A stretch of DNA of 64,000 bases, from assembly GCA_950295325.1 (NCBI GenBank), contig OX485805.1:29809501-29873500 (forward strand). Direction: 5' to 3'. This DNA comes from Polytrichum commune. Lineage: Eukaryota > Streptophyta > Polytrichopsida > Polytrichales > Polytrichaceae. Numbering within the stretch: position 1 is the first letter of the stretch; every line of letters begins with the position of its first letter. The notes below the pieces were generated by a model, which worked only from the letters and a program-made list of their open reading frames with translations, made no database searches and was not told the DNA's origin. Shown one piece after another: positions 1-64,000 of the stretch. The position numbers were made by a program, and so were the translations under genes.

Positions 1-2672
1 ATTTTGTTGGACGGCAACTTGATTCTATGGTTCATGTTATAGTGTTATAGAGCACACTTGAAGTCAACACTTATTCATACATTTCATATTGTAGATTAAT
101 TCGTGACGTTGCACATCTCGCACACATACTTGATAATGCCAAAGACCATTGGAGCATGGCTTAATCAAATTCTATGTCCAACATAACATCGTTGTGACGG
201 AGGCATTTTTTGAGATCATGCTATATGCACATGATTGTATTGTGGATACTATTAGGTAGGCAACTATTGAGGCAATTTGAGAGGTCATTGCAGTGTCACA
301 TGTGTGTAACACTTCCTACCTAGTTTCAAACAAAACAATATTGTAACGGATTTGTATAGCATAATTAAACACTAACGTTATGAACATCAAAACATTCAAA
401 CATTGACAGTAGAGTTACGTAAAGTGTACCCTAGTTTAGTTTGGTCTTAAGGCCGCCGTATGTTGGTGCTTGCGAGGTCCTTGTCCCACATCCTTGCCAC
501 TTCACTTTGGCCCTGCTAACAAATCCTTTGGAGCCGAATTTGGAGTTGAAACGAATTGAATGTGCATCAAAAGGCCCAAAACTTCTTGAGTGTGAGAGCT
601 GCAACTTCAATTTAAGTGACCTCACGTGTATTTCCAACTTCCCTAAAGCACGAATCTTCCCTTTGAAGTGTGCATTAGTTGTGGTTGAACTTTGAAAATG
701 AGTTGTCAAAAGCCGAAATTTGAGTTTTGAGTATTGAAATGTCACCTCAAAATTGTGATAATTCGAAAGGCCAACACCAAATTGTTCCTTTGAAGTGTCG
801 AAACTGCAAGATGACCGTAGAAAACCCATGTGGCAAAACACAATACACAATTTTGGTGCATTTCTAAACACAAAGGAGCCAAGGGGTTTTTATCGTCTAA
901 GTGCATGTTGAGTGGCACCAATCTACCAAGGAACCACCTGTGAGGGAATGGAATCATTGCCACGGGCAATGCTCGATAATAAATTTATTGAGTGGGAAAT
1001 GGTGGGGTGTGTGGGGATGTGGACACCTACCAAGGATGAGGTAGGTGTAGATATCCCATTTGGCCATGTGCATCATGGGAGCATATGGTAGGGGAATGAA
1101 GATTGGTTGGTCTACTTCGATGGAGATTGTCCTCTCAAGCTTTCGATATAAACATTCCCCTTTTCAGCCTCCGCGATGTGGAATGTGATTTATTTGGAGG
1201 AACTATTATGGATCACGAGGTTAAGATGCATGTTCCAATACGGTTTTTGACAATGACAATTTGTTTAATTGGGGAGGTATGGACACAATGGGCTTTGCAT
1301 GGTCTAGGGCAGCTTGGTGTCACCACAAGAAGCATCCTCCCCCCTACATCCATTAACAACTAGGATCGGTATCGCTAGGAGGAGGACTAGTGGGGGCATA
1401 ATCATTTATTGTCCCTGCCTTAGGCTCGCATTGGGGAACCCAACAATCTCTTGTGGACCATAGAAGTGCCATTAGTACAACCCAAAGCAATACGTGCCAA
1501 AATGTCACTATGTAGTGATGGAGAGAGCCACAAACGACATCATTTTGAAAGTAGTGAGGTCACTTGAACCAAAAACAACACTAGTGTATTGAATATCAAG
1601 ATCCTATACAAAAATGAATCAAATTCAACCTTACAACTAGCATAAATAGACTAGAAGAAGGATGGAATGAATTCAGGTAGGAAAACAAATCATGAAACTC
1701 ACATTAACATTGCCACTACCTTGGAGAATTGTTTGCTCTTACACAACTTCAAACCATTGGACAAACATTGAAATTCCATGCATCAAGGAAGGAAATGTGG
1801 CTTTGATTTAGCCAATTCTGGCAAATTAAGGTATAATTGTGATGGATTACAAGCAATTTGCACAAGAATGGTGTTGAAATTTAAGCTCAAAGTCATGATT
1901 GCTTCAGCATGTTACCTCGCAACCCATTGACTTGCATGCCAAAGGCCATCAACCCAACACGACCCACCCAATTGTAGCATCGGCCTACCTTAAACTAGGA
2001 GCGACCTTCATAATTTGGCTATGCGGCACCTTGGTCGGCTTTCCTGCTACACCTCAACCATGTGGAGGGCCATGCCTATGCGGCTGGCAAGCCTAATGGT
2101 CAAGTTGCACACCCAAACTAGCCATTACCCCCATAAAATGTTTTCACCTATGTGATTAATGGTAATTTATGCCTTGATTGGGATTCCGTCCATTTTTTGG
2201 CAATGGAACTCTAGCAAAAGCTTACTAATGTTATCACAACCTCAATTTGGATTTGCTAATTATCTCGTAGTACTCATTGAGTGTTTTATATCCTAAAAGA
2301 ATTGGTGTAGTCGTAAAAAATAACCATTTGAAGGTTGTCTACCTCAGGTTAGGTTAATTCATTGACAATGGTCTTGATTGCCAGTGAGGGTACAAATGTT
2401 TAATTGAGAATAAATTGTAGTAGGAAGCCATAGCCATAGTAAATCGACTTTAACCAGGTAAGTCAACTTAGGTGGAATATTTCATGATGAAAGTGAAGGA
2501 CAATGGTATTAATATCGAAAGTGATGCTAAGGACATAACATTACTCAACGATGTGGGCCCTTGGAATATAACAATGGGATGATGGGAGCTCACTTTGAAT
2601 TTGAGTCTCCCTACACGTATTTCTAAGCATCCCACTCTTAATATTCAAAGGGCCCTCATTCCAAGCATTGAG
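1..2672. other. Intergenic, no gene recognised
   Basis: AT-rich DNA with scattered short open frames on both strands (longest 146 codons at 431-871) that show no recognisable domain or gene structure. No repeat shared with the rest of the window was noticed. Confidence 0.6.
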
Positions 2673-2683
2673 TGTTGTGTAAT

Positions 2684-2832
2684 GTCTCAATGAAGAGGTT
2701 GGCGGTTCGAATCCCGGCTGTGAAATCTCCTCTCTACTTGACGGAAAACTTGTCAGGTGGTCAACCGCCTCCTGTGCTTTGGCGTTGGCCTGTAGGCCTT
2801 CTGTCTCAAAAATAATAAAAAATAATAAAAAA
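2684..2832 (+). mobile_element. tRNA-derived SINE, short form
   Basis: 149 bp flanked by the 11-bp direct repeat TGTTGTGTAAT (2673-2683 and 2833-2843). The head GTCTCAATGAAGAGG resembles a Pol III A box and GGTTCGAATCC at 2704-2714 is a perfect B box; their close spacing suggests loss of the anticodon arm. The tail is AATAATAAAA-rich. The target duplication, internal promoter and A-rich tail together define a retroposed SINE. Confidence 0.8.
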
Positions 2833-5742
2833 TGTTGTGTAATATTATGGAGAACCAAAAGAAAGAACATCCGTAAAGTCACCCAAGTCTTATGAGGCTA
2901 AACTTTTGTGCTCAATGAGTAGTGTCGAACTATTTAAAACCATATGTTTAACTTGCCATGTTAGGATGGGTGGATCAAACTAGCCATGCATTGGCCAATC
3001 TAGAATTTAGGAAGATAGATCCCACGGCCATACCCTATTTTAGATCATGAAATTCCTTCAAAGAAATCGGGATTGCAAGAAGACTCGGTTCATGGAGTCT
3101 CACCCAACTTTCAAAATCGGACAATGACATACCATGAGCTAACAAGCTCGACTTGATAGAAAAATCTCTCAAAGATAGATCAACATCCCTCCTTCCATCT
3201 GCGAGGAAATTTCCAGATAACCCTATTTCATTTTAAGAATGTCCACTACATTATCATTTAGGTTCCATGCTCGTTTTGGATCATCTACAAATAATAATAA
3301 AACCTATAAACTTTCATGACTTGTTTGTACATGTTTCAAATAAGGCTTACGTTCATGCGTTGCGATCCGCCTGTCAAATCACTAACAATACCAACAGTCC
3401 TTAAATAGCATCCATGCTAAGCACCTTGCTCCTAAAATCTCACCTCGATCAACTGTAGTGAAGGTTCTTCGAGGCCGCCTTTGCCAATTACAAGTCCTTG
3501 TGAAGGTACTTCACATATTGATGGATGGTTTTGCAAAAGTGGCTTTGGAGACCCAACGAAGGTGGCCGGAGGTTGCCTTAGGCCAATCTAGGGAGCTCAC
3601 GCCATTGAAAACTTCCCATTGGCTTCCTCAAAGCCAACGAGAAGTCTCATGTGGAGGCCACACACATTTGAAAACGCGAGTTCCAAAATGGAAAGTGGTG
3701 GGTCAAGGTAAAACTCTTAAAGGGACGGGTTTAAAGTCAAAGGAATTCCAAGAAATAAACCACTACATGTTGAGAAGGATTTTTTGTTCTAATTGATCAT
3801 GACTTGGTGAACGTGTCATTTGTACAGTTATATCCATCATTGGAGATGTTGACGATTTATAAAGATGGTGAATCGGGGTGGATATTTTAAGTAGTTAGTA
3901 GGGAGATTTTAGCAAGTGTATTTAGGGGCTAGCATATTATCTATGTTTTGCGATGGTGTGCATATATATGGACAATTGTTTGGTGAAGTCGCAAATAAGA
4001 ACAACATAGCAAAAAGATCTCATGCAAATGCGCTGAACCCTTTTGTGTATGCAAATACATGCCTTGTTCATAGCCCATACAAAACTCATTGAAAATCTTT
4101 AGGGGTTGGGTGGACATTTGTGTGAGCTTGAATCCTTCTTGTGGGAGATCTTTGACGGTCATAGGTTTTTTGAGGTACTTGCAAATGTGTGTGGAGGAGA
4201 TAGCGAACATACAATTATACCAATTTGGAGATTATGGAATTTGCTATAAATTATGAACAAAATATTTTGTTTTTACCCATGAATTAGTAAGTACTCCCTT
4301 TCCAATAATGTTTTTGTAATTTATAGGATACTTCCTACTAGTCCCAGGTTGAGTTGCATGTTGCGTGTTTTGGGCATTCATTCACCTCAAATAGACAATA
4401 TGAGGATTTGTGCAATTGGTGGGTGCATCCACCTTCAAATTCAGTTATATGTCTTCATGAAATTAGTTGCATGGAGGAGCCCATTCAGCCACAATAGGTT
4501 GAAGATGATTTTTGAAGGTGAGTGTCAAACCAAAACCTAACAACCTCCGAGAGGATTATGATATTAAAATGTGGTATAATCGATTGAGTAGGTTCAATCA
4601 CTAGGGAAATTTTGCAGTGGATGTATAAATGACAAGACATTAGATTTAGAAACATGTTACACAACATGATGACCGTAGTTTGTAAATCACTTCCCTGTCT
4701 CACTTCTACACTTTTCAAAATGTTATTGTTTATCAAGTAATGACCCATGACCAAAGAGTCTATCCTATCTCATGTCCTGCTAGAAAATCATGACGCTTTC
4801 AACCTCTCTATAGGATAGAGGAGAGAAAAATTCACAAAGGTTGCATTTATGAAAAAAATGTATCGTCTTTGTATCCCAAAGGCTCTCCAAAAGTCATAAT
4901 TACCTTTCAAACTTTTTGGTCTTTTTGGATTCAAATTGCAACCAATTTGTCTTCAAAACATGTGTATGAATCCTATTTACATTGAAATTAAGTACGTGTT
5001 GTTTTTGGATTAAAATCTTATAGTATAGTGAGCGAACCAAAACATGCAGCCGCAATAATGTTTAGTTAAACAAAGCATACATATTTTGGTTACATATGTC
5101 ACACACATATACACACATATACATACATAGATACAGATACAAAAATTAACGTGTGATAAGATGTGGATCTAAGAACAAACACCAAGAAGCTTACAAGACA
5201 CATGCTTACAAGACATGCATGCTAAAGGCTTGCTAATTATTAGAGTTGTCCTATACTGAAACTAGAGTGAATTTGGTAGGCCACTTTACACAACGAACTC
5301 CTTACCAAAACCGAAAGTGTAAAGTGACATGCCCTACTAAAGTTATAAGAACATTGAATTTTGTATTGGTGAACAAATAACGGGCCCACATACCCATTAT
5401 TGTGAACTTATGGTGGATTGGAATTTTGGAGGGTTCTCTACCAAGGAAGGTGAGTTCCATGTACCTCAAAAGCCCTATATATATGGTCAACATTGAGCAA
5501 AGTCTAGTGCAATTCGAGGAAAGAGAGAAGACTTGTGCAACCCGTGGTGACTCGTCTCACAAGTTGTAGCCCTTGACATCGCCGGAAAAAGTAATGGCCA
5601 AACAATATTTATATTATTCTTTTGGAACCATTCTCCCATGTCTCGAGAACATTTGACAACATTGATTGCAAAGATCATGGATTCTAAGTTCACTTAACAT
5701 ACATGAGCATGCCATGTTGACATCATCATGATCATCATGCAT

Positions 5743-5784
5743 GACAACAAACAAACAAACAAACAAACAAACAAACAAACAAGG
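5743..5784. repeat. (AAAC)n microsatellite
   Basis: About ten consecutive AAAC units. Confidence 0.9.
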
Positions 5785-6399
5785 AACAAACTTCTCTATG
5801 GCAAGTTTATTAACACATCATGCGAGTCATGGCCATGCAATTGATGATCATGACATTAATAAGCCTCCATTTCAAGTTACATGGGCTTTTCAGTATAATG
5901 TTCGAATCGTGCCAATCTCGGGGGGTTCACTGGCGAAAAATCGTGGAACAACATGCGATAAAAAATAAGGTCTAATATATTCATTGTAGATAAATTTTGT
6001 AAAAAACTTACATATAATATAGGGGGTTTTAAAATAGTGAAAAAGGATTACATGTAAAATACCATCACACCTTATTTTGAAAAATACCATACCTTATAAT
6101 CTTTTTTGCAAGGTAAATAGCCCCCCAATAAATAGGTCCCGAACACATGTGTATGCAAAATATAAGAGGGAATGAACCCCCTGAGGTGCCAATCTAATTT
6201 TCCATCGCCTATGTTTAGGTTCAATGTTGAATGTTGAAGGGGTTCATGTCAATGACACTTGTTTACTAAAGACCCCAATCAACCCTACATCTCAATTATT
6301 TAGAAATTATATTAATTATAGTATTTGAATCAAGAGATAGAGGTTATCAACCTCTTATCCACATGTGAAAGAAAGTACCAAAACATGTTGACACCAATG

Positions 6400-6840
6400 T
6401 TGTTGTGGTTCATTGTAATATGGGCTATATTTTACTTGTATTTTTTTCTTGTAAATTCATTACAATTTTCACATGCATGATGGGCTGGTATATAGGTGAA
6501 TGTATGGTATCAATAATTAACATCAATAATGCTATCGAAGAACCTACATGTGGGTATCAAAGTACCAATCAAATAGTGATATTTGATGGGCATGTCAAGG
6601 TGAGAGAATCTTTGTGTACCTGAGTTATTATTTGGGTCAAATCCATTCTAAACCATATTGATATAAGAGCGATTTACCTAAGCATGGAAGTTCTTACATG
6701 GTATACGGACCAAAATGTTATCAAAACAAAAATATTGTTATTTTTCCATACCCTACTGCCATCAAAAAGAGTGAAATCCTTGTTATAGATACCCAACTAG
6801 TCTTCAAAAAAACGATATTAGTCCAACATTGGTTGACACT
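6400..6840 (+). repeat. Dispersed repeat, copy 1 (related to 38340-39140)
   Basis: GTATGGTATCAATAATTAAC, GAAGAACCTACATG, GTGAGAGAATCTTTGTGTAC, TTATTATTTGGGTCAA and TTCTTACATGGTATACGGAC all recur in order in the second copy. Short open frames in both copies do not match a family I know. Decay through many small indels suggests an old transposon fragment. Confidence 0.65.
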
Positions 6841-9599
6841 TTGACTAAGGCAAAGGATATGTCCCCATATGACCTCTAGCCCATTCTAATTCTTTATTCA
6901 ATTGATTGTGAGCTTGCACAAATTTGACAACCAAGCTGCAACCAAGTAAATATAACAAAACCAAAATAATTCAATTTTTTTTCCATGTCTTCCTATTCTC
7001 TCTTCCTTTGTCCCTTTTCCTTTCCACCTTATGCCTGCCTCGGGTCTCCATTGTCTTCATGTCCATTGTGTTCATTGAAGCTCTAGTAAGTAAAGGTATG
7101 CAAAAAACAATAATATAATGAAGAATATAGAATTCATGATTATAGTCATCAAAGATATCAACTAACACTTCACCTTCACTTCCAATAACACATCACCTCC
7201 AATTAAAAGTTTGCCCACCAATAGCGGTATGTTGGCAAGCAATGTCGTGTAATGTGGGAGCAAACCCTCCATACTTAGAAGCCCATGAGACTCCGCCATG
7301 CCCACAAGGCCACATGGGTCATGCAAATTTTAAGGTCTCAATCACCATATTTGCCTTGTTTAGCTATAATAAGGAGGTTTATTTAACCCCCAATGTCCTA
7401 TGCGACCATCAAATTGGTGTGAACAATTTGTTTTCTTTGAACACTAGTTCGGGTGGTTTCTAGACTATTTCAACTACTCCTCTTGTTCATGTTCAGGTAT
7501 GCAATGTGTTGTCGCATGGATAATTTTGATTCAAAAAAATTAGCTATTTTTGGACTAATTCAAATATGGAAGTGTGCTCTCAATGGTTTATAATGGAAAC
7601 GCTCTACGAATGCATGCTTGACATTTGTCACCTTTGAGGTTAAAGGGCAACATATCCTAGACTTTTTTTTAATTCCTATTGCATGGCACTCAAACACAAC
7701 ATATCCTAAACATATATTGTTGGAATTTCTATTTGGACATGTGTGGGTGGGTATAAATCCATGTGGACTGTGTGCAATTGTGCCTCAAATTGCAAAGCTT
7801 TCCAAACATTCACAAAATAATGGTTTCATGATTTGAGAACTAAATTGTGTGAGTATATTATCCTTCTTTTGAATGAGTGCAACATTTTGTCATTTGATGA
7901 TAATTTGAGTGGAGGTTTGATTAAAAGAAACTGAACCCTAATTTATTTTCTAAATTGGTGCCCCTCAAGATCACTATTGACAATTCCTATTAATATATCC
8001 TACATAACATAACTTCAATGTTAAAAAAATTAACCGTGAATAGTCACCTCTAACTTGCAAAAATTTACACGGTTGGATTTGTCAAAGGACCTTGGGTCTT
8101 TATCTACGGTCGTTGAAGTTCAGGTCACATTTTTTAGGGAAATTTGAGGGAAATTTGGCGTGAGAGGTTAGGGGTTAATTATAATATGCCCACACTCAGA
8201 GAGTGAAGTCTCATATGGAGTTAGGACAAAGTTGAAACAAGCCAAGAAAGGCAAATGCAAGGAGGATCTCGTGGTGAACAAGAGAGATGGCATGTGAAAG
8301 GTAAAATGGGTTAAAGAAGTTGAAGGTCAAGGGTTCATTTGCAAGAGGGGAAGCACTTGGTTGTTGAAACTATGTGAGAGGGAAGTGGAAGAGATAGAAT
8401 GAAACATGTGATTAAGTTTGTGATTATAGTTGTGAGAAAGACTATAGTATTATTAGTGAGTTTGTAGAAAGTTGAGTTGTATGAACCCTCTTACCAACTA
8501 AAGATGATGAGAATAAAATTAGAATTAGTTGAGTAATGTGGGCATGATAGATTGAGAGTCATCGCATGTAGTGATGATAGGACAAACTTTGGTTTATCAA
8601 GAACTGTTAAGCACGAGTTATCCTAGGGTTAAGCAAGAATAGTAGATTAATACCTAGTATAGGAATTATGATCTATGAGAGTGAAGTGTTAGTTATTCTT
8701 ATTAACTATGGTCTTGTTTATTGCCCCGGTTGTTGTTGATACAGGTTGTGTAGGCCAATCAAGACTATAGGTTGACCTTGGTTTTAGTTATTAATTGCAA
8801 AGTTGTGCGTACCATAGTTCTTTCTACACTCCAACACTATTTAACTATGTTTATAACCTAATATTTCGAATTTTTATTTTAAAAAACCAAAAAAAAGTAA
8901 TATGAAAAAGGGTATCCTTTAAATCTGGGATTGTCAAACCTAAAAAGGAAATTATAATTATTGATTGCCTACAAGTATCAAAAGTGGTAAAGGTAATGCG
9001 GTGATAGTTAAATATTGGAAGCAAAGAATAAACAATTTGTCTTGCATTGGCATTAACCTTGACTAATTAATGACGGAACTTATGATTTTGAAGATGCATT
9101 AGTCAATGATTACAAAGACAATTGTTACACTCAAAAGGTTGTGGTTACCAAATACTATTTATACTTTACAATTAGGGAATGAGAACCTATACACCACAAT
9201 CAAAAGACAAGACAAAATGAGATATTGAAAATGAGGTCATGAGATGAACCCTACAGAGAAATAGAAGCGAAAGACATGTGAATTGTGTTTTTAGAACAAC
9301 CTATTTGTTTAATTAATGAATTGCAATGTGACAGATGCATGTAAGAGACACCATGTTCTACAAGTTTGACTAAAATGTATACAAATGACACTTGACATTA
9401 GTATGCTCAAGAATATCTTCCTCTTGCATATTGAAATGTAAATACATGACACTTGCAAGTAATATACTCAATAACATAATGTAATTTTTTTTCACTTGAA
9501 AATTTGCTTATGTTGGCCTATAATATTATATTGGCAATTAGCGGACGTGACACTTTAAGACCTCTAGACATTTAGGTTAAGCCCTTTATAAAGAACGAA

Positions 9600-9637
9600 T
9601 GTGACACTAAATACCATAAACGGTATTTAGTGTCACA
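9600..9637. repeat. Perfect 16-bp stem palindrome
   Basis: TGTGACACTAAATACC, a 6-base spacer, then GGTATTTAGTGTCACA. The arm sequence matches the terminal motif of family C (TTTAGTGT...CAC), so this may be a tail-to-tail remnant of two element ends. Confidence 0.85.
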
Positions 9638-10046
9638 TGATTAGGTCATGAATTGAGAGATAACAAAAAAATGAAGTCAATGCTCAACACTATCCACTTT
9701 CGGTTGACCGTTGACATATGTAACCACTTTGAATTCCAAAGACATGTTTGACTTTCCTGCACCGTATATGAATCTCAATGAACTCAATTGCATTGACCTC
9801 TTTTCATGTTTGCTGTATGCTGTACGTTACATGTTTTTGTGAATTGTTTGGAGAACAAAGTTTTCATAGCAGGTACTTGTACCTCTAACCCTAAATGGTG
9901 TTCAACTTCCCAAAGAAGATTTGTTGGCAAGGCATTCACTCAGCCAATTCTAGTAGTGTTTGGATTACGACCGCAAAGTTATAAATACAATAAGGTATGA
10001 AATTTGGAAAATGGTGAAAATAAGCTAATTTGGCCAAAAAGAGTTC

Positions 10047-10145
10047 ATAACATTATTCAGATCCATAACAATGTTGTGTGGGATTGACAATATTCTCTGG
10101 AATGTTCATGTATATTCCCCACATTCAAACTCGTGTGTTATGTTA
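10047..10145. mobile_element. Family D, partial copy
   Basis: Reads CATAACATTATTCAGATCC, then GGGATTGACAATATTCTCTG and ATGTTCATGTATATTCCCCA, matching the left half of the 60244-60384 copy. Confidence 0.55.
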
Positions 10146-10599
10146 TGTTATGTTGGCTTGAGATACGTGCCGAATTTTTGAGGGATGGAGTTGAGGAAAT
10201 GATGAGGAATGCAAGGTGTTTCGTAATTTATTCTTTCTAAATAATTAGTTACATTTGCCCAAAGAGGCAAGTAAGTCAAACCCCCTACTTGTGCAACAAA
10301 GTCTCCCTAAACTGAGCATCAAAATATCATACCATGGATACAATTGCACACAAAATAATTAACTCAATGTCACCTGAAAGTGAATTGGTGTGTGTGACCT
10401 ATCATTGTATCCCACCTAGCATTGCATCCTTTTTGGGAGCCACCACTTTTATAGTTAGCCATTATGGGTCCACAAGAATCATTTTACTCCTAGTTTGGTA
10501 CACCAATAGTGGTCATTCACCCTTTTCTGGTTTTTCAACCTTATAGAATTCAATAGTTCATCACATATTCCACATAATCCATGGATGCACCCCAAAAAT

Positions 10600-11140
10600 C
10601 AAGGGCACTTTCCACATGGACCACGAGCCTTGACCATGGGAATCTAAGGGCCCTTGAAAACTATCCAAAGGCTGTAATATAGGAAACAAAAATCCAATTT
10701 TGCAATTGATGGGCCCTCAAGCTTTGTGTAAAGTGAAAGTGGACCATGTTGGAGGACATGCATATTTTATGGATAGTCTAAGAGTAGTAGGTAGAGTAAG
10801 GAAACCTCACCATGGCATTATAATATGTTTGGGAACCGATGGCAATTTACTTGCTTGCCATGGCCCCTACTTTTTTGTGTTGGATCCACCTCGTTTTGTT
10901 GAGCCTAAAGCAACATGAAACATGAAACATTATTCACGTTTTGTTGACCATGAAACATTATTCACTCGGTGCCATGTAGGATGCCATGTAGATTTTTCAT
11001 TCATTTGAATATCTCTGGTCCATGAGGCCTTCATGGTCTAGTGTGAAGTGAACTTGGACTATCTCCGACTTCTCGACCAATTACATAATTTTATATTACG
11101 GGTCAAGGGCCCTCAAGCTCCCATGTGTACAATGACCCTC
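10600..11140 (+). mobile_element. Degenerate family A relative
   Basis: Starts GGGCACTTTCCACATGGACC and runs through AGTGTGAAGTGAACTTGGAC, CGACCAATTACA to a worn end (CCCATGTGTACAATGACCC). It matches the longer relative at 24629-25714 better than the short copies. No target duplication remains. Confidence 0.55.
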
Positions 11141-11188
11141 ATAATTCACCGAAAATGGGTAAAAATTTCCATTTTTATAATGAATGCA

Positions 11189-11215
11189 CACATGCACACA
11201 CACACACACACACAC
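11189..11215. repeat. (CA)n microsatellite
   Basis: Short CA run between two ACATG motifs, just after the degenerate family A relative. Confidence 0.85.
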
Positions 11216-11358
11216 ATGGATTGATAAAAGTGATCTCATGCATAATAAAGTTGTATGCTAATTATCGGTGTTAGGAGGTGAAGATCGGCAATTTCATAAA
11301 ACATGGTGTGATACAGGTCTGACATCGTTGTTGGGCTTACTAAATTAAGGTGAAATTA

Positions 11359-11858
11359 GGGCCACTTCACACATGAGACTGAGAGCCCGTGACCAATACA
11401 CTTCAAGCACTCTTATTGGTGGAATAGCCGGAGCCGGTCCAAGTCCGCTTCACACTACGCTTGAGGGACCAATGGAGTATGTGAATGCAAGATGGACGTA
11501 AAAGTCTATGTGGATTCCTACGTGGCATCGAATGGATCATGTTTCATGGGTCACTTGGATTATTTTCAAAAACCACCTCTTGGAGGTAGGCCTATCACAA
11601 AACCGGGAGACCACAACACTCCAAACACTCACAACCGTTGATTTACTCTATTTTATCATGTGTGAGGACAAGCATGAATAGACATTCATTGAAATAGCAT
11701 TTGGTTGAGGGACCGGTCACATATGACTTCACACTACACTTGAGGGTCCGTGACCACACCACATGATTTTGGAGGTGTGTTGGATGGCCCCAGGACACTT
11801 CCTTTTGGGCTCTCGCAATTTCATGGTCCTGGCTCTTGGCTCATGTGCAAAGTGGCCT
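11359..11858 (+). mobile_element. MITE family A, copy 1 (PIF/Harbinger-like)
   Basis: 500 bp. Begins GGGCCACTTCACACATGAG and ends CTCATGTGCAAAGTGGCCT, flanked by TTA on both sides (11356-11358, 11859-11861). The terminal inverted repeat and 3-bp TTA/TAA target duplication are hallmarks of PIF/Harbinger MITEs. Interior motifs such as GCACTCTTATTGGTGGA and GGAGGTAGGCC recur in all copies. Confidence 0.85.
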
Positions 11859-11861
11859 TTA

Positions 11862-11927
11862 GGACACTTCCTTTTGGGCTCTCACAATTTCATGGTCACG
11901 GCTCTTGGCTTGTGTGTGAAGTGGCCT
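11862..11927 (+). repeat. Extra copy of the family A right end
   Basis: Immediately after the 3' TTA, the last 66 bp of the element are repeated (GGACACTTCCTTTTGGGCTC through TTGTGTGTGAAGTGGCCT). This second end is closer to the family consensus than the end flanked by the target duplication. Confidence 0.8.
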
Positions 11928-11982
11928 TGAGATCCATTCCCCTTGGCTAAATTTGCTAGTTTCATAGCGATTCAAGTCCTCA

Positions 11983-12210
11983 CCAGTGATCGGGGAGATT
12001 TTTGGGCATAATCGGTTGAAATCCTAGTGTTTGCAAGTTCAACCGGTTACATGTTGACATCCTCCAGTTTTCCTTTATTAAAATGGGGTATATTTTATAC
12101 ATTCCTCTAAAATGATAGGTAATTTTCCTGCAGTTTTGAACTTCAACCAGTCATTTCTCAAACTCAACCAGTTCATTTGTAACTAACTGCCGGTTCTCCC
12201 CGATCATTGG
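11983..12210. mobile_element. MITE family B, copy 1
   Basis: 228 bp bounded by CCAGTGATCGGGGAG and CTCCCCGATCATTGG, with TCCTCA repeated on both sides (11977-11982, 12211-12216). The interior carries AACCGGTTACATGTTG, AAATGATAGGT and ACTGCCGGTTCTC. It lies beside family A copy 1. Confidence 0.75.
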
Positions 12211-12383
12211 TCCTCATGTAGGATCACAAGCGGCCCGAGTGTCCAAGGGTTTGGGCATTCGGGCAGGCACCAATGCCAACTTCAGTGTAGGGTTGTAGGC
12301 TCTTCTGTTAATAGCAAGAGGGGTGCATTTATTGTAAGAACTAGGAACCACGTTTGTGTGTGACCATGAAATTGATGCTCTTA

Positions 12384-12772
12384 GGGCATCACCACCCATC
12401 CTCAAAAACGGATGACCTCAACTTATATTGTGAGAGGCGGCTTGCAAAAGTGTCCCACCCATCCTGCAAAATGGATGATTTGTTGGTAGGGCCGGCTTGG
12501 AAGTTGAGGTTGGCTTGCAAATTGGGGTCATTTTGGGGGTCGGAGCTCCGCCCCCAAAACAAAAAAGGAGCCCCCCTAAACAACAAAGGACAAACTCCAT
12601 ATTCCTCTCCGATTTCCAAGGTGCCAATGAGATTCATCTTGCTTTTGTTTCTTCCTTGTTTTATCACCTTATATACAAGTCATGGGTGGGACACATGGCT
12701 TGCAAACCGGATGACTTGAACTTATTGTGAGGATGATCCACCCTGCATTTTGTGGGATGGGTGGTGATGCTC
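12384..12772. mobile_element. MITE with TTA target duplication, 389 bp
   Basis: Ends GGGCATCACCACCCATCC and GGATGGGTGGTGATGCTC are near-perfect inverted repeats, flanked by TTA on both sides (12381-12383, 12773-12775). The features fit PIF/Harbinger (Tourist-like). Overlapping open frames inside (12354-12730) are non-conserved and ignored. Confidence 0.8.
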
Positions 12773-15033
12773 TTATTAATATACAAGATCCTCCCCTCTC
12801 TTAAGAATGATGTATGTACAAATATGTAAGTAGAAATTTTCTCGAATACATATACAAGCGAAAAGTAAATAAATCATACATGTCTTAATCATTTGTATAC
12901 GCCAAAAATATAATGCGACAAATATGGCTAAAGTAATCTTAGCAATGCATGTTTATTTATCATTGATGAAATCACTGAACATTTATTCGTCCATTGGATG
13001 TAATTCATACAACTTTATTTCCACAATATAAGTCATTGTGGTGAGTGGAATGAAAATTTATAACTTTATCATTAAACAATCTGTCAAGACATAAGTCCAC
13101 ATTAACCCATTCTTATTTTGATACCAACATAATCTCATTTCCATATCGGAAGGTTGGTCGAATAGATCAATTGGTTGTCGATGCTCAATCCACCTATTGC
13201 CAATTTTGTAGTGTGTCCTACAGAGCCTTCCCAAATACCAAATCTTGGTGGCAATGTTTTGGCCAACTTGTCTTTGTTCCTTGGTTTCTTCACTCCTTTA
13301 ACTACTGCTTGAGATACATATGATACCCCACAATCACATCCCACTTTCATTGCATAATCATTATCCCCGACTCTAGATAATCAAACTTTAGGAGCTCTGC
13401 ACAAGAAGAAGAGAGGGGGAAAAAAAAACCACCTACGAGTTGCACCCTCGCTCCACATGTACTTTACGTTTTCACAGGGTGGTATTTCCCCCTCTCGTCA
13501 TAAAACCTAAATTTCAAGATGAATGTGGTTTATATATTGAATGAAATTATTAATTTGGACCTCTTGTAGATTACCCACTTCATTATAATACTACGAGCCT
13601 AAAGGTAGAAATACAACTAGGATTAAGTGAATAATACACCTAGTATATTTAGTAATCCCTAGGCACAATTTAATACCATGTTTGTTCACCCACATGAGTC
13701 CATACATGCCACATTGAGTGCACCCCCCGTGGCTAATGGTTGGTTCTTTGTGAGCGGTTATTTGTTGGTTTCAGTCGTTCCATGATTGTCTTGCTTGTTG
13801 CTCTTGGTCATTCCTTGTCGTTGATTGTTCCTTGTTCTCGGTTGCTCTTGCATTTTCCCTCATTGGTCTCACCTGTGATTGTTGGTTTAGGGACACAAAC
13901 TACATGCTATATGATGGGAACTAGTTCTTAGGTCATTAGCGGGGTGCAGATCATGACAAAGTCATGTAGGCCCATGATGTTGATCATATAGGCTGTAACC
14001 AATTGTCATGGGTGTTCAAGTTGCCGAGGCCGGGTGCGGTAGCTTGATAGGACCCATTCAACCCCCATTGTACGTGTAAATATCCAATCACACGCCATAG
14101 TTTAGTATCAACATCTTACTACAAACAATGGAGATGCATGCCCAAGTGGGTATAAAACATGGCAATAGTTAATGGATAACTCTAATGTGGGCTTCATAAG
14201 TCCATTTATTTTTGTTGATTCGACTATCTTGGAAAAAAAAAAAAAAAACAACAACAACATTGTCCACTTCTCCTCTACTTCAAGTGGGACATGTATAAAT
14301 TCAAGCATCAACCTTATATAATGACCAATTAATGGTTGTAACACGGTTGAATATTCTCTAACAAACTCCTCTAATATATTACAATGATTGTTATGATGAC
14401 TAATTGGCTAGTATAGCCATAAAATCAATGTTCAACTCTGTCTCAACATTCATCACTTTGCGCACACCTATATAGCCACTCGAGAGGATCACATACATGT
14501 CAGTTGAAAGCTTATCACATATTGAGATTCGTCATCTTGATCTTGTTCTCATGACACTCAAAGATTCGTGCAAGACTCATCAATACACTAGAATTCATCA
14601 TCCATAATGAATTGCACATCATAAGATGCCAAACCTCGTGGAAGTAAGCGTAGTACTAGGCTCGTGTACTTTACTCATGATCACACTAAATATATGATCA
14701 GTTTGACCCACATTGTTAATTGTCTATCCAAACTAATTGTCTTGTAATCACTTGGTGTGGTGATTTTTCACAACATCTACCAAGGGGGAGGGCATGGATG
14801 GAAATGTTGAATTCTATTCTATGTAGAAAAATGATGATGAAACAAATCCATTCCTACATTGGGGACATAGACCATGATTTAATCCAATGAGCTTGAATTG
14901 GGCTAAATGAGAACCAACCTATAGGAGTCAATTTTGACTATTTTCCCCTTGGGAGGTGTTAGGAAACCAAACCACAATTCCTATATAACACTTGATGGCA
15001 GCTAGAGAAGGTGTCCTATAACACTTTGTGGCT
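12773..15033. other. Intergenic, no gene recognised
   Basis: AT-rich. A purine run near 14780 (AAGGGGGAGGG) and a HIEIRH-like frame near 14520 faintly recall the 3' end of a Copia element, but too little survives to call one. Confidence 0.5.
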
Positions 15034-15486
15034 AGTGCTACACTAAATATTGTATTTATTGTCAAATGATATTTTATGTCATTTTGATACCTTTACTGAT
15101 GACAAGTCCCTAGAAACAAGTCCACAAATACTCTCATCCCAACTTGCCATATTATGCATTCTAACAATTATGCAATGAAACATTGTCATGGATGAATAAA
15201 AATTGGACGGAACTTCACTTACTAAGTGATCATAATCACAACATTGTAAATTTATAATGCCCAACGTGTTTTACAAGGAACGACAAATAATGTTAGGTTC
15301 GCATTTAGTGTTGGTGACACTAAACATTTGGTTTATAATCACCACTATTGAGCAAGACAAATAGAAACGGTGACATTGTATATAAAATTTAGGGTACTAT
15401 ATGACAAGTTACGGTATCGGCTCTAATTAACATGCCACAACATTTTTAACACCACATGTACTTATCACATGTTTAGTGTGGTACGA
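15034..15486 (+). mobile_element. MITE family C, copy 1
   Basis: Starts near GCTACACTAAATATTG and ends near TTTAGTGTGGTAC, an imperfect inverted repeat. The body contains TTTATGTCATTTTGATACC, TACAAGGAACGACAAATAAT and TTTAGTGTTGGTGACACTA. A copy in the other orientation lies at 22925-23315. Confidence 0.6.
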
Positions 15487-15490
15487 CATG

Positions 15491-15617
15491 CATAACATTA
15501 TTTAGATCCATAACAATATTTCATAGGATATCCCCACATCTAGGCCAAGTACGAGAAATATTCCATGGAATAATGTCAGTCTCACATAACAATGTTATGG
15601 ATCTGAATGATGTTATG
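15491..15617. mobile_element. Short palindromic MITE, family D, copy 1
   Basis: 127 bp whose ends CATAACATTATTTAGATCC and GGATCTGAATGATGTTATG are imperfect inverted repeats of about 30 bp. It abuts family C copy 1. Related copies are at 60244-60384 and, in part, 10047-10145. Confidence 0.65.
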
Positions 15618-15748
15618 TGGCAATAATTTATGCCAAGTTTAATAAGGTGACGTGGCATCTTTCCATGGGAAGAAACGACCTTAGGAATTGGTCAGCCAAG
15701 AGGAGAGGTTTGTCTTGACCTAGTTGGATAGGCGAGTCACTGTCTTCT

Positions 15749-15756
15749 TATAAATA
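15749..15756 (+). promoter_or_regulatory. TATA box, probable promoter of the galactosyltransferase gene
   Basis: TATAAATA sits just upstream of an abrupt change from AT-rich DNA to a GC-rich segment (about 15760-16380) that looks like a transcribed leader. This would place transcription start near 15780 and give a leader of about 1.5 kb before the coding start, probably with an intron. The link to the gene is inference from position and strand. Confidence 0.5.
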
Positions 15757-15759
15757 AAA

Positions 15760-16463
15760 ACGTCGCTGGCGACTTTTAGTCGCCGACACTCACACAGAGC
15801 CCGAAGGTAAAGCCACGCTGGAAATTGTTACACAGCGTGCGGTTGACCCTGGACGCCGTCCCCAATCACTCGGCTGCCTGTTCGTTACGGTCCAGGCGAC
15901 CACTGGCCGGCGAATTCGGCCCCCGAAGACTTTCCCAGGAAGGGAGTCCATCGGGCGCCGCTCACAGGTCGGAAGATCTCGACTCTTGCTGACATCTGGA
16001 TCCATTGGATGGAAGAGAAACCCTTTGGACGGCGACGGCCGGAGGCGCTTCTCTCGCTCCTCTCTTCCCAAGACGGGGCATCCGGTGTACGGCATCCAAG
16101 GGTCGGAATAAAATGGAGAACCAGAGTGAGCGAGAGGCACTGGACGGAAGCGGACGTCCGGAGGGCAGAGCGTGACTGGAGGCCTTTTGGGAGTTGTTTT
16201 TTAAGTGGCGCTGCGATCTGCGGCGATGGCTTCCGCAATGCGAGGCGACGACCTCGGCATGGACGTCTTGTTTCGTTGCACTCGTTTGGTTCGTGTGAGA
16301 CGAAGAAAAAAAAGAAAAGGAGGGTAACTTACGTCCTATCTTCAATTTTGATGCTTATTTTTGGAGTGTTAGCTATTTGAAGGTAGCATGCCTGATGACG
16401 ACGGCGTGCGGGATCTGAGGCCTCGTGATGAAAAAGAAAAGCCATGCACAAGCACATGCCAAA

Positions 16464-16509
<46 letters not shown>

Positions 16510-17275
16510 GCCTGGATATCAGCTTAAGAGAGTCTTGGATTTTTGGGCTTGGGGGTTGTGCGGAATGATATGATCACCGATTGAGGCAAGGTTAGCTGTG
16601 GATTGTAGTTTTGGTAGGATTCGGCTTGTGGCTACGGATGGTAGGTGGGTTTGCGATGAATCCTCAAGCTAACAAGGATTGGGCGCTGGAGGATACGAGG
16701 CTTTTCGTTTTCTTGGTGCCGTCGCCATAGCTCACAAGATTTAGGGTCACCAATCCAGGCAGATTTCTTATGCAGGATTTGGGTTACAGTAGCTGGCGCT
16801 GGAATTAGGAGAGAAAAATCGCAGGGTCGAGTGACGGTTTTGCATCACCAGTAACAAGATTGAGGGGGCTGATTGGTTGGAATTGGTTGGGTTCAAAGGT
16901 TCTCTCAAGAGAAGCTGTAGGTTATCGTGAGATAGATATTTGGTCAAACTAAGTGGACGTTCATTGACTTATTGAAGCTATACATGGGTTGGTAACATCG
17001 AATTTAGCTGATCGACCACAGCTACCAAGGAAGTTTTGACCTCCTCGATGCAATCTATGATGTGTGACACATAACATGACTTGATATGAGCTGCTGATCC
17101 ATCGCCAATGATTGACTACGGGAGGCTACCTAGGTCGCAGATGGCCGCGATTCGAAGCTTAATATTTATTGCTGGTGTAGTAATTCCTTTGGAGAGCTTA
17201 GAACTCTGGAGTTCCTAAGCCATTACTTCCTTCCTTCCTTCGGAGGAAATAACTACATGCTTTCCTTTTGCTTGA
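15760..17275 (+). other. GC-rich putative 5' leader with stem-loop and upstream ORFs
   Basis: The first 600 bases are much more GC-rich than anything around them. A short hairpin (GGCGAC, loop TTTTA, GTCGCC) lies at about 15767-15784. A 123-codon upstream ORF (16009-16380) and a second one starting at 17257 that overlaps the main start could restrain translation. The Lys-rich end of the first ORF runs into a possible donor (GTAACT) near 16324, so part of this region may be a leader intron. No protein family was recognised in the ORFs. Confidence 0.4.
16467..16506. repeat. (GA)20 microsatellite
   Basis: Forty bases of uninterrupted GA dinucleotide, in the putative leader of the galactosyltransferase gene. 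GA tracts are common in plant leaders and can bind BPC/GAGA-type factors; that role here is inference. Confidence 0.9.
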
Positions 17276-20200
17276 ATGAAAGCAAAAGCAATGAAGGTAG
17301 GTCCTATTCCCATTCTCGTCCTACTGCTCACCGTCTTCACCGTGCGATGTATCTTCTCCATCCCTGGAATTTTCGGCACCAAGCCTTCCCACAATCTAAC
17401 CTATGTCGGAGGGTACCCAATTGTAGTGGTTCGAAGACATCCAGATTCCCCGTCTCCTAGCCCGGACAACGAAACCTTAATTCATCCTCGCTTCAACGCC
17501 TCAGTTAATTCTTCAACTTCATCCATCCCTGCTCATCAACACAACGAATCGGTTGTGTCGGTGTACCCTACACCTGCAGCTGAGGCGGGAGTTCCAAGGA
17601 TCGATCCTGTGTGGAAACTGCTCGTGGGCACTTTGAGCAAGAAAGATGTGTCGAAGGACGCCAAAAATGCTTTGGATGGGGGGTTGCAGGCATGGGCAGA
17701 GGTGAGTAAAATGATGGCTAGCGAGGTCAAGGAACGGAGAAAGAATAATGGTGGTAAGAAATTAGCAGCTGCGGATACCAAGTGTCCTTACATGGTGAGC
17801 ACGGTGAATGCTACTGCGTTGAAATCCAAAGAGGAGAGAGAAGTGCCCATCCCATGTGGCTTAATTCTGGACTCTTCCATCACCATTGTGGGCACTCCCG
17901 TTGGCTCTACGGGGGAATTTGCCTTCGAGCTTGTAGGGTCGAAGCTTTTGGGCGAGGTGGAGGAGCCAATTGTGTTCCACTTCTCCGTAAGATTACGTGG
18001 AGATCGGAAGACCGACCGGCCAGTGATTGTGCACAACACGTGGAGCAGTGATGATGACTGGCATGAGGAGCAACGATGCCCCCGGCCACCGGATGTGAAT
18101 CCCCTTACGGCGAATCTAGGTCAGTATCGATTCTTTTATTCTAACAATATATCAATCTTTCTATATATCTATCTCCCTGCACTTCCTGACATCTCAGTAC
18201 TTCTTCCCATTCCATTTGTGTGCAACAAAAACTGCTGTTTCATGTGCAGTCAGGGAGGATAGGATGTTTGTAGTAATTTTATTATCACTAGTACCCCTGT
18301 CCCTTGATATAGAGAGTTTGCAGAAGGAGCAAAGTGAGGGAGGATAGGATGTTTGTTGTCATTTGTTAGCACTAGTAACCCCCTCCCACGCCAAATGGAA
18401 TTAGCAGTAGGAAACAAAGTGAGGAAGAATAGGATCTTTGTTTACGATTCCTTAGCAATAGGACCCCTCTCCCATGCCAAAAGGATTTAGCAGAAGGAAT
18501 CAAAGTCATAGAGGGTAGGATGTTTATTGTAATTTCACTAACACTAGTACCCCTGTCCAATGCCAGAAGGATTTAGCGGAAGGAAATAAAGTGATGGAGG
18601 ATAGGATAGGATGTTTGTTGTGATTCATTAGCACTAGTGCCCCTCTCCCATGCCAACAGGATTTAGCAAATGGAAGCAAATTCAGGGAGGGCAGGATGTT
18701 TGGTGTGATTCATTAGCACCAGTACTTCTGTCCCATGCTAAAAAGGTTTTGCAGGAGGGAGGATAGGCTGTTTGTTATATTTTTAAGCACTAGTACCCTC
18801 TCCCATCCAAAAAGATTTAGCAGATTGAAACAAAGTGAGGGAGGATAGGATGTTTGTGGTGATTCATAAGCGCTAGTACCCCTCTCGCGTGCTAAAAGGA
18901 TTTAGCAGAAGGAAGCAAAAGTGAGGAAGGATAGGATGTCTGTGGTGGTTTATTAGCGCTGGTCCCCCTCTCCCATCCTAAAAGGACTTAGCAGAAGGGA
19001 ACTAAGTCGAAAACAATTAACAGGAGACTAATAAGTAATTATCCACGTCATCACAGAAGTGAAGGATTCCCTGGACACATGGCTCAAGTGCAAACTTGTC
19101 ATGGTGATTGCACTACTGCAAAGGAGAAATCCTCTGGAAGAAGATTGCTCCCTTATATGTGTGCACACAACTGCCTGGTTTTATTTCTCAAGCATCTAAG
19201 TGTTTTGGTGACTAACCTACTTGGGAGTCATTTTTTGCATTTACAACAGGCAACTATCCAAGTTCACCTGGAAGTGAAACATCCTCCCAATGGTTCACAT
19301 AGTTAAATGAAGATATAACCATTGGGAGATTGCTTTTTTCTCTGTTTAAAAAATCATTTATTAAACTCTCACCTCACACTGGGGTTGATGGGTTGACAGT
19401 GGACGGTGTGGAGGTTTGCAATCCCCAAATTGGGCGAAACATAACCAGGAGGAGTGGTCCGGGGTCATGGAAGCAGCTGAATGGCGTTGAGAAGGAACTG
19501 GATGCCGTCTGGTTTCCATTTGCAGAGGGATATCCCTTTGTGGCAACTTTAGTTGCTGGGTGGGATGGTTTCCACATGTCCGTCAATGGAAAACACATCA
19601 CTGCATTCAAGTATCGCCAGGTAAATTGGTCATACATCTCAGAATGTGCTGGATCTTGTGGTAGGAGAGAGGCTTGTTTATCTAAACCCCTTGTGGCTTT
19701 TAGCTTCACTCACGTAAATTCCATGGAATTCTGGTAGAATTAATACTGGGTTTAAGCTCCCAAGTTTCCTGGGAACAGATTCACTTCTGTAGAATGCAAT
19801 TTGTTTTGGGTATCATATGTACTGAGTGTTTCTTCGAGATATAAGAGAGAAATTCGCCAGGATTTGGAAGTCAAGATGAAGAAAGGGGAATGTAGTGTGT
19901 AAGTTCTATTGAAGCTTGACTTGTTCTTGAATTCCTACGTGCAGAGCTTAGAGCCGTGGATGATTACGAGGATGCGCTTCAGTGGTGATTTGGAGCTGAA
20001 GGAAGTGTTGGTGAATGGACTTCCTATTTCAGATGATGCATCACTTATACCAGATCTGAAACTCCTCAAAGCACCTAAAGTAGCCAAAAATGTCACCCTT
20101 TTTGTTGGCGTGTTTTCAAGCAACAGCAACTTTGTTCGTCGAATGGCCTTGCGAAGGACCTGGATGCAGTACCCTTCTGTGCGAAATGGTAGCGTGGTGG

Positions 20201-22114
20201 TGCGGTTTTTTGTGGGCTTGGTTAGTCCTCCGTTTGTGCTCTGAAACTGTGCCAAACAAACCACCATCTATGTAAAGGTTGTTGGAAGGAGACAGGATGG
20301 AAAGATAAAAACCCTAATTTGTGCAGTGGAACAGTGAAAAGTTCAAAGCCCTATTTTGGTGATTTTCAAGCAAGGTTTTTCTTCACATAGCTACATGTTT
20401 GCCCAAGTGAAGCCCTGAAGTATGAAAGTTCAGGATTGTTGTCCATGAGGATGAAAATGTGAGGCAAAATCAGTGCAGTGATATGGTATTGATTGAGTTT
20501 CTTTGCACAAGGAGCACATATGAATGGAAACCTGATGTTCTCTCTTTTATTCATGGTGCAGCATCAGAGAAAGCAGGTGAATAAGGAGCTGTGGACTGAG
20601 GCCCTCACTTATGGGGATGTTCAACTTCTTCCAATAGTGGATCTCTACAACCTCATTACATACAAGACTCTTTCGATTTGCATGTATGCGGTATGTGAAT
20701 TGTTGTGATTTCAATCTATGCTGAGTAGGTACTGGGTTTTGAGCCATAGTAAGCAGTACATGGATCTTGCTTGATTGCATTCTCCAGTCAATGTTCGCTT
20801 TGGTTGTTATTGTATTTTCTAGATCAGCACATTGTTCTCTAAAGTAATGTGTGATTAAACATGTGCTGCTGGTGTTTTTGAGCAGACAACAAACCTCAAA
20901 CCTAAATATGTGATGAAGGCGGATGATGACACTTTTGTGCGAGTGGATGCGGTGCTATCTGCTATTCAGAATTCTCGACACAACCATAGCATTCTTTTAG
21001 GAAACATAGAATTTACCAATGAACCAGAGCGAGATGAATCAAACAAGTGGTTTGTAAGTATGAAGGTACGTAGTCACTTTTCTTATCAATTTTGTTTACA
21101 TTAGTTGTATTGTTTGTGGCACCACATCTACTGTGCAGCATATTTGCATAATAAAGTCTTGCATGTATGCACATGATGGATTTTCTTACAACTGCTTCCA
21201 TCACCTGCGCGCACAGCAAGGTGTGCTTGTTGAAGCAGGAAAACTTGGTCTTGACTGACTGGTTTGTGCTTTGAGTTTTGTGCTCAAGTATTGATGCTGA
21301 GTGTTTCTCTACTACAGGAGTGGGAAAGCTCCACTTATCCACCTTGGGCTCATGGACCTGGCTATGTCTTCTCCACAGACATCGCCAAATTTGTAGTTGA
21401 AGGCCACCAAAAGGATGTTTTAAAGGTAACGTATACCTACCTGGCATGTTTGTTTCTCTAGTTGACCTTCCCTTTTGAGGTAAGTAGGCCTACAAGGATA
21501 GTTTTATCTCTGCACCCACTTCTCCTAGGATTTGCAACATGAGAATAGTACAAAACAGTTAGCTGATTCAAATCATTTTCCTTCACCAATTTCCTCATAA
21601 TTTTCGGACCTCATATGAATGTCTTATTCATTATCAAGTGAAGATTCCCTTTCTTAAGTGATCTTATAGGTTCCCCCCCTAATGTTGACTATTCAACCTA
21701 AAATACTTAACATATTTTGAACATATTGTTCAATAACACGTCTTTTTGATGTCCTTTGTTAGATTCACACCTAACCACACACCCCTCAAGTACGGGTGTC
21801 CAATTAAGATAAGGAACTGAATGTCTAAATGGATGATGGAGTCATGGACGCTCCAAATGAGTTGAGCTTTAAGCATAAGAGTACATCCTGTGCAGTTTTT
21901 CAAGCTCGAGGATGTGGCTATGGGGATCTGGATCAGCAAGTTCAAGAAAGAAAAGTCGAGGCGTGTGGACTACGTAAATGATGAGAATTTTTGTCACATG
22001 AGTTGTGAACCAGGGTACATCATTGCACATTATCAAAACCCAGGGCAGATGCAGTGCCTCTGGAACCATTTGATGCTGGGAGAAGTGGATGTGTGCTGCA
22101 ATAATGACATCTGA
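17276..22114 (+). CDS. GALT: Hydroxyproline O-galactosyltransferase, GT31 with galectin domain (GALT2-6 type)
   Basis: Golgi type II membrane enzyme expected to add the first galactose to hydroxyproline of arabinogalactan proteins. Seven exons read through in frame: 17276-18119, 19400-19620, 19945-20220, 20562-20690, 20886-21065, 21318-21425, 21896-22114, giving 658 aa, the usual size for this family. Visible: short basic N-tail and a membrane anchor at about residues 8-27; a Ser/Pro-rich stem with N-glycosylation sites; a galectin-like domain at about 190-375 ([30 protein letters not shown]); the GT31 catalytic domain from about 404 with [10 protein letters not shown], the metal-binding DDD at 503-505 (KADDDTFVR), PPWAHGPGY at 558-566 and LEDVAMG at 590-596. 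The first in-frame ATG has a weak context; the ATG at 17291 has G at -3 and would give 653 aa. An out-of-frame ATG lies at 17257. Intron 1 holds a minisatellite and intron 6 an old repeat. No break is seen. Confidence 0.93.
18250..19010. repeat. Minisatellite, about nine units of 80-88 bp, in galactosyltransferase intron 1
   Basis: Each unit contains GAGGATAGGATGTTTG, then a variable stretch, then CACTAGTACCCCTCTCCCA, then GGATTTAGCAGAAGGA and AAAGTGAGG. Unit starts are visible near 18253, 18339, 18420, 18507, 18592, 18680, 18756, 18836 and 18922. Units differ by scattered substitutions and small indels, so the array is not recent. It occupies more than half of the 1.28-kb intron. Confidence 0.9.
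21500..21830. repeat. Dispersed repeat family E, copy 3, in galactosyltransferase intron 6
   Basis: ACTTCTCCTAGGATTTGCAA, GGACCTCATATGAATGTCTT, ATAGGTTCCCCCCCTAATGT and CCAATTAAGATAAGGAACTG follow the family order. It accounts for most of the 470-bp intron. Confidence 0.6.
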
Positions 22115-22924
22115 AGCTTCTTTGAAGTTACCTGTGACTACTGTACATATCAAACCTTCTCCCTTTCCATTTTGAATCCAAGAGCAACCCATTTTATGCT
22201 AAAATGTGGTAATGCTTGCCATCATTACTTTTTTGTAATTCCAGCTTGTACACTAAGTGGCGATCTTGTCCTTGTACATTGCGCCATAAATTCAGCGAAC
22301 CGTTATTCCATCCCCACATGAGAAAAATTAGCTGAGAGTAGACTGTTTTGGCAGAGAATAGCTTTGACGGCAGTAGACGGAACCAAAGAAATGGGATGTT
22401 GAAGACATTCTACAACTGTTCATCTGAACAGTTAAATATGAAATTTGAGAATGGGAATTATCACCCTTGCATGGCAAATAAGATGGTCTGAAGAACAGAT
22501 CTCTACAACTTCTTTGATCAGTCTGCATTCTGAGCTTGTCATTGGTTCACTATTCACAACTTCAATGTCTTTCCATTTATTTTCTTTTTCGAAACTGTTG
22601 TAAGATTGGTCAGAGTTTAATTGATCTGTTTTATTGATCTTCCAGTATGTATGGCATATAAAAAAAGATCTCCAATATTTCAGTACCTGCTTGCTGGCAG
22701 CTTAATGCATTAATTTATAGGACCAAGTGCTTGTCTAAAAGTTACACCTGAACGAACCTTGTCCAGGAGATCATGATGCATGTCTTCCAACTAAGTTACC
22801 TCTTGAAAGATTGTGGTCATGTTAGCTCTGTATGGTTTGCCTGCTCAACATAAATGTCCAGAAGTCATTTAAAACTATTGTTTCAGGCACTTTCTTTGAT
22901 AAAGCGTATTGCAATTGCCTGATG

Positions 22925-23315
22925 AGCTACACTAACTATCATATTTAGTGTCACAAATTCTGATTGTCTTGCTCAAAATAATTGTAAACCACGGTGTAGT
23001 GTCACCAACACTCAATGTTAACCCAACATTATTTGTCATTCCTTGTAACTTGTTTGGATGATTATAGGTTTACAGTCTTGCAATTACTGTCACTTACCAA
23101 GTGATTTTTCATCCAAATTTCAATCATCCATGACAATATTTCTTCACAAGCTGCTGACAAGAGAAGGCATGGTGTTGGCCAATGGATGAACTCATCCATC
23201 ATGCACGGCAATATTTGTCCACTTATTCATAAGAAGTGTCATCCGAAAAGTTAACATAGTGACATAAAATACCATACAACATAAATATCATATTTAGTGT
23301 AGTTAGTATGCACAC
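22925..23315 (-). mobile_element. MITE family C, copy 2
   Basis: Reverse complement of the 15034-15486 element: AACATTATTTGTCATTCCTT, GTGTAGTGTCACCAACACT and GTTAACATAGTGACATAAAA. It is bounded by ACACTAACTA on the left and TAGTTAGTAT on the right. It lies 0.8 kb downstream of the galactosyltransferase stop codon. Confidence 0.6.
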
Positions 23316-24471
23316 CAAAGAATTTGATATAACTTAGTTGGTAGAAAATGATAATGTCAGTAAAAGGTTACAGCGACATGTACTTCCGAATGTTAACCCA
23401 CATCAATTAAACAAAAAATGTAGCTCTTTTCAAACTAAATTAGAAATGTCATTGAGCTTCCACTGAGCTTCCCTTGAGCTTTCACTGAGCTTCACCAAAT
23501 CTTATTCATTAAGTTTTGACATGCACAAGCCAAACCTTGTTACCACTCAAAGGCAATCTTCACAATGCCTCTATCCCATGATATGGGACGAAGCCAATAC
23601 AATATACATATTAACTCCAAAAATTATGAGGAGAGTGGCTTCAACCTCAATTTCTATTAATCGCATACTAGGAGAAGTGGGTTAGTCGAAAACATTAACG
23701 ATTTTAGCATGCCTACTTTTCAATCTATCATTTTAAGTCTACGTTAAGGTAGAATTACCATAACCCATTAACCACCCTCTAGCCGTGCACTAGATCATAA
23801 TGGTTTAGTGCCATTTCTAAAACCGATCATGGCTTGGTGGCAACTTTAATGCGTGTACACTTAGTGTAGCCAATGGGAGTCAAGTGTTAATGTACTCATG
23901 AGGTAACCGATTTAAGCGATGTCCTGTATGGAAATGCGAAATCACCGTGTTCGGTGTAGGGAGAATCTAGTGAACGAGTAGGGGGTTTGGACAACGTTCC
24001 ACTTTGAAAAATTGCAGCATTTTTTGTATAGGGCAAAAAAATATGAAACAACTTGCATTCTTCATGAATCCTTCTCGTCTATCTTGGAAAATCATCTCAT
24101 GATTGTCAGACCAGATGTTCAATGCGATAAAATCACCTTATTTTCACGGGTTATGGTATTTCTACCTTAGTGCATCCTCAAACCATTATCCCACCCAAGA
24201 CCAACAACATAGAATCTTGCACAGGAAGTACACATTGAGCATTGACATTGTCCACCTGCCACGATGGTTTTGGATCATCTCCTAAAGTTATCTTGAAACT
24301 TGAAACGTTTATAACTTTCCCATAACTTAGACGAATTCCGGTCAACCGTTTCACCTCATGTTCTGTGCCTACATTGCATAAAGCCAAAGATCTTGCCATA
24401 TTGATGCCTTTTAGTGATGCAAAAAGCACTTGATGCATCACAGTCTTCTGTGTGGGGTCTCTCAGCGTGCT

Positions 24472-24492
24472 TGTTTATTTATTTATTTATTT
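24472..24492. repeat. (TTTA)5 microsatellite
   Basis: Five TTTA units about 140 bp before the 1.09-kb family A relative. Confidence 0.8.
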
Positions 24493-24628
24493 TGAAGTGT
24501 TGCGTGCTGTAAATACTTTTTGGAGCTCTTCTATCCATAACATTATTAAGTAGTGTGCATTCGTTCACATGGGTTTCAGGAATATAAGCATGGGATGTCC
24601 TAATCTAGTGCAAGGAGACTTGATTTAA

Positions 24629-25714
24629 GGGTCACTTCACACATGAGTCAAGGGTCGTGTGACTAGTGTTATATTTTTTATTCTAGGGGTCGGAGGCGGC
24701 ATTATAAAGTAAAATTGAAAAATATTTCAAAACATTTTTAATGTTTTTTTATTGAAAATTATTGAAGACATCAATCCGTGAGGCCCTTTCTGGGAAATCA
24801 TTGTCGAGAACATTCCCCCTCTTTCAAGATGAGTTCTCCGAGCCCTTCTCCGCCCAAGTATTGATCCAAGACTACGCATGGATCATCCCCCGATGCGGAA
24901 TTCATATTCCGGTATTGGTTGATTCGTGCGGCATGGCTCAGGGGTTCGACATTGTTGTTGAGTTTGAATGTACTGATGCTACACAGTAATATGGAACAAT
25001 TGACGAAGTTGCGTGTGTCTATATTTGCCCTATTGACGTGGACTAACTGTAGTAGTGAATTTATAATTAAAAACATAAATAAATGCCTCAAAATTTGTTG
25101 TGTATTTTGAAATGCATATTTAAAAAAAAAGAAAAAAAGAAATGCGCCCCTATCCGTGACCTTATAATGGTGAGGACCCTTGATTCTCATCCAAAGGCCG
25201 TACCATAGGTGTTGGGAAAGCTGTTTTATGTAGTCACGGGCCCTAAAGCATAGTGTGAATGGACCATGTTGCGGGACCATTGCATATTTTGTTAGTGGAA
25301 AAAGAGGGGAGGATTTGGTTCAATATAAGATGTCTCAAACTCTATCAATTTAAGAGAATTACGTGGTGGTGTTTGTCTATCCTGGAACCTGTCTTGGAAT
25401 CTGCCCTGCAATCTATCCTGAAATCTGTCTTGTTGGAAAAAAATTATTTAAAAAAGTCATGGTCTCCTGGAATTTGCACCAGGGCCACCTCCAAGCAGTG
25501 GGCCCGATGCAAATTCTGGGAGACCATGAAACCTTATCCCAAGTCCGCCATGTAGGACTCCATGCAGACTTTTCATCCATGACGTCTTCTTTGGACCTTT
25601 AGGCCTTTATCTTCGTGTGTGAAGTGAACTTGGATGGTCTCCGGCCCTTTCGACCAATGAGAGCTCTTAGATTGCAATGCTCATGGGCCTTCAACCTTGT
25701 GTGTGAAGTGGCCC
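24629..25714 (+). mobile_element. Longer family A relative, 1.09 kb
   Basis: Begins GGGTCACTTCACACATGAG, ends CTTGTGTGTGAAGTGGCCC, flanked by TAA on both sides (24626-24628, 25715-25717). The right third resembles family A (GTGTGAAGTGAACTTGGA, CGACCAATGAGAG), but the centre is unrelated. It could be a two-element composite or a longer progenitor; no transposase was recognised in it. Confidence 0.7.
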
Positions 25715-25896
25715 TAACACTGAATCTGCACTAGCTTGGGGCATCCCATGGCTATATTCTCAGGGCTCACATGAATGAACGCACACTGCTTAATAATGTT
25801 ATGCCATTGACTTTATTTGACCAGCGTCTAGCAACGGTCTGCCTATCTGTATATCAAGTACATGCCATACATAAAGTCCAAAGATTAGAGTGTGTA

Positions 25897-26209
25897 AGGT
25901 AGAGGGGCCCTTTCCCGCTCGAATTTCAGATTGGCATGTTCATTGGGGAGTTATTAAGGGGGAATCAATCTTGGAAGATGTGCAAAGTACATTGGAAATT
26001 GGACCAATTGGAATAATTAATTTTGGATTAATATTGAATTAGTTATGAATTTTGGAAGGAGAACTCATAGGGGTACCCAAAACCACTCACCCCAAAAATG
26101 TACACCATGATTACATAGAAATTTGAGGTTGGAAGCTATAATGTACCTCTTGTTTGGATAGGTCTAGTGAGCGGTTTAAGGACCCGAGCGGGAAAGGGCC
26201 CCTCTACCT
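25897..26209. mobile_element. Stowaway/Tc1-mariner-like MITE, 313 bp
   Basis: The terminal inverted repeat begins AGGTAGAGGGGCCCTTTCCC and is perfect over 25 bp, flanked by TA on both sides (25895-25896, 26210-26211). TA duplication is the mark of Tc1/mariner elements. It has no coding capacity. The perfect TIRs suggest a young insertion. Confidence 0.85.
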
Positions 26210-26369
26210 TAGATACAAGGCACCCAAGCATCAAATGAGGTAGAATTGCTATCTCACTGTGTAACTGAGAGTCCGCCATATTCGGAATTGTATAGAACTC
26301 AAGTGCAATTTCAGTTTATGTTTATTATCCTCATAGCTGACTAGTGTGTGGATGTATTCTGAGAAGCTA

Positions 26370-26736
26370 GATAGATAGATAGAAACTCCGGTCCCTTTTT
26401 AGCAAGGGGCCGGCGTGAATAAAGTGTCTGTTCGTAATGCCAATGACCTGATGCCCACTGGACAAGGGGACATTGGGACAATACTACTCTCCCCTTTCGA
26501 GGATGGACACTATAGTGACACACTATACTAGTTCCTAGCTAGCCACTAGTGCCTTGAAGATACCGGACATGGTATCCCCCCAAAGCTTTGAGGTACCCAT
26601 ACAACAAGGTCCAAGGACCCCCCACCATAGTTGGGTGGACTAAGGTGGTGAGCACCACGCCGGCATGGGGAATAGAACCCACAACCTCCTCATTGGGGGC
26701 CATGAGCCCTAACCACCAAGCCAAGGCCCGTGGTGC
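26370..26736 (-). mobile_element. tRNA-derived SINE, 367 bp
   Basis: Read on the minus strand from 26736, TGGCTTGGTGGTTAGGG forms an A box and GGTTCTATTCC (26679-26669) a B box at tRNA spacing. The element ends in a CTAT repeat. The 11-bp TAGCTTCTCAG lies on both sides (26737-26747 and 26359-26369), a clean target duplication. The body has no similarity I can name. Confidence 0.8.
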
Positions 26737-26747
26737 CTGAGAAGCTA

Positions 26748-28156
26748 CTTACAATACATGACGATACTATGATCTCCTTAAACTCAAGAAACATCGATTT
26801 CTGTGCAGATTTGGGGTTAACATGTTCATACACACTATATATAGGTTCCAAGAGTATGATTGATTTCCTACTTTCTGCTCAAGACAAGCTCATCCCACAA
26901 GGAGATGTGTATGCTTGGATACACTCGCTCAATAAGAAAGAAAAAAGAAAAGAAAAGAAAGAAAAATTACGCCCGTATCAAAATACTGGCATGAATGTGA
27001 GCCCGTTAGTCTAGTGTTGATCGTGGTATTCCAGGATGCAACATAAGGTTTATACCTCACTCAATAACTTTAAAACACTGAAGCAAAAGTTCAATCCCTG
27101 GCTCAACCTTTAGTCATACAAAATCCAAAAGAAAACAAAAGACAAGATGACGATGAATTATTGATCAACAAACAATTCCAAATGATGCAACAACTCGACC
27201 AAAAAAGACTCATTAGTAGGATATAAGATATGACACATAAGGCCTTGGCACATGGTGCCAGGGTAGGGTGATGGTTGTGCCCGCAGCCGTGGTGGACCCC
27301 ACCAACCCTTGTTATCTAGGGATGGTCCCCGCCCGGGCTGTGATGCAAGATGTAGGCACATGAGTCACACTTCAACGTTGGGGCGGAGTGTGTGTGTGTG
27401 GTACAATGCCCGGGTAGTTTTTGGGCATACCCCACGCTTTACTTTAGAGCTGGCTACTATGACCGGACGGTCCCAGTCAGGGTGGGAGGATAGTCAGTCC
27501 AAATCTTAGTGGATTTAAATCCAACCGGTTATATGTTGGCATCTTCCGATTTCGCTTAATTCATTTGAGGTATATTATATAGATTCCTCTGAAATGATAG
27601 GTGATTCTTCTATAGTCTCAAACTTCAACCGGGTATGTTTTAAACTCATCCGGTTCATATGTGACTAACCGCCGGTTCTCCTCGAGCCCTGGTGTGGTAA
27701 TTGGGGGTTAGGTTGGACTTCAAATGTTCTTGGTTAATATTTCTATCTATGAATTTTCAGTAACTGTGGTTCATTAAATGTTTTTAGGGTTTAGCCTAAA
27801 ATATGGTTTGCTAAAGGGTATATATCTTGAGGCAGTAAATTGGAATTTAAGGATTATGGTTATATGAAGATATGTTTTATAATGACGTTAAAATTAAAAA
27901 CAATTGACAAGGATTAATTGTGCTTCGTTATCTTCTTCTAGTTTCTACCTAGATTGTCCAACTACAACCTGAGTCAACTCTATTTATGGGAATGACTCAC
28001 TTGAGAACTATACTCGAACTCCTAGTATATCTTAACCACACTTCTTGCAACCAAATATTTTTTCTATCCTAATATGAGACTATTTATTGTGTAACATCTA
28101 AAAATTGTTGTAAATTAATACTATGGTTATATTACCAACCTCATAGACTTGGGTTT
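26748..28156. other. Intergenic with one MITE
   Basis: Holds family B copy 2. Around 26998-27110 an A-box-like and a B-box-like motif (AGTTCAATCCC) could be a worn SINE, without a visible target duplication. Otherwise anonymous. Confidence 0.4.
27490..27700. mobile_element. MITE family B, copy 2, worn ends
   Basis: Matches copy 1 over CCAACCGGTTATATGTTGGC, TCTGAAATGATAGGTGAT and TAACCGCCGGTTCTCC. The left terminus is not recognisable and the right one reads CTCCTCGAGCCCTGG. Confidence 0.65.
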
Positions 28157-29014
28157 AGGGTACATATTGTGTATATAGCTCATTTGGATTTAGGAAAAAT
28201 TAAATATTCATTTGTCATATTGTTAAATTTTCTGTATATGTTTCAACAACCTAAGTCCAAACGCATCCGCTATTTCAAAAGGACTAGGAAAGCGGCTAAG
28301 GTCCATGTGGTTGAAGATTCATTGTACCTCACGCGATGAATGCCTATAATATTTGCAATGATGGCGTATTTGGCCACCAATCCTGGACGCAACTTGTGGA
28401 AAGAGCCAAGGCACTACACATATTACGATATCGTCAAAGGTGATGTTTGGCTTCATGATCCAATACTTAGAGACAAAAAAAAAATACATAGAAGCTTATA
28501 AAATGAATTATGCTTCATTCCAATTTTTGGTTTTAGAAATAAAACCATGGATTACTTCTAATGCTTTAATCATTGTGAGGGAGCCCCTCCATGTACATAA
28601 GGCTGTAGGTTTGAATCTTTATAGGTTGGCGTATGAGTATGTTGTGACCCTCATGACATACTGATTTTGTGTAGGCACTTTTATAGTTCGTGAATATATG
28701 AATATTATTATAGATGTTCTAATTAATGAGCAAAAATTATTTACTTGGTATAATTCTATACCGCAAGAAAATAGGTGGCAATATCTAATTGTTTGTTTTG
28801 AATTCATATGTGGTTTGCTAAATGTTGTTGGCGAAATAAATGGCATTTACATTCCATTGATTAAAAACCCAAGTCATCGTGACATAGCAGTGCCTATTGA
28901 TTTTTATCGTGTTCGAAAAATATTCAACTCAGTGGTCTTTCAAGCTATTTGTGATGCACATAATTTCTTTTCAAAAATTTGTTTCAATATACCTGGCGGT
29001 ATAACTGACGATTA
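28157..29014 (+). pseudogene. Decayed PIF/Harbinger transposase, copy 1
   Basis: Translated in patches, the segment gives the middle of a Harbinger (DDE_Tnp_4 / HARBI1-like) transposase: YPGRN-like start, FLVLEIKPWI, REPLHVHKAV, LYRLAYEYVV, then FICGLLNVVGEINGIYIPL, RVRKIFNS, VFQAICDAHNFFS and NIPGG. The first catalytic Asp of the DG motif is now Asn (EINGIYIP), a stop follows TLMTY, and the reading ends at 29014 before the third catalytic residue. It is therefore dead and truncated. A second copy lies at about 32920-34190. Confidence 0.75.
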
Positions 29015-30292
29015 ACCATTCTAATTTTTTAATTTTAATTTATTTTTTATTGTATGATATGTTGTATGTGCGTGTGAAATCCTAAAAAAACCGATTATTT
29101 GCATACTTGATGGGAGATGCGTCCTTATTTGGTTGTTGACTCAAGACACTCTCTTCAAGAATAAATTTACAGCAATGTACATTAATGTCTGTGCCCACTA
29201 CCTCGATTAATGACTCCAATTGGAATAATGTAATGTAATCCAGACCCGGTCAAAGTGTTCAGGGTGTTTAATTGTAAAATCTTGAAGTGCACGCATTTAC
29301 ACAGTCTGTACCCAGTCAAGAACTTTGCAAACTATGCCCTTATATTTGCCCTCCCGAACTTAAACACTTAAAAATAAAATTTTACATCTAAGAGTGTCCT
29401 CAGATTCATTCCCTAAGCCATTTTTAGAGAACATAAAAGATCCGTAGTAAACAATTATAGACATTGCTTTTATAATCTTAATATTTTCACGGAAATTGTC
29501 TTCAAATTTTTTCATTGTTAAAGTGTATATAGGACATGTTAATTGACGGTATACACCACTTTCAAGTAACAAAAACACCTTCATGAGTAGATAAAAAATC
29601 GTTGGTTCCTTTGCAGCTAGGCGGATTCAAGTAAGCCTTTCATGTACAATTTCCGCCTCTAACTCTAGATAAGATACACAATAATTGTCATCATTCTCCA
29701 CATTCTTCATCGTAGCAGTATGCACATGAGATGGTTCAAACAACGACGCTGAAATTCTATTCCATTATAAATCACAAACTAATAATTAAAAGAGGAGGAC
29801 GTATAAGGTACTTACTGTCGTGAGTCCAAGGCATGGCTGGTAACTAATCAAATACCTTTCCGTGTGCGTAAAATATATGCCAAATATGATAGCAATCGCA
29901 AAGAATTTTTTCTCGCAACATCGTATTAGTTTCTTAAAATTCCCTGCTTATCCAGTTGGATGATCCCAAGACCAAGGTAGTGTCACTTCACCATCGAATT
30001 GATGAATGTAATACAAACTGGACATAGACACAAGCTTCGAGGGCGAAGGCGGCGTCCTTGAATTTAAAATTTCATCAAGTCTTTGTTTTCCCTAAGCTAT
30101 ATAAACTGTCTCTTGGCGCAACAACTCATTCCGGCGAATATTGAACATCGTTTCCATCCACGGGTGATAATCAAAGGACTTCGGAGCCCTATTGCCTTCT
30201 ATCTAGTAAAAGAGGAGTTCCGGAGTGGGTTCCCGTCCGTCGTCCCACATAGTCATATTGGATACAATGTCTTGTAGAGTAACCTCTTGGAC

Positions 30293-31338
30293 TCATCCTT
30301 CGAACGCACGATCATTTAATAGAGACGCATTTGGAGAAGAAATTGGCCGGACTTCCAAGAGGACATCATCAATAGCCTTAGATACTTCATCCAATGTGTC
30401 ACTTAGAGGATATTTGGCCTCCCTGTTAGTTTCAAACGGGAGCGGACACGTCGTGGCAATAGGACATCGTATTTGGGTCCCGACTACCCCGTTGAAGGAT
30501 TGTGGATGACAATGGATTTCTCTTGTACGCACATTCCCTTTGTTTTTGTCTTCCATTTCTCAAACTCTTGCTGAATTGTTTGGCCCCACTTACTTTTATA
30601 CACTTGAAGGACCGGATTTTGAACCTTGGAGAATACCTTCAAAAAACCTTGACCAGTAGCATTTAGTTGCATGCTCTTCCTAATAGGTCCAATTTGCAGT
30701 GTTTCCTTTCTCCTCTCACCCTTTGCAGAGAATTTCTTTTTTCCACCCTTGTGAAGGCCCTTTCTCCACCTTTGGGGACGCTACACCGAACAACAAATTG
30801 GATGGTGGAGGTACAATTTTGTACGGGCTGTCAACGTAGCTGTCAGTGACACTGTAATTTGATTGCTAGGAGGGTTGGGAACCACCAAGGTCTATTGGAA
30901 AGTTAGAATCATCACCGACATGCTTTCTCTCATCTTCTATCTCAGAGTTGTTCACACGAAGACTATCCTCCACTTTCGCCTTCATTTTCTTTAAACCTTG
31001 ATCAGTTACTCCCTTGCGCATCACCTCTACCATCTTTTCTTGCCCATGTAAGAAATCGGGATAGGGTAGTAGAAGAAAATGCATTCCATCCAGAAACTTA
31101 GCGTTTTTGCACCCACTTAAAACTTGTGTTGGTTGAGCTTCATCTTATTAGAGAAGTCTGCCTTACTACAATGAATACAAACGAAAAATCGACGCTTGGC
31201 TCCCGACTCAATTGCCCCTTTACAATGTGTGGCAAACTCCAACATAAGGTCTTGCACTCTCTTCTTATTCGGATATCTAACATTGTAGACTTGTTTGTAA
31301 ATCTTAATTTTTAATGTCAGATGCACAATGTCCATCAT
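30293..31338 (-). pseudogene. Remnant of a transposon-like ORF (possibly CACTA transposase-associated domain)
   Basis: On the minus strand a run from about 31338 gives LMLEFATHCKGAI...RRFFVCIHC, and after a frameshift LLLPYPDFLHGQEKM. This resembles the transposase-associated domain of plant CACTA elements (Cys pair, then a Tyr/Trp...HG(E/Q) segment). Further minus-strand ORFs at 30484-30672 and 30293-30556 could be later parts. Frames shift repeatedly and no TIRs were found, so the family assignment is weak. Confidence 0.3.
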
Positions 31339-31501
31339 ATTAGGATGAGAAGGGCAATCTCCACGTTTGGATAGTGTATTTTGGGAATGTCAAAGAATAG
31401 GAAATAATAAGAGGACGCAATTGTAGTCCTAGATAATGACCGGGTAGAACCAGCAGTTAGTTGCAGATAAACCGGTTGAAATTTCAACCATATGTGCATT
31501 C

Positions 31502-31625
31502 TATGTGTATTGAACAGGAGCTACTTCCACACCTTTAGACTCCGGAATTTCTTCATTGGTGCTCTCACCCTCATTTGATTTTGCTACTGATACTGCAGCA
31601 GCTGGAGCCTCCTCAGTTGTCCGAA
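31502..31625 (-). pseudogene. Exon-like C-terminal ORF fragment
   Basis: On the minus strand, after an AG at about 31626, a clean frame reads TTEEAPAAAVSVAKSNEG and ESTNEEIPESKGVEVAPVQY and ends in a stop. The composition (acidic, Ala/Val/Glu-rich) is that of a real protein tail, but no upstream exon was found nearby and the family is unknown. Confidence 0.3.
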
Positions 31626-31989
31626 ACTACGCTTTAGGATGGTTGGTCTTGAATTACCCTAAACTACACTGAAGACCTTGGCCAGAATTAAAAGTTTGTA
31701 CCTATTGTGCACTTCCTTAGTGAATCCAAATAAAACAGACGCCATTGAGGGATGCCATGTTATCAGGTTTATACTATGTAAGCCATGTTATGTTAAGCTT
31801 GTGTTAAGTGTGTATTTATACAATCTAAGTTAATTTAACAATTCTGCTCAATAGGACCTAGACTCCATTTGAAGAACAAAACCACCAGATGTAGGGTAAG
31901 TTATTGAGCTTCTAAGAACTGGCAATAGAGTGTAGGGTGACTACATTTCACACAGTAGCAACAGATTAGTGGTAAGTCTCTGTAGCATT

Positions 31990-32215
31990 TTTGAAAAGAA
32001 CAGGAGAATTTGATTGGAACTGGGTAGTTAGTGAAAAGAGCTTTAATGTCATTCATGTACACAATTTTGTAGGAGGCCCCTAAACCAACAGGAAAACCAT
32101 GATCATAAGTGATACGTGGGGAGCCACCCTTGACATTGTTCTACAAATCTGGTATAGTACCGATTTGTAGTCTCCTTCCGATCACCGCTACTGGCAAATT
32201 ATCCAAAATTGTGCA
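31990..32215 (-). pseudogene. TM9SF/EMP70-like gene fragment
   Basis: One frame, with a single stop at about 32141, reads ILDNLPVAVIGRR, then GSPRITYDHGFPVGLGASY, then KIVYMNDIKALFTNY. The ILDNLPVA and YDHGFPVGL blocks match the lumenal N-terminal domain of transmembrane nine superfamily proteins as I remember them. No membrane helices follow. It is an isolated fragment of about 75 codons, probably a captured or decayed gene piece within transposon-rich DNA. Confidence 0.45.
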
Positions 32216-33373
32216 GGTTAATATGTAATTGAACATAAATAATGGTAAGAGCAACCCCCAAGAACTCACTAGTGTACTAGATCCGCAGTGACAAGATTTT
32301 CCCAGTGAACTGCCAAATTTTGGCTACCCCCTATTGTTAGTTATCGAATGAGCAAGATCATTTTTTGTGACAATAAACAACATCAAATATTTACATGATG
32401 CCTTCCGCTCTACAAATTCCATGGTACTTAATAAATGGGCATTAGGCTTTCTTCACATTTTAGCAACCTGGCATTCTATGTAAGATGTCACGGTATGCGG
32501 CGTCAGCGGCCACACCTTATCCGTTGGATTTCATTCATTTAGATTTGGATGGATGAATCTTAGTTATTTAGAGGAAGGCTCCTAAGTGAGGAGTCTCCTC
32601 CTTGGCTTGGCATTCTTGCCAAGTCAAGTTTTGTGAGTGAGTGTGTGGAGAGAGGTTGTGTGAAGTGAAGATTGCATGTTTTTACAATAAATATTAAGTT
32701 CTTCTCCCCTTTCTTACACTCTTAGATTCTCCCGTGGTGGAGTGAGAGATAGCTTGAGTCATTGTATGCATTTGAAGAAAGATTAGAGCTCTTATGAGTT
32801 TTTACCTCTCATGCTTCTCATTTGACAAGAATGCATTATTCATTTTTTTTCTCTTCAAATCTTGAGCTACAACACTCAAGAAAGAATGTGAGGACAAGTG
32901 GTGGCGGGATTGTGGATACATGTTGTGTATATATCTCATTTAATTTTAGGAAAATTAAAATATTCATTTATCATATTGATATAATGGAGCCTACTGCTAT
33001 AGCTATGATGTTAAATCTACTGTATATGTTTCAACAACCTAAGTCCAAACACATCCTCTATTTCAAAAGGTCTAGGAAAGCAACTAAGGTCCATATGGTT
33101 GAAGATTCGTTGTACTTCACATGATGAATGCCTATAATATTTGCAATGATGGTGCATTTGGCCACCTATCCTGGACGCAACTGGTGGAAAAGCCAAGACA
33201 CTACACAGATTACGATATCGTCAAAGGTGATGTTTGGCTTCATGATCCAATATTTAGAGACAAAAAAAATACATAGAAGCTTATAGAATGAATTATGCTT
33301 CATTTCAATTTTTGGTTTTTAAAAATTAAATATTGAATTACGTCTAATGCTTTAATCTTTGTGAGGGAGCCCC

Positions 33374-33951
33374 CCCCGGGTACGCAACTCCCGTATTATA
33401 TGGTCCTGATTATAATCACTTATAATGCGTTTTAGTCCAATATTGAGTGATACAATTTGTTTTAATGTAGGAAACCTTTGTAGCCCTTCTAACAAGGAAT
33501 CCAAAAATGTAATTATGTATAGGAAATGAATATATTTTGAAGCATATAATTGCATTAAAAACCTAATCATATGATTTTTTTAATACATGTACCATAGGTC
33601 AAACTACCCAACTTTTTGGACTTTTTAATAAAATTTCAACATTGTGAATGAATTATAATTTTAATGGGAGGCAACTATTAGTGGCTTATAATTTTAATGG
33701 GAGGCTTAATAAATATGCAACCCAATTTTTTTTCATCTCATTCATTTAATTTGGTCTTCACCCAGCTTTTTTTTCATCTCATTTTATTTAATTTGGTCTT
33801 TACCCAACTTTTTTTTCAGCTCATTTTATTCAATTTGGTCTTCACCCAACTTTTTGAAAATTTTAATTTGATATAATTTTTACAAAAGCCGTCCTTTAAG
33901 CCGTTTTAAGTACGATGCCCCCTGCGTATAATATGAGAGTTGCGTACTCGG
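33374..33951. mobile_element. MITE nested in the Harbinger transposase, 9-bp target duplication
   Basis: Ends CCCCGGGTACGCAACTC on the left and GAGTTGCGTACTCGG on the right, extending into TATTATA-type imperfect inverted repeats of about 28 bp. GGGAGCCCC occurs on both sides (33365-33373 and 33952-33960), while transposase copy 1 has a single GGGAGCCCC at the same point, so the empty site is visible. A 9-bp duplication suggests a Mutator-like element; an 8-bp reading (hAT) cannot be excluded. Confidence 0.8.
33718..33858. repeat. Three tandem units of about 48 bp inside the nested element
   Basis: TTTTTTTCATCTCATT, TTTAATTTGGTCTTCACCCA and variants recur three times in succession, ending with CCAACTTTTTG. 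Confidence 0.75.
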
Positions 33952-34589
33952 GGGAGCCCCTCCATGTACATAAGGCTGTAGATTTGGTTTTTTATAAGTT
34001 GGCGTATGAGTATGTTGTGATCTTCATGGCATCCCGATTTTGTGTAGGCACTTTTATAGGTCGTGAATATATAAATACTATTATAGATGTTTTAATTAAT
34101 GAGAAAAAATTATTTACTTGGTATAATTCTATACCGCAAGAAAATAGATGGCAATATATAATTGATCGTTGATAAGCTTAGGTTTGATACACGATTGAAT
34201 GCAAGCCGTATTGGAATTTAAATTTCATTTCGTTTCCTTAAGGGTAGATGGCGTATTCTAAAATTTGCAAGAAAATTTGCTCGTAAATTGCCCAAAATTA
34301 TGTTTCCTTGTTGCAATTCTGCCAATTTTTATTGGCATTAGAATTTTAATTGTTAAAAATATTTTTTGGGTTAATTTAATTTTAAATATAAATTAATAAC
34401 CTTATGGTTGAATAATATCAATTTATTTATAGTATTGTGGTTTTTGGTGTCATGTTAATTATAAGAATGTTATGCATGAATTTAGGGTATATTGTGTTAA
34501 GATTATAAAATATTTTAATTTCTGACTAATGTGATTCATACGCATTCAGGGCATTAGCCACAACATACTAAATATTTCAATTACTGTAA

Positions 34590-34735
34590 CTCTATAATCC
34601 CACCAAAAATTACAAGGAATGGCAAATAATGTGGGGTCAAACATTTAGTGTTGGTGACACTACACCACAGTTTACAATATGTATTGAGCAAGACGATAAG
34701 AATTGGTGGCACTAATTATCATTTTAGTGTATGTT
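34590..34735 (+). mobile_element. MITE family C, partial copy
   Basis: Contains AATTACAAGGAATGGCAAAT, TTTAGTGTTGGTGACACTAC and TTGAGCAAGACGATAAG, matching the right half of the 15034-15486 element. The left half is absent. Confidence 0.6.
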
Positions 34736-35000
34736 TCTGGCAGTTTGAAGATGTGTCCACACAATCCGGAAATCTCAGGCTTGCAGTACCACAAATTGAT
34801 GTTCTCTTTCTCTCCGAAACCCTGTTGTAGGTATGCACCAATGATGATGTATTTAGTTCCTTCCATAAACTGATGATGGAGAATTAAGACTTCAACAGGC
34901 TCCTTTTAAACCAGTACTCTCTGCAATTCACCTGGGGTGGTTTGAGCTTGTGCTTCAAATCTTTATAGTCAAATAAGCTTTCCTGACTTTTCCGAAGTAG
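34736..35000 (-). pseudogene. Coding remnant of an unknown protein
   Basis: A minus-strand frame with one stop reads EAQAQTTPGELQRVLV, stop, KEPVEVLILHHQFMEGTKY, IIIGAYLQQGFGEKENINLW, YCKPEISGLCGHIFKLPET. It ends exactly where a partial MITE copy (34590-34735) begins. I do not recognise it; a decayed retrocopy or transposon gene is possible. Confidence 0.3.
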
Positions 35001-35674
35001 TTCAATAGTTCAGCCAATTCTACAGTCAACCACAGCAACTGGTATACTTAACTTTGGTATTTTACATTTATTATTGTATACATAACATTCACAGGGTAGA
35101 AATTTTCAAACTCAGAAACAGCAATGTATGTGAAGTACTACGTGGCTACAAGCCAACAAACAAAGAATGAAGAACTTACAGTAGGCATCGCATACTGCAC
35201 TGATTCCTTAGGAAAATTTCTGAAATGTACAATGCAACAGTCGCAAAAACCCATGACATAATGGAGATTCAAACCACTACATTGAAGTGTACTTATAAGT
35301 GCAACTGGGTGCTGTTCATGAATGTGTAAACTACCAATCAAAGTTTACACAACATCCATATGAATCCAACAAATTAGGTCTATCTCGAAATCCCTCACCA
35401 AGATCTGAGCGACACGGCATAATCAGAAAGCCAAGTAGAAGCCAGGAATTGCAATCAATGCGCTTCTCTCATTTCAACGAGGTTCAAAAATGTACAATGC
35501 AACGGTTGCAAAAGCCACATGATGAAGAAAACTTCACGACTACATATACTTACACATGCCGCACGCTCACAGCTACTTCTCAGCGACTGCTCAGCTGTTG
35601 CACGAATTTGTACACGGAAACTGTTGTACAACTTGCAGCGAAATTACAGATGGGAGCTCAGTGGGAAGAGGTTT

Positions 35675-37788
35675 TCATTTCGCCTTTGCATCGCCTCCGA
35701 TTTCGAAGGTTTCGGAGCCTTCGCTGCTTGCATCACCCTGCTCCTTACCTTGTAACAGTCCTGCAGGAGTGGATTTCTTGCTCCCAGCTTCTTCGAGGCT
35801 GTATGTTCCGCTCTGGGGAGACCGGTAAGCACCCCCGGGCACCTCAAGCCGGGGAACTCCTAGAATGGTTCCTCCCGAAGCCTGTAGAAATTCAGCATTC
35901 GAGGCTCAGTTGACATCATCTCAACAGGAACCTAACATGAATCGCTTCAGTTTACAGGTAGCAAACGGCCGTCATAGACAAGCTTTAACATTGAAATTGT
36001 AAATGATCTTCACTGTTGACTGATTCTTCACCTTCCTACACTTCGCCAATAGTTCGATGCTTGTTTATTTGTTGTGTGATGTGGAAAACTCACAAATGGA
36101 CTGTGAGGCAACTCTTTCTAGTTTTGCGAATCAATTTCTGCATCTATCTTAGTGCGGTCGACAGATTCATAAACTTTAGCCGACTTGTGAGTAAAGAAGC
36201 AAGTCACTCCGATTGTGATGTTTTTCTTTACTACGACATTATTATATTCTAACCTTAACATGATATAGAAAGTTCCTTGGTTAGAGATTTAACTCCCGAT
36301 TACCGAACAGACGGTAAAATGCCTAACTATTGGACAATAGTTCGGGTGATAATTGTCGGACAATTTCGCGTGAAGAACAAATCTGAATTTCACGTGCTCC
36401 ACAGGTTCACCAAATTTGAAATTATCTTAAACAGCGAGCTGCACCTTAGTATGTAGAAGCTTCTTTAGAAATTTGACTCCCGATTACCGAGCAGAGTGAC
36501 GAGAAGATAATATGCCTACTTGTTGAAACGATAATTCGGGTGATCCTTGGAGACATTTTTGTCTCATGTATCGTATTATCATGTGTGCCACATGCGGCAG
36601 CGAAGGAGTCTAACCTGTGTGTTGGTCTTAGCGCCCTCCTGAACGGTGTTGCCCTTGGCAGCGCTCAGTCGCGACGGCTCTCTGATGCCTGTGGTCACAG
36701 CATCCTGCTCTCCACGCTCAGTCCCTTCCACCTTTTGCAAAGCAGCGTCGGCGTTACCTGCTGCCCCTCCTGCCACTATGATTGCTCCCGCCAACGCCAA
36801 AGCCGTGCTCATCAAGCTGGCGCGCTTCACTGGACTTTCCTCTCCATCAGCCTGGCCGTCAACATAGATGATACATAAGTGCTTGAAAGTTATCGTAATT
36901 TATAAGAGAACTGACTAGTTAGTCCTTGGTGGAAATTTATCAGTTTACATAATTCGCTGTGTGTAGAAATCCAGAGCCATCCTCTCTAGCTTAAGAAACT
37001 CAACACAAACTCAAACTCGGCTACTGCGATGCAATGCACTGCAAGTTAAGCAATCACAAAGTCAACCGTTTTATCAGATGACTGCCTGAACTTCTAAATC
37101 ATCACCTGGGATTAACATGCACCATTCCCGTAAGTTCTTGAAAGTTCATATAAGAACTGATTATTTAGTCCTTGGTGAAAAAGCTCAGTTTATATGATTC
37201 GCTCCATGTAGAAAACTAGAGGCGCCCTCTCTAGCTTAAGAAAATCAACACAACTCAGACTCAGCTGCTGCAATGCAATGCAATGCAATGACAGTGGAGC
37301 AATGACAGTGTCCTCCATATCATCCGATTATTGTGCGTGACAATTCTGGATCATCACCAGGGGTTAACAGACACCATGTCTTGAGCAGCATTATGGTTGA
37401 ATAAAGCTTACACAAACGTTTTCTTCAAATCTTTCTAAATTGCAGCTATATCCACTATCTACATCGATACTTGCCATTTTCTGCTTAATTGAAGCGACCA
37501 TAACAGCCGATGAGCGCCTCTTTAAGCAGCATTATGATTAACCAAAGCTTTTATATCTATTCCACAAATTTTCCTAAACTGCAGCGATAGGCACTGAGCC
37601 ACTACACTTACCATTTGCTGCTTAGCCGAAACGGCCATAACAGCTGAGCGCCTCCTGCAAGCCGCCTCAGAACAAGGTAGCTGAACCTTGAGGGCTTGCC
37701 CTTGCTGGAACCGGCTCTGCGTCGCTCCTACACACACCACAGCAGTGGAGGTGGCCAGTTCCGCAATTCTGCTCGTCGCCATGGCCAT
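35675..37788 (-). CDS. Unidentified chloroplast protein with bipartite (thylakoid lumen) targeting
   Basis: Three exons on the minus strand join in frame: 37788-37612, 36851-36615 and 35881-35675, with AG/GT borders, giving 206 aa. The start was chosen at MAMATSR; the next ATG two codons later has the better context. Residues 1-59 look like a stroma transit peptide (Ser/Ala/Arg-rich, few acidic). Residues 68-95 form a second signal: KR, a hydrophobic Ala/Gly/Ile/Val run, then ADA at 93-95, typical of a lumen-processing site. The remaining 111 residues are hydrophilic, rich in Gly/Ser/Glu, with no membrane helix (GTILGVPRLEVPGGAYRS in the middle). I do not recognise the family. It could be a small accessory photosystem or lumen protein; this rests on targeting alone. 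A donor-like GTAAGG at 35748 inside exon 3 could give an alternative end, but read-through gives the more natural C-terminus. Confidence 0.7.
36255..36545. repeat. Diverged direct repeat in intron 2
   Basis: The motif ACTCCCGATTACCGA followed by AATGCCTA or TATGCCTA and ATTCGGGTGAT occurs near 36292-36352 and again near 36477-36543. This is a third local duplication within the same gene. Confidence 0.65.
36877..37374. repeat. Tandem duplication of about 245 bp in intron 1
   Basis: Two adjacent units (about 36877-37122 and 37127-37374) share GTTCTTGAAAGTT-like starts, TTAGTCCTTGGTG, CCTCTCTAGCTTAAGAAA, the ATGCAATGCA run and a closing GGGATTAACA/GGGGTTAACA. They are clearly homologous but diverged. 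Confidence 0.8.
37386..37525 (-). repeat. Tandem duplication carrying a decayed copy of the exon-1 end
   Basis: The segment 37386-37525 repeats 37531-37665 of the chloroplast-protein gene. The repeated part includes the 3' end of exon 1: the copy at about 37474-37520 would encode RRSSAVMVASIKQKM beside the real RRRSAVMAVSAKQQM. The copy's donor position reads GC instead of GT, so use as an alternative exon would need a GC-AG intron. Confidence 0.75.
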
Positions 37789-38339
37789 CAGGATCAATCA
37801 AGAAACGTTCTATTAGCAACGATATTTCGACTGGAACTACTACTGAATATCTGAGTATTGTGATGAGTATTGTGCACATAGATTGTCAATTCTTGATGTC
37901 TTCTTAAAGTAGCAGACAGTTTTTATCATACAAGCAGTGCGATCCGAGGCGCCAATCCAATCGACGGGAGGGGAGGGAGGATGCATGAGAAGCTTGAGGG
38001 AAGCCAGCTCCATCTGGCGGGCAGAGATTGAGTGAAGCCTGCATGCATGACCACGTAGTGAATTTGTGTGAGGGACTTTTACGAGGAGAGCTCCAATTGA
38101 TCAACGGAAGCTCCTCGTGGTGGCGACGATGAGCTTCTCCTTTCTGGTTGGACTCTTTTCTGCACTTGCTATATTGACACTGCACGTGTCGTCCGGAGTC
38201 TGCTGCTAATGACAGAACTTTTTGAACCTATAACCTAACTTAAAATCTCATTTGCAGCAAGTCCCGTCGCTTGTTGTCAAGAATAATGGTGTGATGAGGA
38301 TGAATGTCTGGACTCCGGAGTCGAAACCAATCTTGGTCA

Positions 38340-39140
38340 GGTATATAATATAGGTGAATGCATGGTATCAATAATCAACATCACGAAGAGCCGAAGAGCC
38401 GGTTTAATCTACACTGAAGAAGTGCACCAGTCGGTCAAGAATTTTCGCCCCAGGCAAGGTTGTTTGAGGCATCGGTTGGTATATATGGCAAACAAGGTGG
38501 TAAAAACAATAATAAAAATCGCATCGAGTTGGAGTTCTCCAAAAGTTGCGTTTTTCGTATAAGGGTTTGAGGTTGCCCAGGAACTCGACCTCCAAAGAAC
38601 TCCCTAAGCAAAAAGTGTTGCTATGTTGCCATGCATCCATGTCATTTTTTAATCCATGCTTGAAGTTTTTGGTTGTAGTGTAATCCTAGCGGGTGAACAA
38701 CCCATTTCGTAGCCAATCACATTGCTTCATTCCCCTAAAATTCTTGACTAGTGCACTTCTTCAATGTAGTCTAAACTGGCCCCAATGGCATCAAAGAACC
38801 TATCCATGGCTATCATAATTGATCGACCACTTAAGTATTGATATTTGATGGGTACGTCAAGGTGAGAGAATCTTCATGTATCCAAGTTATTATTTGGGTC
38901 AATACCATTCTAAGCCATACATGGATACTAGGGTGGTTTGCGTAGTTATGAAGATTCTTGCATGGTATATAGACCCAAATGGTATCAAAAACAAAAATAT
39001 CCTCACATACCCATATCCTACTGCTATCAACAATGATGTTATCCTCATTATAGATCCACAAATGATACCAAAGAAAGATGAAACCAATATGAAATTGGTC
39101 AAAACCACAACTTTTCCAAGCTACACTAAACATCTAATTT
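38340..39140 (+). repeat. Dispersed repeat, copy 2, interrupted at 38398-38780
   Basis: Same order of blocks as 6400-6840. The copy retains an 88-codon open frame at 38876-39142 containing MKILAWYIDPNG and NILTYPYPTAIN, which could be a transposon-protein remnant. Confidence 0.65.
38398..38780. mobile_element. MITE-like element with 47-bp imperfect TIRs
   Basis: The left end GCCGGTTTAATCTACACTGA continues with AGAAGTGCACCAGTCGGTCA and AGAATTTT; the right end mirrors this (AAATTCTTGACTAGTGCACT to TCTAAACTGGC). It sits inside a dispersed repeat whose uninterrupted relative is at 6490-6560. No clear target duplication. Confidence 0.7.
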
Positions 39141-39929
39141 AGTGTGGTCTAGAAAGGAAAGACAAAAAGAAAGACAACTCCAATGTTGCCACTAGCTTGA
39201 AATATGGTGTTGCTTCATTTTTAGTTCGTCTAAGTCAACACCCAATCATAGTGACAATGCACCCAATCATAGTCACCTATCCAAGTATTGTTCCAACCTC
39301 TAGCAGCGTAAATTTTAGGGTTACATAGTCAATCTATATGTTAACCCATAACTCCTCATCTCAATCCTACTCCTTGGTTATGACAATTGTCAAAACTCTC
39401 ATAATCAATCACAAGCCGCCACCACCTGAACTTTAACTTTGTTCGCTTGAAAAATATAAATCTCATCTATATCAACATTCCACGACCCTAGTCAACGGTT
39501 AAATGGACCTAGTCGATTATGGATGCCCGGGGGTGCACCTTTCATAGCACATATAAGTATACGTGAGTGCACAAAAGGGGTATTAATTTGAACTTTTTTG
39601 TACTACATATACATATGCTACACAAATTATGAATCGTAGTTATGTACATGTATGGAGGACCTCTAGAATATATACAACATTTGCCTTGTATGATGGGGTC
39701 ACTTATTCACGCTCATTTATTTGGAGGAGGTTGAAGAGTGTGATTATGATCATACATTGTTGATGATTCTAATGCACAAAGTGGTGAAAAGGAAAATTAT
39801 AGTGTTGGAGAAGACAATTGAAACATGTGCAAGAATATTGTCATAGAGACGGAATTTATGTAGTCGCAGGTTGGAAATGATTTACATGAAGATGTGGAGT
39901 TGCAGAGTGAGCTTTGGCATGCCTTGGAT

Positions 39930-40544
39930 ATTCTAATTGATGATCATGAAGATGTTGAAATGCCCTCTCAATTTAATGTGAAGACCATTATGGCTTATGT
40001 AGAGGTAAGGGAGTCTAGAATTTTCAAAGATACACTTGTTAGTCGATTGAATGGCAATCCAAACTTTATTTAAAGATTGATTGACTTGGATTAAGGCCGG
40101 CATATTGTATATGAAGCCTAAACTCCTTATTGCCGCAAATTGTGATACTATGTTAAATCTTGTGATTGTGGAGTGTGTTTTTAACACACCTGAAGCTAGA
40201 ATTGTCCAAAAAAAAAGGTGGTAGACCTAAATAATTAGCTTTTAACAAGGTTTGGTTTGTTGGGAGGGTATATAGGTTGCATAGAAAATTTGGTCATCGT
40301 AATGGTGGAGTATAGGGATCCAATTGATTCGATGGACCGTCCATCAAACATGGAGATTGACATATGTTCGCATCAAAAAGGAATCAACAATAAGTGGACT
40401 TACAATCTCATGGATCATTTGCTGGTAGATTTAGAAACAATAATGGCATTAGCTTCAATGACAAATATTGTAGACTTAGATGCTTATGAGTTATATCAAG
40501 GGGATAAAAAAAAAGTCTTCAACGACTTTATTAAGGAATGTTAG
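39930..40544 (+). pseudogene. Decayed ORF of unknown family
   Basis: A frame beginning near 39936 reads DHEDVEMPSQFNVKTIMAY and VRESRIFKDTLVSRLNGNP before stops; after shifts, 40257-40544 reads on as a 95-codon ORF (MLGGYIGCIENLVIVMVEYR, later NLMDHLLVDLETIMALAS). The composition is protein-like and the frames lie on one strand, so this looks like a decayed gene, probably mobile-element derived. Confidence 0.3.
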
Positions 40545-40696
40545 GGTTTTACATTATACATATGATAGGGGTTCATTATTATTTAAAATTATATTTGTAT
40601 ACTTATGTTAATGACTATATATGAATGTAGTTTTGATACATATACATATTGTCACCTGTATTTTTATAATTGAAATTGCACGTGTATTGCTAGATG

Positions 40697-40722
40697 TTAC
40701 AACAACAACAACAACAACAACA
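40697..40722. repeat. (AAC)n microsatellite
   Basis: Eight to nine uninterrupted ACA/AAC triplets. Confidence 0.9.
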
Positions 40723-40844
40723 AACTTGTATATAGGGGTTTCTAAAGTATGTTGCGAACGCACATAGTTTGTGGTTTTTAATGATAGGTGCACCCCCCGG
40801 GCTATGGATGCTTTGACCTTAATGATACTTTTTCTCAACTAGCC

Positions 40845-41175
40845 ACTTCTCCTAGTATATGAAATATGTAATTAGTACGAGATGCTTAGCAAATCCAAAT
40901 TAAGACCATAGCCACTTTTCTTGACATGAGTTTTGGAGCTCATATGAATATCTTATTCATTATCAAACATTCTCATGCTCAATAAATGGCCATATAGGTC
41001 CCCCTCCCCCCAATTTTGTTGATTATTAAGCTTACAATGATTACCATATTTTGAGCAAGTAGTCCAATTTCTTTTGAATACATGTCTTTTTGATGCCCGT
41101 TCTTGGATCCACACCTATTCACATACCACTCAAATATAGCTATCTGATTAAGATAAGTAACCAAATTAGGCAGGT
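40845..41175. repeat. Dispersed repeat family E, copy 1
   Basis: Blocks ACTTCTCCTAGTATATGAAA, GGAGCTCATATGAATATCTT, CTCAATAAATGGCCATATAG, a C-rich run, and GATTAAGATAAGTAACC recur at 48960-49335 and, more diverged, at 21500-21830. Confidence 0.65.
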
Positions 41176-43362
41176 TTACCCTAAGGGAGATGGTGCTAAA
41201 ACTATCACTTTAAGCACTTAGTGTATCTACTATTATTTGATTGATATAAGTTTTAGATGCTTCTTGTTAGGTATTGAAAGGGGATTCTAATGCATTGAAG
41301 TATGCCTTATTTGAATTTCATGTGTAAAAGCTATAAGGGTTCAGAGTTTCATTGGTTCAATGTGAGATGGGATAGTTTTTCTAAAAGGCAAAATTAGATT
41401 GGAGGAAATAAAACAAATCTCATATTGATCGTCAATGCTTCATTGAGCCATTTGTTTCGCCACATAGAGAAAGCATCACTTCCAAGTGAACCTGAACCAA
41501 TTGATAAGCATCCTTAGGGAGTAGGCAAAAAGTCTCTCAAGTAGGTCAATCACCATAACACTTAGATGCTTGAGAAAGTGAAAGTACGTGAAATATGTTT
41601 GCACTCTTCTTCAAGAGGGTTTATCCTTTGGACTAGTGCAATCACAAGTTCACATGAGAGCCATGTGACCAAGGAATACTTCACTTTTGCCATTACATGT
41701 ATTCTTTGTTTCTGTTGTTTTTTTTCCCCTTTCGCCAAATCTTTTTGGCATAGCAAAGAGGTCTTAGTGCCAATGAATGAAGCTTTGATAGGGGGACTAA
41801 CAATAGTAAGACTACATTGATTATCTCAACTAGTGAGGGAGGGCTTATGGTGCACGTGGGAAATTAGTGAAGGTGATACTAAATTTTTTTACGCATGAGT
41901 GTCACCAAAAGATCTAGGAAGCATTGTTCATCTTAACACAAATCGCTGAAAATACTACTCGTAGAAATCTCATTGAAAATACTAACACTATTCATTGACA
42001 AGCATGTGTTTGCACATAATTTGATGTATCACTCTACAAGTACCTTAGAGCATGCAATAATTTTCTTAAGATGTATGGTAAATAAGCACGTATTCATGAA
42101 TTTAGTATCACTCCATAAAAATTTCAACCCTCACTAATTTTGAGACTTGACAAAGTAGTCCTTGTTTCAAAACTTAGTACCACACGCACTGATTGGGAAA
42201 ATCAGTGTAGTAGAATGGTTACAAGATCATGGTTGTCAAGTAGGGCATTATGAGGATGATGATGATCTTTATGTGCAAATTAGGTTTAGAACCCAATCTC
42301 TTTTGTTTGGAGCTTGCTGAAATTGATTCTAATGCAACTAGGCCAATGCCTTTTCTAAATCCCAACATTCTTTCATTTTCTGCCTTAATGGCCTAGACTT
42401 GACGCCCCAGAATGCAAGTCAATTTCAAATGATCATCAGAAATATGCAAAATTTAGAAACGTTCTGTCTTTGAAATGTAGCTAATGAGATTGCTCATCAC
42501 CTCCAAAAGTTTGATCATAAAAATTTATGAATGGTTATTCTTTATACGGCAAGAAGTGCTCTTGTCTTGATAGTTTTGGTCACTTGAAGATCATATCATG
42601 CTTGCACTTTACTTTGCAACAATCGACAGTGTCTAAAATTTCAGTCAGCCATATGAGGTTTGCCATCAAAGCAATGAGATTTGTGATTGTGATGAATTTC
42701 GAAGTTTACTTCTAAAATTATCATTAAATTCAATTCTACAGATGTGATCCTTTGAGGGTGCCTCACAATTTATCTTTTGTGCTATATCTCAAAAAACCCT
42801 TAGCAATGTTACTCTATAACTTATCATAGAGAATGAGTTTCCCATTAGGCGTTAATACTTCAGATTTTGAGATTAGGAAGCCTTGGAGTATCTACTTAAA
42901 AAACCATACTTCTAGCCTATACATCATAAGGAACAAACTGGTATTTCGCTGATTGTCAATGTGCTACACGTGATTTCATAGTTCCGCCCACAAATGTGAT
43001 GATAGGGTTTCTCAAGGCAAGCGATATCTTGTTTAAGAGTTCAAAGATACACCACATGCTACATTGTGAGTTCAGACATAGCAATTCCATTACCTTGTTT
43101 CTAATTTGTGTGCAAGTAACTTACAGTATTTTATCTTCTATATACTTTATATTCGATATTTTATCATCTCATTGACACTTGAGAGGCTTTGGAGTACCAT
43201 GTCCCAAGGCCTTACAATTCGATCTGACTCCAGAATGTGCTGTTCTTTAGTTGACATTTCAGAGAGGCAATTACAAGGTGCATAAGATACGTTAACAAAA
43301 AAAAGTAACTTGAGGCCATTGAAATTGACGCAAATATATGATGCAAAGCACATGTCTATTTA
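41176..43362. other. Intergenic downstream of ALG3
   Basis: AT-rich with no recognisable coding or repeat structure. The part nearest 43362 should include the ALG3 3' untranslated region. Confidence 0.5.
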
Positions 43363-46300
43363 TCAATCAATTTTCTTTGGTTCTTTATTTTGATCCTTAC
43401 ATGGGTTTTCAGAAGGGCACCACAAGAGGCCCCCAAGAAGAATAAGATGGCACAGTAGCAATACAGTGGATGAGATTGGCGTTGATGGGTATACATTCCA
43501 ACAAAGCTCCACTCCAAGGAAGATTGCCAAGCTGCAAGAACTTACAATCACTCAATAGGATCCCCTGTATTGCTGCACCTTGATGTATGTTGTCTTAAAA
43601 AATTCCCAAAAAATGCAAATGCAAATTGCATGGTCAAATACAAGAAAATGTGAAGTGACCGGACAAGGGACTCTGCTCATGTTATTCCCATGTGATGAAG
43701 TTACTGAAATGACAATGAGCTTGGAGTAGTAACATACCGCAGGGGAGTGGGAAATGTCGTCTTCCACAAAAGAAATGGAATGCTGTAGAAGTACCTGCAA
43801 TGAATAAACACAAGTCTTATCGGTAAGGAGATAAAGGTTTACATCTATGAGCAAGTAATAATGGCCAAGTTAGCTGATAAGAATACATTTTCATCAAGAA
43901 ACTTGTAGTGTGCATGTTTTTGGTGCTTACCAGGAATAGAATTGGTAGTGCAAGGACCGAGCAAAAACAATGCCAATGAAGTTCCCAGTGAAGAGTACAG
44001 TAACAATATCTGATAGGAGATTTGTTAAAGAACTCGCAACAATTTTACCTACAGCCTTTGGAACAGTATGTTACATTACAAGACCATTACTTTGAACAAA
44101 ATTGGAGCACAAAGTGACATAGAGCTATTATAGATGTGGATACGGTTGGCTGACAGTGGCTGGCGAACACTACTAATTTTTTCCCAAAAGGATGAGCTAG
44201 AATTGCCTTCTTTTTCACATCCTTCGTCAACTTTTCCAAACCCGGATGCTGCAAGAATTCCATTTTCGTGTCTGCCAATAACAATGTGACATACAGATTA
44301 CAACAAACTCAGTTTCAACTGCTCAATACAGTTGATGGTTTCACAATGTCTTGTTAAAATGTCATCAACTGGAAACAAACATGGCCAAATTAGGGGTGCA
44401 TGTAATCTCACAATAGCCCACAAGGCAGAAGAGAAACTACCATCTTCATTACAACATGACCATTGCTGCACATTGCGAATTTCTACAAAGAGATGGATGG
44501 TTAAGGCATCGATGCACAAGGATGTACCTGCACCACTTGTACTGGGCAAAAAAAAACAGAAAGCCCAAGTGGAATAACAACAATGAGATTGCGAATGGCT
44601 TAGATACAAAGATGTCCTCTGGTACAAACTTGAAATTCACTGACCTGCCAATAATAATGGACAAAGATTGAACCACAGAATCAGCCAAGGTCTATCAACC
44701 TATGCCAAGACTTCGTTTTTTACTCTTAAACTAGCATGGTGCCCACCAAATGACGATTTGCGATGCTCTGCACTTCCACTGCTAAGACTTTATTTTGATA
44801 TTGAGAAAATCTCAACCTCCACTCTTCTTGTCATTACCATTTTAATGTGTGTCTTATCATTCCATTGTGAGATGCCATTGAATTATATTAACACAATTCA
44901 TCTTTTATAGAACCAACATCTGGTCACCTAAGCTACTTCGCATATCCATTGCAACTTTTCACTTCATCTTGTAATCAAACCATTTCTATAGACGACAACA
45001 GTTTTGCTCCTTGTAACGTTGCAGACAATGTCATGTCATCCATGTCCCTTTCTTTCTAGGTTTTTCTTCACCATAGACAATGTCCATTTACTTTGTTAAT
45101 AGAATATTAGGAGTGTGGACAATGCTAACAGTGTGATTTACAGGACTAGAGCGATATAAGAGGCTCATCCTCTAATGTGCACGTGCAAAGAAGATGGATG
45201 GTTTTCAGCTTGTGAGTGACCCCAAAAACCTCTAAGAACTTCCAGACATGGAGATTTCCAAACCCCAAGAAAATTGACATATATACTGAGTTTTACATAC
45301 AACTTACCAAAAATGGATGAAAATTCGACCAAGATTGAATGCTCTCGATAGGTACTCCATGGGATACGTAAGTAGAAAAGGCATTCCCACCAAAATCTGC
45401 GAGGAGAATTTGCCTAAATCGTTGCAAGAACCTGAAACTTATCTTATAACATAGTAAAGTGTTTGATGGAAGTCAAGACTGGATGACAACCATAAGTGCC
45501 CTGATATCCATGTTAATCCAGAGATCCTCAAGGAACTTGCAGCTGTGAACACGTGGCAACCCCATTGGAACTGTTCTTGGGCTGTGACCTTACGGTAACT
45601 CTCTGACTTTATTGTAAATTATTCATCACCTGTCAGTGTGAGATGTCGTACAAAAGATGTATCTGGCACATCATCTTTCAATTTTCCAAATCGACAAATC
45701 CAAGGGTAGAAAGTCTCAAACCTGAACAAATGCTGCACATGATAGTGATGCCAGGACTCCCCAAATGGTGAGGCTCTGTAGCAAAAATTTGAAGGGATTG
45801 ATTTAAACACAGAAGACTCCGCACATCATAATAGAGGAAACTGCAAAAGTTTTGAGTTCAAACTGGAAATATTGTGGACAACGGTATGTACTGATGAAAC
45901 AATCAGAAGTCCAGCAAAGAGACATTTTGGGGTTGCTTACTTTCAATAGAAGAAGCAACAAAGGGGGTGCAAGCAGCAACACATTCATCTTCACAGAAAC
46001 TGCAACACTGCACATAAGTGTCCCACCCACCCCCATCTACTGTCAGGTTCAAACTGAAATAGAAAGATAGTCACAAAACAGATCACAAGTTGCAACTTGG
46101 CAGCTACATCATCCCTCTCCTTGCCAACATCCAACATTGAAGGACCTGTCCAGAAAGCTTCAGCCCTCTTCTAAAACCAGCACAGTTTCAATGTCATGAA
46201 ATAACAGAGTGAAACAGCAATATAATCCAAAGACTACAATACACACCTGAAAACTGTGAGGGCAAGGTGCCATCGCTGCTGTTGCATGAGAGCTACGGAT

Positions 46301-48554
46301 GCATGGGTAAGAGTGGTGGCCACACAATCATTGAAGAGGCGAAGAACAAATATGGAATGTACTCTTTTTGAGAGACAGAGCAACGAGAGTGCCCACCAGG
46401 GTACCTGAGCTTGGTAGAGACATACACAAATATGTTGCGAATTAGTTCAGAGATACAACTATGAAAACACCTATTAGTACCTGCAGGCAGAGGAGTAGTG
46501 TCTGAAGAGCAACTGCCAAGCAAAGTACTGAAAACACGACCTAAGATTGTTACGTGCATTAAACCTCACTTCTCAACCTTTTGTTGATAAGCAAGGATGA
46601 CCTTGACAGCTAAGACGGTTTACTTGAGGCTCGAGTCCTATGCCTGCCAGGTAAGAGGACAGAAAAGGGAACAGGATCGCACCACTTGGGTTCTGATGTA
46701 GATAAGGAGGACCAGGCTGAGGTTTATCACATACAAAACTCCAAAAATAATCTGGCCAGGAACAACGGACTTTGAATCAGCTAACCAAAAAAATGGTTGA
46801 CAATTGATGATTCCAGTAACATCATCCAAGGAATAGCGAAGTCAAATTCAGTATTGAGATTCATTCTGCCACACTCCCATTCACAAACATCCCTTAGCTC
46901 CATGCCCTAAGCAGATATGCTAAATAACAAAATCCAAATTGGTGTGGAGACATATATATTACAAAGCTCTAGATCCATATATCAACACTGATTTCTGAAT
47001 CACAACAAAGTACACCATTAAGCCAATGCCTATCAAACATAGGGTTGCAATTTTGAAATTTTGTTCTTATATTTTGCACTTGTAAGATCTATAAGAATGG
47101 ATTGTGAGTTAATTCAATGTTGCATGAATCGTTACCTGAATGTTGGATCAGCACTGAAAAGATAGTAAATCCTGACGGGTATGTGACGACATTGACTCAA
47201 CAACAAACGCTGATCACTTGCCTTTTGAGATGTAAGGTGGTGGTACCAACCTGTGCTGGAAAGACTGCAGCACCTGTTATATACTTAATAATTGAATAAA
47301 TGTAAAGGAACCCCGCAGGGTACACTAAAGGTCCTGTGTCGCCATGGAGCTCGGCATAATTTCGCTCGCCAGCCAAAAACCCTGTCACCTGAAAAAGGTA
47401 CGTCAGGCTGAGCAAAGACAAGGCAAAAACAAGGATCCTTCCACCACTATCCAAATTTTATCGGTCCAATTTCATCCTAGATTCGGATTTAAGTTTGCCA
47501 AATTCAACCGGAATGCACCTTACACAATTTGCACAATTTGCGCATCAGTACCACCTTCTTAGTTATTTCACTGATGACCGTTGTAACCTGATAAAATGAC
47601 TTATGGAGTCTTCAAAAACAACGATTTCCTCAAATTATGTATGTGTTCTTTACGAGAAACTGCATCTATTCTTGACTGTGTTTGATCGCAATGTAAGTAA
47701 AATGGAATTCTAATTTCTATGATATCTGAACAAGACTGCTGAACTGAAATCGTGCACATGAAATTTACAAAAAGCCTACTATATTGTTACAAAGCGCACC
47801 TGTGACATGTACGCATCCCAATCAATCTTCGTATCTGCAATTCCAAAATGCACAAAAGTGTGATGACAGAGAAAGAAAAACCTATGAAGTGTTCTGACTT
47901 GCCCCCCGTATTGCCTACAAAGTGAAAATTTTCATTAAAATGTCCTTCGGGATGTCACATGATTTTCAAAAGACCTCGCTAGTGCTCAGGGCATTAAAAA
48001 AATGAAGCTCGTGGCATCCATTCGGGGAAATTGCAAAAAGAATCACATCCTTGGCAGCCTCCAATTGTACAAAAAAAAATTTAAAAAGAAAAAAACACAT
48101 CAATGTTTCGGATTACTCCAGTAGGAAGGTGAAACAATCATGAAGATGTCAATGCACACGCGATTGATTGATGCCAAACGACTTCTGAAACTCTCTCGAT
48201 CGAGATTGAACACAATTCGCTTTCGCTGCTAGGGATTGTTTAAGAATTTTTAAATTTTGAAAAAATTATTCGTAACCTGAGCTGCTGCCTAGAGCTATGT
48301 AAACTTTTATCGCAAGACTTTACCCTGAGGTCAACCCTGTGTGTAGTCCAGAAGTTGTTCTTACAAGGAACACGGGCGATAATGAGGGCCGTGAGAAGAG
48401 CGTCGAAGAGAATGAGAGCACAGGCCCATGGGATGAGTACGGAGGATCGGGGGCGATCGCGGGGGGCGGCTCCGGGGCCTCGATCGCTCTTCTTCTCCGC
48501 CATAGTCGTTGCTGGTGCAGCTGAGTTCGCCGAGACAGAATCCGCCATAGCCAT
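43363..48554 (-). CDS. ALG3: Dolichyl-P-Man:Man5GlcNAc2-PP-dolichol alpha-1,3-mannosyltransferase
   Basis: ER multispanning enzyme adding the first lumen-side mannose to the dolichol-linked N-glycan precursor. Thirteen exons fit with no frame break: 48554-48365, 47834-47800, 47388-47251, 46751-46683, 46404-46247, 46007-45941, 45775-45722, 45396-45308, 44644-44528, 44271-44144, 44009-43931, 43794-43738, 43531-43363, giving 449 aa, close to other plant ALG3 proteins. Family signatures in order: [16 protein letters not shown] (60-75), [15 protein letters not shown] (90-104), [89 protein letters not shown], and [11 protein letters not shown] near the end. The last four residues are KKID, a classic KKXX ER-retrieval signal. 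The donor of exon 4 could instead lie three bases earlier. The ATG at 48554 has G at -3 and G at +4. Confidence 0.95.
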
Positions 48555-48959
48555 GCCCTGCTCGGAAACAAGAACGATACCCAAAAAGAAAAGGAAGGAA
48601 ACAAAAAAGGCAGACGGAACTACTTAAATTTAGTACCAACTTAAGGTAGGTTTGCGGGCCGTATTTGGACACCAACTTTTGGGGTAGTACCTAAGGTAAA
48701 CGTGTCTTAAATGGTTAGTTTTTTGTTATTTGCCATGATTCTCAACTTGGGTTGTAAGATTGGGATTTTTCTTGAATCCACAAATGTGATAGGAGATTGT
48801 AGCAAACAATCTATGGAATTTTTCTGATCACCCTTGTTGCTCCTATGATTTTTCAAAGTCAAAAGTGTCGGCGTCGTAACATGACCATGTACCACCTCAC
48901 CCATCCCCCTTTCCCCCAATTTGGGTTATCAATTCATGTATTATTTGCATATGTTTCTC

Positions 48960-49335
48960 TTTGCCATTCACTTATCCTAGGATATGAACCGTGCAATTTG
49001 TGCAAGGTAATTAGCAAATCGAAATCGTGCCATAGCCATTTGCCTCGTAATTTTCTAGAGCTCATATGGATATCTTAATCATGTTCATAATGAAAATTCT
49101 CCATGCTCAATAAATAGTCATATAGGTCCACCCCCCCCCCCTCCCAAAAAAAATAAAAATAAAAAATTCCTATTAAACCTAGAATAGCATATTTTCAACA
49201 CATTGTCCAATCTCATTTGAACACATGTCTCTTTGATGTCCATTCTTGGAGCCACGCCAAAACCACATACCAATCAAATGTAGGTGGTCCAATTAAATAA
49301 GTTACCGAATTAAGCACATCTACCTTAACAATTTT
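48960..49335. repeat. Dispersed repeat family E, copy 2
   Basis: Carries TAGAGCTCATATGGATATCT, CTCAATAAATAGTCATATAG, a run of C, CACATTGTCCAATCTCATTT and ATTAAATAAGTTACCGAATT, in the same order as the 40845-41175 copy. Confidence 0.65.
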
Positions 49336-49429
49336 ATGACCAATGCTTGCAATTATATTACGTTTATTAGGTAACGTATACACTAATCTCTATGTATATA
49401 TACCATATACTTTTTGTTGCTGTATGCAC

Positions 49430-49453
49430 ATATATATATATATATATATATAT
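49430..49453. repeat. (AT)n microsatellite
   Basis: A run of about 12 AT dinucleotides 730 bp upstream of the esterase start. Confidence 0.9.
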
Positions 49454-49667
49454 CACATACATAACCCTGGCCATGGGAGGAATTGGTCCATTCGACCACT
49501 GGAATTCAAGCACAGGAGCGGGAGCAGCACAAATGCACAAGAATATGTTTACGGCAATTGGCATCGGGCTTTAAGTTGTCTTTATTCTGGATGCCTTAGT
49601 TGCACAATTGGATTCTGAGAGGTGTGCAATTCGTTCTTGGATTGATAATCTCCACTTAAGTTAGGGC

Positions 49668-49812
49668 TTACACAGTCTGGTTTTCTGTTAATTACGATGT
49701 CCACTGAGAACCTTCAATTGCGGCCACTTACACATTCTCATTCTCTGCTACAATGTCTACTGAGAAACTTCGACTACAACTTACATATTCTGCTTTTCTG
49801 TTACAATATTGG
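49668..49812. repeat. Three tandem units of about 55-65 bp upstream of the esterase
   Basis: CTTACACAGTCTGGTTTTCT, CTTACACATTCTCATTCTCT and CTTACATATTCTGCTTTTCT open three consecutive units, the first two followed by GTCCACTGAGAACCTTC or GTCTACTGAGAAACTTC. They lie 370-510 bp before the start codon, in the likely promoter or leader. Confidence 0.75.
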
Positions 49813-50180
49813 ATCTCTTGAATTCCCATAATCGACAGACACAACCGATATTTCTATTATGTAGACTGTTTCATTACCAATCTGCTGTATGCTTGTGATG
49901 CTTCCAATTGGCCATCCAAAGCTTTTAGATATATTACCTATGGTTTTAGCAGATGTAAGTTTCATATCCTTGTGCGCGCACTGGCATGTGAAAGTTGCAA
50001 AGCGCGCTCTTAATGTGTTCCTTGTCCATATACAATCACAATGGATGAGCGTCAGAGTTTTTGGTGTTGATTTTCAAGTTGCTCTGGATATTTCGAAACT
50101 CTGGAGACGGAGTCAACATAAGTACCAAGCTGATTATGAGCAGCTTGCCTCGCTAGATTCAAATCCTTGCCAGCTTTATC

Positions 50181-51332
50181 ATGTTGCGGCTGGGATGCGT
50201 ATGTCTTTTAGTTTTTCTAGCTCAAATTGCGGTCCTTCGCCAGGAGCATCACATAAGCTCCTGTAGTGATGATGACCTTGCACAACTGGCAGTGCACCGC
50301 GACTACTTCTATGTCGGAGGTGAGTATGTGACCATGGCGTCAGGTGAGGGTTTGATGAAGAACCAAATGTATGTGGAGAAGTTGTCTGCAACGGGCTACG
50401 AATCGACGCAGCCATATCCTTTGGTGCTCATCCATGGGAAAGCAAATACTGGAGTAACTTGGCTGAATACCCCGGACGGACGACCAGGTTGGGCCTCATA
50501 TTTTCTCTGCCAAGGCTACGTCGTCTACATCATCGACCAGCCAACGCGGGGTAGATCCGCTTGGTTACCTGGCGACTTTGCAATGGACACCTTCTCTTTC
50601 GAATATATCCAGGCGAGAATTACAGCCACGGAAAAGTACAACCTCTGGCCTCAATCTACGAAGCACACTCAATGGCCCGGGACTGGAGAGAAAGGGGATC
50701 CGATTTTTGACGCTTTCTACGCATCCACTGTGCAGTTTCTCTCTAACGACACCGAGGCGCAAATCAAGACTCGCGACGCTGTTGTGGCGTTGTTGGATAA
50801 GATTGGAGCTGCAGTTTTGCTCACTCACTCTCAGGGGGGTTTATACGGGTGGCCGATTGCTGACAGTCGTCCTCACCTTGTCAAAGCGATCGTCGCAGTC
50901 GAACCTACCGGCCCGCCATTTCAAGAAGCAGTTTTCGGGAATAATCCGGCCCGGGCATGGGGCTTGACGGACATCGCAATGACGTACTCGCCCGCAGTGT
51001 CAAAACCACTAGAGCAGATCAAAACGGTGAAAGTGCCATCAATTGACAGCGATCTGTACTCAAGCTGTATAATGCAGGTTGAGCCTCATGTGCACGTTCT
51101 GCCGAACCTCAAGGACATTCCGATCTTGATTGTTGTCTCTGAGTCGTCTTTTCATGCTGTCTACGACCACTGCTCAGCCAAATTCTTGCTGCAAGCCGGA
51201 GTCAAGAATGTGGAGTTGCTCCGACTGGAAGACGTCGGCATCAGGGGCAACGGCCATGCGATGATGAAGGAGAACAACAACTTGAAGGTTGCAAGAGTGC
51301 TGCAAGAATGGGTGCAAAAGAACGTCGATTAA
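50181..51332 (+). CDS. Secreted alpha/beta hydrolase, esterase-713-like
   Basis: A single open frame of 383 aa with no visible intron. Residues 1-18 resemble a signal peptide (MLRLGCVCLLVFLAQIAV). After FYVGGEY (43-49) follows the alpha/beta-hydrolase fold: LVLIHGKANTG (81-91, HG oxyanion region), TWLNTPDGRPGWASYFL (93-109), YIIDQPTRGRS (116-126), the nucleophile elbow LLTHSQGG with Ser217 (THSQG instead of the usual GXSXG), AVEP with Glu241 as likely catalytic acid, and GNGHAMM with His359. This order and the NTPDGRPGW block match the bacterial/fungal esterase-713-like group as I remember it; members act on esters of small cyclic or lipophilic compounds, but the substrate cannot be read here. 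Neighbours are plant genes with introns, so a contaminating contig is unlikely. Transfer from a microbe is a reasonable inference. Confidence 0.9.
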   Translation: MLRLGCVCLLVFLAQIAVLRQEHHISSCSDDDLAQLAVHRDYFYVGGEYVTMASGEGLMKNQMYVEKLSATGYESTQPYPLVLIHGKANTGVTWLNTPDGRPGWASYFLCQGYVVYIIDQPTRGRSAWLPGDFAMDTFSFEYIQARITATEKYNLWPQSTKHTQWPGTGEKGDPIFDAFYASTVQFLSNDTEAQIKTRDAVVALLDKIGAAVLLTHSQGGLYGWPIADSRPHLVKAIVAVEPTGPPFQEAVFGNNPARAWGLTDIAMTYSPAVSKPLEQIKTVKVPSIDSDLYSSCIMQVEPHVHVLPNLKDIPILIVVSESSFHAVYDHCSAKFLLQAGVKNVELLRLEDVGIRGNGHAMMKENNNLKVARVLQEWVQKNVD

Positions 51333-52691
51333 GGTAGGTTTTCCGATTTCTATCAATTATTTTAAGTCATACTTCACCTCTAATTTGTCGCATGATCCAA
51401 CTGTGAAACAACCGCCGTTTTACAAAAGACTGAGCATTACAAATACTTGCACGGTGCATCACACTTAAGTAACGCTCAACAACTAAGAATCAGAAAAACT
51501 TACTGAAAACTGCAAAACTGTAAGAACAATCGATGCTGTTTCTTTTACAAATCATAAACTGGCCGGTGGCCGACTATCCCAATTCCTAGACATATAGGAT
51601 TATGCCACTTTTCTCTTGCAATGTAGTTGAAAATTTCAAAGTGAGACACACTTTGTAATGTAGTGTCCCTCTAGAACCTCATTACAACTCGATTAAGAGA
51701 TAGATTTCCTTCTTTATTTCAGAATGTAGTACTAGGCAGTCTCAAGCCTTTCTTCGAATCGGACCATCAAGTTAGATATTAACTTTCTCACTGAGGCCAC
51801 TGCACTCTGTTACTCTAGGGGATCAGCCTCTTTGACACCATCTTGATGTACTTCTAGTCCCATAAGCCATTTGCCATCCTGGACTTTAAAATTGATTTCA
51901 TTTCACATTGGAATTTGGACTCAGGTCAAAATTAGGGCTAGGCGCAGGGTTTCTATACGTAAAGTGTAAGATTCACTTCTGGTTTATTTTAGTATGTGAA
52001 GAGGATGATAGTGGGCTTGTGATTACATGAATGTCTAAACCCCTAGAGGTTATGGAATTCACCCTACTTACATGATAGAGCAGCCAGTGAAAGTAAATCT
52101 AACTGAAAACGGAACAATAATCTCCATTTCAGGTTTAGTATGAGGATTGAGAGTAAGGTTAGAGATAGTTGAAATGCTTCATCAGATATAAATTGTACAT
52201 GGCTCAATTCCTGATCTACAAAATCAAATTGTACAGAAGGATTGCAGTGGCTTAAATCTCGAAGTACACTCTGTTGTTTATCAATCCTCTCATTTTAGTT
52301 GTTGTATGAAAATCCTGAACAATGTTGCAAGGAATTGCAATCGATAATCACAAGTAACGGCATTCATCAGCACATTCATTCTGAAGCAAGTAACTTTCCA
52401 AAGCCTTCGACAACAGACAACATGAACAGACACAATGAGGACAGCAAAAGATGCTAGATTTATTGGATCAATTGACGTGGCAAAGGCTGCCTATATCAAT
52501 TTGTGCTTGAGCCAAACCGATATCCTAGTACATGCTCAATTGGTGATGTACAATTGCAAATTATAGAGAATCTCATGTATACAGATTTGCAGTGGCCTTA
52601 ACAATGAGACTTGATCGGAATATTAAATTTTCTTTTCCTCATGTTGCTGCATAAGTTGGCACAAATTGGCCAGTCATGGTATACTAATTCT
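51333..52691. other. Convergent 3' region between esterase and phosphatase
   Basis: The two genes face each other across 1.36 kb, which must hold both 3' untranslated regions. No ORF, repeat or RNA gene was recognised. Confidence 0.6.
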
Positions 52692-55600
52692 CTACTTGGA
52701 CCACACTTTGTTGTGGATGACTGCAGAGTCAGCTGAGACAGCTTCTCCGTCCTGATTTCGGTGCCAGGTCCACAATGCCGTGGTGCGGTTCTTGATGTCC
52801 AAAAGTCCATGGCCAAAGCTAGCTTCCCGGAACGCAGAGTAGTTTGGTTGTGGCTGTGTGAAGCTGCACAATTATGGAGCACATGAAATTTCTTAGCCAA
52901 CTTCACACAAACCGCACACGTCCCTGCAGGTATACAAAGGTTTATTTAAATGAAATGGTGGTCAGGTTTGAAGATCATGAGGACTTACTTTCCAGCCAGG
53001 CCTTCAATGTTACCACCATCACCAATAGTGATATAGGTAGGAGCCGCTGGGTTGAGTTTTGGAATGCAGACTCCATTCGTGATGTTGTAGAGCACATTTG
53101 AGACGGGGAACTGGAAACAATTTAGCAAATTAGATCCTAGAATACAAGTCAGCAGCAGAGGGGACATGTTATGACATGGGAGGAAATTATTCGTGACTTT
53201 CTCCTCCTATATGTATGCTGAAGAGCGATGAAGCATGTGATGCAGGATATGGCGAAACTCACCGATCGCTCATATGCGTGCACATGGCCAGCGAAAACGA
53301 TGTCGACCTTCGCTGCAACAATCCACCCCTCGAACATCACCCGCATCGTTTCACCTTCCATGTAGTGGTAGGTGTTGGAGTTGTACCAGGGCGAGTGCAC
53401 CAGCACAAACAACCAGGGGGTTACATTCCTGTCCACTCGTGCAAGCTCCTCTTGCAACCATTGCCATTGTGGGGTATACTTTCCTGCAACATCATAAACA
53501 TGAAAAATCAATTTCTACAATTCCTATCTAACCTCGTTGATAATGCCACTGCAATCTGTATACATGAGTTCCATCATAATTTTCAATAATACACACCAAT
53601 TGAGCTTTCTGCTATGAGAAGATTTTCTATTTGGCTCATCATCACCATTTGGACAAGTTATATAAGTGCGCTGCAACTGTTTCTTCCCAGTTTGGCGATG
53701 AACCTAAAGAAGGAGATTCACATCGTGGAATCACTTTGACTTGTGCAAGAAAAATATACCGTATGCAGAGTAGGAGGAGAGGACGATGATGTGCGCAGGC
53801 CCTCTCTTGACGGCGTAGAAGAGAGCGTTAGTGCTGTTGCTTGATCTGTAAGGGGTAGGGAAGCGGTGCAGGAATGGCTTGAAAGGAGTAGCCTCATCCT
53901 GAACAACACCAGAGTAACTTCTCCGACGTCAGAATTTAGGAACATCTTTAAATCGTCGACCAATTCGAAGTAGCATCATCAAAACGTAGAAAGGAGTTAA
54001 GTAGTTGGCTTACAATTGCGGGCAGGAAGTCAAGCTCGTGGTTTCCAGCGGTCCAAATCCATGGCTGATAAGCAAAACTGCGCTCAACGAATCTAGTCCA
54101 TGTATCCCACCGGTTTTGGTCATCGTTGGGATAGTTATCTTGATACGCGAGATCACCCACGAAAAGCACAGACTGGCCATAGCTCTGCAAGTAATGCTCC
54201 AAAGTGGCAGCAGAGTCGTATGTCTGTCCCAAGTCCCCTGCCACAACCAAAAAAATTATCATCAACAAACCACTGAGTAAATCGATCTTTCCTTGCTTAC
54301 TTATAGGAGAAGCTCCAAATTGCTTAGATGACTGGGTGCATGTATACTCACCGATGAGGCCAAACGTGTAGGGAGTGTCAAGACCATGCGCGGGAGGGGT
54401 CATGAACCAAAACTCGCGGGCGTATTTACCGGTTCCAACCTTGTAATAGTATTTCTTGTTGTACTGCAACCCAAAATTCAACAGAAGTGATCAAGCAGCA
54501 TTTCAAGAGTACTACGGTTTACATGGCGAATCGACAGAGGGTATGCGACAGAGGCAGAGTTGCAAATTAAATGCAGAAATACTAAATATTCGCTGATGCT
54601 CTAAGACATGATAGTTTTTTTAAGAGTGTATATATCATTGAGGATGATGCACATATCACTTTACCTGTAAGTTGCCAATGGTGACATGGTGGATATATCC
54701 CGAAGTGTAATTGTAGTAGGTGTATTGCGTTGTCACTCCTTTCGCTTCCCATGAGTGCACGCCCTTCTTGATACCGTAGCGGACCTTCGATGCAGCGTGC
54801 GAAGGAGTCACCCAGCTTACGATAACAGCTTTGCCATCATAGTCTCCCTGCGTCAGGTGCACCTGCAATCCACACAGATCCAATCAGCAACATATTTCCT
54901 CAATCTCACCTATTCTCAATGATCTTGCAGGAACTGCTGATACAACACTGTCGCTACTACTACTACTTATGTTCCTGCTTGCAATCTGTTGGGGTCTGTA
55001 ACGAGATCAATTCCAAGAAAATAACGACAAATCCAGTGGATTCTTTTACATCCATCGATGTCATTAAGGTTCGCAGGAGTAAGACCCCCTTAACACTAGA
55101 GCTCCAGTTGAGAGCTTAAACTTGCAATCTAGAGGATTTGATACTTGGGTTTGAGCAAGTGTAAGACTAAGAGCTTTACACTTGCTCAAACAATTGAGAG
55201 CTTGAGGATTAGATAAGTGCCAATGCTCAAAGTGAGATACTAGGGGGAACGATACCTAACAAAGGAGACTTCACGACAAGTGGAAGAATACTCGAAACCC
55301 CATTGGCTTGGGCCCACAAAACAGGGGCTCAAACATTCCCAACATTCCCAGTAAACGTCGACCTCCACGAGATTACTTAGCACTTTGACCAAGAGCTAGT
55401 CGTAATCGTCGTCTCGAGCACATGAGGATCCATCATAGCCTCATCTACGCATTGCAAGTCTAGTGAAAAGTTTTAACACTATAGTCGAAAGCCCAAGTGA
55501 AAAGTGATATTGCGTGAACAAACAAGAATCCGTGAGATACTCTTCGCCAAAGAGAAAGACTCCTTTCTTCAAGCTCACAACCTCACAGATAACGCATTCA

Positions 55601-55931
55601 GATATCGGTCTCCTCACATTTCTTGCCGCATGTGATCAATTGGTATCTCGAGTTATGAGATGAGCAGCAACTCATTAAGAAAACTCTTTGGCACCTGGCG
55701 TGATTATTGGGCAGAGGTGGTTTTGAGAGCAACCTGTTGGGCGGAGTTTTTGCCCTTGGGCACTGCGAAGAGGGGAGAGCTGAGAGGCAAGTCTATGCTC
55801 TGCGCCAACCGCCGCATGTACAGGCTCTCTCTGCCTGCAGTTTCAGCCATGGCGGATCCTGCAAGAAATGCAACCACAAGCAGCGACGTGAGCACTATTC
55901 CTCTCGACATGCTGCCACTCACCATCTTCAT
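52692..55931 (-). CDS. PAP: Secreted purple acid phosphatase (plant high-molecular-weight type)
   Basis: Binuclear-metal phosphomonoesterase, probably secreted or vacuolar, releasing phosphate from organic esters. Eight exons join in frame: 55931-55734, 54862-54665, 54463-54352, 54237-54014, 53898-53760, 53483-53263, 53110-52989, 52863-52692, giving 461 aa, normal for the group. Residues 1-29 form a signal peptide ending SAMA. An N-terminal fibronectin-like domain begins at [17 protein letters not shown] (67 on). All seven metal ligands are present: D171 (GDLG), D198 and Y201 (GDLAY), N235 (GNHE), H320 (VHSPWY), H357 and H359 (GHVHAYERS). Late motifs include [22 protein letters not shown] and WHRNQDG. 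Several NXT/NXS glycosylation sites occur. Everything needed for activity looks intact. The upstream region is unremarkable by eye and I found no PHR1-type GNATATNC box in the stretch I checked. Confidence 0.95.
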
Positions 55932-58557
55932 TGTCCTTTCTTCCTTCTTTCCTGCAATGCAACATGAAACTGTGTCAAATCTTCTGTTGCTTACTGCAGG
56001 TGACCATCAATCAACACCGACAACTTCTTCATCACTACTTCCCATGACCAGATAGGCACCGAATTGCCATCAGCTTCGGACTACTACTGATTGTCAAAGC
56101 TCTCAAGCACTAGTATGCCCGAATTTATATTGAAGCACTGGTGCAAGTTTCGAAGGAATGGGTTGATCACGTCCTACAAGAGCGATATTCTAGTATCATC
56201 ACCGACAATCCGAAATTGACATGCAGATTGCTAGTCAATAACCGAACAAACGCAAATTGGTCGCTTACTTTGCGACACAGACAGGCAACCTCAATGGTTG
56301 CAGTTCCAGAAAGCAAGAGAATGCAATCCACCGCCGCCACAGGGAACTCAAAGAATAGGAAAATAAGATTAAAAAAAAAAGACAATTTCCAGACGTGAAG
56401 GACACAGAAAACTCAGTGGACTCATATTTCCAAACCTTTATTCAATCTCCCTCCACCCTACTCCATACCACTCAACTCAGTAAAACCCCTTAAATTAAAC
56501 CTGTAGAATACCAACGATAGAAAGCGCCACAACGATAGAAAGGTAGCAGGCAGGTCACTCACAAATGGCGCCAGTTAGCGCAACTCACAATTGTTCATCA
56601 CAATCTTCAGGACTATCCAAGGACACAACATTTAATCCAGAAGGATCATTTGATGAGGTACAGATTCCAACAAAAATCGATTCCCTTGTTCAAGTACATA
56701 CACCCAACTTCAGAGTATACTATTAAGATTGCAAACTACTACTCCGCCGTAGTACCAACCACAGCAATTTGAGGCTATTCGAAATGTCTTCCAAGTCCAT
56801 CCAACTTTTTCGACCACAACACCCTGAATACATACAGCCATAAGTTATCCCAGACTATGTAGCTTACATCCGAGACCCACCCAAAGTTCCGGCTAATGAA
56901 ACTTTGGGAATCCTTGGGAAATCTTATCAAATTACAATGCAGAGGGAAGAGTTGGAGACGGGTGAGGTGAGGTGAGGTAAGGTGACCAACCTACCAGGAC
57001 AGGCTTGATGGGAGATCGTTAACCGACTCATCACAACCTGGGGTACAGTTTTATAACGCTGTTTTATACCACCAGGCTGATGTGACTTGGACTAGAGAGG
57101 TCGCCGAATCTTTTCCCCTTTCTCTTTCTTTCTCTTTCCTCGTAAGTAGGCTGCCTCACCGGTCTGGTGATTTGCAATCTGCAGGCTACAGAAAAACTCT
57201 CAATCCTTCGCCTGGTTGTTCGGCGCTTGGCTTGTCTCCACCTGGATGGCTATCCGTCTGTCTGTCTGTCTGTCTGTCTTGTGTTTGTACAACTGCTGCT
57301 GTAAATTCCTTTCTGGCAGACAGTGGAGCATTTGTGATCAGAAATGCTATGTGAAGTGAAGCAAAGGTATAATAAATTGCCTCAACTTGAACTCAGTCAT
57401 CACCGTTAAATTAGTAGCCTAACAACTTCTTCATGAGGAATCAATCCTGATGATTTCATGAGGATTTTCTCCGACCCTCCTAAAAAAATTGCGCGTCCTC
57501 TCCACCCCCTTTTCCGCACCCCAAGTGTGAGCCTTTCCCCTGTATATCAACCCGCACCGCAAAAGGGGAAAAGTTGGGGTCAGAACGTCAAAAATTTGGC
57601 CAAGATTTGTTCGTTGTGATGATAACTTATTCAACAAAGCCAACTGTCGACAAGAGATGGATTGGATTTGAGCATGGCCTCGTGCGCGAAGGGAGTCAGC
57701 TCAATTCGCAATACTTTTGTCACAATTTCTGCGCCTTGAAAGGTGAGTCTGGGGGTTGTAATAAATCTGGACTTAAGAATGCATGAAAATGTGTACGTGT
57801 GCACTGCATATAGTATTTAGAATGTCACTAACCCTTTAGCATCACACATTGCTGTAAGCTTCTACTATAGATTTTACTTTTACAAAATTAAATAGAACAT
57901 AAAAAGACTGCACTTGGATGAAAAAAACAAAAACCTACACTCCTGCTAAGAAGTTATAGCATTACATAATTCAAAACAATAATTGATAATTTCATCACAA
58001 ACTTCCTACGGGTGGATATTATTGTTGTATATATCACACATAGTGGTGTGTAATGTACGTAGTTACCCTAAAATGCACGTGTTAATCTTATGTAACACTT
58101 TACTTCGTGGTAGTACAAAGTGGCACATGGTAAATCATAACTATAAAAAAAATTGTGCAATTCACACAACGATAACTAATTTTTTATGCTCATATGTCAA
58201 CAATTCGTTGTTGTTTTCCATAATAATTTTGCCTCCATAAGTTTTGTGATGGAGTCCAAAAAGCCAATTTGACATGAACCTCTTGAAAAGTAAACGTACA
58301 TGATGTGACGGACCCTTGAAAGTATTTCCTTTCCTTGTTCACAACCCACAAAGTTTCGTAAGTACATTGAACATCGTGATAATGAAGTACCGTGACCATG
58401 TTGAGCTCCTTTCGGATGTGTATTCCACCGTACAGTTACCATGGTTGGGACTCAGCATAAAGGTTGGCACGAGTAGTACCAATGAACAGGGAGCACCAAC
58501 CGCTACTTACAGATGAACCAGTTGAGTTTGAAAATTTACCGGTGGAAAGGACACTGA
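55932..58557. other. Phosphatase upstream region
   Basis: Should contain the phosphatase promoter and leader. Visible are a GTGAG-type repeat near 56960-56990 and the TCTG microsatellite. No TATA box could be assigned with confidence and no other gene was recognised. Confidence 0.45.
57254..57280. repeat. (TCTG)n microsatellite
   Basis: About six TCTG units upstream of the phosphatase gene. Confidence 0.88.
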
Positions 58558-59044
58558 GGGCCACTTCACACACAAGACTGAGAGCCCATGACCATTATAC
58601 TTCGAGCACTCTCATGGGTGGAAAAGGCGGAGCCGGTTCAAGTTCACTTCACACTACGCTTGAGAGACCAACAGAGTATGTGACTGCAAGATGGGTGTAA
58701 AGTGTACATGGCATCAAGTGGATCATGTTTCATGGTCACTTGGACTATTTTCTAAAACCACTTCTTGAAGGTACGCCTAGCACAAAACCAGGAGACCATG
58801 GCACTCCAAACACTCACAACGGCTTATTTATTCTATGTTATCGTGTGTGAGAACCCGCATGAATACAAATTCATTGAAATAACATTTGGTTGAGGGCCCG
58901 GTCATATATGACTTCACACTACACTTGAGGATCCGTGACCACACTACATGATTTTGGAGGTGTGTTGGGACGGCCTGTGGACACTTTCTTTTGGGCTCTC
59001 ACAATTTCATGGTCACGGCTCTTAGCTCGTGTGTGAAGTGGCCC
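58558..59044 (+). mobile_element. MITE family A, copy 2
   Basis: Begins GGGCCACTTCACACACAAG, ends CTCGTGTGTGAAGTGGCCC, flanked by TGA on both sides (58555-58557, 59045-59047). 487 bp, same orientation as copy 1, no coding capacity. Confidence 0.88.
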
Positions 59045-60243
59045 TGAGCAGTACCCACTCTCATTGGAGATTCATGTTTTATGCTTACACTAGAAGGAAT
59101 GGAGGTCCTTTCCCACACAAAAAGGACACTAAACTAACACTATTAAGTGACCAGCACACATGTCATTGAATTTCCAGTTCAATTAGAGCAGTTGATGAGG
59201 AGCTTGCCTTATAAGTACAAAATGATGTCAGCTAGGAAGCAATGTTGTAAATATGTTGCCGGTTCCTTTAAGTTTAGACGAGCCATGGAAAGCATCAACA
59301 AGAGAATCTGCATGTTTGTGTAGTCTTATTAATTGTCATTTGTTGTGTAATTTGGGTGGTGACTCTATTAAAGCACAAACCTTGTTTGTATCAGGAACAG
59401 CAGCATGTAACTTCAGAGCACCAAGATTAAAAGGCATATTCCTTACATACCCATTTCCCCCTGTATCCAACTAGCCTTGTGCTTCATGCCGTGTGCTATT
59501 TACTGCTCTTTTCTCTAATTCAAGTCTCTATGCCATGTGCATAAAACCCAAGGTCACTTAACCCCTCTCTACATGGATATGTGCAAATCGGTTGCGGCCC
59601 CATGCTCGACATTCCACACTATTTTGGGTTATTATTACCACAGCAACAAAAGACATCAATCATGTTTTTACTGTGGTTGTTATATACATGAATAAACATA
59701 CTCGTAAATTTTGTGATCCGATTTTGACCCAAGGTAATTTGCATGGGTGAAGAGGCAACCTGTTCGTGAGGGCAGCCTATTCGCGCATATCAATGTACAT
59801 GATTTTGGGTGGGGAGGGGATGAGTATTAGACCCCATAAGGAATAAGGAACACTTAAGTTGCTAATAAAAGGTCAAGATAGTGTGTGAAACACAAGTATT
59901 ATATTCAAGTTTCATGACCATTTATTCTTGTATCACGTGTCCCTTCCTTGTTAGGACTTGTAAATCTTCTGCTAGCGTACCTTTTAGGTTGGGACACTTT
60001 ATTGTCAAGTATTGAGTTTGGTTTATTGTAAATGGAGCAAACATTGCAATGTGGTCCATAACACAAATATATGGAGAAACCAAAATGCATAGACTTGCAC
60101 ACAATCTCAATGAAATTATTTTTAGTTGATTGATCATTCGAATAAAGAGGTTACAAACTCATCCACAAGCACCTCCAACACGAGGTAATAACCCCTTGTC
60201 CCTTAGCCATGCTCCATGAACCCATCTCATGTTTACATACATG

Positions 60244-60384
60244 ACATAACATTAATTCAGATCCATAACAGTGTTCCATGGGACTGACAATATCCCATAG
60301 AATATTCCCCACGTTCAGACTGAACGTGGGTCTGAATAATGTTATGGATCCCGAACACTATTACGGATCTTAACAATGTTATGG
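60244..60384. mobile_element. Short palindromic MITE, family D, copy 2
   Basis: Shares CATAACATTAATTCAGATCC and CTTAACAATGTTATGG ends with copy 1. It contains a perfect 11-bp hairpin CCCACGTTCAG/CTGAACGTGGG at 60308-60330 with a one-base loop. Confidence 0.65.
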
Positions 60385-60725
60385 AGTTTGTGGCTTTGAT
60401 CGTTGGTGAAAGGTTTCATCTTACAAACTCAATTGTCTCGTTATGAGTGGTGGCGATCGCTAACTAATGATTTTGCCAAAGGTGTTCTTTATTTGTTTTC
60501 GTCCATGGGGAGAAGGCACACATTTCTAAGGAAATGATGGGCGATGGTGTGAAGTGGGCCCCGAGACATGGGGTGGTCTTTGTGTACTTTGTCAAATGGG
60601 ATATGAAGGTATATCCCATCCCTAGGGCCTTTTCCAAGGAATCAGGTCCCTTGGGCATTTACCAGCAGTTTTGACCCACACAACCCCCTTGGACCCAATG
60701 CAATGTCCTGCTGGACGTGCCTTAA

Positions 60726-61225
60726 GGGCCACTTCACACACGAGCCAAGGGCCGTGACCATGAAATTGTGAGAGCCCAAAAGAAAGTGTCCAAAGGCCGT
60801 CCCAAGACGCTTCCAAAATCATATAGTGTGGTCACAGACCCTCAAGTGTAGTGTGAAGTCACATGTGATGGGATCCTCAACGAAATGCTCTTTCAATGAA
60901 TTTCTATTCATGTAGGTCCTCACACATGATACAATAAAATAAATCAATGGTTTGTGAGCGTTTGGAGTGCCATGGTCTCTTGGTTTTGTGTTAGGCCTAC
61001 ATCCAAGAGGTGGTTTTGGGAAAACAATCCAAGTCACCATGAAACATGATCCATTCAATGCCACGTAGGAAACCATGTAGACTTTATATCCATCTTGCAT
61101 TCACATATTCCGTTGGTCCTAAAGTGTAGTGTGAAACGAACTTGGACCAGCTCCGCCTTTTCCACCAATGAGTGTGCTTGAAGTGTAATGGTCACGGGCT
61201 CTCAGTCTCGTGTGTGAAGTGGCCC
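60726..61225 (-). mobile_element. MITE family A, copy 3
   Basis: Begins GGGCCACTTCACACACGAG and ends CTCGTGTGTGAAGTGGCCC, flanked by TAA (60723-60725, 61226-61228). Its interior is the reverse complement of copies 1 and 2. Length 500 bp. Confidence 0.9.
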
Positions 61226-62069
61226 TAAGTTCGAAGACTATTTGTGGACATAGAATTGAGTAAAATACATGGCCTTATTGGAGCTATTTGTAAGGTAAAG
61301 TAGATGAAACCGTGGGCCCTTTAGTCCAATGTTGGGCAACAAACCCATGTTGGTTATCATGATGGTTTTTAAGTGTATAATCATGGTTTTCAAATTTTCA
61401 AATAATTGGACTTGAATCATCGCCATGGTTCTCAAAAAAAAAATCAAAACTCAGTCAAGTAACTTTCTTAAAATTTGCCAATTTTTGTTGGTCTTTCATG
61501 AAAACCGCTAGATCTTTGAATTTTTATTTTCTTCAAATAACCAAGACCGGAGGTTCTTTTATTGTAAAAACTCTCAAAACCTCAAAAATGAAGGTTGTTT
61601 GCTTCTAATTTTTCTTCAAAAACTGGAACCGGGGGTTAGAACAAAATCAAATACCCGCCCAACACTAGTTTAGTCCTAAACCATACGTTTATGAGAATTA
61701 ACACAAAGTCACCCAATTTTCTTACTGCTTGAATTACCATGCACAAAGAGTGGCGTTGGGTGTTATGAACCAGATTTCTATCTTGCCCTACTAGGATGGG
61801 TGGGCCAAACTAGTTGTAGTGAGCTTGGACATGTTGTAACAGATGGTTGTTGAATAACAACCGCCATGTCACCTTTCTTTCCCTGGGCAAGGCGACTTTC
61901 ATTGTTTTTTGAGGGGAGGTGTCTAGCCCGCACCACATGTAACCGATCGCTCCCAATTGGGAGTCAATTTCCTAGTCGGACACCTCTATATCCACGTATA
62001 AGTTCAAATTCACTTGACATAGCCTAGAAGAAAAATACACATCCCATATATGTATCTTGTAATTCAAAC

Positions 62070-62457
62070 TCTCATTAAACATTGTTTTATACACCCATGT
62101 GATACCCTAGTTGCAGGAGGTCACAAAAGTCAAGATTGATGGGTAATCCCTGTGCACCATTTTCTTCGTTGATGTGTCGGCAAGAAGGAGTAAACTAAGA
62201 AGAAGAAGAAACGCTGACCATGTGATCAGCGTGATTGGAATGCCCGTTCGACCCACCCTTGGCATTAAACCCTCAGGGCATACGGTAATACAAGTGGTGC
62301 AGGACTACTAACCCCTCTCGGGGTGGGCACACTCATTAAACATTGTTTTATACTCCCATGTGATACCCTAGTTGCAGGAGGTCACAAAAGTCAAGATTGA
62401 TGGGTAATCCATGTGCACCATTTTCTTCATTAATGTGTCGGCAAGAAGGAGTCAACT
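62070..62457. repeat. Direct repeats of about 125 bp around a 137-bp spacer
   Basis: 62070-62195 and 62332-62457 both begin CTCATTAAACATTGTTTTAT and include GATACCCTAGTTGCAGGAGG and GTGTCGGCAAGAAGGAGT. They differ at only a few sites, so the duplication is recent. The spacer holds an imperfect palindrome (CGCTGACC...ATCAGCG). A TRIM-like mini-retroelement was considered, but no primer-binding site is evident. Confidence 0.75.
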
Positions 62458-62836
62458 ACATGACATTAAGCATTATTAACCTCAAAGGACCAACTTCAGA
62501 ATATACTCTCTCTTTTTCTTTTTTTCCCGAATGACCCTTACAGCAACCCAGAAGCTGAGCCTCAGATTCTTTTCAACTCTTACACAATCAAGTTTGTTGG
62601 CTGATCTTCACCGTATTTTGTGGACTGTGGTCTTTATATATATAAGTCTAGCATGAAGGGAGGGAGAAAAATAAGAAGAAAACAAACATAATACACCGTC
62701 GGTGAGCATTCGTGAGTCCCAAGAACAATACATTATCTCTATCATCTTGAGCGTTATGAAACTTGAAGGGGCACCAAATTTGACGGATAAAAGGAGTGTG
62801 TCTTGAGTTAGAACTAGAGTCATCCAACTTCCCTAA

Positions 62837-63329
62837 GGGCCACTTCACACACGCGCCAAGAGCCGTGACCATGAAATTGTGAGAGCCCAAAAGAAAGTGT
62901 CCAAAGGCCGTCCTAAGATACCTCCAAAACCATGTAGCGTCGTCACGGATCCTTGAGTGTAGTGTGAAGTCATATGTGACGGGGTCCTCAACCAAATGCT
63001 ATTTCAATGAATCTCTTTTCATACAGGTCTTCATACATGATAAAATAGGATAAATCAACAGTTGTGAGCATTCGGAGTGTCACAGTCTCCCGGTTTTGTG
63101 TTAGGCTTACCTCCAAGAGGTGGTTTTTGAAAATAGTCCTAGTGACCATGATACATGATACATGATCCATTTGATCCATGTACACTTTACATCCATCTTG
63201 CATTCACATACCCCATCGGTCCCTCAAGCGTAGTGTGAAGCGAACTTGGACCGGCTTCGTCTTTTCCACCAATGAGAGTGCTTGAAGTGTGATAGTCACG
63301 GGCTCTCAATCTCGTGTGTGAAGTGGCCC
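62837..63329 (-). mobile_element. MITE family A, copy 4
   Basis: Begins GGGCCACTTCACACACGCG, ends CTCGTGTGTGAAGTGGCCC, flanked by TAA (62834-62836, 63330-63332). Same orientation as copy 3, 493 bp. Confidence 0.9.
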
Positions 63330-63532
63330 TAATCCTTGGAGTGGTGGAGAGGGGGCTGCACTTTGGATTATGATATTGACCGCAAATTCCAAATTAATTT
63401 TTTAATTTTTTTTTAAAAAAAAAACTTCAATAACTTGTAAGCTAGGCTCCTAAACTACACATAGTTCTAGTGCCAACTGAATTTGCCCATGCACTCCATG
63501 GGTGGATGTTCACAATATGTACCAAGGGTGGA

Positions 63533-64000
63533 TGTCCACACACGAGACTGAGAGCCCGTGACCATTACACTTCAAGCACTCTCATTGGTGGAAAAGGCAA
63601 AGTCGGTCCAAGTTCACTTCACACTACACTTGAGGGACCAACGGAGTATGTGAATGCAAGATGGATGTAAAGTGTACATGGATTCCTACATGGCACCAAA
63701 TGGATCGTGTATCATGGTCACTTGGACTATTTTCAAAAAGCACCTTTTGGAGGTAGGCCTAACACAAAACCGGGAGACCATGACACTTTAAATGTTCACA
63801 ACCGTTGACTTATTCTATTCTATCAGGTGTGAGGGCCCCGCATGAATAGAAATTCATTGTAATAGCATTTGGTTGAGGACCCCGTCACATATGACTTCAC
63901 ACTACACTTGAGGATCCATGACCACGCAAGATGATTTTGGAAGGTGCATTGGGATGGCCTTTGGACACTTTCTTTTGGGCTCTCACAATCCCATGGTCAC
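63533..64000 (+). mobile_element. MITE family A, copy 5, cut by the window end
   Basis: Starts with a damaged 5' terminus (GTCCACACACGAGACTGAG; the leading GGGCCACTT is lost) and then follows the family closely to the last base of the window. It stands only about 200 bp from copy 4 in opposite orientation, forming a large inverted repeat. Confidence 0.85.

Follow-up and report, generated by a model that had tools for sequence, protein, structure and literature searches.

The 64,000-nucleotide stretch of plant DNA analysed here (the window) contains a gene that is quite probably a nuclear plant gene acquired long ago from bacteria, most likely from a proteobacterium, and that would encode a serine carboxylesterase of the esterase-713/SulE type entering the secretory pathway. 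The gene is a single open coding sequence of 383 codons (50181–51332, + strand), recognized by its open frame, a Pfam Abhydrolase_6 match, similarity to PDB entry 1qlw and bacterial relatives of up to 56% identity.

An intact, single-copy gene among intron-bearing plant genes

The frame runs uninterrupted and without intron from ATG to TAA, and an in-frame stop lies upstream of the ATG with eight codons between the two. The window occupies 29.81–29.87 Mb of contig C3, placing the esterase gene at 29.86 Mb. The GC content is 0.51 in the frame and 0.41 in each 2-kb flank. By Pfam, two open frames on the opposite strand each carry part of a metallophosphatase domain, the nearer of them about 1.8 kb downstream of the esterase, and a galectin domain at 17–20 kb of the window is likewise split over separate open frames. 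These split domains indicate that genes of the window have introns (two genes checked). The intact single-exon frame and the intron-bearing neighbours reported in an earlier note on this DNA were thus both borne out, the latter for these two genes. The galectin domain falls on two open frames at 17276–19737 (+ strand) and is likely part of a plant galactosyltransferase gene.

We searched the whole assembly (407.8 Mb, 64 contigs) for further copies. The plant protein and its closest bacterial relative each gave one match as query, and no paralogue was found with either. The same assembly carries a full-length open rbcL frame on contig C8. All 26 PDB matches listed for it (E ≤ 1e-300) are large chains of Rubisco, which shows the host to be photosynthetic; judged by rbcL and by the gene families nearby, it is presumably a land plant and resembles a bryophyte. 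Partial rbcL matches on two large contigs (C3:14137891–14138196 and C2:70106055–70106189) may stem from plastid DNA that entered the nucleus.

The GC content at third codon positions (GC3) is 0.582 in the esterase frame. Four pieces of the window that bear exons span 0.426–0.621; of 12 close bacterial relatives, 11 span 0.684–0.856 and one, a Campylobacteraceae MAG, has 0.17. With this plant-like GC3 the gene looks long resident. Its contig, its neighbours with split domains and its GC3 together place it among host genes with a host-like composition. Bacterial contamination or misassembly is one alternative: passages of PMC11228847, which gives 273 transfer candidates in P. patens with strong contamination warnings, describe contaminants as commonly mimicking transfers and the heavy filtering needed for a moss assembly. 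We consider this explanation extremely improbable here, as the esterase sits deep in a long contig (at 29.86 Mb) with split-domain genes nearby, its GC3 matches window exons rather than bacterial relatives, its CpG observed/expected ratio is 0.91 versus 1.40 in the closest bacterial gene, and no bacterial sequence among the matches listed is closer than 57%.

The protein belongs to the esterase-713/SulE group

Among Pfam families only the general Abhydrolase_6 exceeds its cut-off (E = 7.4e-9), and two NCBIfam matches both fall far below theirs. A sequence search of the PDB was more specific, with esterase 713 (1qlw, E = 1.4e-27) as the top match followed by 4q34 (E = 1.1e-26), and with SulE chains at E = 6e-20 to 4.1e-18. 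An AlphaFold2 model built from a 43-row alignment has a mean pLDDT of 92.7 and a pTM of 0.90. Among the 50 PDB fold matches listed for it, the top 16 places go to 4Q34, SulE or esterase 713 (E = 2.2e-23 to 2.0e-21), and the E-value then falls from 2.0e-21 at the sixteenth match to 5.3e-10 at the next listed. The plant protein is therefore clearly an alpha/beta hydrolase of the esterase-713/SulE type, as the earlier note had assigned it. That note had also placed it apart from plant hydrolases, which holds for solved structures: the protein does not resemble solved plant hydrolases more than it does microbial ones, and among the 14 PDB sequence matches at E ≤ 1 a single chain, a Vigna epoxide hydrolase (E = 0.36), is identified as plant.

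Three solved proteins allow a closer comparison. Esterase 713 of Alcaligenes (1QLW, 2WKW), the best PDB sequence match, has the same fold and, according to passages of PMC10356948, a Ser/Glu/His triad without a GXSXG elbow, as in the plant protein. The two are 24–26% identical over the fold alignments and differ in that esterase 713 reads HGCCLTG where the plant protein has HGKANTG; esterase 713 is bacterial, whereas the gene described here lies in a plant genome. SulE, a sulfonylurea-herbicide esterase (PDB 8GOL and mutants), matches in fold (E = 5.5e-23) and sequence (E = 6.7e-20), and its TPDGRPG block and triad align with those of the plant protein at 22–25% identity over fold alignments. 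SulE also has the lid-loop residues Ile43 and Tyr45 and acts on herbicides; passages of PMC10356948 describe a dimer in which a lid loop extends over the partner's active site. BDI_1566 of Parabacteroides distasonis (4Q34), the best fold match (E = 2.2e-23), shares the THSQGG elbow at 25% identity.

Catalytic residues and conserved columns are retained

All motifs named in the earlier note were found where it had placed them. The NTPDGRPGW block, a family hallmark (residues 96–104; 50466–50492, + strand), is strongly conserved, with T97, D99, R101 and W104 invariant in the 43-row alignment (A3) and P98, G100 and G103 at 90% or more. We measured the conservation of single positions over 42 of 88 homologues, hand-picked for spread, and used the same set for the cysteine counts below. 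The proposed nucleophile Ser217 in THSQGG (codon 50829–50831, + strand) is Ser in 41 of the 42 relatives and matches SulE Ser209 by motif. The proposed triad acid Glu241 in AVEP (50901–50903, + strand) and triad base His359 in GNGHAMM (51255–51257, + strand) are conserved in all 42, and match SulE Glu232 and His333. In SulE, passages of PMC10356948 report, these three residues form the triad without a GXSXG motif, and Ala at any of them nearly abolishes activity. By alignment, the plant protein thus has the Ser-Glu-His triad residues, the non-GXSXG elbow and the TPDGR block.

Of the 92 columns conserved at 90% or more in the 42 relatives, the plant protein keeps 86 (0.935), within the range of the relatives themselves (0.827–1.0). 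With no stop in the frame and these columns kept, the protein looks maintained and not decaying. Alternatively, the frame could belong to an insert that is silent or decaying and have no function, a reading favoured by the absence of AATAAA, ATTAAA and AATGAA from the 568 bases downstream of the frame. The 383 codons have stayed free of stops despite a long branch, and the triad and conserved columns are kept, so that we regard this reading as very improbable.

Relatives in bacterial genomes

A search of 72,556 plasmid records gave a match in 85, with 43.8% identity for the best (Novosphingobium, E = 2e-78). A scan of bacterial genomes with the single protein found no relative; an alignment-based scan of bacterial and archaeal genomes then gave at least 596 stretches, at least 387 of which encode relatives, and the best 80 were used. 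The best bacterial-genome match among the candidate stretches listed has E = 2e-125. Among the matches listed, the highest identities are to a Betaproteobacteria MAG (L012, 56%), a Hyphomicrobiales MAG (L014, 55%) and a further Betaproteobacteria MAG (53%), and the five best-scoring rows are all MAGs. Records not labelled as MAGs include, again among the matches listed, Janthinobacterium sp. PC23-8 (L019, 52%) and Ralstonia sp. NFACC01 (L023, 47%). These proteobacterial homologues (L012, L014, L019, L023; 47–56% identity) share motifs with the plant protein and lie in bacterial genomes, and 31 of the 42 relatives have both an export-like N-terminus and the cysteine pair described below. The closest relatives among the matches listed from the prokaryotic collections are therefore proteobacterial and at most 56–57% identical, and with no match above 57% the donor genus cannot be named.

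Close relatives (E ≤ 1e-90) are sparse, with 8 of 399 genomes in one order and 2 of 385 in one class, starting genomes included. At this threshold no sequence closer than 57% was found in either the order or the class, and the best match was the starting genome each time. The phage collection gave three partial matches of 24.5–29% identity in faecal phage contigs.

We also analyzed the genes beside the bacterial homologues. Those in L015, L016, L019, L020 and L023 are of common bacterial families (GntR, TctA, MFS and others), and 2 of 10 scanned neighbours match no family. By Pfam, a GH3 glycosidase gene lies directly upstream of the homologue in Janthinobacterium (L019:339–2339) and in Ralstonia (L023:300–2432), and a functional link between the two genes is possible. 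In Novosphingobium a frame upstream of the homologue (L002:339–2408) resembles a GH3 glycosidase by eye. Together with the GH3 genes of L019 and L023, a monooxygenase and an acyl-CoA dehydrogenase in L003 and a P450, a dienelactone hydrolase and a lactonase-family protein in L009 give a weak hint of the breakdown of glycosides or aromatic esters. Other neighbours give no such hint: aminotransferases in L015 and L023, a thioredoxin-like protein in L016, a trypsin-like one in L017 and TctA in L020. The homologue in Polynucleobacter rarus (L018:2471–2749) has an in-frame stop about 92 codons in and appears broken in that record.

The plant protein nests within a bacterial clade

We built a tree of 91 rows comprising the plant protein (query), 87 bacterial relatives and three distant outgroup rows, one of them a plasmid homologue from P. 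distasonis (L092). The P. rarus homologue with the in-frame stop was excluded from all trees. Three rows with frames longer than 700 amino acids (L055, L057, L078) were trimmed to the tblastn match, with any internal stop written as X. The query falls inside a clade of 27 rows (100/99) and a clade of 22 rows (100/98), whose other members are all bacterial. In the 27-row clade, 22 of the 26 bacterial rows are titled Pseudomonadota, two Acidobacteriota, one Actinomycetota and one Campylobacterota. A tree built without the outgroup rows again places the query in clades of 27 and 22 rows with equal support, and in it 21 bacterial rows form a clade apart from the query (98/83).

Topology tests bear on this nesting in two ways. 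Without outgroups, a clade of the 26 relatives excluding the query is rejected (p-AU = 0.009; the group was named post hoc, after the tree). With the outgroups, a clade uniting all 87 bacterial relatives without the query could not be rejected (p-AU = 0.148). We regard this second test as weak, since more than two changes per column make for a very long outgroup branch, but its result stands. At about 1.0 change per column the query branch is long too, and the tree program flags long rows as uncertainly placed.

The trees represent the bacterial part of the search and phylogeny that the earlier note had proposed, and in that part the query nests among bacteria. The microbial affinity claimed in the note is supported, with nearest relatives that are mostly proteobacterial. 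Its proposal of horizontal transfer had left two candidate donors, bacteria and fungi; a microbial origin is likely, and a bacterial one is favoured by the collections searched, which were prokaryotic; fungal or further plant homologues could shift the donor or the date.

An old gene, vertically inherited in plants or across eukaryotes, would fit the p-AU of 0.148 for a query outside all bacterial relatives, and plant relatives could lie outside the collections searched, in which the plant's own genome is the single plant genome. Vertical inheritance sits poorly with the nesting of the query within a bacterial clade and with an intron-free frame in a window where two genes have introns, and no plant-identified PDB chain resembles the protein beyond the epoxide hydrolase match. 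We think it very improbable.

A different route would lead through fungi, either by a fungus with a bacterial-type copy passing the gene on or by fungi and the plant each taking it from bacteria. Fungi, we presume, carry esterase-713-like genes, and the long query branch allows for an unsampled intermediate. Transfers from fungi to bryophytes have been published, as passages of PMC12890914 (terpene synthases) and PMC11228847 (KP4) describe. Nesting in a bacterial clade, at 56–57% identity at most among the matches listed, needs no such intermediate, and we hold a fungal route to be possible but unlikely.

A hydrophobic N-terminus and a cysteine pair fit a secreted enzyme

Residues 1–20 (50181–50240, + strand) form a hydrophobic stretch that is a probable signal peptide, with a 15-residue Kyte-Doolittle mean of up to 2.65 and a predicted helix at residues 6–18, where the model has low confidence (pLDDT 55–60). 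The stretch fits a signal peptide or an anchor, and the signal peptide of the earlier note agrees with it to this extent.

Cys296 (codon 51066–51068, + strand) and Cys331 (51171–51173, + strand) are proposed disulfide partners. Cys is found at position 296 in 35 of the 42 relatives, position 331 is conserved likewise, and both cysteines occur together in 33. The pair is present in all 31 relatives with a hydrophobic N-terminus versus 2 of the 11 without one (Fisher p = 1.2e-7, a value inflated by the kinship of the rows and by start codons of the bacterial relatives picked by rule). A disulfide that accompanies export in bacteria and persists in the plant would suit a secreted enzyme, and on these sequence features the plant enzyme is probably secreted. 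The N-terminus, the cysteine pair and the intact frame lend indirect support to the earlier note's proposal that the plant adopted the protein as an apoplastic enzyme.

Proposed history, function and significance

A bacterial gene in a plant chromosome is a well-precedented event, with known examples from early land plants. Passages of PMC12890914 name fungal-type terpene synthases, GH88 and fungal fruit-body lectins as microbe-to-plant transfers. The esterase gene would represent the same kind of event, the adoption of a single microbial gene, in a protein family other than those named there. In the main texts of PMC12890914, PMC12448838 and PMC11228847 the word 'esterase' is absent; that of PMC11131428 has it once, in passages naming pectin esterases. 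A full-text literature search for esterase 713 led to papers on SulE and on bacteria and to no report from plants; the gene or an orthologue may already stand in a supplementary list of transfer candidates.

In the history that we favour, a proteobacterial gene would have moved into the plant nucleus long enough ago for its GC3 to turn plant-like, and its product would now enter the secretory pathway. By homology with its solved relatives, Ser217, which His359 would activate and Glu241 orient, would attack the carbonyl of a small carboxylic ester; an acyl-enzyme would form, from which water would then free the acid. The Cys296–Cys331 disulfide would probably form in the oxidising ER or apoplast, as it may in the periplasm of bacteria. 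We infer the export, the disulfide, the esterase activity and the substrates, which would be small esters, aryl or alkyl, that come from microbes or neighbours. The more specific idea of an exported first-contact enzyme, derived from a proteobacterial SulE-type esterase and cleaving esters of microbes or neighbouring plants, is in our view rather unlikely, and roles in detoxification or at the cuticle are guesses.

The gene adds one more enzyme family, a well-defined bacterial esterase group, to the microbial genes in plant chromosomes. As SulE, its solved cousin, detoxifies sulfonylurea herbicides, the plant relative is easy to assay, and a substrate, if found, could show how the plant handles esters outside its cells. 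If the first-contact reading is true, the plant would naturally possess and export a relative of an enzyme that detoxifies herbicides.
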